A stretch of DNA of 64,000 nucleotides from positions 21,596-85,595 of the forward strand of contig JAPKEJ010000005.1 in assembly GCA_028822155.1 (NCBI GenBank), written 5' to 3'. Position 1 is the stretch's first letter. Each line of letters begins with the position of its first letter. Origin of the DNA: Porticoccaceae bacterium. GTDB lineage: Bacteria; Pseudomonadota; Gammaproteobacteria; Pseudomonadales; Porticoccaceae. The notes under the pieces are model-generated. The model made no database searches. It saw nothing but the letters and a program-made list of their open reading frames with translations, and was not told where the DNA came from. The position numbers were made by a program, and so were the translations under genes. Positions 1 to 64,000 of the stretch are shown piece after piece.

Positions 1-891
1 TTGAGCGACCCACGCGTGGTAGAAGTCCCACGATTACTTTGGTGGCTAATCCTCAACTTAGTTATTTTGCGCATTCGTCCGCGGCGTTCGGCCAAGCTCT
101 ACCGCAGTGTCTGGACTGATAAAGGGTCTCCATTACTGGTTAACACCCAAGCCCAAGTTGATGGGGTCCGGAAAATTTTGGCCGAAAAGCACGGCAAGGA
201 AATACCTGTTGTTTTGGGTATGCGTTATGGCAACCCATCAATTGAGTCTGCGATAAACGAGCTCAGTGTACAAAATGTGCGCAACATTACGGTCCTGCCG
301 CTTTACCCCCAATATTCTGGGGCCACGACAGGCTCCACCTTTGATGCCATTGCTGACGTTTTCAAACGCACGCGCTGGGTACCCGAGCTACATTTTATAG
401 GCGGTTATCACCAGTCAGATGCATTTATTACTGCCCTATGCTCGAGTATTAGCCGGCATATCGACACCCACGGTCAACCGGATAAACTGATATTTTCATA
501 TCATGGGACCCCTGAAAGGTATCTCAAAAAAGGTGATCCATACCATTGCCTATGCCACCAAACTACCCGTATGGTTGCTGAGAAAATGAACTTGGTCGAT
601 GATTACATTATGACCACGTTCCAATCGCGCTTCGGCCGCGAACCTTGGTTGCAGCCCTACACTGATAAAACATTAAAGTCACTGCCAGATCAAGGTGTCA
701 ACCACGTGGCTGTCATATGCCCCGGCTTTTCTTCTGATTGCCTAGAAACTATTGAGGAGATCAATATTGAAGCGCGTGAAATTTTCTCGAATGCAGGAGG
801 AAAGGAGTTTCATTATATTCCCTGCCTTAATGATGATTTAGAACATGTGGAAGCCCTGGCCCAGATCGTTGATAAATATCTCAGCATTTAG
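1..891 (+). CDS. hemH: Ferrochelatase, 5'-truncated by window edge
   Basis: Inserts Fe2+ into protoporphyrin IX, the last step of haem synthesis. The reading frame is open at base 1: the first residues (LSDPRVVEVPRLLWW) correspond to roughly residue 30 onward of E. coli HemH (LSDRRVVDTSRLLWW), so about 30 N-terminal residues lie outside the window and the TTG at position 1 is not the start. The family signature SYHGTPERYLKKGDPY, with the metal-binding histidine near residue 168 here, and the acidic segment CPGFSSDCLETIEEI are both present. The C-terminus is complete. It is the last gene before a 185-bp gap preceding proA. Confidence 0.95.
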   Translation: MSDPRVVEVPRLLWWLILNLVILRIRPRRSAKLYRSVWTDKGSPLLVNTQAQVDGVRKILAEKHGKEIPVVLGMRYGNPSIESAINELSVQNVRNITVLPLYPQYSGATTGSTFDAIADVFKRTRWVPELHFIGGYHQSDAFITALCSSISRHIDTHGQPDKLIFSYHGTPERYLKKGDPYHCLCHQTTRMVAEKMNLVDDYIMTTFQSRFGREPWLQPYTDKTLKSLPDQGVNHVAVICPGFSSDCLETIEEINIEAREIFSNAGGKEFHYIPCLNDDLEHVEALAQIVDKYLSI

Positions 892-994
892 ATTGCGACC
901 CTGTACGTAGGGGTCCAAAATCCTTTTTCTATTGTCATTAATACACTGAAAGCTGGCTGCCACGGAAAATCAGGAATTATATTTACGCTAGACG

Positions 995-1000
995 TATAAT
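995..1000 (+). promoter_or_regulatory. proA: Candidate -10 element for proA
   Basis: A perfect TATAAT lies 77 bases before the preferred proA start and overlaps the ATG used by the ORF track at 999. No convincing -35 hexamer is seen at 16-18 bp spacing. If real, it places the transcription start downstream of the track ATG, which supports the shorter ProA. Confidence 0.35.
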
Positions 1001-1076
1001 GTTAAAAACAAAGACACCTAATTTTCCTAATGAAGCACTGTGTAGAAAATTGAAAAATATTAATATCAAAACCTAT

Positions 1077-2315
1077 ATGGAAACCGTCGGATTAGCCGCT
1101 CTGGAGTCGTCAAGAGCCATAGCCCGCGCCAGTACGGAGACCAAAAATAAAGCTCTAGCGTCTATAGCAGCGCGCCTTAGTGATGAGCGACAAAACCTGT
1201 TGTCGGCTAATCATACCGACATGGAAAATGGTCTTGCCAGCGGCCTAGATTCCTCTTTATTAGACCGCCTTGAACTTAACGACGAGCGTATTGACGCTAT
1301 GATCGAAGGTTTACATCAAGTTGCGGCGCTTCCCGATCCTGTTGGCGAAATGACTGACCTAGGAATGCGGCCTAGCGGGATTAGGCTGGGAAAAATGCGC
1401 ACGCCTATCGGTGTGATTGGCATCATTTATGAATCACGACCCAATGTCACTATCGATGCTTCGAGCCTATGCCTAAAATCTGGGAATGCCACCATCTTGC
1501 GCGGCGGAAGTGAGGCTATTCAATCTAATCAAGCTATTGCCAGCTGCATTAAAAAAGGCCTAGATGATGCTGGGTTACCACAATCGGTAGTCCAGGTTAT
1601 CAATACCCCTGATCGCGAAGCAGTAGCAGAGTTAATTACCATGACCGATTATGTTGATGTGATTATTCCTCGGGGTGGTAAAGGGCTTATTAAGAGATTA
1701 ATCACTGACGCCCAAGTACCTATGATTAAACATTTAGATGGCAACTGTCATGTGTTCATTGACGATCACGCCGACTTAAAAAAGGCTATGGATATTGCCA
1801 TTAATGCCAAAACACATCGCTATGGCGTATGCAATGCTATGGAATCGCTGGTTATTGCAAAGTCTGTCGCTGAGAAAATATTACCTGAGCTCGCAGCGCT
1901 ATATACCGAAAAACAAGTAGAATTACGAGGCTGTGAAAAAGCACGAGCTATTGTAACCACTATAAATGAGGCTAGCGAAGAGGACTGGGGCGAAGAATTT
2001 TTGGCACCAATTTTGGCGATTAAAATCGTAGATGGAATCAATGAGGCCATAGATCATATTAATCACTACAGCTCTAAGCATACCGAATCTATAGTTACTG
2101 AAGACGATGAGAATAGTCGCAGGTTTTTGACTGAAATTGATTCAAGCTCCGTGATGATTAACGCCTCGACACGATTTGCTGACGGCTTCGAATATGGTTT
2201 AGGCGCTGAAATCGGTATATCTACAGATAAAATTCATACTCGAGGGCCTGTTGGTCTAGAAGGTCTTACCTGTCAGAAATGGGTGGTGTTTGGCGATGGA
2301 CAAATCCGGCAATAG
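1077..2315 (+). CDS. proA: Gamma-glutamyl phosphate reductase
   Basis: Reduces L-glutamyl-5-phosphate to glutamate semialdehyde with NADPH in proline synthesis. The product is an aldehyde-dehydrogenase-fold protein with [27 protein letters not shown], the loop IPRGGKGL, the catalytic-cysteine segment [12 protein letters not shown] and the C-terminal [21 protein letters not shown] chose ATG 1077 (412 aa) over the track ATG 999: family members are about 415 aa and begin at the METVG...A segment, the 26 extra residues look non-homologous, and a TATAAT overlaps the upstream ATG. No strong Shine-Dalgarno is seen at either site. The stop lies one base before the preferred nadD ATG. Confidence 0.95.
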
Positions 2316-2316
2316 T

Positions 2317-2952
2317 ATGGCAGTAGCTATATTTGGCGGGACCTTTGACCCTATTCATAATGGTCACTTAACTATTGCTAGCGAACTGGCACAGTTACTC
2401 GATGTTGGTGAAGTAAGAATGATACCATGCGCCTATCCACCTCATCGTGGTGAGCCAAATGTGTTAACTGAACATCGACTCGCAATGTTGTCAGCAGCCG
2501 TAAATGATAATAACTCGCCACTGATCATTGACGATATTGAATTACGCCGATCAGCACCCAGTTATAGTATCGATACTGTTAAACTACTGCGTAAGGAAAT
2601 TGGCGCCGATATTCCTTTATTTATGTGTATTGGCATGGATGCACTAAGTAAAATAGATAGCTGGCATCAATGGGATCAGATTTTAGATTTTTGCCACATT
2701 GCCGTTTCGTCACGACCCGGTTATAAACTGCCAGAAGTGGGTTCTCTATGTGAATGGATTACTCGTCATCGCAGCGACGATTTGAGTGAAATAAAAAAGA
2801 AACCAAGTGGACATGTCTATTTGTGCGACCTGTCCATGTTAGATATTTCATCGACTAACATTAGAGAAAAGATAGGCAAGGGGGATAATACAGCCCTTAT
2901 GATGCCTGACTCTGTAATTAGCTATATCCAAAAAAACTGTTTATATGAGTAG
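2317..2952 (+). CDS. nadD: Nicotinate-nucleotide adenylyltransferase
   Basis: Transfers AMP from ATP to nicotinate mononucleotide in NAD synthesis. The nucleotidylyltransferase motifs are intact: GGTFDPIHNGHL at the N-terminus (HxGH) and ISSTNIREKI near the C-terminus (SSTxxR). The track starts at TTG 2290 inside proA; ATG 2317 gives 211 aa and begins just before the beta-strand of the FDPIHxGH motif, as is typical. It abuts proA and is followed by rsfS 9 bases later, indicating one transcript. Confidence 0.95.
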   Translation: MAVAIFGGTFDPIHNGHLTIASELAQLLDVGEVRMIPCAYPPHRGEPNVLTEHRLAMLSAAVNDNNSPLIIDDIELRRSAPSYSIDTVKLLRKEIGADIPLFMCIGMDALSKIDSWHQWDQILDFCHIAVSSRPGYKLPEVGSLCEWITRHRSDDLSEIKKKPSGHVYLCDLSMLDISSTNIREKIGKGDNTALMMPDSVISYIQKNCLYE

Positions 2953-2961
2953 CCCTGTACT

Positions 2962-3351
2962 ATGAAAAAAGATCTCCACGAAATAATTATTACTGCTCTT
3001 GAAGACATTAAAGCTCAAGATATTGTAAGCATTGACGTCAAAGAGTTAACTGGCATCATGGACACCATGGTAGTCGCGAGCGGCAACTCTAGTCGCCAAG
3101 TAAAATCTCTAGCAAACAATGTTGTGGTCGATGCCAAAAAGGCTGGCTTCACTGTAATTGGGATGGAGGGTGACGACGTTTCAGAATGGATATTGGTCGA
3201 TTTCGGCGATGTCATTGTGCATGTCATGTTGCCCACCACTCGGGCGTTTTATGATTTAGAGAAATTATGGTCTTTACGGCCAGATGATCGTCCTCTAAAT
3301 GCAGATGCCGAGGCGATAATGCTTGGCTCGCCGCCCTTAGGTCAAGGTTAA
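2962..3351 (+). CDS. rsfS: Ribosomal silencing factor RsfS
   Basis: RsfS/Iojap protein binds uL14 on the 50S subunit and blocks subunit joining in poor nutrient conditions. The family core is clear: MDTMVVASGNSSRQVKSLANNV, then GDDVSEWILVDFGDVIVHVM. At 129 aa it is longer than E. coli RsfS (105 aa) because of a C-terminal tail (RPLNADAEAIMLGSPPLGQG) that is common in Pseudomonas-type proteins. It sits between nadD and rlmH, the conserved order. Confidence 0.93.
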   Translation: MKKDLHEIIITALEDIKAQDIVSIDVKELTGIMDTMVVASGNSSRQVKSLANNVVVDAKKAGFTVIGMEGDDVSEWILVDFGDVIVHVMLPTTRAFYDLEKLWSLRPDDRPLNADAEAIMLGSPPLGQG

Positions 3352-3352
3352 T

Positions 3353-3823
3353 TTGAAACTCCGCATCCTTGCTGTCGGCACGCGAATGCCTGCGTGGGTA
3401 GAGTCAGGATGTATTCAATATAGTAAGCGTATGCCTCCTGAGCTGCGTGTCCAAACCGTTGAAATAGCGCTTGGGCCTAGAGGCAAAAGCCAGTCATCGG
3501 GCAAGGCAACTGAAATTGAAGGCCAATCAATTTTAAAAGCCCTAGTAGATAAGGATTTTGTCGTCGCTCTTGATGTGTTGGGTAAAACTATGAGCACCGA
3601 AACATTAGCTAGTAACTTAGCCAACTGGCAAATGAATGGTCGAGATGTTAACTTACTGATTGGTGGCCCGGATGGTCTCTCGCCTGATTGCTTAGCCAGG
3701 GCTAATATGCGCTGGTCTCTATCGGATTTAACCCTTCCCCACCCTCTAGTGCGCATTGTACTAATGGAACAGCTTTATAGGGCATGGACGATTAATGCTA
3801 ATCACCCATACCATCGTAATTAG
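3353..3823 (+). CDS. rlmH: 23S rRNA pseudouridine-1915 N3-methyltransferase
   Basis: SPOUT methyltransferase that methylates pseudouridine 1915 in helix 69 of 23S rRNA. The 156-aa length matches the family (155 aa in E. coli). The C-terminal trefoil-knot motifs are LLIGGPDGLS and WSLSDLTLPHPLVRIVLMEQLYRAW, ending in the canonical NHPYHR. The start is TTG at 3353: it directly gives the conserved MKLRILAVGTRMPAWV and has AAGG a few bases upstream. It begins one base after the rsfS stop. Confidence 0.95.
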   Translation: MKLRILAVGTRMPAWVESGCIQYSKRMPPELRVQTVEIALGPRGKSQSSGKATEIEGQSILKALVDKDFVVALDVLGKTMSTETLASNLANWQMNGRDVNLLIGGPDGLSPDCLARANMRWSLSDLTLPHPLVRIVLMEQLYRAWTINANHPYHRN

Positions 3824-3841
3824 GTGTTTGGATAAACAATC

Positions 3842-5764
3842 ATGATGCATAAGGAAGCTTTCTCAGACCCTGCTCGCGAAAGAAGAATATTTGCTAGGCG
3901 GCTTATATTTTCCACGTTTTCTATGATACTAATGGGACTGGTCATCATTAGTAGATACTTTGATTTGCAGGTCAATCAGTTTCAAGATTATGCAACAGAC
4001 TCTGACAATAACCGCGTTCACGTGCGCCCTGCACCGCCCACTCGAGGTATTATCTATGATCGTAATGGGGAGATTATTGCTGACAATAGACCCACCTCCA
4101 ATCTCGCCATTATTCGAGAGCGCGCAGGAGATCTAGATCAGTTGATTCAAAAAATCGGCTTATTAATCACCCTTTCCGATAACGATATTAAGCGCTTTTA
4201 CACTCGTTTAAAAAGACAAAAGCCCTTTGAGCCTACCCCACTAAAGTTTAATCTAACTGAAAAAGAACAGGCCATTTTAGCGGTAAATCAACATATCTTG
4301 GGCGGTACTAAAATAAGCGCCAGATTGACTCGATTTTACCCCAAGCATGACCTTTTCACTCATGTGGTCGGCTATGTTGGCCGGATTAATGAGCGTGAAA
4401 GCGACACAATTAATACTATTAATTACAGCGGCACCGACTCTATTGGGAAAACTGGTATAGAAAAATTTTACGAGAACTCTCTACTTGGTGATGTGGGCAG
4501 CGACCAAGTAGAAACCAATGCCAGGGGTCGAGTGATGCGGATTCTTGATCAAGTCAGTCCTGCCGCAGGTAGTGATCTCCAGCTACATCTTGATAGCCAA
4601 TTACAACAGGTAGCCTATGAGGCATTTTCGGGAAAACGTGGATCGCTTGTGGCAATAGAAATCGACACAGGTGGTGTTCTCGCGATGGTTAGTGCACCAA
4701 GCTATGATGCTAATCCGTTCGTCTCGGGGATCAGCCAAAAAGATTATGATGCTCTTATCAACTCTCCAGATAAACCGATGTTTAACCGTTCCATTAGGGG
4801 TCAATACCCCCCAGGTTCAACTATTAAACCTTTATTTGGATTGATCGGCCTTCAAAGTCGCAGTATTACTACTACGACTAAGATAGAAGATCCTGGCTAT
4901 TTTCTTATGGAGGGCATTGAGCGTCCTTGGCGTGACCATAATTCAGAACGTGGCGGCCATGGTAAGGGTGTCGATTTAGCAAAGGCAATCATCGAATCCT
5001 GTGACGTGTTCTTTTATACAATGGGCGTAAAGATCGGCATCGACACGTTGGCCGCCAACAGCCAATCATTTGGCTTGGGCCAAAAAACTAATATCGATTT
5101 ACCAGGAGAACGTGCCGGTATAATGCCCTCCAGAATATGGAAGAAACGGGCTCGTGGCGCATCATGGTTTGATGGCGACACTATTAACGTGAGTATTGGC
5201 CAAGGGTTTATGCTTACCACACCATTGCAACTTGCTGTTATGACGGCTCGTATCGCCTCACGTGGCGACCTGATTCAACCGCAAATAGTTAAATCCATCG
5301 ATGGTGTTGCAAACCCTAGGATTCAAATTGCCGAAAACCCTAATATTAGTGCGGAATATTGGGACTACATCCACGATTCAATGCGTGATGTTGTGCACTC
5401 GACTAGAGGGACTGCAAGACGCATTAGTAAGAATTTAACCTACACCATGGCCGCTAAAACTGGCACAGCCCAAGTCATCAGCATTAAAGCTACTGACGAG
5501 TATGATCGATCAAAAATTAGTGAGCGACAGTGGGATCATGCGTTGTTCGTCGCTTTCGCTCCGGCTAAAGATCCAAAGATAGCCATCGCCTTAATTGTTG
5601 AAAATGGCGAGCATGGTAGTTCTGCAGCTGCTCCTATCGCAAGAACCGTGATGGACGCCTATATCAAATCTACAACCATGGGAAATGACAGTCAGGACCT
5701 AGCAGCAACCAACGCCTCTTACTTAAAATCTTCGCGAGGTGCTAACACTTATGCAGAACAGTGA
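3842..5764 (+). CDS. mrdA: Penicillin-binding protein 2 (elongation D,D-transpeptidase)
   Basis: Class B PBP of the Rod/elongasome complex that cross-links lateral wall peptidoglycan with RodA. Visible order: short cytoplasmic N-terminus, one membrane anchor (LIFSTFSMILMGLVIISRY, about residues 21-40), dimerisation domain with RGIIYDRNGEIIADN, then the transpeptidase domain with SxxK (STIK, after QYPPG), SxD-type second motif (ESCDVFFYT) and KTG (AAKTGTAQV). Length 640 aa is near the E. coli 633. The last bases overlap the rodA start. Two consecutive ATGs (3842, 3845) are possible starts. Confidence 0.96.
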   Translation: MMHKEAFSDPARERRIFARRLIFSTFSMILMGLVIISRYFDLQVNQFQDYATDSDNNRVHVRPAPPTRGIIYDRNGEIIADNRPTSNLAIIRERAGDLDQLIQKIGLLITLSDNDIKRFYTRLKRQKPFEPTPLKFNLTEKEQAILAVNQHILGGTKISARLTRFYPKHDLFTHVVGYVGRINERESDTINTINYSGTDSIGKTGIEKFYENSLLGDVGSDQVETNARGRVMRILDQVSPAAGSDLQLHLDSQLQQVAYEAFSGKRGSLVAIEIDTGGVLAMVSAPSYDANPFVSGISQKDYDALINSPDKPMFNRSIRGQYPPGSTIKPLFGLIGLQSRSITTTTKIEDPGYFLMEGIERPWRDHNSERGGHGKGVDLAKAIIESCDVFFYTMGVKIGIDTLAANSQSFGLGQKTNIDLPGERAGIMPSRIWKKRARGASWFDGDTINVSIGQGFMLTTPLQLAVMTARIASRGDLIQPQIVKSIDGVANPRIQIAENPNISAEYWDYIHDSMRDVVHSTRGTARRISKNLTYTMAAKTGTAQVISIKATDEYDRSKISERQWDHALFVAFAPAKDPKIAIALIVENGEHGSSAAAPIARTVMDAYIKSTTMGNDSQDLAATNASYLKSSRGANTYAEQ

Positions 5765-6890
5765 TTTTGTCAGAAGAATGCAAAGCCCCGGTGGTGATCG
5801 AAAAAAGAGTGGGTCGATGCACATCGATTTCCCATTATTAGTATTACTGTGTGCGTTGTGTGTATTTGGATTAATGGTGCTATACAGTGCCGGCGGTCAA
5901 GACCTGTTCTACATAAAGCGTCAGGCAACTTTTATGGTTGTTGGTTTTTTCGTTATGTTTGCGGTGGCCCAATTTGAGGTTCGCTATTGGGAAAAGTGGG
6001 CGTTTGTATTTTATGGCCTAGGTCTATTCTTGCTCGTTGCCGTATTGCTCTTTGGCGTTGGCGCAAAGGGCGCGCAGCGATGGCTAGATATTGGTTTTAC
6101 CCGATTACAGCCCGCAGAATTCATGAAGGTAGGAGTGCCTTTAATGTTAGCGGCCTATCTTAGTAAACGCTTCATTCCCCCAACCTTAAAACATATTAGC
6201 TGGGGGATGGTTATGATATTACTTCCAGCCGCACTAATTATGAGGCAACCTGACTTAGGAACCGCGCTGTTAGTCTTCGTGTCCGGATTTCTTACTCTAT
6301 TTTTAGCAGGCTTAGGAGTGCGCTATTTAGTATTTACCTTTTTAACCAGCATTGCTGCTATTCCCATTATGTGGAATTTCGTCCTTCGCGATTATCAAAA
6401 GCAAAGAATACTGACACTGCTAACTCCTGAACAAGACAAACTGGGTAGCGGGTGGAATATCGTTCAATCTAAAACGGCTATAGGCTCGGGTGGTCTAAAT
6501 GGTAAGGGCTGGACAGAAGGTACTCAATCACAATTAAACTTTCTCCCAGAGAGCCACACTGACTTTATCATAGCGGTCCTAGCGGAGGAATTTGGCTTAA
6601 TTGGTATCCTTACTCTCCTTGCGCTATATGCGTTACTCATTGCTAGATGTTCATTTATAGCACTTAATGCTCAGTCGCAATTTGGTCGATTACTCGCCGG
6701 CAGCTTAGGCCTACTATTTTTTATCTATGTTTTCGTGAATATGGGCATGGTATCGGGTATATTGCCTGTAGTAGGCGCCCCACTGCCAATGATCAGCTAC
6801 GGTGGCACCGCTCTTTTAACGCTGTTTATTGGTTTTGGCTTGCTCATGGCTATCAGTACCGAGCCTAACCGCATGAGGAAAAATTTTTGA
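5751..6890 (+). CDS. rodA: Peptidoglycan glycosyltransferase RodA
   Basis: SEDS-family polytopic membrane glycosyltransferase that polymerises lipid II and partners PBP2 in cell elongation. Family segments are RQPDLGTALLVF, the large periplasmic loop with GSGWNIVQSKTAIGSGGLNGKGW, LNFLPESHTDFIIAVLAEEFG, and the terminal PLPMISYGGTALL. About ten hydrophobic helices are visible. I prefer ATG 5751 (379 aa) over the track GTG 5739, since GAGGTG lies 9 bases before it. It overlaps the mrdA end by 14 bases and ends 4 bases inside mltB, suggesting translational coupling. Confidence 0.95.
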   Translation: MQNSDFVRRMQSPGGDRKKSGSMHIDFPLLVLLCALCVFGLMVLYSAGGQDLFYIKRQATFMVVGFFVMFAVAQFEVRYWEKWAFVFYGLGLFLLVAVLLFGVGAKGAQRWLDIGFTRLQPAEFMKVGVPLMLAAYLSKRFIPPTLKHISWGMVMILLPAALIMRQPDLGTALLVFVSGFLTLFLAGLGVRYLVFTFLTSIAAIPIMWNFVLRDYQKQRILTLLTPEQDKLGSGWNIVQSKTAIGSGGLNGKGWTEGTQSQLNFLPESHTDFIIAVLAEEFGLIGILTLLALYALLIARCSFIALNAQSQFGRLLAGSLGLLFFIYVFVNMGMVSGILPVVGAPLPMISYGGTALLTLFIGFGLLMAISTEPNRMRKNF

Positions 6891-7909
6891 AAAAAAGTCT
6901 TAAATTGTTGATTCTAGGTATGCTTTTGTCTGCACCTGCAACGGTCTTAGCCGACTATTCAAATCACCCTGAAGCCTCTGAATTTATAACGACCATGGTT
7001 GATGAACACCAATTCGAACAATCCCAAGTTGAGGAATGGCTGGGAAGCGCTGTGCACCAAAAAAGTATTGTAAAAGCGATGAGTAGACCCGCCGAAAAAG
7101 CAAAACCATGGCATGAATACCGTAAGATTTTTGTTACCGACAAAAGAGTTTCTAGAGGTGTTCAATTTTGGCAAGAAAATAACAAAACTCTAGAGCGGGC
7201 CGAAAAAGAATTTGGCGTTGATCCAGCTATTATCGTTAGTATTATCGGAGTTGAGACCAACTACGGGCGTAATGTAGGAAGCTATAGAGTCATTGACGCA
7301 CTAACAACCTTGGCTTTTGACTACTACACATATACTGAGAAACGAGAATCTAGGAAGATTTTCTTTACCACTCAGCTTGAACATTTATTACTGCTCGCTC
7401 GCGAGCAAGGAAAAGATCCCTTAGCACTCAAAGGGTCTTACGCTGGAGCAATGGGCTGGGGACAGTTCATGCCTAATAGCTATCGCAACTATGCGGTGGA
7501 TTACGACGGGGATGAGTTCGCTGACATCTGGACTAACCCCACCGATGCTATAGGGAGTGTGGCTAATTACTTTAACAAGCATGGTTGGAAATCAGGATTA
7601 CCCGTTGCCACGCGGGCGCATATTGAAGACGCCCCCGATTCAGCTAAGTTTAACAAAATGAAGCGTCCCAAAACGACGATTGCCGAATTTATTGCACAGG
7701 GCTATACACCCACTGACCGGCTGGCTAATGATCTCACTGCATTTCCGTTACGTTTTGAAGCAAAATATGGTCAAGAATATTGGCTGGGCCTGCACAATTT
7801 TTATGTTATTGGCCGCTACAATCCTAGGGCAAAGTATGCCATGGCCGTTCATCAATTGAGCCAGCAAATTAGAACCAGCCGCTGTGAATCAAAAAACGAC
7901 TGTTCATAA
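6887..7909 (+). CDS. mltB: Lytic murein transglycosylase B family
   Basis: Cleaves the MurNAc-GlcNAc bond forming 1,6-anhydro-MurNAc. It has an N-terminal signal sequence (KKSLKLLILGMLLSAPATVLADY) without a lipobox cysteine, so it is probably a soluble periplasmic enzyme rather than an outer-membrane lipoprotein like E. coli MltB. The catalytic glutamate lies in IIGVETNYGRNVGSYRV, followed by the SLT_2 segment GSYAGAMGWGQFMPNSYRNYAVDYDGD. The TTG start (6887) has GAGGA upstream and overlaps the rodA stop by 4 bases. In relatives rlpA commonly follows; it is not present here. Confidence 0.92.
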   Translation: MKKSLKLLILGMLLSAPATVLADYSNHPEASEFITTMVDEHQFEQSQVEEWLGSAVHQKSIVKAMSRPAEKAKPWHEYRKIFVTDKRVSRGVQFWQENNKTLERAEKEFGVDPAIIVSIIGVETNYGRNVGSYRVIDALTTLAFDYYTYTEKRESRKIFFTTQLEHLLLLAREQGKDPLALKGSYAGAMGWGQFMPNSYRNYAVDYDGDEFADIWTNPTDAIGSVANYFNKHGWKSGLPVATRAHIEDAPDSAKFNKMKRPKTTIAEFIAQGYTPTDRLANDLTAFPLRFEAKYGQEYWLGLHNFYVIGRYNPRAKYAMAVHQLSQQIRTSRCESKNDCS

Positions 7910-8042
7910 CTTTTTTGTCCTCAGCGGTTATCTTAGAAAATTTTTGCATTAACCGCTACAAATAACCTTTTCAGGTGCCCATCACTGACCGTGGAGTGCT
8001 AAACTTACCGCTTACTTTTATTGACAACATGGTGTTCTAGCT

Positions 8043-9218
8043 ATGGCTAAGAAATGGCTCTTATCTGCTCTATTAATCGCAATCGTGATCTCTCTGGTTT
8101 CTCCCGCTTACAGCCAAATACTGAGGCCAGCTGAACCAGAAATTGCCGCTAAAGCATGGATATTAATTGACGCGACTACCGGCAAGGTATTGCTAGAAAG
8201 AAATGCAGACGAACAATTACCCCCAGCCAGTCTCGCCAAAATGATGACCACCTATATTGTATCTAACGAGATCGCTGCACAACGGCTTAACGAAGAAACT
8301 GAGGTCCTCATTAGCGACAATGCTTGGATTCTAGGTGGCGCTAAAACTGATGGCTCAACTATGTTCCTCAGTCCACGCACCAAAGTATCGGTGCTTGATC
8401 TCATGCACGGCGTTATCATCCAGTCTGGCAACGATGCTGCTATCGCCTTAGCCGAACATGTTGCCGGCAGCGAATATGCCTTTGCCGATATGATGAATCA
8501 GCAAGCAGAGATATTAGGAATGCGTAATACCGAGTATTTAAACGCGACTGGACTCCCGGCAGAGGGAATGGTTACTTCAGCACGTGATTTAGGGATAATT
8601 GCAAGCGCTATTATTCGCGATCATCCAGAGTACTATAAGATTTATGCTAAAAAATACTTCGAACATAACAATATCAATCAACCAAACCGTAACCGCCTAT
8701 TGTGGCGTGATAATAGCGTTGACGGTTTAAAGACTGGCCACACTCGTGAAGCTGGTTATTGCTTGGTTTCGTCCGCCAAACGTCGAGGAATGCGCCTTAT
8801 TGCAGTGGTTATGGGCGCCAACAACGACGAATCTAGAGCGCGAGAATCACAAAAATTGTTGTCATATGGATTCCGCTACTATGATACAAAAGTAGTCTAC
8901 TCAGCCGGTGACATACTAAAAACGGGCGCCAAGGTCTGGTACGGAGAAGAAGAATTTTTAAATCTGACCATTGCTGAAGATGTGACTCTAACCGTTCCTC
9001 GGGGTTCTGAAAAAAATCTAAAAGCCAATATTTTAGTCAGCGGCTTGATCAAAGCTCCAATATCAGCAGGCCAAGAACTCGGGCAACTGCAAGTTAGCTT
9101 GGATGGAGAAGCCCTAGTTGACATCCCATTGGTCGCAGAAAAAAGCATTCCAAAGTCAGGTATCTTTTCGCAACTGTTTGACTGGATAATTCTTTTATTC
9201 ACTCAATTGCTGTCGTGA
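8043..9218 (+). CDS. dacA: D-alanyl-D-alanine carboxypeptidase (PBP5/6 type)
   Basis: Removes the terminal D-Ala of peptidoglycan stem peptides in the periplasm. It carries a signal peptide (LLSALLIAIVISLVSPAYSQ), the S11-family triad SLAKM (SxxK), SGNDAA (SxN) and GLKTGHT (KTG), then the PBP5_C beta domain. A C-terminal segment, FSQLFDWIILLFTQLL, resembles the amphipathic membrane anchor of PBP5. Length 391 aa is close to the family norm of about 400. It sits immediately upstream of ybeD and lipB as in E. coli and Pseudomonas. Confidence 0.95.
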   Translation: MAKKWLLSALLIAIVISLVSPAYSQILRPAEPEIAAKAWILIDATTGKVLLERNADEQLPPASLAKMMTTYIVSNEIAAQRLNEETEVLISDNAWILGGAKTDGSTMFLSPRTKVSVLDLMHGVIIQSGNDAAIALAEHVAGSEYAFADMMNQQAEILGMRNTEYLNATGLPAEGMVTSARDLGIIASAIIRDHPEYYKIYAKKYFEHNNINQPNRNRLLWRDNSVDGLKTGHTREAGYCLVSSAKRRGMRLIAVVMGANNDESRARESQKLLSYGFRYYDTKVVYSAGDILKTGAKVWYGEEEFLNLTIAEDVTLTVPRGSEKNLKANILVSGLIKAPISAGQELGQLQVSLDGEALVDIPLVAEKSIPKSGIFSQLFDWIILLFTQLLS

Positions 9219-9222
9219 GAGC

Positions 9223-9498
9223 ATGTCCATGACTAAACAAGAACCGCCAAAGATCGAGTTCCCTTGTGACTACCCAATTAAAGTTTTAGGGCAAGCGCAT
9301 ACTAGCTTTAACGAACACGTGCTTACTGTAATGGACAGTCATGCTCCGGGGTTTGACCGTCAGAAGATTACTATTAGAGATAGTAGTAAAGGTAGCTGGC
9401 AAGCGATGACCGTTGTTATAACGGCCACTGGGAAACCTCAGTTAGAAAGTATATTTGCGGCATTGAAAAAAAGCCCGCGAGTTAAGATGGTGTTATAA
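9223..9498 (+). CDS. ybeD: DUF493 / YbeD family protein
   Basis: Small ferredoxin-fold (ACT-like) protein of the UPF0250 family with no firmly assigned biochemical role. It is consistently encoded between dacA and lipB. Recognisable segments are IEFPCDYPIKVLGQ, RDSSKGSWQAMTVVITA and the C-terminal SPRVKMVL. Length 91 aa fits (87 in E. coli). A second in-frame ATG two codons on (9229) is an equally possible start. Four bases separate it from dacA and two from lipB. Confidence 0.9.
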   Translation: MSMTKQEPPKIEFPCDYPIKVLGQAHTSFNEHVLTVMDSHAPGFDRQKITIRDSSKGSWQAMTVVITATGKPQLESIFAALKKSPRVKMVL

Positions 9499-9500
9499 AA

Positions 9501-10166
9501 ATGGTACCTGAAACGCCTTTGATTATTCGCCATTTAGGTATTCAGCAATACAAGCACACCTTTAATACGATGAAAAAATTCAACGAACAGCGCAACGTGG
9601 CAACCGCAGATGAAATATGGTTTGTCGAACATTATCCTGTTTTCACTCAAGGCCAGGCTGGCAAAGAAGAGTATATCTTGGTCCCCGGCGACATACCTGT
9701 CGTAAAAAGCGACCGTGGTGGCCATGTAACTTATCATGGTCCCGGACAAATCACCGCTTATCTGCTTATTGACTTACGCCGCTTAAGTCTCGGTGTTCGA
9801 CAGTTGGTTAGTCTCATTGAGAAAGCTGTGGTCGACACTCTAAAGTGCTGGGATATTTCAGCCTCTCCTCGACGTGAAGCTCCAGGCGTTTATGTCGACA
9901 ATGGGGAAAAGATTGCCTCTTTAGGATTGCGTATCCGGAAAGGTTGTAGCTATCACGGCCTCAACTTCAATATTAATATGGACATGAGTCCTTGGCAGCG
10001 CATTAACCCCTGCGGTCTGGGTGTTGTTATGACACAGGTTGCTGATTTAGTGGATCCTGCTCCCGACATTAAAGTAGTAACCGGAAAATTAGCGGAATAT
10101 TTAACTACTGGACTCGGTTATAATAACTCCTCTGCAAGACAATACTTACCTAACGGTAGCGATTAA
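9501..10166 (+). CDS. lipB: Octanoyl-ACP:protein octanoyltransferase
   Basis: Transfers octanoate from ACP to lipoyl domains, the first step of endogenous lipoate attachment. The substrate-pocket motif DRGGHVTYHGPGQITAYLLIDL, the lysine-containing GEKIASLGLRIRKGCSYHGLNFNI and the acyl-accepting cysteine in INPCGLGVVMTQ are all present. At 221 aa it is close to E. coli LipB (213). lipA follows after 15 bases, so the two lipoylation steps are co-transcribed. Confidence 0.96.
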   Translation: MVPETPLIIRHLGIQQYKHTFNTMKKFNEQRNVATADEIWFVEHYPVFTQGQAGKEEYILVPGDIPVVKSDRGGHVTYHGPGQITAYLLIDLRRLSLGVRQLVSLIEKAVVDTLKCWDISASPRREAPGVYVDNGEKIASLGLRIRKGCSYHGLNFNINMDMSPWQRINPCGLGVVMTQVADLVDPAPDIKVVTGKLAEYLTTGLGYNNSSARQYLPNGSD

Positions 10167-10181
10167 GGAAGAAGCCTAGCC

Positions 10182-11159
10182 ATGTCATTTGACACAATAC
10201 CGCCACAACGCACGCGACGATTACAGAAGGGCGAAAAGCTCCGCAGTGCGGACAAGGTTGAGCGAATTCCGGTAAAAGTGATCCCGACAAATCAGATTCA
10301 GCGCAAGCCAGAATGGATGCGCATCCGTCTTACTGCATCCCCTAAAGTTCAGGAAATTAAAAATATTTTAAGACGCCATAAAATGGCCACAGTGTGCGAA
10401 GAAGCAGCTTGCCCAAATCTTCATGAGTGCTTTAGCGGCGGTACAGCGACATTTATGATCATGGGTGAAATATGCACCCGACGTTGCCCATTTTGCGATG
10501 TAGGCCACGGTAAGCCCAACGATCTTGATGCTGACGAACCTAAGAACTTAGCTGCTGCTATTCAAGAGATGAGCTTAAAGTATGTGGTGATTACTTCGGT
10601 GGATCGAGATGATCTTCGTGATGGTGGTGCTCAACATTTTGCAGATTGTATCCGTGAGGCTAAATTGTTATCTCCTGGCTTACAGGTAGAGGTGTTGGTC
10701 CCTGATTTTCGTGGTCGTATGGCTCCAGCGTTGGAAATACTCTCCGCAACCCCGCCGGATGTTTTTAACCATAATATGGAGACTGTGTCCCGGCTATACC
10801 GAGAAGCTCGCCCAGGGGCAAACTATGCTTGGTCGCTTAAACTTCTAAAAGAATACAAGGCACTAAATCCACATATTCAAACCAAGTCAGGCCTGATGGT
10901 AGGTCTAGGTGAAACCAAAGATGAGCTTTTAAGAACATTGGATGACCTGCGTGAGCACGATGTTGACATGCTTACAGTTGGCCAATATTTGCAACCATCG
11001 ATCAGTCATCTGCCTATAGATCGTTTTGTTCACCCTGATGAGTTCGCGGAATATACGGCTTACGCTAATAGTATTGGATTTAAACAGGCCGCCTGCGGTC
11101 CTCTAGTCCGCTCTAGCTATCATGCTGACAAGCAAGCGAGAGGCGAGGACGTTAGTTAG
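10182..11159 (+). CDS. lipA: Lipoyl synthase
   Basis: Radical SAM enzyme that inserts two sulfurs into octanoyl groups on lipoyl domains. The auxiliary cluster cysteines are in [12 protein letters not shown] and the radical SAM cluster in [13 protein letters not shown]. The C-terminal serine ligand motif RSSYHAD is present. Length 325 aa matches E. coli (321). An upstream GGAAG (about 12 bases before the ATG) could serve as ribosome binding site. It is the last gene of the rightward block and faces a leftward gene 60 bases away without an obvious hairpin. Confidence 0.97.
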
Positions 11160-11219
11160 TTTACATGACCACTTGAAAGCCAGTATTGTGTCTGACTAAA
11201 AGCACTCTGATAGACCTAG

Positions 11220-11543
11220 TTACTCGTCTGACCAAACTTCACGAACCGGCTCACCAAAATCATCATAAATAAGCTTTTTTGTTCGCCGTTTGTGAGTCTT
11301 GGCTACTTTTGGGGAAGTCTTTTTGGCTTTCCGACTATCTAAGGCCAAGACAACGTCATTAATGTAAGTTCTAGTTTTTGGCGGTTCGCTGCTTACGAAA
11401 GCTGATCGACCTCGCGGCTTATCCGCTGGTTCCCCTGTGTCCCCAGCAACATGTTTTTTGATTTCGCCACCCAGCGATAAGAACTCCTCCGTCTTGCGAC
11501 GTAGCTCTCTGCGAATAGCGTTTTTACTAGATCCTGAAGTCAC
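11220..11543 (-). CDS. Small basic protein of unknown function
   Basis: I cannot name this 107-aa protein. It starts with GTG (no good Shine-Dalgarno visible). The N-terminus contains RRKTEEFLSLGGEIKKH, resembling the short EFLxxGG motif found in the C-terminal part of SutA-type RNA-polymerase-binding proteins and in other small gammaproteobacterial proteins. The middle is low-complexity and basic (DSRKAKKTSPKVAKTHKRRTKK) and the tail is acidic (YDDFGEPVREVWSDE). No membrane segment is seen. It lies downstream of dinB on the same strand. The coding call rests on length, an open frame and composition; the SutA resemblance is only a motif match. Confidence 0.6.
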   Translation of the reverse strand: MTSGSSKNAIRRELRRKTEEFLSLGGEIKKHVAGDTGEPADKPRGRSAFVSSEPPKTRTYINDVVLALDSRKAKKTSPKVAKTHKRRTKKLIYDDFGEPVREVWSDE

Positions 11544-11626
11544 AATTATTTTTCAAGGTAAAATCGACTTTTCAGTCTAACAAAATGCGCTATCTTTTCA
11601 CACAAGCAAAGGGATAAACCCGTCAT

Positions 11627-12688
11627 TTAATCAAATAAGTCGAGTTGTAAGGCTAAATCTTGCTGACTAGTGTCAATGAACCGCACCCCCAAACCAATCA
11701 ATCTTACCGGCCGATTGCCGCGCTCCCAAGCCTGATAAAACAAATCTTCAAAACTTTCCACAGGTAAGCCTTTGGTCATCTGACGCTCAACCGTGGTGCT
11801 TGTGAAATCATTAAATTTCACCTTAATAAATTGCTTAGTTACTAAATAATCACTGTCGACTCGGCGCAGGCGGCTGCGTAATTCAAGGAGTAGGTCGGCA
11901 ATTTTTGGAACGCAAACCGACTGACTGGGCAAATCATCAGTGTAAGTATGCTCAACGCTAAGGGACTTGCGGCGGTTATTAGCGTTAACTTGGCGATTAT
12001 CCTTGCCAAAACTTAAATCGTGAAGACGTTTACCAAAGGTACCAAATTTATCCACCAATTCGATGAGAGATTTCTGCTGTAAATCACCACAGGTTTTAAT
12101 CCCCAGCCGCTCAAGTTTTTCATTAGTGACCTTGCCTACACCGAATATTCGCTTAACCGCCAGTGTTTTCACAAAACCGTCAACATTGTCAGGCGTAATA
12201 ACAAATTGCCCGTTGGGTTTATTTAAGTCACTGGCTACTTTCGCCAAAAATTTATTAGGTGCAACGCCTGCCGAGGCAGTAACCCCGACTTCCTCAAAAA
12301 TCAATTTCCGTATTTGCTCAGCAATTAAAGTCGCACTGCCTTGAAAATCACTGCAATCAGTAACGTCCAGATAAGCCTCATCTAGTGATAAGGGTTCAAC
12401 TTTATCCGTAAATCGGTAAAAGATTTGGCGTATTTGTTGGGCGGCTTCACGGTACTTAGCCATGGTCCCTGGAATGACCACAAGATCAGGGCATAACCGA
12501 AGGGCATGCGCTGTGGGCATCGCCGACCTCACACCAAACCGCCGCGCTTTATAATTGCAGGTCGCTACCACCCCGCGTCGATCCGATTTCCCACCTACGG
12601 CCACTGACAAATGCTGCAGCGATGGGTCGTCGCGCATCTCGATAGCAGCGTAAAAACAGTCACAGTCACAGTGAATGATTTTCTTCAA
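11627..12688 (-). CDS. dinB: DNA polymerase IV
   Basis: Y-family translesion polymerase. It has the palm signature IIHCDCDCFYAAIEM at the N-terminus, the catalytic SLDEAYLDVTD, helix-hairpin-helix segments (VKRIFGVGKVTNEKL, GIKTCGDLQ) and the little-finger domain. It ends in LQLDLFD, a good match to the beta-clamp-binding QLxLF motif. The length (353 aa) matches E. coli Pol IV (351). No LexA box was identified upstream by eye. Leftward, 64 bases downstream of the RND gene stop. Confidence 0.96.
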   Translation of the reverse strand: MKKIIHCDCDCFYAAIEMRDDPSLQHLSVAVGGKSDRRGVVATCNYKARRFGVRSAMPTAHALRLCPDLVVIPGTMAKYREAAQQIRQIFYRFTDKVEPLSLDEAYLDVTDCSDFQGSATLIAEQIRKLIFEEVGVTASAGVAPNKFLAKVASDLNKPNGQFVITPDNVDGFVKTLAVKRIFGVGKVTNEKLERLGIKTCGDLQQKSLIELVDKFGTFGKRLHDLSFGKDNRQVNANNRRKSLSVEHTYTDDLPSQSVCVPKIADLLLELRSRLRRVDSDYLVTKQFIKVKFNDFTSTTVERQMTKGLPVESFEDLFYQAWERGNRPVRLIGLGVRFIDTSQQDLALQLDLFD

Positions 12689-12752
12689 TTACATGGCCTT
12701 TGTTATCTTTCCCCACCATTAAAAAACATGACAAGAGCCCCTGTATGGTTGG

Positions 12753-15700
12753 TCAGGAAGCTTCATCTTCAAACTGATGATCGGCAACACGAAAACCGAA
12801 ACGTTTTGACACAATACCGGGTATTAGGAGCATTGCAGGGGTTAACAATAGGGTCAGAATCGTGGAAAAAGCAAGTCCATTGACAATCGCACTTGCCAAC
12901 GGCTGCCACCAAGAGGCAACCATGCCACCAATAGTGTAGGTGCGATTGACGATATCGATGCTAACACCGTTAGCAAGCGGCAGTAATCCAACAATAGTCG
13001 TCACCGTTGTAAGCATGACTGGTCTGAATCGTGATTTTGCTGCTGCCAAAACTGCTTCTGACGAGGTCAATAAGCTATTGTTTCGTCGCAGGTAGTTATA
13101 GGTATCAATCAAAACGATATTGTTATTAACCACTATACCTGCCAGAGCAACTATACCAACACCGGTCAGAACCGTACTAAAGGGGGCTTGAGAAGCTATT
13201 AGGCCAAGTAAGACGCCCGCGGTCGACAGCACGACAGAGAAAAGAATAAGCCCTGCCTGGTAGAAACTATTAAACTGCATGACTAGCATGATCAGCATTA
13301 AAGACATGGCCAATGAGAATGCTGTCGACAAAAAGGCTGCTGCGTTGGCCTGTTCCTCATTTGCACCACGGAAACGTATTTTTACTGACGAACCAAAATT
13401 TTGCTGATCTATCCAGGCGCCAATTTCCCTAGTTTGATTGTCAGCCAAATATCCATCTTTTGAATTCCCTAGAATCAGTACCGTTTCGAGCATGTCGTAT
13501 CGTTGAATGGCATCGACTCTAGGTTTAGCTACTCGTTGACTGAAGCTACTTATGGAGACAGGCCCATTGGGAGTGTTGACTCTTAGGTTATCTATAGTCG
13601 CTAGCTGTCGATCCTGTTTCGGGTAACGTAATCTAATCTCAACTTCACCGTCTGCATCATCTGGCCGAAACTCACCAATTATGATGCCGCCGGTAACCAT
13701 CTGCACCATATTACCTACATCGGCAACATTCACGCCCAGCATGGCAGCTCGAGCTCGATCGACTTCAACCTCCCACTGAATACCGGCTAATGGCAGAGTG
13801 TCTTGCAGATTTCTAATTCCCTCAACGTTGCCGTCAATCCACTGCCTTATTTGTGAAACGGCTTTATATAAAGCCTGACGATCTGTTGACGAAACCTGAA
13901 TCTGAATGTCTTTACCTGTAGGCGGCCCAGTCTCCATCTCCTGTCCTGTGGCATAAATACCTGGCAAGCCCCTCACCCGCTCTCTAATTTCCGCAAACAC
14001 CACATCACTACCTTTTTCTCGCTGCTCCCTAGGGAAGAGCTCTACTAAAAAGGAGCTTATTTGATCGCGACTCACATCTGTACCATACACAGTAGAACTG
14101 TCGTTACTGCTATAGCCATATAGGTTATTTACACCTTCAATCTCTGAGACAATTTCATGCACCTTGAGCGTAATTTCTCTCTGTTCATCAATAGATAAAT
14201 TTCCCTGGGCCCGCACCTCTAGCATGCCGTATTGGCTCTCTATTTGAGCAAAGAAATCTTGTCCCCCGTTAAACTTTCCATATGCAAAAAAGATCCCAAC
14301 GATCACTAGCATTGTTACCATGATAAATTTAATCGGAGACTTAATAATTGGATTTAGGGCCTTCAAATAAATATCTATTAAAGGCTGAAAAAAGGTTTTT
14401 GCCGATTCTTCTGATTGATGATCTTCGGGGAGCGTCTTCCCTTTACCACGACGTCGAGCAAGTGCAATACCCAAAGTAGGCGCAAAAATTAGCGCGTACA
14501 TTAAAGACCAACCCAAAACGGCAAAGACCGTTATGGGTAAATAAGACATAAAGTCACCAGAAACTCCTGGCCAGAATAGTAGGGGTAAAAATGCGGCTAA
14601 AGTAGTACCTGTAGAGGCTATCACCGGAACCGCCATACGTTGCACCGCTGAAATATATGCATCCCGAGTAGAAAGCCCAGCTGCTGCCTTGGTACTAGCA
14701 AATTCCACCACTACAATAGCACCATCAATCAACATTCCCAGCGACAGCAATAGACCAAACATCACCATAAAATTGAAGCTGTAGCCTAACGAATTGACGA
14801 CAATTAGTGCACCCAAGAGACAAAATGGAATGCCGAATCCCACTAACAAACCAGACTTGACACCTAAAGTAGCGACCACCAATATCAGCACTAAACACAT
14901 TGCTGTAATAATATTGCCCTGCAGCTCACTAATCATGTCATTGGTCATCACAGAACTGTCAAAGGTATAACCTATCTCCATCTCAGCGGAAAAAAGATTC
15001 CGCGACTGCGTCACAGTTTCTCGAACTGCTTCCACGGTCCTAATTTCATTAGCGGTAATACGCTTTCGTACATCAAGGGCAATTGTTTTTTTACCATTAA
15101 GCAGGCTGTAGCCGCTAGGATCTTTAAAGGTACGGCGAACATCGGCTACATCACCTAGAGTTACAGCACCATCTGAGTTATTGCGGATAGGTAACGTGCG
15201 AATATCGGCTGCCGTTTCGATCAACGCGGGCACCTTAATGCCAAACCTGCCCTGGGCAGCGTCCATCTCTCCCGCCGGAATCAATAAGTTATTGACCCTT
15301 ACCGCTTGGACGATCTCGTCAATTCTTAAGCCATATTGCTCTAGCCGAGAGGGGTCTATAACGACATCGACAACCTCGTCACGATGCCCTGATATACCAG
15401 CGGTTAAGACATTAGGTAGCATTTCCAACTGCCGCTGATAATATTTTGCGGCTGAATATAACTCTCGCTCCGTTACATTTTCTCCAGAAAAAGTAATAAT
15501 AATTGTCGGCTCAGGACTGGGGCTGAGCTCGTTAACAATCGGTTCTTTTGTATCTAAAGGGAACTCGGCTTTCGCCCGATCTACGGCCTCACGTACATCA
15601 GCTACCGCGTTTTTAATATCTTCACTAGATTCAAATTCCGCGGTAACAATCACCATACTTTCTCGAGCGGTAGCTTTAATTTCCTCTATTCCATCCAGTG

Positions 15701-15917
15701 TTTTTAACTCCTTTTCTATAGGCCTTATAAGTAATCTAGCACCGTCTTCAGGGGAAATTCCATCATGCCGAACCATTACCATAACCACAGGCAATGTCAC
15801 GTTAGGAGTCATTTCAACTGGCATAGATACACGCGACATAAATCCTGCGACAACGATTAGCAGCATAATAGAGAGCGTTGCTCTAGTGTGATTCACTATA
15901 AGTTTAAGAAAATTCAT
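12753..15917 (-). CDS. RND-family efflux permease (AcrB/HAE1-like)
   Basis: 1054-aa inner-membrane RND transporter: TM1 (ATLSIMLLIVVAGF), porter loop 1, a TM2-6 block, a cytosolic linker, TM7, porter loop 2, and a TM8-12 block. Two features differ from AcrB: the TM4 Asp-Asp pair reads GMLIDGAIVVVEFA (second Asp replaced by Gly), and the TM10 lysine region reads LAGIVVNNNIVLID (no Lys). These variants are typical of a large divergent branch of COG0841 proteins, so proton coupling likely uses a different residue set. It follows its adaptor by 20 bases; no outer-membrane channel or regulator is encoded nearby. Substrate unknown. Confidence 0.9.
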   Translation of the reverse strand: MNFLKLIVNHTRATLSIMLLIVVAGFMSRVSMPVEMTPNVTLPVVMVMVRHDGISPEDGARLLIRPIEKELKTLDGIEEIKATARESMVIVTAEFESSEDIKNAVADVREAVDRAKAEFPLDTKEPIVNELSPSPEPTIIITFSGENVTERELYSAAKYYQRQLEMLPNVLTAGISGHRDEVVDVVIDPSRLEQYGLRIDEIVQAVRVNNLLIPAGEMDAAQGRFGIKVPALIETAADIRTLPIRNNSDGAVTLGDVADVRRTFKDPSGYSLLNGKKTIALDVRKRITANEIRTVEAVRETVTQSRNLFSAEMEIGYTFDSSVMTNDMISELQGNIITAMCLVLILVVATLGVKSGLLVGFGIPFCLLGALIVVNSLGYSFNFMVMFGLLLSLGMLIDGAIVVVEFASTKAAAGLSTRDAYISAVQRMAVPVIASTGTTLAAFLPLLFWPGVSGDFMSYLPITVFAVLGWSLMYALIFAPTLGIALARRRGKGKTLPEDHQSEESAKTFFQPLIDIYLKALNPIIKSPIKFIMVTMLVIVGIFFAYGKFNGGQDFFAQIESQYGMLEVRAQGNLSIDEQREITLKVHEIVSEIEGVNNLYGYSSNDSSTVYGTDVSRDQISSFLVELFPREQREKGSDVVFAEIRERVRGLPGIYATGQEMETGPPTGKDIQIQVSSTDRQALYKAVSQIRQWIDGNVEGIRNLQDTLPLAGIQWEVEVDRARAAMLGVNVADVGNMVQMVTGGIIIGEFRPDDADGEVEIRLRYPKQDRQLATIDNLRVNTPNGPVSISSFSQRVAKPRVDAIQRYDMLETVLILGNSKDGYLADNQTREIGAWIDQQNFGSSVKIRFRGANEEQANAAAFLSTAFSLAMSLMLIMLVMQFNSFYQAGLILFSVVLSTAGVLLGLIASQAPFSTVLTGVGIVALAGIVVNNNIVLIDTYNYLRRNNSLLTSSEAVLAAAKSRFRPVMLTTVTTIVGLLPLANGVSIDIVNRTYTIGGMVASWWQPLASAIVNGLAFSTILTLLLTPAMLLIPGIVSKRFGFRVADHQFEDEAS

Positions 15918-15937
15918 TAAATTGAGATTCCGCTCTA

Positions 15938-17002
15938 TCAGTTAGCTTCGGCAACGACAAAAGAAGGATCAACACTTTCGCCGTCAATAATATAATTTTG
16001 GCCTACTGTAATCACTGAGACGTCAGAGGGTAATCCTGAGACCCAAATCCCGTCCCTTGATTCGCCCAAGCTGGAGACTTTTACCGAACCAACTAAATTC
16101 CCTTTCAGTAATACTCGCACCACGGTCTGGCCAAGATCATTAAGTAAAACACTGCTGGCAGGGATTAAATGCGCATTGACTCCATTAAGAAGTATATCTA
16201 GGCGTGCCGAAAGACCAGCCCTTATTGACCGATCAATATTACTGGCAGTCGCCTCTAAACGATAGTTGCGGGTCGTCTGGTTCGCTTCATAAGCTAAATA
16301 GACTACCGTGGCGGAGACTGCTTGGTTATCACCCAAGGTGGCTAATGCGGAACTACCTATATCAATTCTGTTAATGTCATGCTCACTGACGAGCGCAGTT
16401 ATCTTTATAGGATGCAGTTCAACAACAGAGGCGCATAAGCTACCCACAACAACATAGTCTCCTACCTCTACGGGCCTATTTTCGACAATCCCAGCAAATG
16501 GTGCCGTCACCTGTAGGTTATTCACATTAAGCTGCGCGCGCTTAAGGTTAGCCCTGGCTGTTGCTAGCCTTGCCTTAGCCTGCGAAATCGCCAAGTCAGA
16601 CTGATAACCACCTGTTTTAAGCTTTAAGGCCCCTCGGTAGGCTATCTCCGATTGTTCGAGATTTGCCTTGGTTTGATCTAAACGCAAGTATCGGTCCTCT
16701 GCGTTTATTTGGCATATCGCATCGCCCTCATTGACTGAAGCACCCTCCGCTACCAACACCTTGGAAATCTGACCGGCAACCTGCGCTAAGACATTAACAG
16801 TTCTATTTGACTCAGTGTGGGCCCTCAGTGTTAGTTTAGGTTTGAATAACTGCTTAGAATATTGAGCCACCTGAACGACAGTCAGTGGCGCTGAAGGTAA
16901 CTGCTGAACCTCGGCCGACTTCGGGAAGGTCAAGAACCCACTCCCAAACCAAACTGAAAGAAAGACGATAAAGATGACTGCTAGCCGAACATTGTTATTC
17001 AA
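15938..17002 (-). CDS. RND efflux membrane-fusion (adaptor) protein
   Basis: Periplasmic adaptor linking the RND permease to an outer-membrane channel. It has an N-terminal membrane anchor (LAVIFIVFLSVWFGSGFLTF), the lipoyl half-motifs VLAQVAGQISKVLVAEGASVNEGDAICQI and LQVTAPFAGIVENRPVEVGDYV around an alpha-helical hairpin, then beta-barrel and membrane-proximal domains. I prefer TTG 17002 over the track TTG 17023 because AAGGG sits about 6 bases before it; the product is 354 aa. It starts a two-gene operon with the RND permease, divergent from hppA across a long gap. Confidence 0.88.
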   Translation of the reverse strand: MNNNVRLAVIFIVFLSVWFGSGFLTFPKSAEVQQLPSAPLTVVQVAQYSKQLFKPKLTLRAHTESNRTVNVLAQVAGQISKVLVAEGASVNEGDAICQINAEDRYLRLDQTKANLEQSEIAYRGALKLKTGGYQSDLAISQAKARLATARANLKRAQLNVNNLQVTAPFAGIVENRPVEVGDYVVVGSLCASVVELHPIKITALVSEHDINRIDIGSSALATLGDNQAVSATVVYLAYEANQTTRNYRLEATASNIDRSIRAGLSARLDILLNGVNAHLIPASSVLLNDLGQTVVRVLLKGNLVGSVKVSSLGESRDGIWVSGLPSDVSVITVGQNYIIDGESVDPSFVVAEAN

Positions 17003-17537
17003 GATAATCCCTTTTCTAATCAAATAAAGTAAGTGGTGCTTAAACTAAGTCAAATCACCATTACTTTAATGTTGGGGTAAAACGCTCAAAATCAAGGTTC
17101 TCCCAGTAAGCCACCTAACCTTTCTACGATACTATTATCTGTGTCGCTGTCGATCTATACAAGGATAGCTATCGACTAGCTAGTTTCGCTGCCCCGTACT
17201 TTTATCTACTAAACGATAAATTGCATCAGCTTCTTTACGAAGGCCATTGAAATTCAGTTTAAATAATACAATCAAGGCAGACTTTAAATAACCCCGCTGA
17301 CAAAAAAATTAGGCTACTTATAGATACAATTCTATATGATTCTTTCTTAGTCAATGATGATCGTACAATCTTTTTAGCCGCCTATTGAATGAACTTAACT
17401 CTATCCTCTTTTTACTTTCCTCCTTTGAGGGTTAATTACGCTAATTTTTACTGCTCGAACTCAATATTGCTATGAAAAATAGGTATTTTTTTATATTTTT
17501 TTGATAGAATGCGCGTTCCAAAATAAAGGGGTTTTAC
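17003..17537. other. Long divergent intergenic region between adaptor gene and hppA
   Basis: About 535 bases without a recognisable gene. On the minus strand, roughly 17178-17306, a stop-bounded frame reads GYLKSALIVLFKLNFNGLRKEADAIYRLVDK and ends at TAG. It looks protein-like but has no good start and no family I recognise; it could be a relic of a lost regulator or chance. The plus-strand end carries the hppA extended -10 and ribosome binding site. No tRNA or strong hairpin is seen. Confidence 0.5.
17502..17510 (+). promoter_or_regulatory. hppA: Candidate extended -10 promoter of hppA
   Basis: TGATAGAAT forms a TGn-extended -10 with five of six consensus bases. It is preceded by a T-rich stretch and lies 27 bases before the hppA ATG. 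AAGGGG at about 17525-17530 serves as ribosome binding site. No clear -35 hexamer is seen, as is common for extended -10 promoters. Confidence 0.4.
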
Positions 17538-19595
17538 ATGAATAGTCCACTACTTCCACCGCTGTTGGGCCTTTTTGGCATGATCGCAGCATTTATTGTT
17601 TACTTGTTGGTGATGAAATATCCCGATGGTGAAGACAAGGTCAAAAAAATCGGCGACCAAATTCATAGCGGCGCACTTGCTTTTATGAAGACAGAATATA
17701 AATACCTACTCGTTTTTATTAGCGTTCTTGTTGTACTTGCATACTTATTTTTAGATCTCCAAACAGCTATTGCTGTTGTAGTTGGCGCAGCATGCTCCTC
17801 GCTAGCGGGCTTTATTGGAATGTATGCAGCCACTAAGGCAAATGTCCGGACTGCTACAGCTGCTCAGCAGGATGGCGCTGCTGCCGCTCTATCAGTATCT
17901 TTTTATGGTGGTTCAGTCATGGGCCTATGTGTCGCTTCGCTCGGCTTAATAGGTTTAGGTGGTTTGTATTATTTTTATGCTGCTGGCGGTAATCCTCAAG
18001 TTCATGCCTTAGAAGGCTTTGGCATGGGCGCCTCAGTGGTCGCTTTATTCTCTAGAGTGGGTGGCGGAATCTTTACTAAAAGTGCTGATGTTGGCGCTGA
18101 TTTAGTAGGCAAGATCGAGGCTGGAATTCCAGAAGACGACCCAAGAAACCCAGGAGTGATCGCTGATAATGTAGGCGATAACGTGGGCGATGTCGCCGGT
18201 ATGGGTTCTGATATTTTTGAATCTTATTGTGGAGCGATGATCGCTTCAATCGCTATTGCATACACTATGTACATGGCAAATAAAGGCATTGATTCAGATG
18301 CTGTAGCAACTGCACTCAACTTGATGTCTCTTCCATTAGGACTTTCTTCTATTGGCTTAATAGCCTCTATCGTAGGAATTTTTATCGTCAAGCTTCAATC
18401 ATCTAAGGCCCCTGCTAGCGCTCTTAGATCTGGAACTTTACTGGCACCTGTCATCTTTATAGTTATGGCTCACTTTTTAATTCAATCTATGGGACTAGAT
18501 ATTGCTGTTTTATGGTGTGTTGTTTCTGGGGCTGTAGGTGGCGTATTAATCGGATTAATAACTGAATATTATACTGGTGGAAAGCCCGTGCAAGAGATTG
18601 CCGAGTCGGGTGAAACCGGAGCGGCGACAGTATTGATTTCAGGGTTATCTGTTGGAATGCAATCAGTTGTTATTCCAATTCTCATTCTTGCGACCATTGT
18701 TCTCGTGTCTACTACAATAGCTGGCGGTGCAAGTATGCCTGCCGTCTACGGCGTTGGTATTGCTGCAGTTGGAATGCTCTCCACTGTTGGCATTACAATG
18801 GCAATTGATGCTTATGGTCCAGTTGCTGACAACGCTGGCGGCATCGCTGAGATGGCTGGGATGGGAAAGGAAGTACGTGACATCACTGACTCTCTTGATG
18901 AACTAGGCAATACAACTGCCGCTATTGGAAAAGGCTTTGCAATTGGCGCGGCAGCGCTAGCAGCACTAGCGATAATATCTGCGTATTCAGCGCAACTTAC
19001 GATTGCTCATGGAACCGATTTCACTTTGTCTCTAACCGACCCTAGGGTTCTTGCAGGAATGTTTATAGGTATCTGTATTCCATTTTTAATATCATCTATA
19101 ACTATGAAAGCAGTGGGTGACGCCGCCTTTGAAATGATTAATGAGATCAGAAGGCAATTTAAAGAAATCCCGGGACTCATGGAAGGTACTGCTGATCCAG
19201 ACTCTGAAAAATGTGTTGAGATTGCAACCGAAGCGGCCCTAAAGAAAATGATGCTACCCGGCGTTATTGCAGTTGCTATGCCAGCCGTAGTTGGATTTGG
19301 TTTGGGCGCAATAGCCTTAGGAGGCATGCTAGCTGGAGGCCTTTTGGGCTGTGTAGCAATGGCCCTATTTATGGCTAATGCCGGTGGTGCTTGGGACAAT
19401 GCTAAGAAGTATGTCGAAAAAGGCAACCTAGGCGGCAAGGGGTCAGATACCCATGCAGCCGTTGTTGTGGGCGATACCGTTGGAGATCCATTTAAGGATA
19501 CCTCAGGGCCTGCGATGAATATTTTAATTAATGTGATGGCTATGGTGAGTCTTGTTATCTCATCGCTACTTACTCCTACCGGAATTTTCTTTTAA
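17538..19595 (+). CDS. hppA: K+-dependent membrane-bound pyrophosphatase (ion pump)
   Basis: Hydrolyses pyrophosphate and pumps H+ or Na+ across the inner membrane. It is 685 aa with about 16 membrane helices. The catalytic loop motifs are [38 protein letters not shown] and [16 protein letters not shown]; the C-terminal loop has [17 protein letters not shown]. The K+-dependence determinant reads [10 protein letters not shown] (Ala where K+-independent enzymes carry Lys), so K+-dependence is predicted. The TM6 gate glutamate in DIFESY matches the position used in Na+-pumping and other K+-dependent enzymes. Which ion is pumped cannot be decided by eye. Monocistronic, with terminators downstream. 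Confidence 0.94.
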
Positions 19596-19611
19596 GTATC
19601 TGTTAATCCGA

Positions 19612-19650
19612 CTAATCCGGAGAGGTATCTCTTCTCTGGGTTAGTTTCTT
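19612..19650 (+). terminator. Possible first hppA terminator hairpin
   Basis: CTAATCCGGAGAGG / CTTCTCTGGGTTAG forms a 14-bp stem if three G-U pairs are allowed, with a 5-base loop, followed by TTTCTT. It lies 16 bases after the hppA stop. Weaker than the perfect hairpin further downstream. Confidence 0.4.
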
Positions 19651-19741
19651 AAAAGACCCTAGGAACGACCGCGTAGGTTATAACTATAGTCTGGGGGATA
19701 TTAAAATCCGATTAGGCTTGGCCATAATCTTAGTTTGTACG

Positions 19742-19785
19742 CTAATACTAAAAACCCCAGCAGATGCTGGGGTTTTTAGTATTAG
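19742..19785. terminator. Perfect bidirectional terminator between hppA and rpoS
   Basis: CTAATACTAAAAACCCCAGC, a 4-base loop (AGAT), then its exact 20-base reverse complement. The GC core CCCCAGC/GCTGGGG is flanked by AAAAA/TTTTT, giving a T-tract on either strand. It sits between the convergent hppA and rpoS genes, 9 bases from the rpoS stop, and suits termination in both directions. Confidence 0.88.
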
Positions 19786-19794
19786 TACTTTATC

Positions 19795-20724
19795 TTAATG
19801 GTTTATCAAGTCTTCAAATAAGTCGCTGCTATCTAGATCGTGCTGACGCAAAATATCCCGCAACCTTCTCAAACCATCCACCTGAATCTGTCTAACCCGC
19901 TCTCTAGTCAAACCTATTTCCAACCCAATCTGCTCCAAAGTTGCTTCTTGGTGGTGCATTAAACCGAATCGTCTTATTAATACCTCTTTCTGCTTTAAAG
20001 GTAATTGCTCTAACCATCCAACCAAGACCGATGATAAATCATCGGTCTCTACACTGCCCTGAGGGCCTAATCCACTCCGATCAGGAACAGTATCAACAAG
20101 AGACCTCTCTTGGTCCCCAACCGGCGCATCAAAGGACGACGTCCGCTCACTCAGGCTCAATATTTTGAGCACATCCTTAATGGGTTTATTAACCTCTTTC
20201 GCTATTTCCTCAGCCGTTGGATTATGATCCATTTTTTGTGCTAATTTACGCGATGCGCGCAAATAGACATTTAATTCTTTAATAACGTGCACAGGTAACC
20301 TAACCGTGCGTGTTTGGTTCATGATAGCTCGCTCAATCGTTTGGCGAATCCACCAGGTAGCATAGGTTGAAAAGCGATAACCCAACTCGGGATCAAACTT
20401 TTCGACAGCGCGCATTAAACCTAAGTTTCCCTCCTCAATTAGGTCGAGTAGTTCCAGACCACGATTAAGATATCGACGCGATATTTTAACGACTAAGCGC
20501 AGATTACTCTCAATCATTCTATGACGCGATACCGCGCAACCCTTATTTAATTTACGGGTATAGGCCACCTCTTCGGCAGCAGTTAATAAAGGGGAGTAAC
20601 CAATTTCTTTTAGGTAGATAGTCGTCGCATCGATGGCACGACGAGCTGGGATTTCATTTGAATTAACCTTCGGATCTTTAATAGCCTGTATTTTAGGCCC
20701 ACCCAGAAGTACATCCTCGACCAT
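19795..20724 (-). CDS. rpoS: RNA polymerase sigma factor RpoS
   Basis: Stationary-phase/general stress sigma factor. Region 1.2 begins at [22 protein letters not shown], region 2 includes [53 protein letters not shown], region 3 has [11 protein letters not shown], and region 4 ends in [32 protein letters not shown]. The IGYSPLLTA stretch and the nlpD-rpoS context separate it from RpoD and RpoH. At 309 aa it is shorter than E. coli (330), mainly at the N-terminus. GGAG lies 11 bases before the ATG. The 92-base gap to nlpD suggests that promoters within or upstream of nlpD drive it. Confidence 0.96.
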
Positions 20725-20816
20725 TTTATTTGCAACTCCTTTGCAATTTATTTTTAATTAACAGCAACCCTCCGTGTCGCCAACCCTATTCTTATTTTTA
20801 CGCCAACAGGTCTACA

Positions 20817-21680
20817 TTATTTTATATATTTCAACGGATTGACTGGATCCCCATCTTTCCTTATTTCAAAGTACATCATTCCATCAAGGCCAAGCTTTGA
20901 AATTTCATCCTTATGCTGAACAGATTGTCCTACTTTAACTAGTAGTTTTTCATTATTAGCATACGCGCTTAACAACATATCACTATGCTTTATGATAATC
21001 AACTTCCCATAGCCACGCAGGCCTGAGCCTGCATAGACAATATTACCTGGGGCTGCGGCATGGACAGTCGAACCAGCAGCTGATTTAACCTTGATTCCCT
21101 TTTGTAATTTTGCGGGACTAAAGCTCTCTATAACCTTTCCTTTTGCTGGCCATTTCCACTCTAAATTTTTACTATAAATGGGGGCTTTTACTTTCGTTTG
21201 ACTGGCTGAAGCAAGTTTTTTAGATGTCTGAACTGATTGACCCTGAGCGATTGTGAGCGTATTGGTATCTAGGCTAATAATTTGACCAGGCTGCAATAAA
21301 AATGGCGAGTCCAACTGATTAGCCCGAGCAAGGGACTGCACTTCAACATCATATTTACTGGCAATTGAAAATAAAGTATCTCCTTTGGCGACCCTATGCT
21401 GTTTAAGCGAACTATCAACAGACCTAGGATTGCCAGCAATCAAGGTTAAAGTTTGACCGGGACTGATAAGGTAGGATCGATCAAGATTATTGGCCTGAGC
21501 GAGCATGTCTACCTTTAAGTCGTAACGCCAAGCAATAGAGTAGAGTGTTTCTCCTACTTCGACCTGATGAGTTTTTATTCTAATACTCGGCGGTTGGGCG
21601 CGATTAATAACCGATGCAGGCGAACTAGCGCACCCAGCAATAATCAGTAAAAGCGATAATAATAAGGTAACGTTTGTCAA
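20817..21680 (-). CDS. nlpD: LysM/M23 lipoprotein, amidase activator NlpD-like
   Basis: Outer-membrane lipoprotein (LLIIAGC lipobox at residue 17) with two LysM repeats (HQVEVGETLYSIAWRYDLKVDMLAQANNL and HRVAKGDTLFSIASKYDVEVQSLARANQL) and a C-terminal M23-like LytM domain (about residues 175-285). The metal-ligand positions are lost: the HxGxD-type site reads QKGIKVK and HxH reads AYAN. This is the degenerate state of NlpD/EnvC activators of the AmiC-type amidases rather than an active endopeptidase. It lies immediately upstream of rpoS in the classic order. Confidence 0.92.
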   Translation of the reverse strand: MTNVTLLLSLLLIIAGCASSPASVINRAQPPSIRIKTHQVEVGETLYSIAWRYDLKVDMLAQANNLDRSYLISPGQTLTLIAGNPRSVDSSLKQHRVAKGDTLFSIASKYDVEVQSLARANQLDSPFLLQPGQIISLDTNTLTIAQGQSVQTSKKLASASQTKVKAPIYSKNLEWKWPAKGKVIESFSPAKLQKGIKVKSAAGSTVHAAAPGNIVYAGSGLRGYGKLIIIKHSDMLLSAYANNEKLLVKVGQSVQHKDEISKLGLDGMMYFEIRKDGDPVNPLKYIK

Positions 21681-21690
21681 AACAATATCC

Positions 21691-22617
21691 TTAACTAGCA
21701 GGATCAGATTTAATTTTACCTGCGTATTCCAAAACTAACACGAGAGCCAGACCTAGGAAAAATGTCGCCAGGCAAATCAATGTTTGTGGATCTTGGCCAG
21801 CAATGGCGGCAAACTGATACGGCAACAGGTTACTGGTGGATTGAACTATACCATCGGTCGAATCAACAACCTGTTTCCATGGCCAAATTACATTAAGACT
21901 ACCCACTAGAAAACCGCACATGACCGCAATTACTCGGTCTTGAAAATAAGCTAGCAGCCAAGAAAGTAATCGGCTAAACAGCATTAGGCCAATAATACCG
22001 CCACTTGCAAAGGCTATTAAAATATCAATCTGGAAGTTAGCAATAGCTCTAATGAAAACAGGGTACAGCCCTAATAGAACAAGGATAAATGATCCTGAAA
22101 TACCCGGTAAAATCATCGCACAAAGCGCTATGGATCCTGCGAAAAACATAGTAGTAAGGTTTCCCTCTAAGACCATCGGGGGGGCGTTTGAAATGCCGAA
22201 GGCAATAGCGCAGCCGATAAGGAAGCAAACCTTTTCTAAACCCCTAGATAGCGGATGTAAGCGCAAGAGATAGATCACCGAACCGACGATCAATCCAGTA
22301 AAAAATGCCCATAGAGGCAAGGGGTATGCCTCCAGTAGGTAATGCATAACTCGCGCGAGAGAAAACAGGCTAGTAAGTATGCCTCCAAGTAGCACAGTGA
22401 TGAATGTGCCATTAATATGTTCCCATGCGGCCAATACGCCTTGATGCCTGAGAACACTAAAAGTTCGCAAATTAATGGACTTAATAGTGTCAATTAACTC
22501 CGAATAGATACCGGAAATAAACGCAATTGTGCCACCAGACACACCGGGTACAACATCCGCCGCACCCATAGCTAAACCTTTAAAGAACAACACAATATGG
22601 TGACGCCAGTTATTCAT
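21691..22617 (-). CDS. DUF368 / PopT-family polyprenyl-phosphate transporter
   Basis: Polytopic inner-membrane protein of the DUF368 family, members of which (PopT) recycle undecaprenyl phosphate across the membrane for cell-wall and LPS synthesis. The signature GLAMGAADVVPGVSGGTIAFISGIY is at the N-terminus and a second repeat-like AMILPGISGSFILVLLGLY is in the middle; about nine helices. The track start (22650) lies inside pcm; ATG 22617 has AAGGAT seven bases upstream and gives 308 aa. It stands between pcm and nlpD, an insertion relative to E. coli order. PopT function is inferred from the family. Confidence 0.88.
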   Translation of the reverse strand: MNNWRHHIVLFFKGLAMGAADVVPGVSGGTIAFISGIYSELIDTIKSINLRTFSVLRHQGVLAAWEHINGTFITVLLGGILTSLFSLARVMHYLLEAYPLPLWAFFTGLIVGSVIYLLRLHPLSRGLEKVCFLIGCAIAFGISNAPPMVLEGNLTTMFFAGSIALCAMILPGISGSFILVLLGLYPVFIRAIANFQIDILIAFASGGIIGLMLFSRLLSWLLAYFQDRVIAVMCGFLVGSLNVIWPWKQVVDSTDGIVQSTSNLLPYQFAAIAGQDPQTLICLATFFLGLALVLVLEYAGKIKSDPAS

Positions 22618-22627
22618 AGCACATCCT

Positions 22628-23305
22628 TTATTGACTGCGAGCCAAACCACTTAGGAGAGGAACGAACTTTACCTTTTCAACAACCTCTTCATCAAAGTCA
22701 TCCGAATCACCAAGCCGCCTAACAACTCGTAAATCCTGAGTATCACCAATGCCAACAGGAATGACTAATACGCCATCCGGAGCGAGCTGCTCTAGTAATC
22801 CGCGAGGAATCGATTGAGGCGCGGCCGTAGTAATAATGCCATTATAAAGCGCGTGTTTTTCCCAACCAAAACAGCCATCAGAAAGATCTGCCGTAATATT
22901 ACTAAGTCGGAGCTTTCTAAACCGCTCCTTGGCTTTTTTTAATAATGGTTCAATTCGCTCAACGGTATAAACCTCATCAACTAATTGAGCCAAAATAGTA
23001 GCTTGATAGCCTGAACCGGTGCCGACTTCCAGAACTTTTTTAAGTCGACCTGCGGAAACTAAAATCTCCGTCATTCTGGCGACAATGTAGGGCTGAGACA
23101 ATGTTTGTGAAAACCCAATCGGTAAAGCAGTGTCCTCATAGGCACGGTGGGCCAACGCTTCGTCTAAAAATATATGTCGAGGCGTTATGCGCATGACATC
23201 CAAAACTTGCTGATCTGTAATGCCCTGCTCAATCAATCGATTAATTAAGCGTTCTCGGGTTCTCTGAGAGGTCATTCCAATACCCGCTAATTCAATCGAA
23301 TTCAC
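22628..23305 (-). CDS. pcm: Protein-L-isoaspartate O-methyltransferase
   Basis: SAM-dependent repair enzyme that methylates L-isoaspartyl residues in aged proteins. It has the substrate loop TALPIGFSQTLSQPYIVARMTE, SAM motif I VLEVGTGSGYQATILAQL, and later motifs NGIITTAAPQSIPRGLLEQLAPDGVLVIPVG. Length 225 aa (208 in E. coli); ATG MTSQRTRERL at residue 12 (23272) could be the real start. In E. coli surE sits between truD and pcm; here it is missing. Confidence 0.95.
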   Translation of the reverse strand: MNSIELAGIGMTSQRTRERLINRLIEQGITDQQVLDVMRITPRHIFLDEALAHRAYEDTALPIGFSQTLSQPYIVARMTEILVSAGRLKKVLEVGTGSGYQATILAQLVDEVYTVERIEPLLKKAKERFRKLRLSNITADLSDGCFGWEKHALYNGIITTAAPQSIPRGLLEQLAPDGVLVIPVGIGDTQDLRVVRRLGDSDDFDEEVVEKVKFVPLLSGLARSQ

Positions 23306-23383
23306 CCATTTCTCCTACACTAAAACTCACCGAGTGCGGCCACACAATAGCTGCAGCCTCGTCACTAATCTTTTGCCAATATA

Positions 23384-24349
23384 TCATACGGGGGGTTCAG
23401 TTGGGCGGTATAATTCAGCGATTTCTCTCAATAAGACCGTCGCGTAACAACCTTTGGGCAGACTAAATTGTAACTTTAATTGATCCCTTTCAATCCAGTC
23501 GCTTACTATGTTTTCGGGTCGCACCAAAACACTTCGACGCTGCTGAGTTAAACCCGCGTGTTCAAGCGCATAACACCAATTCTCCCACGGCGCTAAAACC
23601 TGACTTTCAATTTCACCAATCACACCGCCAACCGATGATCGTCCTCGCCCCCACAAAGGTCCGGTGTCACCGCCTTCTGCAGTCAGGTACAGCTGATTTT
23701 CGTTGATCCGTTTTTCAACGACGAGGTTAAATAGCCAGGAACGAGCTGCAGACAGATATAAACCAGTGCCATGCCGATTCCCTTTTAGCTTGTCCGCACT
23801 GATTAATGCTTGAGCCTCACCAAGATTATTGCCTTGGTGACCGAACCGTTGCTCACCAAAATAATTAGGCATCCCGCATTTTTGTATTACATGTAAGCGG
23901 TCTTGCAGCGCTGTCGCGTCCGCCGAGAAATTACGCAGAATAATCTGGAATTTATTACCCTGGTGCATCCCTCTTCGCAGTTTCTTAGTATGCCTAGCCG
24001 CGCTTACGATCTGGAAATCGTCATGCTTCAAACAGCCTAAATCTAGATCGCGTCCTGGTAGATATAAACTGAACCATTGACTGGTCACGGCGTACCGATC
24101 TTTGAGTCCACAGAAACCAACATCATTGCGCTTTACGCCAGCTAGTTGCGCGAGTAATCCTGCCACCCAAGAGGTATTTTGATCTCGCTTGCTGATGAGT
24201 AGCCATAAATGCTCACCCTCACCGGAGGGTTTAAGATCCATGATTTCATCGACTATAAAATCCTCTGGCCGACTTCGAAATAAGGCCGACGCTAATGGCT
24301 TACCGTGCAGATAAGGGAGTCTATTGAAATTAAAATTATTAGTTTTAAT
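23384..24349 (-). CDS. truD: tRNA pseudouridine-13 synthase, probable ATT start
   Basis: Makes pseudouridine 13 in tRNA-Glu. The ORF track begins at ATG 24241, but the frame is open further upstream and encodes LPYLHGKPLASALFRSRPEDFIVDEI, the conserved TruD N-terminus (YLHGKP...PEDFxVxE). Upstream of that there is no ATG, GTG or TTG before the in-frame stops TGA/TAG; only ATT (24349) or CTT precedes it. The full product is about 321 aa (349 in E. coli). The catalytic Asp is in GLKDRYAVTSQW, followed by PNYFGEQRFGHQGNN and LSAARSWLFN. The frame begins 21 bases after ispF. ATT is my best start; a sequencing error is the alternative. Confidence 0.9.
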   Translation of the reverse strand: MKTNNFNFNRLPYLHGKPLASALFRSRPEDFIVDEIMDLKPSGEGEHLWLLISKRDQNTSWVAGLLAQLAGVKRNDVGFCGLKDRYAVTSQWFSLYLPGRDLDLGCLKHDDFQIVSAARHTKKLRRGMHQGNKFQIILRNFSADATALQDRLHVIQKCGMPNYFGEQRFGHQGNNLGEAQALISADKLKGNRHGTGLYLSAARSWLFNLVVEKRINENQLYLTAEGGDTGPLWGRGRSSVGGVIGEIESQVLAPWENWCYALEHAGLTQQRRSVLVRPENIVSDWIERDQLKLQFSLPKGCYATVLLREIAELYRPTEPPV

Positions 24350-24370
24350 AAGTCACTATCGCCCGTAAAA

Positions 24371-24850
24371 TCAAGCGCCTGAGGGCATTAAGAGAGCCGT
24401 AGCATAGCAGGCTATACCTTCTTCACGTCCAATAAAACCGAGCTTTTCAGTAGTGGTCGCTTTGATGTTTATTTGTCCATTATCACAACCTAAAATAGTC
24501 GAAATGTTTAATTTCATTGCTTCTAAATATGGCGCCATTTTAGGAGTCTGAGCCACAATCGTAAGATCCGCGTTACCCAAGGAGTAACCTTGCACTGACA
24601 TCATTTCAACAACCACACTCAATAATTCTAGGCTATCACTACCACGATATTGCTCATCCGTATCTGGAAAATGATGGCCAATATCACCCAGACCAAGGCC
24701 GCCAAGAAGGGCGTCAATCAAGGCATGAACAAGCACATCACCATCTGAATGAGCTTTAAATGCTCGATCAAAAGGAATGCTCACACCACCCAAAATTAAT
24801 CCAGTACCCGATCCAAAGGCGTGTACATCATAACCCTGCCCTATACGCAT
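24371..24850 (-). CDS. ispF: 2-C-methyl-D-erythritol 2,4-cyclodiphosphate synthase
   Basis: Cyclises CDP-ME-2-phosphate to MEcPP in the non-mevalonate isoprenoid pathway. The N-terminal metal motif RIGQGYDVHAF and the second His segment AHSDGDVLVHALIDALLGGLGLGDIGHHFPDTD are intact. The C-terminal NIKATTTEKLGFIGREEGIACYATALL matches the family. Exactly 159 aa, as in E. coli. It overlaps the ispD end by 10 bases, so the two are co-translated. Confidence 0.97.
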   Translation of the reverse strand: MRIGQGYDVHAFGSGTGLILGGVSIPFDRAFKAHSDGDVLVHALIDALLGGLGLGDIGHHFPDTDEQYRGSDSLELLSVVVEMMSVQGYSLGNADLTIVAQTPKMAPYLEAMKLNISTILGCDNGQINIKATTTEKLGFIGREEGIACYATALLMPSGA

Positions 24851-25560
24851 GACTGTCTCTCCTGATCTTGCAAAATTGCTTCAGCGATCATTAGGTCTTC
24901 TCGGCGAGTAATTTTTATATTGTCCTGCCGACCTTCAATGACGACCGCCTGATTACCTGTGTGTTCAATCGCCGAGGCCTCATCAGTGGGCTCTAAATTA
25001 TTATCGAGCATATTTTGAATAGCTTCTCTCAATAGTCCGACTCTAAACATTTGTGGTGTTTGCGCTATCCTGTACTGAGTTCTATCAACGGTTTTAGTGA
25101 CGATATTGTCACTAGTCACCAACTTTAAGGTTTCATTAATTGGTGCCGCAAGAAATCCACCGACAGGATGCTCTCGTAGGTCATCAATCAGCTTATTAAT
25201 ATCCATGCTGGTTATACAGGGTCTTGCCATATCATGGACCAAAACCCAGTCATCAGGATCAGCATCCTGCTGTATGGCCACCAAACCATTTAATACAGAT
25301 CGGGCACGTGTTTCACCCCCAGGGATCAGCTGCACTTTGGGGTCACTGGTTGCCCGCACCCTAGACCAATATCCTGAACTGGGGTCGCAGGGTGCGACGA
25401 TACGCTTAATTGAATTAATACCTATGAGTCGGGACAGAGTATGCTGTGCTACTAACTCCCCATGAAGTTGATGAAACTGTTTTGGAATATCTGCTGAAAA
25501 TCGCCGCCCAACTCCTGCCGCGGGAACAATAGCCCAATAATTTGGCGAAGGTGTGATCAT
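24841..25560 (-). CDS. ispD: 2-C-methyl-D-erythritol 4-phosphate cytidylyltransferase
   Basis: Forms CDP-methylerythritol from MEP and CTP. The nucleotide-binding N-terminus reads VPAAGVGRRFSADIPKQF; VLVHDMARPCIT and the C-terminal TDEASAIEHTG...NIKITRREDL are conserved. Length 239 aa (236 in E. coli). Its ATG overlaps the ftsB stop (ATGA), continuing the ftsB-ispD-ispF-truD order known from E. coli. Confidence 0.96.
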   Translation of the reverse strand: MITPSPNYWAIVPAAGVGRRFSADIPKQFHQLHGELVAQHTLSRLIGINSIKRIVAPCDPSSGYWSRVRATSDPKVQLIPGGETRARSVLNGLVAIQQDADPDDWVLVHDMARPCITSMDINKLIDDLREHPVGGFLAAPINETLKLVTSDNIVTKTVDRTQYRIAQTPQMFRVGLLREAIQNMLDNNLEPTDEASAIEHTGNQAVVIEGRQDNIKITRREDLMIAEAILQDQERQSCV

Positions 25561-25877
25561 GGTGAAGCAACCTCTTTAACATTACTCTGTTTCGGGGCGA
25601 TAGCCTCTTGATCCGTCACTAAATAAAATACTTCGCCGCCCTTTATCATTCCCAGATCTTTTCGTGCTTTTGCCTCAATTGAATCAAGGTTTGTTTTTAA
25701 ACTTTCAACCTCTTTGGCTATGAACGCATTACGATCTCTCAGCTGCAGATTAACTCGCCTTTGGTCTTCCAGCTGTTTGTCCAATTCAGCTTTGTGCGCC
25801 AGACTTCCTTCGCCCACCCATAATCGAGTTTGCAAACCCAACAAAAGAATCAAGAGTACTATCAGTAACCAACGCAT
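25557..25877 (-). CDS. ftsB: Cell division protein FtsB
   Basis: Bitopic divisome protein of the FtsQLB complex. It has a short cytoplasmic N-terminus, one membrane helix (LLIVLLILLLGLQTRLWVG, about residues 3-21), then a periplasmic coiled coil (HKAELDKQLEDQRRVNLQLRDRNAFIAKEVESLK) and the conserved ARKDLGMIKGGEVFYLV. Length 106 aa matches (103 in E. coli). It lies between eno and ispD as in E. coli and overlaps ispD by 4 bases. Confidence 0.93.
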   Translation of the reverse strand: MRWLLIVLLILLLGLQTRLWVGEGSLAHKAELDKQLEDQRRVNLQLRDRNAFIAKEVESLKTNLDSIEAKARKDLGMIKGGEVFYLVTDQEAIAPKQSNVKEVASP

Positions 25878-25918
25878 ATTGACATTCTATTCTATTCGGC
25901 TACGGCCAAGTTAGAGGC

Positions 25919-27259
<1,341 letters not shown>

Positions 27260-27310
27260 TTAAATGATTTTTGGCATCTTTGCAGTTGCCTGCTGATGAT
27301 CAACAAACGT

Positions 27311-29833
<2,523 letters not shown>

Positions 29834-29931
29834 CTAGAAAGATATCTTACGAGGTCGATTGGCCGCGAAATTGGCCGATGCCCATCCAAGTTAAGATGGT
29901 GTAATAGATTAACAGAAAGGTAATTGGTATT

Positions 29932-31284
29932 CTACAAAGAGTTGGCATGCCAATGGATTTTAATACTCTTCTCACTTGGCTTCGCCTGCCATCCGTCGCA
30001 GACCCAAAAATTACCTACAGCAACAAGCTGCTTATCAATAAAAAATAGAGGTGTTCGATCACGCCACCAGGGTTCTACGTTAAATTCTTGTAGCAATTTT
30101 TTAAGACTATTGGAGTGCCCTCTACCCGCCGGTTTGCAGCGTTCGCCGCCTTTCCTAGTGGTAACAGTTAGCGTTACTACCAGCTCTGCTCGGAGACCAT
30201 CGCCAACAGTTTGCTCAGCAGCTAAATGACTGCCGTCTGACAAACTAACTGGATTGTCGACTTTCCAAATTAAATCTTTTTGTTGGCTGACAGGGGAATC
30301 AATCTCATTCGAAACGTTGAGTAAATATAACCGATCTCGAAACCGACGATATTGGCCATTACCTAAAGATACCTTAGGCACACTGTCCTGCCGAGCGTGT
30401 ATCAATGCTACCAGCACCTCATTAATAACTTTAGCTCCAGGGGAATCAAGCCCTTTAAGCTGCGGCCAATAACGTAATATGTTCTTTTGTTTGAGTGGCG
30501 TAAGATTATCAAATAACGGAATAGATAAGGACCAACCCGCTCTTTCCTCTGCTGGCTGAAGCGTTGCGAGAGTTTCAATGGCAATAGCTTCTGCTAACTC
30601 GTGACTTTCAGCACTTAACTCTGCCACGGCACGGAGGCGCTGTCGATAATCTGGCCATTGATGCGCAAGCACTGGAATCAGTTGATTACGCAAATAGTTG
30701 CGCTCAAAAGCATCGACGTCATTGCTCTCATCTTCAACCCATTCAAGATTTTTGTTATGGGCATAAGTGATTAGTGATGATTTAGGCCAATTCAATAAAG
30801 GGCGAATTAAGCGCCCTTGCCCAACTTTTCTAGTCACAGGCATGCCGGACATACCTTTGGCCCCTGAACCTCGCATAAGTCTATATAACAGGGTTTCGGC
30901 CTGATCATCGCTATGGTGCCCAAGAAGTAAAATGCCGTCCGGATTTAACAAGTTCTCAAAAACTTGATATCTACTCTGACGAGCCGCGTCCTCCAAACCT
31001 TTTCCACTGGCAACAACCCTTACCGCCTCGCTATGAAGGGCAATATTCCGACTATTACAGAAATCTTCGACATGGGCCTGCCATGTATTGGCCTTAGGTG
31101 ACAAACCATGATTAATATGGACCGCACAAAGACGCTCAACAGGAATAGTTTCTGTCAGAAGTTCTAATAATACCGTTGAATCCAACCCACCACTAAACCC
31201 CACCAAGATCTGTGGTGCCTTCTGGAGCTCATCCATTATTGGCCCAACAACCAGGTCAGACCTTAATAACTGCATTTTTGTCAC
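29932..31284 (-). CDS. tilS: tRNA(Ile)-lysidine synthase
   Basis: Converts C34 of the CAU-anticodon tRNA-Ile to lysidine. The PP-loop ATPase motif is LVGFSGGLDSTVLLELL, with VHINHGLSPKANTWQAHVEDFC and GILLLGHHSDDQAETLLYRLMRGSGAKGMSGM. The C-terminal TilS domains (GGERCKPAGRGHSNSLKKLLQEFNVEPWWRDRTPL) are intact. Length 450 aa (432 in E. coli). The GTG start overlaps the yheU stop by one base; ATG 31275 three codons in is an alternative. accA, its usual partner in E. coli, is not adjacent. Confidence 0.95.
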   Translation of the reverse strand: MTKMQLLRSDLVVGPIMDELQKAPQILVGFSGGLDSTVLLELLTETIPVERLCAVHINHGLSPKANTWQAHVEDFCNSRNIALHSEAVRVVASGKGLEDAARQSRYQVFENLLNPDGILLLGHHSDDQAETLLYRLMRGSGAKGMSGMPVTRKVGQGRLIRPLLNWPKSSLITYAHNKNLEWVEDESNDVDAFERNYLRNQLIPVLAHQWPDYRQRLRAVAELSAESHELAEAIAIETLATLQPAEERAGWSLSIPLFDNLTPLKQKNILRYWPQLKGLDSPGAKVINEVLVALIHARQDSVPKVSLGNGQYRRFRDRLYLLNVSNEIDSPVSQQKDLIWKVDNPVSLSDGSHLAAEQTVGDGLRAELVVTLTVTTRKGGERCKPAGRGHSNSLKKLLQEFNVEPWWRDRTPLFFIDKQLVAVGNFWVCDGWQAKPSEKSIKIHWHANSL

Positions 31285-31544
31285 TAGCCTTGGTCCTGTT
31301 CGGCAGCTAACTGCTGTTGCTGGTAGCGGTTAAGTTGATGTCGAGTTAAAAGAGTGCAGTTTTCGGTGACAGGGTCAAAAGTAATCACAATATCACCGCC
31401 ATTTAGCTGGCGACGAACCTGACTAATTTTATTTTCAAGGTTAACCTCCTGATTACCATAATCGGTACCCTCACGAAGAATATACTCTTCAATCACAGAT
31501 GTAAGAGTGCCCTCTGGAAGGCGTTCAGGCGGTATTTCAATCAT
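31284..31544 (-). CDS. yheU: UPF0270 family protein YheU
   Basis: Small conserved protein of unknown biochemical role. The family core LxxLIEEFVLREGTDYG is seen as LTSVIEEYILREGTDYGNQEVNLENKISQVRRQLNGGDIVITFD. Length 86 aa (72 in E. coli), with a Q-rich tail. It overlaps the methyltransferase-like gene by 4 bases and tilS by 1 base, so all three are translationally coupled. In E. coli yheU is elsewhere, so this linkage is unusual. Confidence 0.85.
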   Translation of the reverse strand: MIEIPPERLPEGTLTSVIEEYILREGTDYGNQEVNLENKISQVRRQLNGGDIVITFDPVTENCTLLTRHQLNRYQQQQLAAEQDQG

Positions 31545-32359
31545 TCTTTGGGTTTCCTAAATCTTAGAGTCATACGGTCACTCTCACCAATCGTCAAATA
31601 CTTCTCACGATCTTGCTCCCCTAATGCAAGACTGGGCGGTAGAGTCCAGACACCTTCTAAATGATCTGCTGTATCCTTGGGATTAGCATTAATTTCCGAA
31701 GACTGCTCAAATATAAAGCCCGCCCGGCGACCTAACTCGACAACAAAATCTTGGGTCATATAACCGCTTTTTTGCATTGTCTTTCTATCAGTCCCCGCAG
31801 GCGCACGATGTTCTACAACACCTAAAATACCGCCAGGTTTTAATGTTTTGAAAAATAAAGCAAATGATGTAGCTTCGCTAGCAGTACCTAGCCAATTATG
31901 GACATTTCTAAAAGTAACCACCGCATCCGCACTACTGTCCCCGGTGTTTAAAATTTGGTTAGTCGCATCGAAAATCCGCATTTTGACATTGCCATAGAGT
32001 ACCGAGTTTTTTGCAATTTTCGCGGCAAACTTACTTTGAGAATTGCGGTAATAAGCGCGCTCTGCATTGGGGTCGTAGTGAGCAGCAAAAAGTGTACCGG
32101 TTAAGTACTCGGCCAAAATCTCTGTATACCACCCTCCTCCCGGTGAAATTTCAACCACACTCATCTCTGATGTAATACCAAAGAAATTCAATGTTTCGGT
32201 AGGGTGACGAAACTGGTCTCGCGAGGCATCTCGCTCTGCATAAGCTGTCATTGGGCTCACTAACATAAAAGTCAATACTATGGTCTTTAAAAATAACCTG
32301 ACCTTTGACTGCAATCCACTACGTTTATATGCTCTTAAAATCTCTATTATTAGGCTCAT
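31541..32359 (-). CDS. Exported SAM-methyltransferase-like protein (COG4798 type)
   Basis: 272 aa. After a basic N-terminus comes a hydrophobic signal segment ending TIVLTFMLVSPMTAYAERD, so the mature protein should be periplasmic. The rest has a class I methyltransferase fold: GITSEMSVVEISPGGGWYTEILAEYL (motif I with Gly-rich loop), DAVVTFRNVHNWLG, LFFKTLKPGGILGVVEHRA. Periplasmic location is at odds with SAM availability, so the fold may have another role. ATG 32359 has AGGAG seven bases upstream; a TTG at codon 17 would give a more usual signal peptide. First confident gene of the yheU-tilS operon. Function unknown. Confidence 0.8.
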   Translation of the reverse strand: MSLIIEILRAYKRSGLQSKVRLFLKTIVLTFMLVSPMTAYAERDASRDQFRHPTETLNFFGITSEMSVVEISPGGGWYTEILAEYLTGTLFAAHYDPNAERAYYRNSQSKFAAKIAKNSVLYGNVKMRIFDATNQILNTGDSSADAVVTFRNVHNWLGTASEATSFALFFKTLKPGGILGVVEHRAPAGTDRKTMQKSGYMTQDFVVELGRRAGFIFEQSSEINANPKDTADHLEGVWTLPPSLALGEQDREKYLTIGESDRMTLRFRKPKE

Positions 32360-32439
32360 CAAACCACTCCTTTTAAATGTTTTATTCTAGTTTCCATCCC
32401 TACTATGATCACTATAACAGTGCCGGTTAATAGTGCCAT
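32359..32439 (-). CDS. Possible 26-aa hydrophobic leader/small membrane peptide
   Basis: An ORF too short for the track reads MALLTGTVIVIIVGMETRIKHLKGVV. It has GGAG nine bases before its ATG, a hydrophobic helix followed by a basic tail, and its TGA overlaps the ATG of the next gene (TGATG). These features suit a small membrane peptide or a translational coupler. No homolog is recognised; chance cannot be excluded. Confidence 0.35.
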   Translation of the reverse strand: MALLTGTVIVIIVGMETRIKHLKGVV

Positions 32440-32685
32440 AACAAACAACTCCACTAAGTATTAGAAAGGCTTCATTTTGACAGCTACAACGTTTAAGGCG
32501 GCCGACAAAAACCTTTAGCAGAGACTTAGCTAGCCTGCTCGAGAACTTATCGGACGATCTTATGGTTTAAACAGGAAAACTGTTAGCTACAACTTTAATG
32601 GCCAACATATTTAATAACCTCACCGCGCTCCCTAATTAATGTAAAATCGCACTCAAGGACAATTCTATTATCCAAAAGAGCCACC
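32440..32685. other. Divergent intergenic region before trmL
   Basis: Together with the small ORF this makes a 323-base stretch lacking an annotated gene. A TAAAAT hexamer at 32642-32647 could be the trmL -10. TTGACA at about 32476 has no matching -10. No hairpin, repeat or RNA gene was recognised. Confidence 0.5.
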
Positions 32686-33150
32686 ATGCTTGATATCGTT
32701 CTCTATCAACCTGAAATTCCACCTAATACGGGTAATATTATTCGTCTCTGTGCGAACACGGGTTTTCGCCTGCATCTTATCGAGCCCTTGGGGTTTGAGG
32801 TAGATGATAAACGTTTGCGACGGGCCGGGCTAGATTATCGTGAGTTTCAAACCCTTCAGATTCATCCTGATTGGCCATCATACCTAAGCACAGTAAATCC
32901 CAAAAATATTTACGCTTTAAGCACAAAAGGAACTGTTAACTATTCGTCTGTAGCTTACCAGCCAAATGACACTCTGCTATTCGGCCCCGAAACAAGAGGC
33001 ATCCCAGATGACATAAGGGCCTCGGTAGGAATAAATAATGTACTACGTTTGCCTATGTACTCTTCGAGTCGAAGTCTAAATTTATCCAACACCGTGGCCA
33101 TTGTGACCTATGAAGCATGGAGGCAGCTAGGGTTCGATGGCAGCAATTAA
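32686..33150 (+). CDS. trmL: tRNA (cytidine/uridine-34 2'-O)-methyltransferase TrmL
   Basis: SPOUT enzyme that 2'-O-methylates the wobble base of tRNA-Leu isoacceptors. It starts at once with the family motif [37 protein letters not shown], has [11 protein letters not shown], and the knot segment [31 protein letters not shown]. Length 154 aa (157 in E. coli). AAGAG lies about 6 bases before the ATG. Single gene by spacing. Confidence 0.96.
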
Positions 33151-33275
33151 ACTGCAATTGATTTAATAATTTTCTAATCATTAAACTACTAGTATCATAG
33201 ACAACGTACTACGCCATTCAACAGTAAATTAATTAACCAAAACCCTACCGATATGCACCGCGAGACAGACTACAG

Positions 33276-33809
33276 ATGACAATAAAAATTGGTTTATTTT
33301 ACGGAAGCACAACTTGTTATACCGAGATGGCGGGAGAAAAAATTCGCGACGCCATAAATCAAAGTTATGGTTCAGATGTAGTCAGTATCCATGATATTTC
33401 ATTAGACTCGATCCAACGCATGACTGAATACCAATATTTAATTCTGGGTATTCCCACATGGGACTTTGGTGAACTGCAAGAAGACTGGGAAGAAATCTGG
33501 GATGATCTCGACAAGATTGATCTCAGTGGTATATCTGTCGCTCTTTATGGACTTGGGGATCAAATAGGTTATCCCAAATGGTTCCAGGACGCGTTAGGAT
33601 TTTTATGGGCAAAAGTAATTGCTCAAGGCGCCAGTACAGTAGGATCATGGCCCAATGAGGGGTTTCGTTTTGAGGAATCAAAAGCCCTGACAGCTGACGA
33701 AAAATATTTCGTTGGGCTACCGCTAGACGATGAGAATCAGCTGGAACTCAGTGATAGCTACATAAGCCAATGGTGTCAACAGATAATGCATGAGTTTGGT
33801 CTTAAATAG
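33276..33809 (+). CDS. fldB: Flavodoxin, FldB type
   Basis: FMN-binding electron carrier. It has the phosphate-binding loop FYGSTTCYTEMAGEKI and the isoalloxazine loops LGIPTWDFGELQEDWEEIW and YGLGDQIGYPKWFQDALG. It is much closer to E. coli FldB (YGSSTCYTEMAAEKIRD, IPTWDFGEIQEDWE) than to FldA. 177 aa (173 in E. coli). Its TAG overlaps the GTG of mnmC by one base, making a two-gene unit. Confidence 0.93.
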   Translation: MTIKIGLFYGSTTCYTEMAGEKIRDAINQSYGSDVVSIHDISLDSIQRMTEYQYLILGIPTWDFGELQEDWEEIWDDLDKIDLSGISVALYGLGDQIGYPKWFQDALGFLWAKVIAQGASTVGSWPNEGFRFEESKALTADEKYFVGLPLDDENQLELSDSYISQWCQQIMHEFGLK

Positions 33810-35860
33810 TGTCTATTATTACTGCCGACATCGAGTGGCGACAAGGGTTGCCCTACTGCCCTCTCTTCCAAGAATTTTACATTTCACCCTCTGACGAGGC
33901 AGGTTCACATGAGTCTGAATTTCTCCAGAAAAGTGATTTAAAGCAAGTTTGGCAAAGCCTAAACCAAGACTGCCCCTCATTCACTATCGCTGAAACTGGC
34001 TTTGGCGCAGGGCTCAACTTTCTTTCTTGCTCTGATTTATGGCTAGATGTCGCTCCCCAAAGTAGCGTACTCGAGTTTTTTTCTGCTGAACTATTTCCGA
34101 TTAACAAAGTCGAGTTAGCAAAAATATTATCTCTGCGCCCTCATGCGTATACTTTATCCAGCGAGTTAATCGAAAATTACCCAGTACCAGTGGCCGGCAT
34201 TCATAGCCTCGAATTATTTCAGGGTCGGATAAGACTGCATCTTATGTTTGGTGATGCTAATGAGATGTTTAGCTCAATTAGCCAAAGCGCCAACCAAGAG
34301 CAAGCTTATTACAACAGGCACCCAGTAGACCTCTGGTTTTTAGATGGCTTCGAACCCGCTAATAACCCAGCTATGTGGAGTCCTCAGTTGATGACGACTA
34401 TCGCCTCTCTATCTGATAAAAATACCACTGCACTGACGGGTAACATTGATAACAAAACAATCTCAACAATATCCGATAACCTCCAGTCGGCTGGATTTTT
34501 AGTTCAGCCAATTGAAGTTAATGATCTACAAAAATCAACATTAAAAGCGTTATTTGTCAGTGAACAATCTCAGCCGTTTAAGCTTAATAATACATCCGGT
34601 GCAATCCAGTGGCATCTAGATAAGTTAGTTCGCCCACCCTCAGCCAGAGATCAGGAAGTCACCATCATTGGCGCAGGCATCGCAGGCTGCACCACTGCTG
34701 TGGCCTTAACTAAACGAGGTTTTAAGGTAAAGATATTAGATCGGCACACTTTGGCCGGTCAAGGTGGTTCGGGCAATAGTCAGGCGATTGTCTACCCAAA
34801 GCTATCGCTCCGAGATGATGTTCTGCCGCGCATTAATCTTCGCGCGCTAATGTTTGCAAGCCGCTACTATGCGCCGTTTTGGAAGCGTGGCCTAGGACAG
34901 CAGTGCGGGGTTATCTCTCTACCTGAAAATCCTAAAATTGCTGAAGACTTTATACAAATTAGTCATCGTTTTTCAGATTGTGAAGATTTTGTTCAACTTT
35001 TGAAAAATGATCAACTCTGCTATCACAGTGGTATTTCGCTAGAGTCCTCGATAGGTTTGTTTTTCCCGCAATTAGGCTGGTTGCCGCCTGCGATAATTTG
35101 TCAGCAGCTTCTCGAGGATTACAAAATACCATTGATTAATGCTGATATTGACCATTTTGAACACCAGCTGTCTGACAATAGATGGCATCTGTTTGATACC
35201 TCAGGAAAGCTAGCTCATAGGACTGATATTTTGGTAGTAGCTACAGCATATGGCTGTGAGAAGTTTGAGCAAACTAAAGCACTACCAGTTACTCAACTCA
35301 GAGGCCAAATTAGCAAGTTGCCTGCTGGGGCTAAAACAAAGTCTTTAAAAACCATAATCTGTGGTGATGGCTATATTACCCCTGCCCTAGATAACTATCA
35401 CAGCTGCGGAGCGACTTATAATAAAGGGATTTTTTCAACTGATTTACGCGCTGAAGATCATGAGATGAATATAGCACAAATGCGGCATACAGACTCGGGG
35501 CTTGACGATGCGTTAGAAAACCTTAATGTCACAAATATGCAAGGTAGAGCGAACTTTCGCTGTACCACTAAAGATTACTTACCCATCGTTGGGGCAGTAC
35601 CTGATTTTTCATCAATGATTGAAGACTTTGGTTTTTTGCGGCGCGACGCACGAGAAAACTCGATGATAAAGGGTACTTATTTGCCCAACTTATACATTAA
35701 CTGCGGTATGGGTTCTAGAGGACTTAGCTATGCCCCTTTTACCGCTGAGCTTTTGGCCTCTCAAATAAGCCAGCAAATACCTTCTTTGGAAAGAGAGCTG
35801 ATTCAAGGAATGCATCCTGCAAGGTTCTTAATTCGCGACCTAAAAAAGAAACGCCTCTAA
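33809..35860 (+). CDS. mnmC: Bifunctional tRNA mnm5s2U biosynthesis protein MnmC
   Basis: Completes the 5-methylaminomethyl modification of U34. The N-terminal methyltransferase domain (about 1-255) has FTIAETGFGAGLNFL and WFLDGFEPANNPAMWS. The C-terminal FAD-dependent oxidoreductase (about 285-683) starts with VTIIGAGIAGCTTAVALTKRGFKVKILDRH and has GQGGSGNSQAIVYPKL. Length 683 aa matches E. coli (668). The GTG start overlaps the fldB stop. Confidence 0.96.
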   Translation: MSIITADIEWRQGLPYCPLFQEFYISPSDEAGSHESEFLQKSDLKQVWQSLNQDCPSFTIAETGFGAGLNFLSCSDLWLDVAPQSSVLEFFSAELFPINKVELAKILSLRPHAYTLSSELIENYPVPVAGIHSLELFQGRIRLHLMFGDANEMFSSISQSANQEQAYYNRHPVDLWFLDGFEPANNPAMWSPQLMTTIASLSDKNTTALTGNIDNKTISTISDNLQSAGFLVQPIEVNDLQKSTLKALFVSEQSQPFKLNNTSGAIQWHLDKLVRPPSARDQEVTIIGAGIAGCTTAVALTKRGFKVKILDRHTLAGQGGSGNSQAIVYPKLSLRDDVLPRINLRALMFASRYYAPFWKRGLGQQCGVISLPENPKIAEDFIQISHRFSDCEDFVQLLKNDQLCYHSGISLESSIGLFFPQLGWLPPAIICQQLLEDYKIPLINADIDHFEHQLSDNRWHLFDTSGKLAHRTDILVVATAYGCEKFEQTKALPVTQLRGQISKLPAGAKTKSLKTIICGDGYITPALDNYHSCGATYNKGIFSTDLRAEDHEMNIAQMRHTDSGLDDALENLNVTNMQGRANFRCTTKDYLPIVGAVPDFSSMIEDFGFLRRDARENSMIKGTYLPNLYINCGMGSRGLSYAPFTAELLASQISQQIPSLERELIQGMHPARFLIRDLKKKRL

Positions 35861-35951
35861 CCAAATAGGGTAGTTAACTAAGCCGCTGACCTAATGTAGA
35901 TTGGTGAGCGTATATTTAAACGTATTAACCAAAAAAATTGAGAACGGAATT

Positions 35952-38114
35952 ATGTTAAATTTAAAAATTCAATCAACTACTGGAGTGATTTTATTAGCCG
36001 GCATTTTGTTCTGCGCTGGCTGCACAGAAGATCCATCAGTAGACTCTAAAGGTATATCTCAAAATACAGACAACTCTCTAATAAAGGCGTGGAGTGGCCT
36101 CCATAATGGCGTCCCAAGCTTTGATCAAATGTCACTAGGAGACTTGAAACCGGCTTTGAACCAAGCAATGGCCTTAAATTTAATAGAGATAGAAAATATT
36201 GCTGCTCAATCAGCTGCCCCAAATTTCGACAATACAATAGTCGCTCTTGAGCGTACAGGCAAAGTTCTCGATAGGGTTTTTACCTATTACGGAATATGGT
36301 CATCGAACTTATCTTCCCCTGAGTTTCGGGACATTGAACAGGAAATGGCTCCCATAATGAGCGCCTTCTTTTCGAAAATTAGTCAAAACCAAGCTCTTTT
36401 CGAGCGAGTTAAAGTAGTTTACGAAAACTTAGATTCAAGCAAACTTAGAGCAGATCAGAAGCGTCTAGTTAAGCTTACTTATCTTGGTTTTTCTCGCAAT
36501 GGGGCCACGCTTTCCATAATAGATAAAAAGCGCTATACAGAAATTAACCAACGTCTAGCGGCACTTCATACTCAATTTGGCAACAATGTGCTGATTGATG
36601 AAGAAAACTATGTGGTCTTTGTTAGTGAATCCCAACTTGGTGGGTTACCCGCTTCTCTGGTAAATGCTGCCGCTGCCGCTGCGAAAGAATTAGGCAAACC
36701 CGAGATGTATGCTATCACCAACACTCGATCATCAATGGCGCCTTTCCTAACCTTTTCCGAGCAACGTTCACTGCGTCAGCAAGTCTGGAGTAACTACTAT
36801 AGTCGTGGTGACAATGACGACCAATATGACAACAATGAAATTATTGCAGAAATCTTAAATTTGCGACACGAACGTGTTGGACTATTAGGCTATGACAACT
36901 ATGCTCAGTGGCGGTTGGAAGATAGGATGGCTAAAAACCCTGAAAACGCCATGGCGCTTTTAGCCGCCGTATGGCCTTCCGCGATTGCTCGAGTGGCCGA
37001 AGAAGTCGCTGACATGCAAGCTATTGCCGACGCCGAGAATGCCGGTATAAAAATCGAACCATGGGATTATCGCTACTATGCCGAGAAGGTTAGAAAAGAT
37101 CGTTATGATCTGGACTCAGACGAAGTTAAACAGTATCTGCAGCTAGATAAACTCAATCAGGCAATGTTTTTTGTCGCCGGCGAACTATTTAATTTTACCT
37201 TCACGCCCGTCGCAGAAAGTAGTGTTCCTGTATTTCATCCCGATGTGAAAGTGTGGGAGGTAACCGATAAGACCAGCGGAAGCCATGTTGGGTTATGGTA
37301 TCTGGATCCTTTTGCGCGCAAAGGTAAACGTTCTGGCGCCTGGGCCACCTCCTATCGCAGCCACACGACCTTTGAGGGCAATAAAACCGTTCTAAGCTCA
37401 AATAATTCTAATTTTGTTAAGGCTCCGGTCGGTCAACCTGTTCTGATTTCGTGGGATGATGCCACCACTTTCTTTCACGAATTTGGCCATGCACTTCACT
37501 CCCTATCTTCCAGCGTTGAGTATCCCAGTCAAAATGGCGGCGTCCGTGACTACACTGAGTTTCAATCTCAGTTGCTCGAAAGATGGTTGATGACTGACGA
37601 AGTGATAAACAACTATCTCGTTCATCACCAAACTGGTGAGGCCATCCCAAAAGCCCTAGTGGAAAAAGTTAAAGCGGCCGCGACCTTTAACCAAGGGTTT
37701 GCAACAACCGAATATCTGGCCAGCGCAATTATGGATTTAAAGTTTCATACCACTGACCCAACTGGCATAGACCCTGATTTGTTTGAACGTAAAACGTTAG
37801 CTGAATTAAACATGCCCAAAGAATTGGTTATGCGTCACCGCAGTCCACATTTTGGTCACGTATTTTCCGGAGAAGGTTACTCAGCTGGCTATTATGGCTA
37901 TATGTGGGCGGATGTACTCACCTCGGATGCTGCAGAAGCCTTTGCCGAAGCCCCTGGAGGATTTTACGACCCAGACGTCGCAGCTAACCTAGTCCAGCAT
38001 CTCTTTACACCCAGGAATTCTGTTGACCCAAGCGAAGCCTATCGATCGTTTCGCGGCCGCGATGCAGATATCAAACCCCTGATGCGTGATCGAGGATTCC
38101 CGATTACTAATTGA
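35952..38114 (+). CDS. M3-family zinc metallopeptidase, Dcp-like lipoprotein
   Basis: Peptidyl-dipeptidase/oligopeptidase of the M3 clan. It has a lipoprotein signal (LLAGILFCAGC), long helical N-terminal domain, and the zinc motif TTFFHEFGHALHSL with the third-ligand helix GVRDYTEFQSQLLERW. The C-terminal GYSAGYYGYMWADVL and FRGRDADIKPLMRDRGF are typical of Dcp. I chose ATG 35952 (720 aa) over the track GTG 35901: it starts a clean lipoprotein signal. An envelope-anchored Dcp in peptide scavenging is inferred; the E. coli enzyme lacks a lipobox. Confidence 0.92.
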   Translation: MLNLKIQSTTGVILLAGILFCAGCTEDPSVDSKGISQNTDNSLIKAWSGLHNGVPSFDQMSLGDLKPALNQAMALNLIEIENIAAQSAAPNFDNTIVALERTGKVLDRVFTYYGIWSSNLSSPEFRDIEQEMAPIMSAFFSKISQNQALFERVKVVYENLDSSKLRADQKRLVKLTYLGFSRNGATLSIIDKKRYTEINQRLAALHTQFGNNVLIDEENYVVFVSESQLGGLPASLVNAAAAAAKELGKPEMYAITNTRSSMAPFLTFSEQRSLRQQVWSNYYSRGDNDDQYDNNEIIAEILNLRHERVGLLGYDNYAQWRLEDRMAKNPENAMALLAAVWPSAIARVAEEVADMQAIADAENAGIKIEPWDYRYYAEKVRKDRYDLDSDEVKQYLQLDKLNQAMFFVAGELFNFTFTPVAESSVPVFHPDVKVWEVTDKTSGSHVGLWYLDPFARKGKRSGAWATSYRSHTTFEGNKTVLSSNNSNFVKAPVGQPVLISWDDATTFFHEFGHALHSLSSSVEYPSQNGGVRDYTEFQSQLLERWLMTDEVINNYLVHHQTGEAIPKALVEKVKAAATFNQGFATTEYLASAIMDLKFHTTDPTGIDPDLFERKTLAELNMPKELVMRHRSPHFGHVFSGEGYSAGYYGYMWADVLTSDAAEAFAEAPGGFYDPDVAANLVQHLFTPRNSVDPSEAYRSFRGRDADIKPLMRDRGFPITN

Positions 38115-38127
38115 GCTTAGGTCAATT

Positions 38128-38160
38128 TTGTGGCGACGCGATCTGATTTCGTCGCCACAA
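38128..38160. terminator. Hairpin between convergent M3 peptidase and hemY
   Basis: TTGTGGCGACG and its exact complement CGTCGCCACAA form an 11-bp stem with an 11-base loop. An outer CTTAGG...CCTAAG pair flanks it, so a larger nested structure is possible. There is no long T-tract on either side, so termination efficiency is uncertain. Confidence 0.6.
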
Positions 38161-38171
38161 GCCTAAGGGTA

Positions 38172-39383
38172 TTACTTTGCCTGGACACCCACACTAACCC
38201 GCAATCCGTGTCTATACATAAGATTACTTTCAGCCTGATCGCCCATTTCCGCAAAGACATCAGCTAATCTTAAATAGGTGGCAGCATTTGGTTGTAGCCT
38301 GAGAGCAACCGAAAAATAATCTCGGGCTTTCCCCCAAAATCGTAGTTGGCAACAAATACTCCCTAGAGCAACTAACAAAACGGCGTCTTCAGGATGATCC
38401 AATAGCCACTTTTCTGCCGCTAACAACTGTTTCTCTGGCGCAGAGGTCTCCAGCTGCCCAAACCGTTCAACTAGCTCAGGATGCCAATGTTTGTTAATCG
38501 TTTTGACCATAAGTAACTGCACTCTATCGGTGTCATTCACTTGCTGCAAAGCATCAAAATAACCACAAATTAACTCCGCATCATTACGTAATCGTTTGGG
38601 TATAAGCTCCCAAAGATCCCCCGCCTGGTCTTTTTTCTCCTGAAGAGTAAAGTCAGGATTTGGGGTGAAATTAGATAATAAATTAGCGTACACATCCTGC
38701 TCCAAAGCCTTCATATTAGAGGGATTTATGGCCTTATAATAATTTAAATCATGCAGAAGCTTTTGCAGGGAGGACCAGTCCCCCATTAAATAATAGGTGT
38801 CAGAAAGCAAGCGGAGAACACCGCGATCCCCTGGTTTTCTAGCTGCAATGGGCTGTAATAACTGAACCGCTTCTTCGAGCTGTTCATTCAGAATAAGCAT
38901 TTCAGCCAAAGTCTTATCGGCAAGTGCTTTAGCCTTTGGATGACTCACCTTAAGTTGTTCTAGTAATATACGAGCCTGATCAATTTGATTATTTTCTGCT
39001 GCTGCTCGGGCCGCAAACAGCAAGTTAACGTCAGGCATCGAAGATCTGCCCGCTCCAGATAACAGCATTTCTGAGGCTTGCTTCCAGTCATGATCAGCAA
39101 ACAGAATCAATCCTTGAGCTGTTTTGTTTCCATGCTGCTTACTACGCCTCAACACCCACCATTGACGTAAACCTCCAGCGTCACTAAGCCACTTAAACAG
39201 TAACAACAACCAAGCGCCTAGAGCTGTCACCGCTAGATAGAGCAAAATACCAACCCAAATGGTCATCTCAATAGTAGTGTTATTAAAACTCAGTAAAATA
39301 TAACCGCTATCGCTTTGCATCACCCAGATACTCGCTGCACCAAGCAGCAAGGCCACAATCAGGGCAACCAATAACCTTCTCAC
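38172..39383 (-). CDS. hemY: HemY family TPR membrane protein
   Basis: Last gene of the hem cluster. It has two N-terminal membrane helices (LLVALIVALLLGAASIWV; IEMTIWVGILLYLAVTALGAWLLLLF) and then a periplasmic or cytosolic TPR-rich region (VALGSICCQLRFWGKARDYFSVALRLQPNAATYLRLADVFAEMG near the C-terminus). This HemY is the Gram-negative protein of unclear role, not the protoporphyrinogen oxidase of the same name. 403 aa (398 in E. coli). It overlaps hemX by 4 bases. Confidence 0.92.
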   Translation of the reverse strand: MRRLLVALIVALLLGAASIWVMQSDSGYILLSFNNTTIEMTIWVGILLYLAVTALGAWLLLLFKWLSDAGGLRQWWVLRRSKQHGNKTAQGLILFADHDWKQASEMLLSGAGRSSMPDVNLLFAARAAAENNQIDQARILLEQLKVSHPKAKALADKTLAEMLILNEQLEEAVQLLQPIAARKPGDRGVLRLLSDTYYLMGDWSSLQKLLHDLNYYKAINPSNMKALEQDVYANLLSNFTPNPDFTLQEKKDQAGDLWELIPKRLRNDAELICGYFDALQQVNDTDRVQLLMVKTINKHWHPELVERFGQLETSAPEKQLLAAEKWLLDHPEDAVLLVALGSICCQLRFWGKARDYFSVALRLQPNAATYLRLADVFAEMGDQAESNLMYRHGLRVSVGVQAK

Positions 39384-40579
39384 GGCTGACTTCCCTCATC
39401 CTTTAACACTGTCTGATCATCGGCGCTGTCTAATAAGCGGTTTTGCCTCGTAATGATTAAACTTTCCAGAGCATTCGTTGACCGATCAATACTAGGCAAC
39501 TGCTGCACAACATTTAAGTTGCTAAGCTTGATTATGCGTCCTTGTAATTCTTTTGATCCGGCATTAAGTTGGAAATAAGTATCCATCCATTGCTGAGCAT
39601 TTTGTAGGCTAATGGCGTACACCGCTGACTCTTCTCGAAGCGCAGCGTTAGCAGCCTGCTGTAACAATAACCGTAGGTTACTGCGCACGATAGATTCTTC
39701 AGAAGATGATAGTATTGACTGAATCGGAATATCTCTGTCTGTCACCTTAACTAGGCCGCTGAAGCCTTCTATAAAGTCGTCAAGCAATGACATCCACGAT
39801 GAATTTTTATCGGCGGAAGCTGCGTCTGGGTAAACCCCCAGCAATTCTGCTCCATCGACTCCTGAAGTCTCTGCTGGAATAACTAAATCAAGTAAATCAA
39901 GCTGGCTAATCTGATTAGCCAAGGCATTAATCTCTAGCACAATACCCTCCACATCGACTGCACCTGCTAATCTAAGCGCCATCATATCTTCAGCAACAGC
40001 AGCCCGTGCTGATAGTAAATCTGACTGCTCTAGGTTACTTAACAGCTCGTCCACCTGAGCAAGCAGTGCCAGAGGATTCTTGGTGCTTCGTTCTGTTTGT
40101 AATCGCTGGTTGGCTAGGCGCGCCAAGTATGCAGCTTCGGCCAAATACCAGTCGCTGCGTGTCGTGGAACCTAACTCAGCAAGTCGTGCGCCCTGGCCAT
40201 TAACCTGTATTTGCAGATCATCCAGTCGCTTGGACAGTGCTTTGATATAATCTGACTGAATGTCTAAAAGGGAATCGCTATCGGTGAAGTAGTGGTTTGA
40301 CTGCTCTAGGTGATCATTAAAGTCGATACCCAGACGCGCAGATTCTTGCTGTTGCGATTGTTGTTGCTGCCATTCACTCCAACCGAGCCATCCGGCACCA
40401 ACCAAAATAGACAACAACACTACTGCTGCGGCCCATTTTAGTAATGGAAAACCTTGGTTTATTTTAATGGGCGCAACGGTTCCAGTTTTGGGCGTCTTCA
40501 CGGGTTTATCGTCTGCCTTAATTTTGGATTTAGGCTCTGGCTTATCACTTGCCTTAGATTGCTTAGTTGTTTCTGTCAC
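39380..40579 (-). CDS. hemX: HemX family protein (uroporphyrinogen III methylase-like)
   Basis: Membrane-anchored protein of the hemCDXY cluster, probably a scaffold rather than a methylase. The N-terminus is long, charged and Lys/Pro-rich (KQSKASDKPEPKSKIKADDKPVK), then one helix (LLKWAAAVVLLSILVGAGWLGWSEW), a Q-rich coiled segment and the family domain SDWYLAEAAYLARLANQRLQTERS. No SAM-binding motif is seen. 399 aa (393 in E. coli). It overlaps hemY by 4 bases and lies 71 bases after hemD. Confidence 0.92.
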   Translation of the reverse strand: MTETTKQSKASDKPEPKSKIKADDKPVKTPKTGTVAPIKINQGFPLLKWAAAVVLLSILVGAGWLGWSEWQQQQSQQQESARLGIDFNDHLEQSNHYFTDSDSLLDIQSDYIKALSKRLDDLQIQVNGQGARLAELGSTTRSDWYLAEAAYLARLANQRLQTERSTKNPLALLAQVDELLSNLEQSDLLSARAAVAEDMMALRLAGAVDVEGIVLEINALANQISQLDLLDLVIPAETSGVDGAELLGVYPDAASADKNSSWMSLLDDFIEGFSGLVKVTDRDIPIQSILSSSEESIVRSNLRLLLQQAANAALREESAVYAISLQNAQQWMDTYFQLNAGSKELQGRIIKLSNLNVVQQLPSIDRSTNALESLIITRQNRLLDSADDQTVLKDEGSQP

Positions 40580-40650
40580 CCTTTACCCCTTCCAAACGTC
40601 ACCAAAGCGTATCTTAAAATACGCACTACTCTGTATTTAATACAGATAGT

Positions 40651-41412
40651 TTAAAATACTTTTTGCAAAGCACCATACATTGATTCTGGCATCGCGCTAT
40701 CTGCCACTGTGATAGAACTATAACCTAGACTCTTTGCTATCTCAGCCACACGATCACTTGGTACCACAACAGGTAAATCCCTAACCTTTTCAACCCCACT
40801 AAGCCCGCCAATGGGCCCTATAGCCTCGAGTAACTCTGCGCTGTGGACTACCAAACAATCTACTTCTGTTAGTTGCTGACGTGTCACTTCAACCTGTTTT
40901 TGATCAACAACCCGTCGGTATAGATCACAATACTCTACCGTAGCACCTCGAGAATGCAAAGCCTGCTTAAGAGTTTCACGCCCCTGTCCTCCACGAAAAA
41001 TAATCACGGACTTATTATCCAAATTTTGCAGCTCAGATAAAGCCAGCAAGCCCTCACTAGTGATCTGGCTTCTAGGGTAGTTTGCAGAATGAGTATAGTC
41101 ACCAACCACCTGGGCAGTTTGTCCGCCAAGTGCAAAATATTTCATACCTGTTGGTAGCATTGGCCAATACTGATCCAACCATGTTATTCCTATCTTCGCG
41201 GCATTAACGCTAATAAAAATAGCTATATCAAATTGATCAAAAGCTAGTATCTGTTGTTTAACTTTCTGGCAGTCAATCATCGGCTCTATAGTCATAATTG
41301 GAGTATGAATGACACTTGCTGAACCCTCCTCAAGCAGGAGCAAAAAGTCGTCCTGCTGTCGGAGAGGCCGCACCACTAGAACTCGCTTATTAAACAAGCG
41401 GCTAGCTTTCAT
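40651..41412 (-). CDS. hemD: Uroporphyrinogen-III synthase
   Basis: Cyclises hydroxymethylbilane to uroporphyrinogen III. The sequence is poorly conserved in this family, but [53 protein letters not shown] and [32 protein letters not shown] fit. The track start (41538) lies deep inside hemC; ATG 41412 gives 253 aa (246 in E. coli), overlaps hemC by 11 bases and follows a close GAGG. Confidence 0.92.
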
Positions 41413-42334
41413 AGACCTCGGCCAATATTTTCCCTGCCCCCTGAGACAGCAAATCTTCTGCAACTTGGATACCAAGCTCTTCGGGATTATCTCTATGTCC
41501 TTGAGCCTGTGCTCGCAAAATATGGCTGCCGCTGACACTACCCACTAAACCTCTCAAACTGAGGGTTGTAAGATCATGATCAAGTTCAGCAAAACAAGCT
41601 ATAGGAACCTGACAACCTCCCTGTAAGTGTCGATTAGTGGCTCGTTCTGCTAATACGCAGATCGCAGAATCGATATGGTTTAACGGGGCTAACAATCTCT
41701 GGGTCCGGCTATCATCACTACGGCACTCAATACCCACCGCGCCTTGACCTCCAGCGGGAAGAGAAATACTAGAGGCTATTTTTTGAGTAATTCGATGACC
41801 CATATTGAGACGTATGAGACCAGCACTAGCCAAAATAATCGCGTCGTACTCCCCTGCATCCAATTTAGCCAACCTAGTATTAACATTGCCACGTAATTCT
41901 CTCACCTGGAGATGAGGAAATGCAGAGCGAACCTGACATTGGCGGCGCAGGCTAGAGGTGCCAATAATACTATTACTAGGCATCTGCGCCAAACTATCGA
42001 AGCCATTAGAAACGAAGGCATCGGATGGGTCTTCCCGCTCGCAGATGACCTCCAATCCCAGACCTTGAGGAAACTCCATAGGCACATCTTTCATTGAATG
42101 CACCGCAATATCCGCAATATCCTCGAGCATGGCTATTTCTAATTCTTTAACGAACAGACCTTTTCCTCCGACTTTGGCCAACGGCGTATCGAGCAACTTA
42201 TCTCCGCGCGTCGTTATTGCCACCAACTCAATCTGAAGGCCAGGATGATGTCTCTGCAATTCGCTCTTAACAAACTCCGCCTGCCAGAGGGCCAGAGGGC
42301 TTTTTCGCGTTGCTATTCGAAGGATACCTGTCAC
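41402..42334 (-). CDS. hemC: Porphobilinogen deaminase (hydroxymethylbilane synthase)
   Basis: Polymerises four porphobilinogens. It begins [20 protein letters not shown] and contains [39 protein letters not shown], and [13 protein letters not shown]. The dipyrromethane cofactor cysteine is in [15 protein letters not shown]. 310 aa (313 in E. coli). First gene of the leftward hemCDXY operon; a promoter with near-consensus boxes lies just upstream. Confidence 0.97.
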
Positions 42335-42365
42335 TTAAATGGCCTACATAAATCAAGTAGCCGTT

Positions 42366-42394
42366 ATTATCGACGATTTATCAGCTTTTGTCAG
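42366..42394 (-). promoter_or_regulatory. hemC: Sigma-70-type promoter of hemCDXY
   Basis: On the minus strand CTGACA (five of six to TTGACA), a 17-base spacer and GATAAT (five of six to TATAAT) lie 31 bases before the hemC ATG. This would give a short leader of about 25 bases. Confidence 0.55.
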
Positions 42395-42494
42395 AGATCA
42401 ATAGAAATTAGATTATCAGAATCCACTTAACCTCTGGCTAAGCCAATTTTCATATGGATAACCCAAGTTTTAACTTATTAGTCCAATGTTTGGC

Positions 42495-42500
42495 TATAAT
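42495..42500 (+). promoter_or_regulatory. argH: Candidate -10 of argH
   Basis: A perfect TATAAT lies 36 bases before the argH ATG in the hemC/argH divergent gap. The -35 region is weak by eye (ACTTAT at 16-bp spacing). Confidence 0.4.
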
Positions 42501-42536
42501 TGTGTCCTTACAGTTTACAACTAGGCAATAGTAGTT

Positions 42537-43964
42537 ATGAGTAAATCAAAAAACGGTTCGCCAGATAAACCTGATAGCGCAAAAACCAACCAAGCATGGG
42601 GCGGTCGGTTTAACGAACCTGTGGACGATTTTGTGGCACGCTTTACTGCTTCGGTAAATTTCGATCAGCGTCTTTATCGTCATGATATTCAAGGGTCCAT
42701 TGCTCATGCGTCTATGCTAGCTGAGGTTGAGGTGCTAACCATCACCGAGGCAAGTGAGATCATCAGCGGACTTCAAGCTATTGCAAAAGATATTGAAAGC
42801 GGCAACTTTGACTGGTCAATCACTCTTGAAGATGTACATATGAACATTGAAGCGGCACTGACCGCGAGAATCGGCAGCGTTGGCAAGAAACTCCATACCG
42901 GCCGGTCTAGAAATGATCAAGTAGCGACCGATATACGTCTTTGGTTGAGAGATGAAATTGACGGAATTTACGTTCTTTTAAGTGCCTTGCAAAAGGGCAT
43001 GATTGAGCTTGCCTCAACTGAAAGTGACACCATTATGCCCGGGTTTACTCACTTACAAACTGCTCAGCCTGTCACGTTTGGCCACCACGTCTTAGCCTGG
43101 AACGAAATGCTGGAACGTGATTTTGGGCGTCTGCAGGATTGTCGTAAACGACTCAATCAGTGCCCATTGGGTGCTGCTGCGTTGGCTGGTACTACCTACC
43201 CTATTGATAGAGACTACACTGCAGCACAACTCGCTTTTGATAAGGCCACTGAAAACTCACTCGACTCCGTCAGTGACCGAGACTTCGCCATCGAATTTTG
43301 TGCTTTCGCCAGCATACTGCTAACCCACATGTCACGCATGTCAGAGGAGCTCATTCTTTGGACCTCCGCGCAATTTCAATTTATTGAACTACCCGACCGT
43401 TTTTGCACCGGCTCATCTATTATGCCGCAAAAGAAAAACCCGGATGTACCTGAATTAGTGCGCGGTAAAACCGGTAGAGTAAACGGCCATCTGATAGCGC
43501 TGCTAACGCTAATGAAGTCACAGCCTCTGGCTTACAACAAAGACAACCAAGAAGACAAAGAACCTTTATTCGATACAGTAGATACTGTTCGCGACTGCCT
43601 GCGCGCATTTTCTGATATGGTGCCTGCCATTCAAGCCAATAAAGTCGCTATGTACGAGGCAGCAAAACGCGGATTCTCCACTGCTACTGACCTGGCTGAT
43701 TATCTCGTGGGCAAAGGCATTGCTTTTCGCGATGCTCATGAGATTGTGGGTAAGTCTGTCGCTTATGGTATTGCCGAAAATAAAGATTTGTCAGATATGA
43801 CAATTGACGAGTTACGCGTCTTCTCAGAGTGTATTGAAAATGACGTTTTCGACGTGCTAACTCTGGAGGGATCTGTTGCGGCGCGAGACCATATTGGCGG
43901 TACCGCACCACAGCAAGTTAAAGCTGCAGCCTTGAGAGCACTTAAAAAAGTAACGGATCGCTAG
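42537..43964 (+). CDS. argH: Argininosuccinate lyase
   Basis: Splits argininosuccinate into arginine and fumarate. The fumarase-superfamily signature is [16 protein letters not shown] with the mobile catalytic serine. Further support comes from [41 protein letters not shown], and [18 protein letters not shown]. 475 aa (457 in E. coli), with about 20 extra polar residues at the N-terminus. The stop codon abuts that of cyaY with no base between. Confidence 0.97.
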
Positions 43965-44297
43965 TTAGAAATCAAACTGGATTGATTCAGATGACTGCAC
44001 CTGACAGACATCAGTAAGCATGGCTGAAAGTAGCTCGCCACTGACAGTGTTGCGCCATTTTATTTCGTTATTAAATTCCTTTAACTTAAAGTGAAATCCA
44101 CCAGATTGCGCTGCCAGCCAGATTTCCGCCATAGAAGGTTGTCTAGATAAGATAATCTGAGATCCGTTCAGGTCACAAGTTAGAGTGAGCATGCCTCCAC
44201 TATTTTCATAATCAATATCAACACCGCTTTCATCGATAGTTTCTTCAATGTCAAACATTAGGTCATCAACGATTTGAGTAAATTCTGCTTCATTCAT
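43965..44297 (-). CDS. cyaY: Frataxin homolog CyaY
   Basis: Iron-binding regulator of IscS-based Fe-S cluster assembly. The acidic first helix (EFTQIVDDLMFDIEETIDESGVDIDYE) and the sheet segment GGMLTLTCDLNGSQIILSRQPSMAEIWLAAQSGGFHF match the family. The track uses TTG 44327; ATG 44297 gives MNEAEFTQIV, aligning with E. coli MNDSEFHRLA (110 aa vs 106). It is divergent from lptM across about 110 bases, the E. coli arrangement. Confidence 0.93.
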   Translation of the reverse strand: MNEAEFTQIVDDLMFDIEETIDESGVDIDYENSGGMLTLTCDLNGSQIILSRQPSMAEIWLAAQSGGFHFKLKEFNNEIKWRNTVSGELLSAMLTDVCQVQSSESIQFDF

Positions 44298-44405
44298 TGT
44301 GCTCAATCCAGTCTGTTTTTGTTCCAAAAGTTAGATCGCCAGTATAATTGTTTGGGTGTAATCCGCCAGTGCCGTTATACTTAACCGCTTTAATAGGGGC
44401 TTTTA

Positions 44406-44546
44406 ATGAACTACACCCGCACTGCATATCTATTTTTAACGCTAATGCTGGTATCTATTGGTGGATGTGGCAATACCGGTGACCTGTATCTTCCCGAAGA
44501 TTCATTGGAAACATACACATCAGACAACCAACAAACAGAATCCTGA
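44406..44546 (+). CDS. lptM: Small LptM (YifL)-like lipoprotein
   Basis: 46-aa ORF absent from the track. It has a lipoprotein signal (TAYLFLTLMLVSIGGC) followed by CGNTGDLYLPED, matching the CGxxGPLYxP motif of LptM, which helps mature the LptD/E LPS translocon. In E. coli the same gene sits between cyaY (divergent) and dapF. It ends 6 bases before lysA. The Pro after TGD is missing (D replaces P), but motif plus context make the call good. Confidence 0.8.
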   Translation: MNYTRTAYLFLTLMLVSIGGCGNTGDLYLPEDSLETYTSDNQQTES

Positions 44547-44552
44547 GTCACT

Positions 44553-45809
44553 ATGCACAGTACTATTAGCCGTAATAATGGCGATCTTTTTATGGAAAAT
44601 ATCGCCCTCAATGATATCGCTAACCAATTCGGCACCCCTTGCTATGTATATAGCAAAAGAGCTATTGAACTCAATTACAATGCCTACGCAGCAGCACTAG
44701 GTGACTACCCGAATTTGATTTGCTACGCCGTAAAATCGAACTCAAATATTGCCGTATTGCAAACCCTTGCCGCCTTAGGTGCCGGTTTCGATATAGTGTC
44801 AATCGGTGAGCTAGAGCGAGTATTGATGGCTGGTGGGGATCCGAAAAAAGTCGTATTTTCTGGCCTTGCGAAAACCGCAGACGAAATGAGCCGGGCTTTG
44901 GAAGCAGGCATTCACTGCTTTAATGTTGAATCGGAGTCAGAACTGGTGCTGCTTAATGCCACAGCCGCCCGTCTATCGATTAATGCGCCTGTTTCTATTC
45001 GCGTTAATCCAGACGTGGATGCCAAGACGCATCCCTACATTTCTACTGGATTAAAAGAAGATAAATTTGGCATTGATATAGATCTAGCATTGGGAGTCTA
45101 TGAACGTGCGGCTCAGATGGACAATATCGACCTAATAGGTGTCGACTGCCATATCGGTTCTCAGTTAACTGAAGTGAAGCCATTTATTGATGCTATGGTT
45201 CGGTTGTTAATTCTTGTTGATCAGTTGGCTGAGGAGGATATACCGCTAGCGCACATAGACATTGGTGGTGGTCTTGGTGTCCGCTATCAAGATGAGCAAA
45301 CTCTGTCAGTGGGCGACTATATGACTGAGTTACTTCCACTATTGGCACAACGAGATGAAACTCTCATCTTGGAACCGGGTCGTTCAATAACGGCAAATGC
45401 CGGGATTCTCCTTACCCATGTGCAATACCTTAAGTCTAATGATCACAAAAATTTTGCCATTGTTAATGCCGCGATGAATGATATGTTGCGTCCATCCCTC
45501 TACCAAGCCTGGATGGATATCCAATCAATTTCAACTCACCCTGATCAGCAGGAAAAGATTTATGACGTAGTAGGTCCTGTGTGTGAAAGCGGTGACTTTT
45601 TAGGTAAAGATCGCCCATTATCGATTAGTGAAGGTGATTGTCTCTGTCTTTTTTCTGCCGGATCTTACGGCTTTGTCATGAGTTCTAACTATAATAGTCG
45701 TCCTCGGGTAGCAGAAATTATGGTTGACGGTGAACAGGTACACCTTATCCGTCAGCGCGAAACGCTGAAAGACTTGGTTAGAGGAGAGCAACTTTTGCCG
45801 GCCAGTTGA
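44553..45809 (+). CDS. lysA: Diaminopimelate decarboxylase
   Basis: PLP enzyme making L-lysine from meso-DAP. The PLP lysine is in CYAVKSNSNIAVLQTLAALGAGFDIVS; other motifs are VFSGLAKTADEM, DCHIGSQLTEVKPF, IDIGGGLGVRYQDE, LEPGRSI, and GPVCESGDFLGKDR. 418 aa, typical. ATG 44553 fits the Pseudomonas N-terminus better than ATG 44592. It forms lptM-lysA-dapF-DUF484. Confidence 0.97.
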   Translation: MHSTISRNNGDLFMENIALNDIANQFGTPCYVYSKRAIELNYNAYAAALGDYPNLICYAVKSNSNIAVLQTLAALGAGFDIVSIGELERVLMAGGDPKKVVFSGLAKTADEMSRALEAGIHCFNVESESELVLLNATAARLSINAPVSIRVNPDVDAKTHPYISTGLKEDKFGIDIDLALGVYERAAQMDNIDLIGVDCHIGSQLTEVKPFIDAMVRLLILVDQLAEEDIPLAHIDIGGGLGVRYQDEQTLSVGDYMTELLPLLAQRDETLILEPGRSITANAGILLTHVQYLKSNDHKNFAIVNAAMNDMLRPSLYQAWMDIQSISTHPDQQEKIYDVVGPVCESGDFLGKDRPLSISEGDCLCLFSAGSYGFVMSSNYNSRPRVAEIMVDGEQVHLIRQRETLKDLVRGEQLLPAS

Positions 45810-45835
45810 CCGTCAATTTGCTAAAAGAGAATATT

Positions 45836-46666
45836 ATGCTGATGAAGTTCACTAAGATGCACGGTCTCGGCAATGACTTCGTCGTCATTGATGCTGTCAC
45901 CCAAAATGTGCGCGTCACAGCGTCGATGGCCCGGCGTCTTGCAGACAGACATTTAGGTATTGGCTGTGATCAGGTGCTTGTTGTTGAGCCGCCTTCAGAT
46001 AAGACCCTAGACTTCGACTATAAAATATTTAATAGCGATGGTGGAGAAGTTGAACAGTGCGGTAATGGTGCTCGATGCTTGGCGCGCTTTATTAGGGATC
46101 GTAATTTGTCAGGTAAAAACACGATTCAAGTCAAAACTATGAATCGCATTATCTCGCTAACCATTAATAAAGATAAGTTGGTTTCAGTTGATATGGGTAT
46201 CCCTGCTTTAGAGCCGAGTGATGTGCCCATCGTCGAGAGCACAAAATTGACCACCTACGCTATTAATATTAATAACGAGCAATTCGATATTTCTGCGATT
46301 TCCATGGGTAATCCTCATGCGGTTCTTTTTGTAGATAATGTTGAGAGTGCGCCTGTTAGTAAGATTGGCCAAGAGTTACAAAGTCATGCCCAGTTTCCAA
46401 AGCAAGTCAATGTAGGGTTTGCTCAAGTCATGAATCGTCAGCATTTAAAGCTTCGTGTTTATGAACGTGGGGCAGGTGAGACGCGCGCCTGTGGCACAGG
46501 CGCCTGCGCAGCAGCAGTCGCTGCAATCCAACAAGACTTAGCAGACTCTCCTTTACGTATTGCGTTAACCGGTGGTGATCTTCAGATAAACTGGCCAGGA
46601 GAGGGCCTGCCCCTTATTATGACCGGGCCGGCCGTTACTAGCTATCATGGGCGAATTAAAATATGA
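45836..46666 (+). CDS. dapF: Diaminopimelate epimerase
   Basis: Interconverts L,L- and meso-DAP. The two catalytic cysteines are in the GNGARCLARF region (EQCGNGARC) and in RACGTGACAAAVA. It begins KFTKMHGLGNDFVVID. The track TTG 45806 lies within lysA; ATG 45836 gives MLMKFTKMHG (276 aa; 274 in E. coli) and has GAGA upstream. The next gene starts in its last codon. Confidence 0.97.
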   Translation: MLMKFTKMHGLGNDFVVIDAVTQNVRVTASMARRLADRHLGIGCDQVLVVEPPSDKTLDFDYKIFNSDGGEVEQCGNGARCLARFIRDRNLSGKNTIQVKTMNRIISLTINKDKLVSVDMGIPALEPSDVPIVESTKLTTYAININNEQFDISAISMGNPHAVLFVDNVESAPVSKIGQELQSHAQFPKQVNVGFAQVMNRQHLKLRVYERGAGETRACGTGACAAAVAAIQQDLADSPLRIALTGGDLQINWPGEGLPLIMTGPAVTSYHGRIKI

Positions 46667-47361
46667 GTACCGACAAACCAACCGACATAAATGTTAAGCA
46701 GGTACGTGGTTACCTTCGAGATCATCCGACTTTCTTTGATGAAAATCCAGATATCCTTGAAACCATGATCGTGCCACACAAGCCTGAGGGTGCAATATCC
46801 CTCATCGAACGACAGCTAGCTGTATTACGCAACCGTAACAGTGATATGCAAGAGCAACTGGACAGCCTGTACAGTACTGCTCAGGAAAACGAGCTCATGT
46901 TTGAGAAAACCAATCGTTTAGTGTCGGGCTTACTCGACGCCAATAATCTCGGCTCATTAGTCGAGTCTTTATATGACAGTCTTAGTAAAGATTATGGTAT
47001 TGAAGCCTATAGCCTGACCCTTTTCGGTGATGAAGTGAACGTACCTAAAAGTATGGCTCAAATCTCAAGCTCGGATGAAGCCCATAAGGGTGTCGCTTCG
47101 ATCTTATCCTCCCCTAGGGCGCTCTGCGGTAAATTAGGTAGTTCTGAAATGAACTTTCTATTCGGCGATCATCAAAATACCTTAGCCTCTGCGGCCGCAG
47201 TGGTTGTGGGTCATGATCACAAGTTGGGTATTTTAGCGATTGGTAACAGTGACCCCTATTTTTATCAAAATGACATGGGTACAATATTTCTAGATTATAT
47301 TGCCGACGTACTCAGCCGTTTACTCCCTCAGCACTTGCGGCCCATAAAGAAAAAGAAATAA
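46663..47361 (+). CDS. DUF484 family GAF-like protein
   Basis: Conserved protein of unknown role found between dapF and xerC. It starts with VRGYLRDHPTFFDENPDILETMIVPHKPEGAISLIERQLAVLRNRNSDMQEQLDSL (helical), then a GAF-like C-terminal domain ending DYIADVLSRLLP. 232 aa, typical. It overlaps dapF by 4 bases. xerC, the usual next gene, is missing: the rnr gene converges and its stop codon is immediately adjacent. Confidence 0.9.
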   Translation: MSTDKPTDINVKQVRGYLRDHPTFFDENPDILETMIVPHKPEGAISLIERQLAVLRNRNSDMQEQLDSLYSTAQENELMFEKTNRLVSGLLDANNLGSLVESLYDSLSKDYGIEAYSLTLFGDEVNVPKSMAQISSSDEAHKGVASILSSPRALCGKLGSSEMNFLFGDHQNTLASAAAVVVGHDHKLGILAIGNSDPYFYQNDMGTIFLDYIADVLSRLLPQHLRPIKKKK

Positions 47362-49842
47362 TCAGCCTTTTTTGGGGCTTTTATTTTTCACAGTTTTCTT
47401 ACCGTAGATATTCTCAGAAGAGCCTGCCTTGGTTTTTTTAATCTTGGATTTAGGCTTTTTAGCTGATGCCTGATTACCGCGCTCATTTGAAGACTTGCGC
47501 CGTCCTTTTTTCTTTTTGCCATGTTCGGCAGCCAGTTCATTGGCCTTAGCAGAGACTTTGGGGGTTTTTGTGTTTTTTCGTTTTCCTAGAGGTTTAGCGC
47601 CCTCGCTTCCAACTTCAACTAATTCAAAGTCGATCTTTCTCTCTTCTAAATTAACCCGAACTAATCGAACACTAAGCTTTTGTCCCAGACGGAATATCCG
47701 TCCTGTTCGCTCACCAACCATCCGGTGATGCGCCGCCTCGTGATGATAGTAATCCTTCGGCAGTCCTGTCACATGAATTAATCCCTCGACATAAAGGTCA
47801 TCTAGCATCACGAATAAACCAAATCCGGTTACTGCGCTAACAACTCCGGTATATTGTTCGCCAACCCTCTCCATTAAATATTCACATTTAAGCCAATTAA
47901 CCACGTCCCTAGTGGCCTCATCCGCGCGACGTTCAGTGACCGACAGATGCTCTCCCACCTGATCTAACCGCTCAGTGGCATAAGGGTAGATAATCGCCTG
48001 ATCTAGAGGCTTAGCTCCCGCAACACAGTGAACATTAGGTCGTTTTTTCGGACTGCGTATTAAATAGCGAATAGCTCTATGTACTAATAAATCAGCATAG
48101 CGTCTAATCGGCGAAGTAAAGTGAGTATAGGCCTCAAACGCTAAACCAAAGTGACCTAAATTGTCAGGCTGGTAAACCGCCTGACTCATAGACCGCAATA
48201 ACACCGACTGAATAACCGATGCATCATCACGACCTTTAGCCGAGCGAAGCACTCGTTGATAGTCTTCTGGCTGCGGGTCCTCTCCACCCCCTAAACCAAT
48301 ACCTAACTCAGCTAAGAAGTCCCGTACTGACTTCAGCCGATCTTCACTGGGGCCCTCATGCACCCTATAAAGGGCTGGGATATCGACTTTTTCAAGAAAC
48401 TTTGCCGAGCATACATTGGCACAAAGCATACATTCTTCGATTAGACGATGGGCCGCAGTGCGTTCAACCGGAATAATCTGGCTAATTTTTCGTTGGCCAT
48501 CGAATAAAATTCGAGTTTCTTGGGAATCAAAATCTATGGCGCCGCGCTTGGCTCTGCGTGCATGGAGAATTCGATATAAGTCATGTAAGGCATCTATCTG
48601 CGGGGTAATAGATGCAAACTGTTTCCTAATACCAGAATCTTCAGTGCTTCCTTGCTCTGCAATAATCTGTGCAACCTGGGTATAGGTCATTCGCGCATGC
48701 GAATACATGACCGCTTCAGAAAACTGGTATCCCGTAATATCGCCTTGGGCATTTATCTGCATCTCACACACCATGCACAATCGGTCTTCCGCGGGATTGA
48801 GCGAACATAGACCATTGGATAGCTTCTCTGGCAACATGGGTACGACATGATTGGGGAAATACACTGAATTACCCCGTTCGGACGCCTCTAAGTCAAGCGC
48901 CGACCCGACACTTACATAATGAGATACATCTGCGATGGCAACCATTAATCTCCAGCCGCCACCAGACTGTGGCTCACAGAATACAGCATCATCAAAATCT
49001 CGGGCATCTTCCCCATCAATGGTTATTAGTGGCGTCGCTCTTAAATCGACCCGAGCGTTGGTGTCTGTAACCCGGTCAGGAATTTTGGCTGTTTGGGCAA
49101 TAACTTCGTTGTTCCACTGATAGGGTATGCCGTAATTACGGATTGACATCTCCACTTCGAGACCGGGATCAAGGTGCTCGCCGAGCACCTCATTAATCGA
49201 CCCTACAGGTAGGTTTTTACGAGATGGCGGCTCTATAATGTCAACCACAACAATTTGACCCGGTTTAGCACCCTTAAGCTTATCCGCAGGAACCATGATG
49301 TCTTGGCTTATTCGCGGGTTATCCGCGCGCACAAAATGAATGCCGCTTTCATTAAAGTAGCGACCTACTAGCTGCAAGGTGTTTCTCTCTACCACGTCGA
49401 CTAAACTGCCCTCAGGGCGGCCACGTCGATCCCAACCAGCGATTCTCACCAACACAATATCGCCATCAAATACGCGACGCATCTGGGTACTAGAAAGATA
49501 AATATCTTCGCCACCACCCTGAGTCGGCTTAACAAAGCCATACCCTTCTGGATGTCCAATAACTCTACCCTTAACCAAGTTAAGCTTATCGAGGGTTCCG
49601 TAACCATCTCGGCGGTTTCTAGCCACCTGGCCATCACGTTCCATTGCTCTCAAACGCCGGCGCATTGCTTCAACTTGCTCTTCATCTTTAAGATTCAAAG
49701 CCAAACAAATTTCTTGATGGGTCAGTGGACCAACACTTTCGCTGAGGTACTCAATGATAAATTCTCGACTAGGAATAGGCTTTTCATATTTATCAGCCTC
49801 TCTCATAGCAAATGGATCGGGATTGTTGGGTTTTTTTCGCAT
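47362..49842 (-). CDS. rnr: Ribonuclease R
   Basis: Processive 3'-5' exoribonuclease. Domains in order: N-terminal helix-turn-helix (PLTHQEICLALNLKDEEQVEAMRRRLRAMERDGQ), cold-shock domains, RNB catalytic domain with ITIDGEDARDFDDAVFCE (metal aspartates), SNGLCSLNPAEDRLCMVCEM and AYTHFTSPIRRYADLLVHRAI, S1 domain (YTGVVSAVTGFGLFVMLDDLYVEGLIHV), and a long Lys-rich tail. 826 aa (813 in E. coli). rlmB, often next to rnr, is not present downstream. Confidence 0.96.
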   Translation of the reverse strand: MRKKPNNPDPFAMREADKYEKPIPSREFIIEYLSESVGPLTHQEICLALNLKDEEQVEAMRRRLRAMERDGQVARNRRDGYGTLDKLNLVKGRVIGHPEGYGFVKPTQGGGEDIYLSSTQMRRVFDGDIVLVRIAGWDRRGRPEGSLVDVVERNTLQLVGRYFNESGIHFVRADNPRISQDIMVPADKLKGAKPGQIVVVDIIEPPSRKNLPVGSINEVLGEHLDPGLEVEMSIRNYGIPYQWNNEVIAQTAKIPDRVTDTNARVDLRATPLITIDGEDARDFDDAVFCEPQSGGGWRLMVAIADVSHYVSVGSALDLEASERGNSVYFPNHVVPMLPEKLSNGLCSLNPAEDRLCMVCEMQINAQGDITGYQFSEAVMYSHARMTYTQVAQIIAEQGSTEDSGIRKQFASITPQIDALHDLYRILHARRAKRGAIDFDSQETRILFDGQRKISQIIPVERTAAHRLIEECMLCANVCSAKFLEKVDIPALYRVHEGPSEDRLKSVRDFLAELGIGLGGGEDPQPEDYQRVLRSAKGRDDASVIQSVLLRSMSQAVYQPDNLGHFGLAFEAYTHFTSPIRRYADLLVHRAIRYLIRSPKKRPNVHCVAGAKPLDQAIIYPYATERLDQVGEHLSVTERRADEATRDVVNWLKCEYLMERVGEQYTGVVSAVTGFGLFVMLDDLYVEGLIHVTGLPKDYYHHEAAHHRMVGERTGRIFRLGQKLSVRLVRVNLEERKIDFELVEVGSEGAKPLGKRKNTKTPKVSAKANELAAEHGKKKKGRRKSSNERGNQASAKKPKSKIKKTKAGSSENIYGKKTVKNKSPKKG

Positions 49843-50059
49843 ATTTTTTAGTCGAACGTAGGGTGAAAATGAACGATAGGAGATTACGTTAGCCTAACCG
49901 CACTCCATCTGCAGTTAGTCTATGCTTTAACCGTCTGCGAGTAAAAGGAATTATGTTGAGTATGTTGGTAATTTGCTAAGGAATAGGGCTCATAAAGCAT
50001 AGTATCGTTCATACAATAAGCATGAGGTCAGTATGTATTTTCCATAAATATTCACATAC

Positions 50060-50090
50060 AAAAAAGGCGACCTTACCAGTCGCCTTTTTT
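50060..50090 (-). terminator. Terminator of the rpsP-rimM-trmD-rplS operon
   Basis: AAAAAAGGCGAC, a 7-base loop, GTCGCCTTTTTT: a 12-bp perfect stem with a T-run, 19 bases after the rplS stop on the minus strand. It would work on either strand. Confidence 0.88.
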
Positions 50091-50109
50091 GTTAGAAAAC
50101 CATCAGGGT

Positions 50110-50466
50110 CTAACCTAATTTTTCCTTAATACGTGCAGATCGACCTGAACGCTCACGCAAGTAGTATAGCTTGGCTCTACGAACCGCTCCTCGGCGTTTA
50201 ACTTCAATGCTGTCTACCAAGGGGCTATAGGTTTGGAAAGTACGCTCCACACCAATACCATTAGATATTTTACGCACAGTGAAGGCTGAATTGAGCTGGC
50301 GATTACGCTTAGCCAGAACTACACCCTCAAAGGCCTGAAGACGTTCACGCGCACCCTCTTTCACTTTCACCTGAACAACCACGGTGTCACCGGGGCTAAA
50401 GTCAGGAATTGTTTTACCCATCTGCTCTTTTTCAATCGCAGCGATAATGGACGTTTTGTTAGTCAT
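50110..50466 (-). CDS. rplS: 50S ribosomal protein L19
   Basis: bL19, at the subunit interface. The core is [59 protein letters not shown] and the tail [26 protein letters not shown]. The track start (50505) is too early; ATG 50466 has GAGGAG 6 bases upstream and gives 118 aa (115 in E. coli). Last gene of the rpsP operon, followed by a strong hairpin. Confidence 0.97.
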
Positions 50467-50538
50467 TTCTTGCTCCTCAATTTTCATTGGTTGGTGGTAT
50501 ACCACCTGATTTAGAGCTCTGTACAGAGAGGATGGACA

Positions 50539-51291
50539 TTATCCTTTGCCATCATCTGCCAGCGCAGCACTCACTTCCTTGAGTAATGCCTGTTGCTCTT
50601 TAGTAAGCTCCAGGCGATCCAGTAATTCGGGTCTTCTTTGTTGAGTCCGCACTAACGATTGCTGCAGTCTCCAACGTCTAATCTTTTCATGGTCACCTGA
50701 GAGTAAAACCTCCGGGACTCTTTCCCCCTCGTAAAACTCAGGGCGGGTAAAATGCGGGCAATCTAACAAGCCCTGGGCAAACGAATCTTGGTCTGCCGAA
50801 TCTTGATGTCCAAGCGCTCCCGGGATTTTCCGAATCAGCGCATCCAACAAAACCATTGCTGGTAACTCTCCACCACTGAGAACATAGTCTCCAATAGACC
50901 ATTCCTCATCAATCTCAAGCTCAAAAAGACGCTCGTCTATGCCCTCATACCTACCGGCGATTAAAATCAAATTTTGCTGCTCAGCAAATTGATTGACCGC
51001 CTGCTGGTCTAAAACCTTGCCTTGGGGTGATAAATAAATCACCGATGCCGCCCCATCCATCCACTGTTTAGCTTCTGCAATGGCCCTTCGCAGAGGCTCA
51101 ACCAGCATCACCATGCCTGGGCCACCACCGTAAGGTCGATCATCAACTGTTTGATGTCGGTCCTCAGTAAAATCTCTCGGGTTAAAGCTAGCAACCTCTA
51201 TTAACCCGTTTTTGACGGCACGCCCGCTTATCCCATAAGCAGTAACCGCTTCAAACATTTCTGGAAACAGGGTAATTAATGCAATTTTCAT
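50539..51291 (-). CDS. trmD: tRNA (guanine-37-N1)-methyltransferase
   Basis: SPOUT-class enzyme making m1G37. It begins [26 protein letters not shown], has [26 protein letters not shown] and the knot segment [25 protein letters not shown] 51291 (250 aa) rather than TTG 51294 has GAGG upstream. It lies between rimM (25 bases) and rplS. Confidence 0.97.
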
Positions 51292-51319
51292 CAATCTTAC
51301 CTCTGTTAAAGGTATAGAC

Positions 51320-51862
51320 TTAAAACTGCGGATCCCAGATTACGTTGATCCTTTTAGCCTCTAAGTCCACGTCCCTCACAAACTGCTTGGTATAGGGAAT
51401 GGCTCGTTCTTCGCGATCAATAGCAGCGCTATCCCCTTTCACCATTAACACGTCATTGGCACCGGTCTCCATAAGAGACTTTACTACCCCGAGACTGTAT
51501 TGTTGATTTTCAAAGTAGCTAACAACTGACAGTCCCACTAACTGGTGCCAATAAAATTCTGCGCTGTCTAAGCTAGGTAGAAGCTCTTGCTCTATTAAGA
51601 TGTCCTGATTGCACCATGCTTTGGCCACATCACGGTCATCAACATCTTTCAGATGCGCCACAAGACCATCAGCGTGACGTTTCCAATCATCTACATCTAA
51701 CTTCTGCAACCCCTGATCAGTATCAATCCACCAGGGCTGATAATCTAATAAGGCTTCCACCGGATCAGTGTATGAGAATATTTTCACCCATCCTCGCACA
51801 CCAAAAACAGTTGTTATGCGACCCACAACCAGCATTTCTGACGCTTTTTTGCTGCTAGTCAT
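51320..51862 (-). CDS. rimM: 16S rRNA processing protein RimM
   Basis: 30S maturation factor that binds S19. The N-terminal [25 protein letters not shown] and C-terminal PRC-barrel portion ([42 protein letters not shown], then [27 protein letters not shown]) are clear. 180 aa (182 in E. coli). It follows rpsP by 17 bases. Confidence 0.96.
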
Positions 51863-51879
51863 AGAGACACCTGCACTTA

Positions 51880-52131
51880 TTAAGCTGCTTGTTTAGCGGC
51901 CTCTTTAAGAAGCGCTGAAACGCGATCACTAACCTGAGCACCTTGCCCCTGCCAGTAACTAGCCCGCTCCAGATCAACGCGTAAACGTTCCTCTGCACCA
52001 CGGGCAATCGGGTTAAAAAAGCCAATACGCTCAATGTAACGAGCATCACGAGCTTTTCGTGAATCAGAAACCGTAATATGATAAAAGGGGCGTTTTTTTG
52101 CGCCGCCACGAGCCAATCTAATTGTAACCAT
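51880..52131 (-). CDS. rpsP: 30S ribosomal protein S16
   Basis: bS16. [41 protein letters not shown] is diagnostic. 83 aa (82 in E. coli). First gene of rpsP-rimM-trmD-rplS; the 84-aa frame 51855-52109 in the track is its shadow. A 16-base palindrome (AGGTAAAAATTTACCT, 52262-52277) lies in the leader. Confidence 0.97.
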
Positions 52132-52322
52132 TTACTAAAATCCTGTGTTCGAGTGGCATTATCGCCAATCTCGATGCTTTTACGGGAGAATCTTTTACCT
52201 ACAGACTCTCCTGAAAGGCGCGGTATGGTACGTCAAAAGAGTTTAAAATGAAACTAGTTTTAGGTAAAAATTTACCTTTAGTTGTCTAGCCACTTAGCTT
52301 CAAGAAACCTCTTCGAGGCCAC

Positions 52323-53711
52323 TCAAAATCGAGGGAACCCTCCAGGTGGATTACCCTCTCCTGACCCCATCATTCCGCTCATGCCGCGCATCATATTTTG
52401 CATGCCTTTACCTTTCATTTTCTTCATCATCTTGCCCATCTGCTTATGTTGCTTAAGCAGTCGATTAAGATCCTGAATACTAGTCCCAGAGCCCATGGTT
52501 ATGCGTCGCTTACGAGAACCATTGAGGATATCAGGGTTACTGCGCTCTTTAGGCGTCATTGAGTCAATAATGCATTCCATGCGCTCAAACTGATTAGACG
52601 CATTCGCCTGCTGCGCCATTTGCGCCATATTCCCCATGCCCGGCAGTTTGTCCATTAGCCCTGCCATACCGCCCATGTTTTTCATTTGTTGCAGCTGATC
52701 ACGCAAGTCTTCCAAATCAAATCGCTTACCCTTTATCACTTTCTCGGCAAGTTTTTCGGCTTTTTTCTTATCAACTTTTCGTTCGACATCTTCAATTAAC
52801 GAAAGTACATCGCCCATACCCAGAATTCGCGATGCAATACGCTCAGGGTGAAAAGGCTCTAAAGCATCTGTTTTTTCTCCGACGCCAAGAAACTTAATAG
52901 GCTTACCGGTAATATGCCTAACAGACAGCGCCGCACCACCGCGGGCATCACCATCAACTTTTGTTAGGATAATACCTGTGAGCGGCAACGCTTCATTAAA
53001 GGCCTTGGCTGTATTAACAGCATCCTGTCCAATCATGGCATCAATCACAAACAGGGTTTCCACTGGCTTAGCAACCTCGTGGATCTCTTTAATCTCTGAC
53101 ATCATCTCGCCATCGATATGCAACCGACCTGCAGTATCAACAATTAATACATCAACAAATTGAGTTTTCGCCTCAGCGATAGCAGCCTTAACGATAGCCA
53201 CCGGTTTCTGATCTGGCTGGCTTGGAAAGAACTCTGCACTCACCTCTGCGGCCAGCATTTTAAGCTGCTCGATCGCCGCAGGACGATAGACGTCGGCAGA
53301 AACCACCATGACTTTCTTCTTCTCTCTCTCTTTTAAGTAGCGAGACAACTTTGCGACCGATGTTGTTTTACCCGCGCCCTGTAAACCAGCCAGTAAGATC
53401 ACTGCTGGTGGTTGGGCGGCTAAATCAAGGGACTCATTACTCTCCCCCATCACACTTTCAAGTTCATTTTGCACAATTTTTAGAAATTGCTGCCCTGGGT
53501 TAAGGCTACTATTAACTTCTTGCCCTAGGGCTCTATCCTTTACGTGGCCCACAAAATCTTTGACCACCGGCAGCGCAACGTCTGCCTCTAAAAGAGCCAT
53601 GCGCACTTCACGCAAAGTTTCTTGTATGTTTTTTTCGCTAAGACTAGCCTTACCAGATATCTTTTTTAGACTTTGAGCGAGACGATCACTTAAATTTTCA
53701 AACATGGCCAT
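52323..53711 (-). CDS. ffh: Signal recognition particle protein Ffh
   Basis: SRP54 GTPase that targets inner-membrane proteins with 4.5S RNA. The N domain (FENLSDRLAQSLKKISG) is followed by the G domain with AGLQGAGKTTSVAKL, DTAGRLHIDGEMM, TKVDGDARGGAALS, and a methionine-rich M domain (MKNMGGMAGLMDKLPGMGNMAQMAQQ and GSRKRRITMGSGTS). 462 aa (453 in E. coli). ATG 53711 has AAGGA 9 bases upstream. An extended -10 precedes it. Confidence 0.97.
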   Translation of the reverse strand: MAMFENLSDRLAQSLKKISGKASLSEKNIQETLREVRMALLEADVALPVVKDFVGHVKDRALGQEVNSSLNPGQQFLKIVQNELESVMGESNESLDLAAQPPAVILLAGLQGAGKTTSVAKLSRYLKEREKKKVMVVSADVYRPAAIEQLKMLAAEVSAEFFPSQPDQKPVAIVKAAIAEAKTQFVDVLIVDTAGRLHIDGEMMSEIKEIHEVAKPVETLFVIDAMIGQDAVNTAKAFNEALPLTGIILTKVDGDARGGAALSVRHITGKPIKFLGVGEKTDALEPFHPERIASRILGMGDVLSLIEDVERKVDKKKAEKLAEKVIKGKRFDLEDLRDQLQQMKNMGGMAGLMDKLPGMGNMAQMAQQANASNQFERMECIIDSMTPKERSNPDILNGSRKRRITMGSGTSIQDLNRLLKQHKQMGKMMKKMKGKGMQNMMRGMSGMMGSGEGNPPGGFPRF

Positions 53712-53745
53712 GCAAATATTCCTTAACGATTCTTCTTAGGTGGAT

Positions 53746-53754
53746 ATTATAGCA
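53746..53754 (-). promoter_or_regulatory. ffh: Extended -10 promoter of ffh
   Basis: TGCTATAAT on the minus strand: a TGn extension and a perfect TATAAT, 35 bases before the ffh ATG. No clear -35 is seen. Confidence 0.5.
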
Positions 53755-53828
53755 ATAATTAACCATCGCCCTTCACCCTATGCGTCGAATATGCCACACT
53801 CTAGCAACATTTTTCGCGAATTCTAACT

Positions 53829-54623
53829 ATGCTTGCATCCGTCAGTGGCTTTACCGCAGTAGCAATTTATTTAGGAGGATTTATCTATCTCCTGAGACAA
53901 CTGCTCAAAAGTCCAAATTTTAATCCCTCGCTGTTGAACGTAATGGCCGCAGCAGCCATAGCAATGCATGGCTTCTCTGCCGCGCGTTTACTATTTGTTG
54001 CTGATGGCCTAGATTTAAGTTTATTGAAAATCGTCACATTAACTTTCTTGGTTATTAACCTAGTAGTGTTCATTAGTGGCCAAAAGAAAGCTCTTCACAC
54101 TATGTACCTGCTTTTATTTCCAATTTCTGCGATTAGCCTAGTCGCAGCCCTGTCTACGCCAAGTACCAAGGTGGCCGAGGTTATGTCGCCCTATATCCAA
54201 GGACACATATTAATATCCATACTGGCCTATAGCTTTTTAGCTATCGCAGCCCTCCAAGCCATCCTCACCGGCTATCAAAACTGGCAACTAAAGCACAAGC
54301 AGCAAAATTTTCTTATGCGAGCGTTTCCACCGCTGCAAACTATGGAAAAATTCTTATTTGATCTTATTTGGGCGGGGCAGATTTTTCTAAGCCTGTCTCT
54401 TATCAGTGGTTTCCTATACTACGAAGACCTATTTGACCAAAAGCTTATCCATAAAGTCACCTTAAGCTTGATCGCATGGAGTGTATACGCTGTTTTGTTA
54501 TGGGGTCGTCATAATCGAGGCTGGCGTGGAAATAAGGCTATCAGCTGGAGCTTGGTCGGTTTTATTGCAATTTTGATGGGCTATATCGGCAGCAAAATAG
54601 TATTAGAGTTCATATTAGTTTGA
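53829..54623 (+). CDS. ypjD: YpjD, CcsA/CcmF-family inner-membrane protein
   Basis: Eight-helix membrane protein of the cytochrome c assembly (CcsA) superfamily, commonly encoded divergent from ffh. Typical parts are ISILAYSFLAIAALQAILTGYQNWQLK, PPLQTMEKFLFDLIWAGQIFLSLSLISGFLYYED, and HKVTLSLIAWSVYAVLLWGRHNRGWRG. Histidines at helix ends could be haem ligands in the superfamily, but YpjD's role is not established. 264 aa, typical. Confidence 0.9.
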   Translation: MLASVSGFTAVAIYLGGFIYLLRQLLKSPNFNPSLLNVMAAAAIAMHGFSAARLLFVADGLDLSLLKIVTLTFLVINLVVFISGQKKALHTMYLLLFPISAISLVAALSTPSTKVAEVMSPYIQGHILISILAYSFLAIAALQAILTGYQNWQLKHKQQNFLMRAFPPLQTMEKFLFDLIWAGQIFLSLSLISGFLYYEDLFDQKLIHKVTLSLIAWSVYAVLLWGRHNRGWRGNKAISWSLVGFIAILMGYIGSKIVLEFILV

Positions 54624-54713
54624 GCTTAATGGCCAATCTAAATCAAAAGCTGGTTGCCAAAACTAAAAAAGTAATTCAACATAACCGACCCTAATGTTAA
54701 TGGATACCAATAC

Positions 54714-55991
54714 TTGGACGGTTCATACCCCCTAGCCTTGTGGGCAGCACTAATAATTCTGCTACTTATATCGGCTTTTTTCTCCGGATCAGAAACCGGG
54801 ATGATGTCTCTAAATCGCTATAGGCTTAGACACCAAAGGAAAAAAAGCGCAGGTGCCCGTAGAGCGGCAAAATTGCTGGCAAAACCAGATAAACTGATTG
54901 GCCTAATATTAATAGGCAATAACTCAGTAAATATTCTCGCTGCGATCATCGCTAACATGCTAGCTATCCATTACGTTGGCAAAGCGGCAGCTCCATGGGT
55001 GGCAACGGCATCCTTGACTATCTTAGTGCTGGTTTTCTCAGAGGTCACCCCAAAAACTATTGCTGCGCAGAACCCAGAATGGTTTGCCTTTAAAGCGAGT
55101 CACATCCTTAAGCCTCTTCTACAGTTGTTCTCCCCACTTGTCTGGATGGTGAATACTCTAACTAATGGAATGGTGTCGCTACTGGGCTTCGATCCAAACA
55201 AGGATCGGGATGATGGACTAGACTCAGAGGAACTCAAGTCATTAGTCGACATCTCAGGCCATAAGCTGTCAGCCAGCCACCAAGAGATGCTAAGGGGAAT
55301 CCTAGACCTCGAAAATGTTACTGTCGAAGACATAATGATACCTCGTAACGAAGTAAAGGGCTTAGATCTAGAAGAAAGTATCGATGATCTAATGACTTCA
55401 ATCCTTGATTCAGAATACACACGGCAACCCATCTATGAAGGTGATATCAATAATATAATCGGTATCTTCCATGGCCGAAAAGCTAATCACCTTTTGCGAT
55501 CAAAAAATGTAACCCATAGCACTATTAAACGTTTTGCTGAGGAAGCCTACTTTATTCCCGAAAGCACGACACTGACCAAGCAGCTACTTAATTTCAGGCA
55601 AACTAAGAATCGATTTGCTGTAGTCGTAGACGAATATGGCGAAGTGCAGGGTCTGGTAACCCTCGAAGATATTCTCGAGGAAATCGTCGGAGACTTCACT
55701 ACTAATACCGCCGATGAGGTGGAGGAAGTCGTCGCTAAAAACGATGGGAGTTATGAAATTAATGGTGCCGCCACCGTTCGAGAGATAAACAAAGCCACTG
55801 GCTGGACTCTACCCACTGATGGGCCAAAAACGTTAAATGGTTTAGCCTTGGAACAATTAGAAAGTATTCCTGATGGCAATGTCAGTTTTTTGGTCGAGGG
55901 TTATCGGTTTGAAACCGAACAAATTAATGGCACGATGATCAAAAAGATCAGGGTAACTCGCATGCGTCAGAAAAAAATACCTGAGGACTAA
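54714..55991 (+). CDS. CNNM/CBS-domain protein (YfjD, HlyC/CorC family)
   Basis: Membrane protein of a family linked to Mg2+/Co2+ efflux. The N-terminal CNNM domain has LLLISAFFSGSETGMMSLNRYRLRHQ, LIGLILIGNNSVNILAAIIANMLA, and SEVTPKTIAAQNPEW. Then come a CBS pair (VTVEDIMIPRNEV; FAVVVDEYGEVQGLVTLEDILEEIVGDF) and a CorC_HlyC C-terminal domain (DGSYEINGAATVREINKATGW). 425 aa (428 in E. coli YfjD). The start is a TTG (54714) with a weak GGATA upstream; nearby ATGs are out of frame. Confidence 0.92.
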   Translation: MDGSYPLALWAALIILLLISAFFSGSETGMMSLNRYRLRHQRKKSAGARRAAKLLAKPDKLIGLILIGNNSVNILAAIIANMLAIHYVGKAAAPWVATASLTILVLVFSEVTPKTIAAQNPEWFAFKASHILKPLLQLFSPLVWMVNTLTNGMVSLLGFDPNKDRDDGLDSEELKSLVDISGHKLSASHQEMLRGILDLENVTVEDIMIPRNEVKGLDLEESIDDLMTSILDSEYTRQPIYEGDINNIIGIFHGRKANHLLRSKNVTHSTIKRFAEEAYFIPESTTLTKQLLNFRQTKNRFAVVVDEYGEVQGLVTLEDILEEIVGDFTTNTADEVEEVVAKNDGSYEINGAATVREINKATGWTLPTDGPKTLNGLALEQLESIPDGNVSFLVEGYRFETEQINGTMIKKIRVTRMRQKKIPED

Positions 55992-55996
55992 ACCGG

Positions 55997-56170
55997 TTAT
56001 TTTTTACCGCTGCGTTCATTGCACAACAACAAGACATACCTTTTTTGTTCTGCGCCCAGATAGCTCCACCCGCGAATCTCTTCAATTGTTCTGAAGCAAC
56101 CTGTACAAACATCATCATCGTTAAGCGCGCAGATAGACACGCATGGAGAAACGATAGGTGGCTCTAACAT
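55997..56170 (-). CDS. DUF1289 family small Cys-rich protein
   Basis: 57-aa ORF not in the track: MLEPPIVSPCVSICALNDDD then VCTGCFRTIEEIRGWSYLGAEQ. The pattern SPCVxIC...CxGCxRTxxEIxxW is diagnostic of DUF1289, whose four cysteines suggest a metal site. Its ATG overlaps the stop of the upstream carbonic-anhydrase-like gene (TGATG), which implies translational coupling. Confidence 0.85.
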   Translation of the reverse strand: MLEPPIVSPCVSICALNDDDVCTGCFRTIEEIRGWSYLGAEQKRYVLLLCNERSGKK

Positions 56171-56694
56171 CAACGCTCAACCTTTATTAAATCAGTGCCC
56201 ATCTTCTCAGCTTTTTGCACATATATTTGAGCTCCAGCAAGCATATGTATCCGCATATTCTCTTCGGTTTGGCGGATAATCTTACCCGGCGAACCAACCA
56301 CCATAGAGCCGTCGGGAATAACAGCACCCGCCTTAACTAGGGCATTTGCCGCTATCAAACAGTCACTACCCACCACTGCTCCGTCAAGAATAACAGCCTG
56401 AATGCCAATGAGGGTCCGGTCTCCTATTTCTTTGCAGTGCACCATTGCCTGATGCCCGACGGTGACATCTTCCCCAATTTTCAACGGTTGACCGGGGTCA
56501 GCATGCAACACTGCACCATCCTGAATATTGCTGCGTTTACCTACTTCGATATAATCGCAATCGCCCCTAATCACAGCGTTAAACCATACACTGGACTGTT
56601 CTTTTAAAATAACTTTGCCCATCACATCGGCGCTTTCCGCTACAAATGCTGACTCATGAATGTCTGGAGTGTCCTCACCAATGCGATAAATCAT
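56170..56694 (-). CDS. Gamma-carbonic-anhydrase-like hexapeptide protein
   Basis: Left-handed beta-helix protein of the YrdA/PaaY/CaiE family. Hexapeptide repeats run through IGEDVTVGHQAMVHC, IGDRTLIGIQAVIL, IAANALVKAGAVI. The three zinc-ligand histidines appear in VLHADPG and VGHQAMVHC. 174 aa, typical (YrdA 184). It overlaps the NudL-like gene by 4 bases. Catalytic activity is not assured in this family. Confidence 0.9.
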   Translation of the reverse strand: MIYRIGEDTPDIHESAFVAESADVMGKVILKEQSSVWFNAVIRGDCDYIEVGKRSNIQDGAVLHADPGQPLKIGEDVTVGHQAMVHCKEIGDRTLIGIQAVILDGAVVGSDCLIAANALVKAGAVIPDGSMVVGSPGKIIRQTEENMRIHMLAGAQIYVQKAEKMGTDLIKVER

Positions 56695-57335
56695 TGTTTT
56701 TCTCTCTTTCGTAATTCATCCACTTTTTCAAAGGTCGGATAATCTAAATCAATAGACGCGCCTAAGGTGTCGTTAAGCATATCTGTAATCACTTTTAAGG
56801 TGAAGCCCCAAATTTTGTAGCTCTCATACTGAATAAAGGGAAAGCGTATTACTGCTCCGCCGTCAGAGTTATCTATTTTCATATCAAAATACTGATACTG
56901 GGTAATATCCATAAATAGCCTTAAAGGCACATCAAAAATAGCCGCAATTTCACCGGGTTCCGGGGTCAGAGTCAACTTACCCTTCGCAATCACTACATAA
57001 GGAGTTACATGGACATCGCGGCGTTTTGGTGATGCCGTGGGTAAGGTCGCCACGGGCTCGACTGAGTTGCAATCCAGCCCGACTTCTTCATAAGCCTCAC
57101 GCAACGCGGTCTGTAACAGATCACTATCTGTTTTATCCCACATGCCCCCAGGGAATGCCACCTCCCCACTATGACTATTTAGGTGCAATGCTCTTTGGGT
57201 TAGGACTACTTGAGGATTATTAATATCACCATGCAAAATAACCAAAACAGCAGCCGTTGTTTTAGCTTTATTGGGTCTAGGTTCCAACCTTTTTAATGGA
57301 AATTTGACTAACTTGTTTGCAATAGAGGTAAGCAT
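56691..57335 (-). CDS. Nudix CoA pyrophosphatase, NudL-like
   Basis: Has the CoAse signature VLTQRALHLNSHSGEVAFPGGMWDKTDSDLLQTALREAYEEVGLD, combining the UPF0035 motif with the Nudix box REAYEEVG. It probably hydrolyses CoA or related compounds. ATG 57335 (214 aa) is used rather than TTG 57356, which runs into the divergent Nudix gene's leader. First gene of a three-gene leftward operon (NudL-like, gamma-CA-like, DUF1289). Confidence 0.88.
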   Translation of the reverse strand: MLTSIANKLVKFPLKRLEPRPNKAKTTAAVLVILHGDINNPQVVLTQRALHLNSHSGEVAFPGGMWDKTDSDLLQTALREAYEEVGLDCNSVEPVATLPTASPKRRDVHVTPYVVIAKGKLTLTPEPGEIAAIFDVPLRLFMDITQYQYFDMKIDNSDGGAVIRFPFIQYESYKIWGFTLKVITDMLNDTLGASIDLDYPTFEKVDELRKREKQ

Positions 57336-57376
57336 TTGTGCATTATACGCAGTCAAACTATATTACTGAGTGTTTC

Positions 57377-57934
57377 ATGAATTTTTGTTCTAATTGCAGT
57401 AAGGCAGTCATCCAGAAAATACCCGAAGGAGACAATCGTCTGCGCCATGTATGTGAGTCTTGTGAGACTATTCATTACCAGAACCCTCGTGTTATAACTG
57501 GTATTTTACCCATCTACAAAGATCAAATCCTGCTTTGTAAGCGTTCTATTGAGCCTAGGGTGGGCTATTGGACACTTCCCGCTGGGTATCTAGAGAATGG
57601 TGAGTCCACACTTGAAGGGGCCATGCGAGAGTGCTTCGAGGAATCCTTAGCTAACGTCGTTAACCCTAATCTTTACGCTATTTATGATATCCCACAGATC
57701 CATCAAGTTTATGTTTTTTATCGCGCGGAGCTCGAGAAGCCGATATTTGGGCCCACCTCTGAGTCCTCCGAGGTGGCATTATTTGATGCGGCTGACATTC
57801 CTTGGAATGAACTTGCATTCCCAATGGTCGAAGCCACTCTAGACCATTATTTAGAGGATCGTGAAACAGGCGAGTTCACTGTTATACGCGAGGATATCAG
57901 ACGCCCTTGGAAGAGCCGTCACAATCCTTCTTAG
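57377..57934 (+). CDS. Zinc-ribbon Nudix hydrolase (ADP-ribose pyrophosphatase-like)
   Basis: 185 aa from ATG 57377. An N-terminal zinc ribbon (CSNCSKAV ... HVCESCETIHYQNPRVI) is followed by a Nudix fold with GYLENGESTLEGAMRECFEESLA. The catalytic REXXEE is intact but the conserved Gly after EE is Leu. The track start (57338) overlaps the divergent NudL-like leader; ATG 57377 begins directly before the ribbon. The 3' end overlaps the convergent hydroxylase gene by 38 bases. Confidence 0.88.
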   Translation: MNFCSNCSKAVIQKIPEGDNRLRHVCESCETIHYQNPRVITGILPIYKDQILLCKRSIEPRVGYWTLPAGYLENGESTLEGAMRECFEESLANVVNPNLYAIYDIPQIHQVYVFYRAELEKPIFGPTSESSEVALFDAADIPWNELAFPMVEATLDHYLEDRETGEFTVIREDIRRPWKSRHNPS

Positions 57935-58859
57935 CTAATATAGTATCAGTCAATGATTGAAAAAAAGTATGCCTCTCCATCGGCATTTTCTTTTCACCAC
58001 GCCTTTGCTCATTAGGACCCAGCCCGAACTCTAGCAGTTTCTTTTTCCGAGCATACAATCGTGTGCCAAGCATGCCGTCCCAAATAGACAATACACTGCC
58101 CAAATTCGAATTGCTGTTTCCAACACTATGATGAAGTTGATGCTGAGCCGGACTAATAAAAATCTTTTCGAACCGACCAAATGAAATCCAAATATGTGAA
58201 TGCCGTAGATTCGCAGCCGCAAAATTAAACAAAAAGCCAAACATATCAACACCCAGAATTTGCAGACCAGTAAGCCTTTGCGAGAATAGCCAGACAAAAA
58301 CGCCACTGACTAACCCAAATACGATTAGACTGCGGGCAAAGTAAAGAATATGCTCAATAGGATGCACTCTAAATAAGGTCAACGGAGTTAAAATAGTCGC
58401 ACTGTGGTGAGTCCTATGAAAAAACCACAGTGAGTCGAACCTATGCATACAAAAATGCAGACAGAAACGGCTCAAATCTTCGATAATAAAGAATACCGTA
58501 CTGAACAGTAAGCCAATCCAAAACCAGCCAAGCTCAAACTGAGGGGCATCTCCGAAGGTATCTTGAAAGAATGCGCCCACTAAGATAGTAGCTGCCAAAT
58601 GACTACCAAATAGCGGCATCAGTAAGGATATTTTTACGATGCTATTGATGAGCATTAAATAGACATCAAATATACTTGATCGTGCAAACCAATAACGTCG
58701 ATCAAATAATTTTTTAACCTGCCCTGCAGGATCAAATCGTCCCTCTTGGATAGAGACCGCCAGAGAGGCCACAACCAGCGCACTGAGTAGATATAGCCAA
58801 TAGACGCGCTTACCCGCATCCATAAAAAAATCAGCAGGGGCTGTTAACACCTCAAGCAC
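57897..58859 (-). CDS. Sterol desaturase/fatty acid hydroxylase superfamily membrane protein
   Basis: 320-aa membrane protein with about five helices and a di-iron histidine cluster: HFCMHRFDSLWFFHRTHHS (HxxxH, HxxHH), FRVHPIEH, and QHQLHHS. Such enzymes hydroxylate or desaturate lipid-like substrates; the substrate is unknown. The GTG start has GGGG about 7 bases upstream and lies 15 bases after the receptor stop, so it is the last gene of the receptor operon. The Cys- and Lys-rich C-terminus overlaps the convergent Nudix gene. Confidence 0.88.
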   Translation of the reverse strand: MLEVLTAPADFFMDAGKRVYWLYLLSALVVASLAVSIQEGRFDPAGQVKKLFDRRYWFARSSIFDVYLMLINSIVKISLLMPLFGSHLAATILVGAFFQDTFGDAPQFELGWFWIGLLFSTVFFIIEDLSRFCLHFCMHRFDSLWFFHRTHHSATILTPLTLFRVHPIEHILYFARSLIVFGLVSGVFVWLFSQRLTGLQILGVDMFGFLFNFAAANLRHSHIWISFGRFEKIFISPAQHQLHHSVGNSNSNLGSVLSIWDGMLGTRLYARKKKLLEFGLGPNEQRRGEKKMPMERHTFFQSLTDTILAKKDCDGSSKGV

Positions 58860-58874
58860 AGTAGTACCCCATAG

Positions 58875-61049
58875 TTACCAAAGCCTATAGGTAAGTTGCC
58901 CAAGGACCATTCGCGGCAGATTCGGTCGAGCTGCATAAGGTCGATGAGACACGATAGCAGACTCATTAGTAAGGTTGCGAACCATTAGCTTAAGGTTAAG
59001 TTTATCACTGACGAACCAAGTTCCAGAGACATCTAGCACCGCAAGACTCTCTGTCTGCTCGCCAGGAATTAGGTCACCAGTGCCGGGTGTCTCTCGCATC
59101 TCATGTTGATATTTAAGCGCTATATTGACTGACCATCGATCACTCTCTAAACCCACTTGCCAGCGGCCGACATGCTCAGGGATGTAAGGAAGCTGATCCC
59201 CTCTCCTTACTAATCCCCACTGTGAGAAGCTTGAAAAGAATTCATCCTGCCAAGCTGATTCGGTGTAGGTATAGTTAAATTGGGTGGTTAAATTTAATGA
59301 TTCTTTGAGAGGAATTTGGATTTGAGAATTTATCTCTACTCCAGCAATTTCCACAGCGCCCCCATTAAACTCTTGGCCAACCTCGCAATCCGAATCAGAG
59401 GCACGACAGCGACCAAGAAAATTACTATAGTCACTAAAGAATCCTATCACCTCAGCTGAAATATCATCAGTTGCATATCTCAGCCCATACTCTAAGTTGA
59501 CGGTCTCTTCTGGTTCTGCACCGTTTGACCCAGGACCCGCAGGAGAATACCCCGCATGTAGACCTGCCAGGAGACCTAGAGAATCGCTCAATTGCCAATG
59601 AATACCAATGCCTGGCGTAGTCACTTTCTGGCTATTGGTATTTTGTACATCAGACAAATAATTATCTACGCTTCCGTCAATATCCTCATGCCGCAAACCT
59701 AGCGTTAGAGTCCAGTCAGACCATATTATTTGGTCGGATATGTATAATGCTAGAGCCTCTGTTCTTGCATAATTATTAGTCTTTAAACCCCTGTCGATAT
59801 CGTCCGAAATCAAAACGCCAGAGCTCATTAAGAAACTCCGCCTATAGTGATTGCGACGAACATCATCTTCATGTAATCGAAAACCCAATTTGATTTGGTT
59901 ATCTAGACCCAGCCAATTAGCGCTCTTGAGCAGTTCAAACTGGATTCCTTGGGAACTATAAGCGCGATCATTTTCTGTAACATCAATAGACAAATCTTTG
60001 TTTTCTGAAACACTCGAATCAAGAGCACCTGTCAAAACATAATATTCACTCAAATATTGATTTGGTGCTCTTAGGACATCCTGAGGCTTCGGGCCATCAA
60101 TGAAGCCGTCAAACTTATTCCAAGAACGATCAAACTCATTAAAATAAACTTTAGTATTAAGCGCAGCACTGCTACTTAAGGTAACAGTATGGTTAAGATG
60201 GAATTGTCTATGCTCAGACTGAAATCGATCTAATTGAGAGGCGCTGTACCGTCGTTCTGGTGTATTTTCAAAGTCTAAATCAGTCAATCCCAAATAAGTT
60301 TCATCAGAATCTTCATCCGCAAAACCTAGCTTTAGAGTCAACACTTGGGGTAGCGAAGTATCAAATTCCCAGCGAACTTTAACGTTGAAATCATTGCGGA
60401 CAAAGCCGCTATCGCCACCACCGTCAATCTTTTTGAACCCGTCACTGGAATACCGCAAAGCATCAATCAAGACTCCAGCATCACCTATCATAATACCTAG
60501 GCTAGCATTTAATTTTAGGTATAGATCAGTACCAGTGGCAAAGTCTAGTTCTGCATGGCTATTCATTTCAACGGGCCGCGTAACAAGATTGACAGCACCG
60601 CCAACTGTATGGGGCCCATACTGGATTGCCGCCGGTCCTTTTAGGACCTCTAACGCACTTATTCTTGATGCATTAGTAATATAATAAGCGGCTGGGGCCG
60701 AATATGGTGCGGGCGCAATGAGAACACCATCTTCCATCAATGTAATCTTTTGACTTCGATCCGAGGTAGCACCTCGAATACCGATATTAGGCCTTAATCC
60801 ATAGCCATCTTCCTCGCGAACATATACGCCAGGTATGCTACTGACGATTTGATTCAAGTCACTATAGGCATGCTGCTGCAATTCTTCTTTGCTAATCTGT
60901 ACCCCAGAGCCTGGGAGCTTTAACTTCGAAGCCTTACTACCAATAATCAAAACTTCTTTAATCATCGGACTATCAAAGTCATCAGCCACTGCCATACTTA
61001 CTTGGCAGAGTACTATAAAGGTGATCAATGCTCTTAAGGATTTAGTCAT
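58875..61049 (-). CDS. TonB-dependent outer-membrane receptor (FecA-like)
   Basis: 724 aa: signal peptide (LITFIVLCQVSMAVADD), a TonB-box-like IKEVLIIGSK, plug domain with LNQIVSSIPGVYVREEDGYGLRPNIGIRGATSDRSQKITLMEDGVLIAPAPYSAPAAYY and LEVLKGPAAIQYGPHTVGGAVNLVT, then a beta-barrel ending in the aromatic residue (TYRLW). There is no N-terminal signalling domain, so it is not a FecR-type regulatory receptor. It overlaps the imelysin-like gene by 8 bases. Partner genes suggest iron-complex uptake, but the ligand is unknown. Confidence 0.93.
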   Translation of the reverse strand: MTKSLRALITFIVLCQVSMAVADDFDSPMIKEVLIIGSKASKLKLPGSGVQISKEELQQHAYSDLNQIVSSIPGVYVREEDGYGLRPNIGIRGATSDRSQKITLMEDGVLIAPAPYSAPAAYYITNASRISALEVLKGPAAIQYGPHTVGGAVNLVTRPVEMNSHAELDFATGTDLYLKLNASLGIMIGDAGVLIDALRYSSDGFKKIDGGGDSGFVRNDFNVKVRWEFDTSLPQVLTLKLGFADEDSDETYLGLTDLDFENTPERRYSASQLDRFQSEHRQFHLNHTVTLSSSAALNTKVYFNEFDRSWNKFDGFIDGPKPQDVLRAPNQYLSEYYVLTGALDSSVSENKDLSIDVTENDRAYSSQGIQFELLKSANWLGLDNQIKLGFRLHEDDVRRNHYRRSFLMSSGVLISDDIDRGLKTNNYARTEALALYISDQIIWSDWTLTLGLRHEDIDGSVDNYLSDVQNTNSQKVTTPGIGIHWQLSDSLGLLAGLHAGYSPAGPGSNGAEPEETVNLEYGLRYATDDISAEVIGFFSDYSNFLGRCRASDSDCEVGQEFNGGAVEIAGVEINSQIQIPLKESLNLTTQFNYTYTESAWQDEFFSSFSQWGLVRRGDQLPYIPEHVGRWQVGLESDRWSVNIALKYQHEMRETPGTGDLIPGEQTESLAVLDVSGTWFVSDKLNLKLMVRNLTNESAIVSHRPYAARPNLPRMVLGQLTYRLW

Positions 61050-62313
61050 TATCAGATTGCACTCTTCCAGGTATCGCTACTCCAACAATAGTAACAAATT
61101 CTATTTTCAAGTCATCGGTCACTTTCTTGATTAAACCAGCAACAGAGCATGCCGAATAGCTACTCTGACTATCTGGATTCGCAAAAGCATTTATGCAATC
61201 AGTGTCTGTTCCTGCAGATTCAAGCTTTCCTATCTGATCAACCAGAGAGTCCGTCGATCCATTGATCCGTTCATTAACATCCGCCAACTGAGTTTGGAAA
61301 CGCTGAGTAATATCAGCGAACCCCTCATCGACAATCAAGTCATCAAAGCCCAGCCCTTCGCCACCATTAAAAATGGTTAAAAACTCATTGGCATTAATCT
61401 CAAGGTTACGCAATGATGTTTCACTGTAAGGCGACTCTATTAGCTCAGAACAGGTAAGAGAAGTACATTTATCATCAATGCCAAGAGGTATTGTTAGTTT
61501 CTGTGATTTACTAAAAGTCTCGATATAAAATAATGCATCGGTCATCAACTGGAAATTATCGCCGAGCTGAGTAGGATCTAAAAAAGCATCCCTAAAAGAC
61601 TCAGCCTCAGACGTCCAAGAATCATGTATTAAGGTCGATGCCACGGCAATATCTTCTGATAGCATTAGAGAAAGAGAACATCGCTGCGTCTTGCGCGCAG
61701 AATCACTTAATTCATTCCAGCCAGAAGTTGTTTGAACCTGGCTAGCGCAGCTATGATTTAAGTTCTCATTGAATAATAAGTACTCTATTGCACCCACACC
61801 TCTCTGATTAAATGCACGATTTACGACGTTATAGTCATCGTCGTTAGCCAGAATAACAGCTTGATCAATACCGCAGGTTGCAGTGGTACCGTTAATATAT
61901 GAATGCACTCTATTATGTAGTGATTCTTCATTGATTTGCGCAGGTCCAAAAATATGCATTTCTGTTTTTTGAACCTCATCCATCAATGATCGCCAGCCTA
62001 CTTTAGCATCAGCTTTTGCTAATGCTTCGGCATCAGTGCCAATAGCGCTACAATAAGTGGCCAATACTCCTGAATCCTTAGCAAAAGCATGGGCAGAATC
62101 AGCTGTATTCTTGTAATTGGGAATCACAATAGTATCCACAATATTCGTCATTAACGCGCTTCGATCAAATTCTGTTGTAGACTCATCACTTACTGAATCA
62201 TCACTCGTCGAGTCCTGATTAATAACTAATGCCGATGTATCTCGCGAGTCATCTACACAGCCAGCGGCTAAGGCTGCTAGCAGACAAACGATCAACGGGT
62301 TGAAACGAGCCAT
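61042..62313 (-). CDS. Imelysin-family lipoprotein (IrpA-like)
   Basis: 423 aa with a lipobox (LLAALAAGC). The imelysin core has VGWRSLMDEVQKTEMHIFGP and RGVGAIEYLLFNENLNHSC, where the peptidase GxHxxE motif of imelysin is replaced by GVGAIE, as in the iron-regulated IrpA/IPPA branch. A second helical repeat has TDALFYIETFSKSQKLTIPLG. It is most likely a surface or periplasmic iron/haem-acquisition protein, not an active protease. GGAG lies about 9 bases before the ATG. It overlaps the receptor. Confidence 0.88.
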   Translation of the reverse strand: MARFNPLIVCLLAALAAGCVDDSRDTSALVINQDSTSDDSVSDESTTEFDRSALMTNIVDTIVIPNYKNTADSAHAFAKDSGVLATYCSAIGTDAEALAKADAKVGWRSLMDEVQKTEMHIFGPAQINEESLHNRVHSYINGTTATCGIDQAVILANDDDYNVVNRAFNQRGVGAIEYLLFNENLNHSCASQVQTTSGWNELSDSARKTQRCSLSLMLSEDIAVASTLIHDSWTSEAESFRDAFLDPTQLGDNFQLMTDALFYIETFSKSQKLTIPLGIDDKCTSLTCSELIESPYSETSLRNLEINANEFLTIFNGGEGLGFDDLIVDEGFADITQRFQTQLADVNERINGSTDSLVDQIGKLESAGTDTDCINAFANPDSQSSYSACSVAGLIKKVTDDLKIEFVTIVGVAIPGRVQSDND

Positions 62314-62325
62314 TTTTTCTTCTCC

Positions 62326-62355
62326 AATAAAAGGGGCTAACCGAAGCTAGCCCCT
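62326..62355 (-). terminator. Intercistronic hairpin (attenuator-like) before imelysin gene
   Basis: On the minus strand AGGGGCTA, loop GCTTCGGT, TAGCCCCT, then TTTATT. An 8-bp GC-rich stem with a T-rich tail lies in the 89-base gap between the DUF4856 gene and the imelysin gene. It could partly terminate the transcript so that the first protein is made in excess, or protect the upstream 3' end. Confidence 0.6.
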
Positions 62356-62402
62356 ATAACTTTCACGTTATCTGCCCACCCTAATCGGGGGCATGTTGTT
62401 GA

Positions 62403-64000
62403 TTACCAACCAGCAACATTTTCCGCATCAAAACCATAGGCAGACTGAAGCGTATCCCTAGCAGCAGCAAGTTTAGCAGTATACGCAGTAATTGAGGCAG
62501 TTGTATCAGTCGCAACGACACCAGCCTGACTTCCGTCCGCTAACATAGGCGCATCGCCCAAGTCGGCGAGCATAGTTTTTAAATCCGTCAATGAAACTGA
62601 AGTTACTGCTTCGTCACGGAATGGCGAGAATGGACTAAACTGCAGGCCAAGAGCAAAGCCTTTCATTTCGGACCAATGTTTGCCCAAATCAGTGAAATTG
62701 CCTACATCAGCAAACTTACCATCAGTAAACTCAGACATGTCAGAGGTAACGTCATTGATGTAATGGACCACAGTCGCAGCGATACATTTCTCCCATGTCA
62801 GTGCAGCTGTTTTTATGTGTGCGGCCAATGCTGATTCTTCATCACCAGTCATAGCGCCGACATTAGCCGCATTACTGATAATCTCTCGGCCAGCCAAAAA
62901 TGCATTCATAGCCTCAGTAGAAAGATCGGTTGGATTTGTATTGCCTGCAGTACCTGCATCACGTTTAGCACAGTTTTGAGAATTACCAAAATTAAACTCA
63001 CTACGCGGGTCGATTAAACCATTACCATTAGTATCGTGATAGCCATTTGACCATCCTTCTCTGCCACTTTTCGCGCGAGCTTCTAGGTCGGTATAGGCGT
63101 TGTTATCACGCGCCGCACCATAATAACCGAAGGCCTCATCAAAGTTGTGCTCGCCTGCGGAATAATTTTTGGTACCTTCTTGCTCCTGAATCTCTGTTGC
63201 AAAGGAAGCTTGGAAATAGTCATTAGTCCCTTGTGAGAACGCTACCGCACCAAGTAGAAATTTTTGCAACAGCTGACGGATGTTGCGGCCGTGAGCATCG
63301 TAGTGAACACTCGTCACACTGGCCTCTCCGCTAACTGTTGCTACTATGACAGAAGTTCCATCCGTAGCCTGTGATGCCAACTGCGCAATCCATGAATCGA
63401 CAAGATCAATTGGACGTGAACCTACCGCAAGATCAGTTCCGAAAAACTCATCTCCAATCAACTTCGATGTCTCTCCACCGCCTTCTCCATTGCCACCTGC
63501 GATCTTGCCGTCGAGGTTTTTCCCACCAGACACAGCGCCATATGTTGCTGCATCATCAACATCGCCGCCATCTGCTGCGCCATTCTTTAGCATGAACCCC
63601 GTTAGCGCAGTATCAGCACCATCGCCATTCATATAAAAATCAAGATCTGTAAGATACTCCGCCTCAGTCTTTCCTTGCTCGCTCATGGCGCTCATATAAT
63701 CTACCATTCCCGAAATCAGGAGCTGACGTGCTGATTGTCCTGTATAACTTACTGAGTTTGAGTCCGCAGTGTAAACAGAGTTTTTGAACTCATATACTAT
63801 TGGCATTGGATCACACACATCGCCGGAGTTATCAGCATCAGTATCAGCCTGGTCCGTATTTTCGACCGCTGGGCAATTATCACCATTATCACCAATACCA
63901 TCACCATCAGAATCTGTTGTTTCATTTGGATCATCAGGGAAGGCATCAGCATTGTTACCAACGCCATCTCCGTCAGAATCTGTTGTTTCATTTGGATCAT
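62403..64000 (-). CDS. DUF4856 protein with thrombospondin type-3 repeats, N-terminus outside window
   Basis: The track starts at a GTG (63818), but the frame stays open to the window edge and encodes Ca2+-binding TSP3-like repeats (DPNETTDSDGDGVGNNADAFPD, then DPNETTDSDGDGIGDNGDNCPAVENTDQADTDADNSGDVCDP). The DUF4856 domain follows: AGEHNFDEAFGYYGAARDNNAYTDLEARAKSGREGW and NGYHDTNGNGLIDPRSEFNFGNSQNCAKRDAG. A lipoprotein signal is expected but off-window. First visible gene of the imelysin/TonB-receptor operon, so likely part of a surface iron-capture complex. Confidence 0.85.
   Translation of the reverse strand, partial: DPNETTDSDGDGVGNNADAFPDDPNETTDSDGDGIGDNGDNCPAVENTDQADTDADNSGDVCDPMPIVYEFKNSVYTADSNSVSYTGQSARQLLISGMVDYMSAMSEQGKTEAEYLTDLDFYMNGDGADTALTGFMLKNGAADGGDVDDAATYGAVSGGKNLDGKIAGGNGEGGGETSKLIGDEFFGTDLAVGSRPIDLVDSWIAQLASQATDGTSVIVATVSGEASVTSVHYDAHGRNIRQLLQKFLLGAVAFSQGTNDYFQASFATEIQEQEGTKNYSAGEHNFDEAFGYYGAARDNNAYTDLEARAKSGREGWSNGYHDTNGNGLIDPRSEFNFGNSQNCAKRDAGTAGNTNPTDLSTEAMNAFLAGREIISNAANVGAMTGDEESALAAHIKTAALTWEKCIAATVVHYINDVTSDMSEFTDGKFADVGNFTDLGKHWSEMKGFALGLQFSPFSPFRDEAVTSVSLTDLKTMLADLGDAPMLADGSQAGVVATDTTASITAYTAKLAAARDTLQSAYGFDAENVAGW
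63867..63998 (-). repeat. Tandem 66-base repeat encoding TSP3 Asp-rich units
   Basis: GATCCAAATGAAACAACAGATTCTGA recurs at 63998 and 63932 (66-base period, 22 aa). The second copy diverges after about 15 residues. The first copy runs into the window edge, so more units probably lie beyond. Confidence 0.75.

Follow-up and report, generated by a model that had tools for sequence, protein, structure and literature searches.

The ispF-truD locus

The window, that is, the entire 64,000-nucleotide stretch that was analysed, lies on contig C90 of a 2.44-Mb MAG (108 contigs; 89% complete), whose closest named relatives are Porticoccaceae/SAR92 MAGs. Its minus-strand gene order includes eno, ftsB, ispD, ispF, truD and pcm, of which ispF, truD and pcm were checked against protein families, and eno, ftsB and ispD were read from their translations. 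The ispF gene (24371–24850, minus strand; PF02542, E 2e-65; TIGR00151 above cut-off) has an ordinary ATG and ends in TGA (24373–24371), with 21 nt separating this stop from an ATT codon (24349–24347, minus strand) that is the putative start of truD. The truD frame is bounded upstream by two consecutive in-frame stops (24353–24358, minus strand; TAG at 24358–24356 and TGA at 24355–24353), after which it reads CTT (24352), ATT (24349), AAA, ACT and onwards to YLHGKPLASALFRSRPEDFIVDEI, and it remains open from CTT to the stop at 23384. Counted from ATT, the predicted coding sequence (CDS; 23384–24349, minus strand) comprises 321 codons plus the stop; the first in-frame ATG lies only at 24241–24239.

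Among the 37 truD-frame codons preceding ATG 24241 in the window, none is ATG, GTG or TTG, and no AUN codon other than ATT 24349 occurs between the stops and the conserved TruD N-terminus. The first-pass annotation, made from the sequence of the window, had already remarked that no canonical start lies between the TGA and TAG stops and the N-terminus, and this was seen again here. A run of 37 codons free of canonical starts is expected by chance in ~17% of cases in one genome (simple estimate, (61/64)^37); it is the presence of conserved protein sequence upstream of the ATG, together with recurrence across the genus (below), that marks the missing start as more than chance. A search of Rfam returned no match within the window, and folding of the start-region RNA was not unusual (z 0.05).

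Conserved TruD sequence upstream of the first ATG

The translated frame matched PF01142 (TruD) at 191 bits against a cut-off of 27 (E 4e-56; match from residue 14), TIGR00094 at 177.6 bits against a cut-off of 172.2, and Escherichia coli TruD (1sb7) at E 8e-53. Both profile matches extend upstream of ATG 24241, and the alignment of E. coli TruD structures with the extended frame begins at residue 7 of the latter, which bears out the earlier claim that the conserved N-terminus precedes this ATG. Moreover, the catalytic motif G-x-KD-x-x-A-V-T-x-Q is present, with GLKDRYAVTSQW aligned to GQKDKHAVTEQW of E. coli. By family profile and catalytic motif, the truD product is identified as tRNA pseudouridine(13) synthase.

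To the segment between ATT and the first ATG (24242–24346, minus strand), the comparison of five close species assigned 7, 0 and 17 variable sites at codon positions 1, 2 and 3, respectively, and 14 of its 21 variable codons differ only synonymously. This substitution pattern indicates that the stretch evolves as translated sequence. Translation from ATG 24241, with the upstream similarity as a relic, would make use of the earliest canonical start available in frame, yet it would remove the conserved PEDF-x-V-DE strand, it is at odds with the coding-type evolution of the codons upstream, and the E. coli TruD structures include the very segment that would be lost. Furthermore, as far as initiation at this codon can be judged by computation, the codon is not conserved: only 8 of the 50 genus members have ATG at the homologous position. 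Initiation at ATG 24241, inside the conserved domain, is thus considered very improbable.

An ATT or ATC codon is conserved across the genus

The 5′ ends of truD were read in all 50 members of the SAR92-type genus (g1) that had a match, most of these sequences being MAGs. The closest relatives, G007 (94% protein identity) and G027, G023 and G003 (86–87%), carry CTT ATT AAA at the same place. Across the genus, ATT or ATC occupies the homologous codon in ~41 of the 50 members, with ATG there in none of the 41. In 30 members, the stretch that runs from the upstream stop (or from the end of ispF) to the P(Y/R)LHG anchor is free of ATG, GTG and TTG codons; in 8 further members the only canonical codon is an ATG or TTG at −1 of the anchor, inside the domain, which could yield a slightly shorter TruD. 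Altogether, 38 of the 50 members are without a usable canonical truD start. Three ATC-bearing members have a canonical codon farther upstream (ATG in L018 and GTG in L107, both inside ispF; TTG in L110).

The ATT/ATC codon is most often positioned 11 codons before the anchor. In a few species it is shifted to −16 to −26 (−14 in L106) by DSQ-type repeats between start and domain, while in L114 and L116 an ATT is found at −12, two bases after the ispF stop and behind GAGG. With no AUG, GUG or UUG before the N-terminus and with the position of the AUN codon conserved, truD shows two of the features expected of the infC/pcnB type of AUN start.

ATT 24349 had been proposed in the first-pass annotation as the probable start, with an alignment of relatives' truD starts as a check; that alignment, now run, favours the proposal. 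It also bears on the possibility that the true codon is ATG, or that a nearby ATG was lost, through an error of sequencing or assembly. In support of such an error, the genome is an incomplete MAG. However, the same ATT is present in G007, G027, G023 and G003, and ATT or ATC in ~36 further species, including the single-contig genomes G017 and G022, so that assembly quality is not the cause. Relatives with ATG at the site, the pattern expected of an erroneous base here, were not what the independent assemblies contained; since they carry the same codon, the error is refuted and is given next to no probability. Retention of AUU/AUC in ~41 of 50 species instead indicates a long-lived biological feature.

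Initiation at another near-cognate codon, either CTT 24352, which had been the second candidate, or CTG 24310 of YLHG, deserves separate consideration, as both are in frame and CUG is a rare start in surveys, with two AUG-to-CUG switches (PMC5622118). Yet CTT aligns with CTC, CTA, TTT, TAT, GCA, CCT and others in relatives, and this variability, set against the fixed ATT/ATC, disfavours it. The CTG lies inside the conserved domain and is represented in relatives by CTG, TTA, CTC, TTT, CGC and others, and the Shine-Dalgarno signal (below) fits the ATT/ATC site. Use of either codon is therefore improbable.

Several variants of the truD 5′ region and CDS were also observed. In L030, L031, L110, L112, L113 and L117 of g1, a variable run of DSQ-type repeats separates the ATC from the TruD domain, and the length of the N-terminal extension differs among close species. 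L017, L020 and L100 form a clade of g1 that is back to TTG/ATG and whose N-terminal extensions contain repeats such as PSMTEPSVT, some with ATG/GTG codons. The truD match of L118 (G016 C1:200419-201388) is split in two, and the truD of G122 (C27:49734-50661) contains several in-frame stops; in each case frameshifts, assembly errors or decay may be responsible.

Shine-Dalgarno signal and spacing to ispF

When the sequences were aligned on ATT/ATC, the anti-Shine-Dalgarno duplex profile peaked 13–17 nt upstream at about −3.8 kcal mol−1, with flanks near zero or positive. The mean best duplex of the group was −3.9 kcal mol−1 versus −2.0 kcal mol−1 at background positions (Mann–Whitney P value of 1e-9, inflated by the treatment of related species as independent). 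While the signal is clear for the group, the window's own truD has a weak motif, GGGCGA (24359–24364, minus strand; −2.9 kcal mol−1), at a place where relatives show GGAG, GAGG or CGGA.

The distance from the ispF stop to the truD start ranges from 2 to 74 nt among relatives and falls in all three frames, with the Shine-Dalgarno-like motif and the AUU/AUC codon moving together. This matters for the idea that ribosomes pass from ispF into truD by frameshifting or read-through of a stop, so that TruD is an IspF extension that needs no start codon. The idea draws on ispF being directly upstream and on the truD frame being open into ispF in many relatives. Against this, in the window the two genes already share a frame and are separated by three in-frame stops, and the variable distance across all three frames rules out a frameshifted ispF-truD fusion, leaving the idea with a negligible probability. 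Together, the relatives' sequences, the evolution of the codons and the variable spacing led to rejection of a sequencing error, of the internal ATG and of an ispF frameshift or read-through fusion.

Start codons of other genes in the lineage

As a control, the starts of infC and ispF were read. For infC, the textbook AUU gene, the window's genome shows ATT together with a GGAG motif, as does every genus member read; thus, this lineage does use ATT as a start. For ispF, the start is ATG in 48 and GTG in 2 of the 50 members, a tally limited to g1, as elsewhere the regular expression often reads residue 2 for residue 1.

Among 279 ORFs around truD in five species, only truD was aligned over at least 30 residues before the window's first canonical start in all three divergent comparisons. 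Furthermore, a scan of 178 reciprocal ortholog pairs (two complete genomes, ~480 kb of each) gave nine raw candidates, which were reduced by eye to infC and truD; in the other seven, either an ATG/TTG coincides with the aligned start or lies close to it, or the upstream extension resembles chance or overlapping sequence. A separate case is the ORF at 54675–55991 (plus strand; start taken as TTG 54714), where 12 residues upstream of the TTG align with G011; the TTG, being present in both species, is probably its start.

The tRNA set of G017 is ordinary: three of its tRNAs carry CAU, one of them the initiator; a GAU tRNA for isoleucine occurs once, and no initiator carries GAU. An unusual initiator tRNA was rejected, as the initiator of G017 is of the ordinary CAU type.

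Distribution of the AUU/AUC start beyond the genus

In the sister genus g35, truD has ATG or TTG. Within g31, a second genus of the same family, ATT/ATC is found at six loci, placed four codons ahead of the first F in the N-terminal motif, with AAGG (four loci) or AGG (two loci) about 8–9 nt upstream; other g31 members have ATG one codon earlier. One g26 locus, L164, has ATT only. Three genomes of genus g23 yielded no truD match. Of 17 other families of the order, 16 show a canonical start within the stretch searched; in the 17th (L215) the anchor falls on an ATG.

Mapped onto a TruD tree, the AUU/AUC label requires 6 changes, versus 33 when labels are shuffled, which argues for a deep, heritable trait. 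On this tree the AUU/AUC start is old and has been gained or lost more than once; two clades of the genus have reverted to TTG/ATG.

At loci L038–L060, from Thiodiazotropha and other Gammaproteobacteria, TTG or GTG often seems to serve as the truD start, a hint that weak starts may be common for truD generally.

Proposed function of the weak start

The comparison gives good support to four observations, namely the absence of a canonical start, the conservation of AUU/AUC, coding-type evolution from the ATT onwards and the placement of the Shine-Dalgarno signal. We therefore propose, with a probability of roughly 0.88, that truD starts at ATT 24349, a genus-wide AUU/AUC start, and that the weak codon most likely limits TruD synthesis. 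Initiation itself at ATT, low expression, dependence on IF3 and any benefit to the cell are what we infer from these sequence patterns.

The CAU initiator tRNA decodes AUU, AUC and AUA weakly, and IF3 discriminates against all three. At truD, the ordinary CAU initiator would pair with ATT 24349 despite the mismatch at the third position and insert fMet. The weak codon, the modest Shine-Dalgarno motif and the close position behind ispF would together keep TruD at a small fraction of its operon partners, resulting in low TruD within the ispD-ispF-truD-pcm cluster, and ribosomes finishing ispF may assist truD initiation. The output of truD would then depend on how much IF3 is present and how strictly it discriminates, a sensitivity that has been reported for infC and pcnB. 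Such control of truD by IF3 is plausible. A broader proposal, which covers the SAR92-type genus and at least one other genus of its family, is that infC and truD are part of a small group of genes in which AUU/AUC is retained because it places their output under IF3, the trait having arisen separately within the family. It is tentative, and we put it at somewhat less than even odds. If true, it would tie a tRNA modification enzyme to the stringency of initiation.

A less purposeful account is that the AUU/AUC start is real but without regulatory meaning, being a tolerated weak start that drifts because TruD is needed only in traces. The return of canonical starts (TTG/ATG) in two genus clades fits with this account, and coupling from ispF to truD could supply enough initiation. 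However, drift should often turn a neutral weak start into AUG, and 41 species hold AUU/AUC with none having AUG at the site. As AUG is the favoured start codon (PMC5622118), its absence speaks against pure drift. Absence of regulation is a serious but minority possibility; this estimate concerns the purpose of the start and not its site, and the account overlaps with the preferred reading of a start that limits synthesis.

AUU is very seldom a native start codon: E. coli has just two such genes, infC and pcnB (PMC9410913), and AUG-to-AUU switches number 1 in 61,358 reconstructed starts (PMC5622118). In the literature searched, no report linked truD with an AUU start codon. By sequence comparison, truD appears to join the small known class of AUU/AUC-start genes, reliably as to the site and by prediction as to regulation. 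A gene that holds AUU/AUC across one genus, and again in another, offers a natural test case for whether selection favours weak starts as limiters of expression. In practical terms, gene callers restricted to ATG, GTG and TTG would cut the TruD N-terminus in these marine bacteria, or miss TruD.

Compared with infC (AUU/AUA start), truD has the same codon class, and in the window it shares the CTTATTAAAA context with infC of the genus, but its Shine-Dalgarno motif is weaker than the GGAG of infC. Moreover, infC is autoregulated by its own product, IF3, whereas control of truD could only be in trans, as for pcnB. The conserved non-canonical AUN starts of Staphylococcus cvfC1 (AUU) and ccpN (AUA) likewise stand in a Shine-Dalgarno context (PMC13009471); in S. 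aureus, conserved AUU/AUA starts yielded ~10% of the expression seen with AUG when the medium was poor (PMC13009471). Those are Firmicutes genes with extended Shine-Dalgarno motifs, whose starts were shown by ribosome profiling and reporters (PMC13009471), whereas truD has a moderate motif and a predicted start. E. coli pcnB, in the account of Binns and Masters (2002) as cited in PMC9410913, is like truD a chromosomal RNA-processing gene unrelated to IF3, and its inefficient AUU start is described there as limiting expression, a limitation that for truD is predicted. Unlike pcnB, truD is a different gene that sits in a cluster behind ispF and has kept AUU or AUC genus-wide. The pcnB of the window's own genome, unlike the AUU-started E. 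coli gene, has an ATG directly after a stop.
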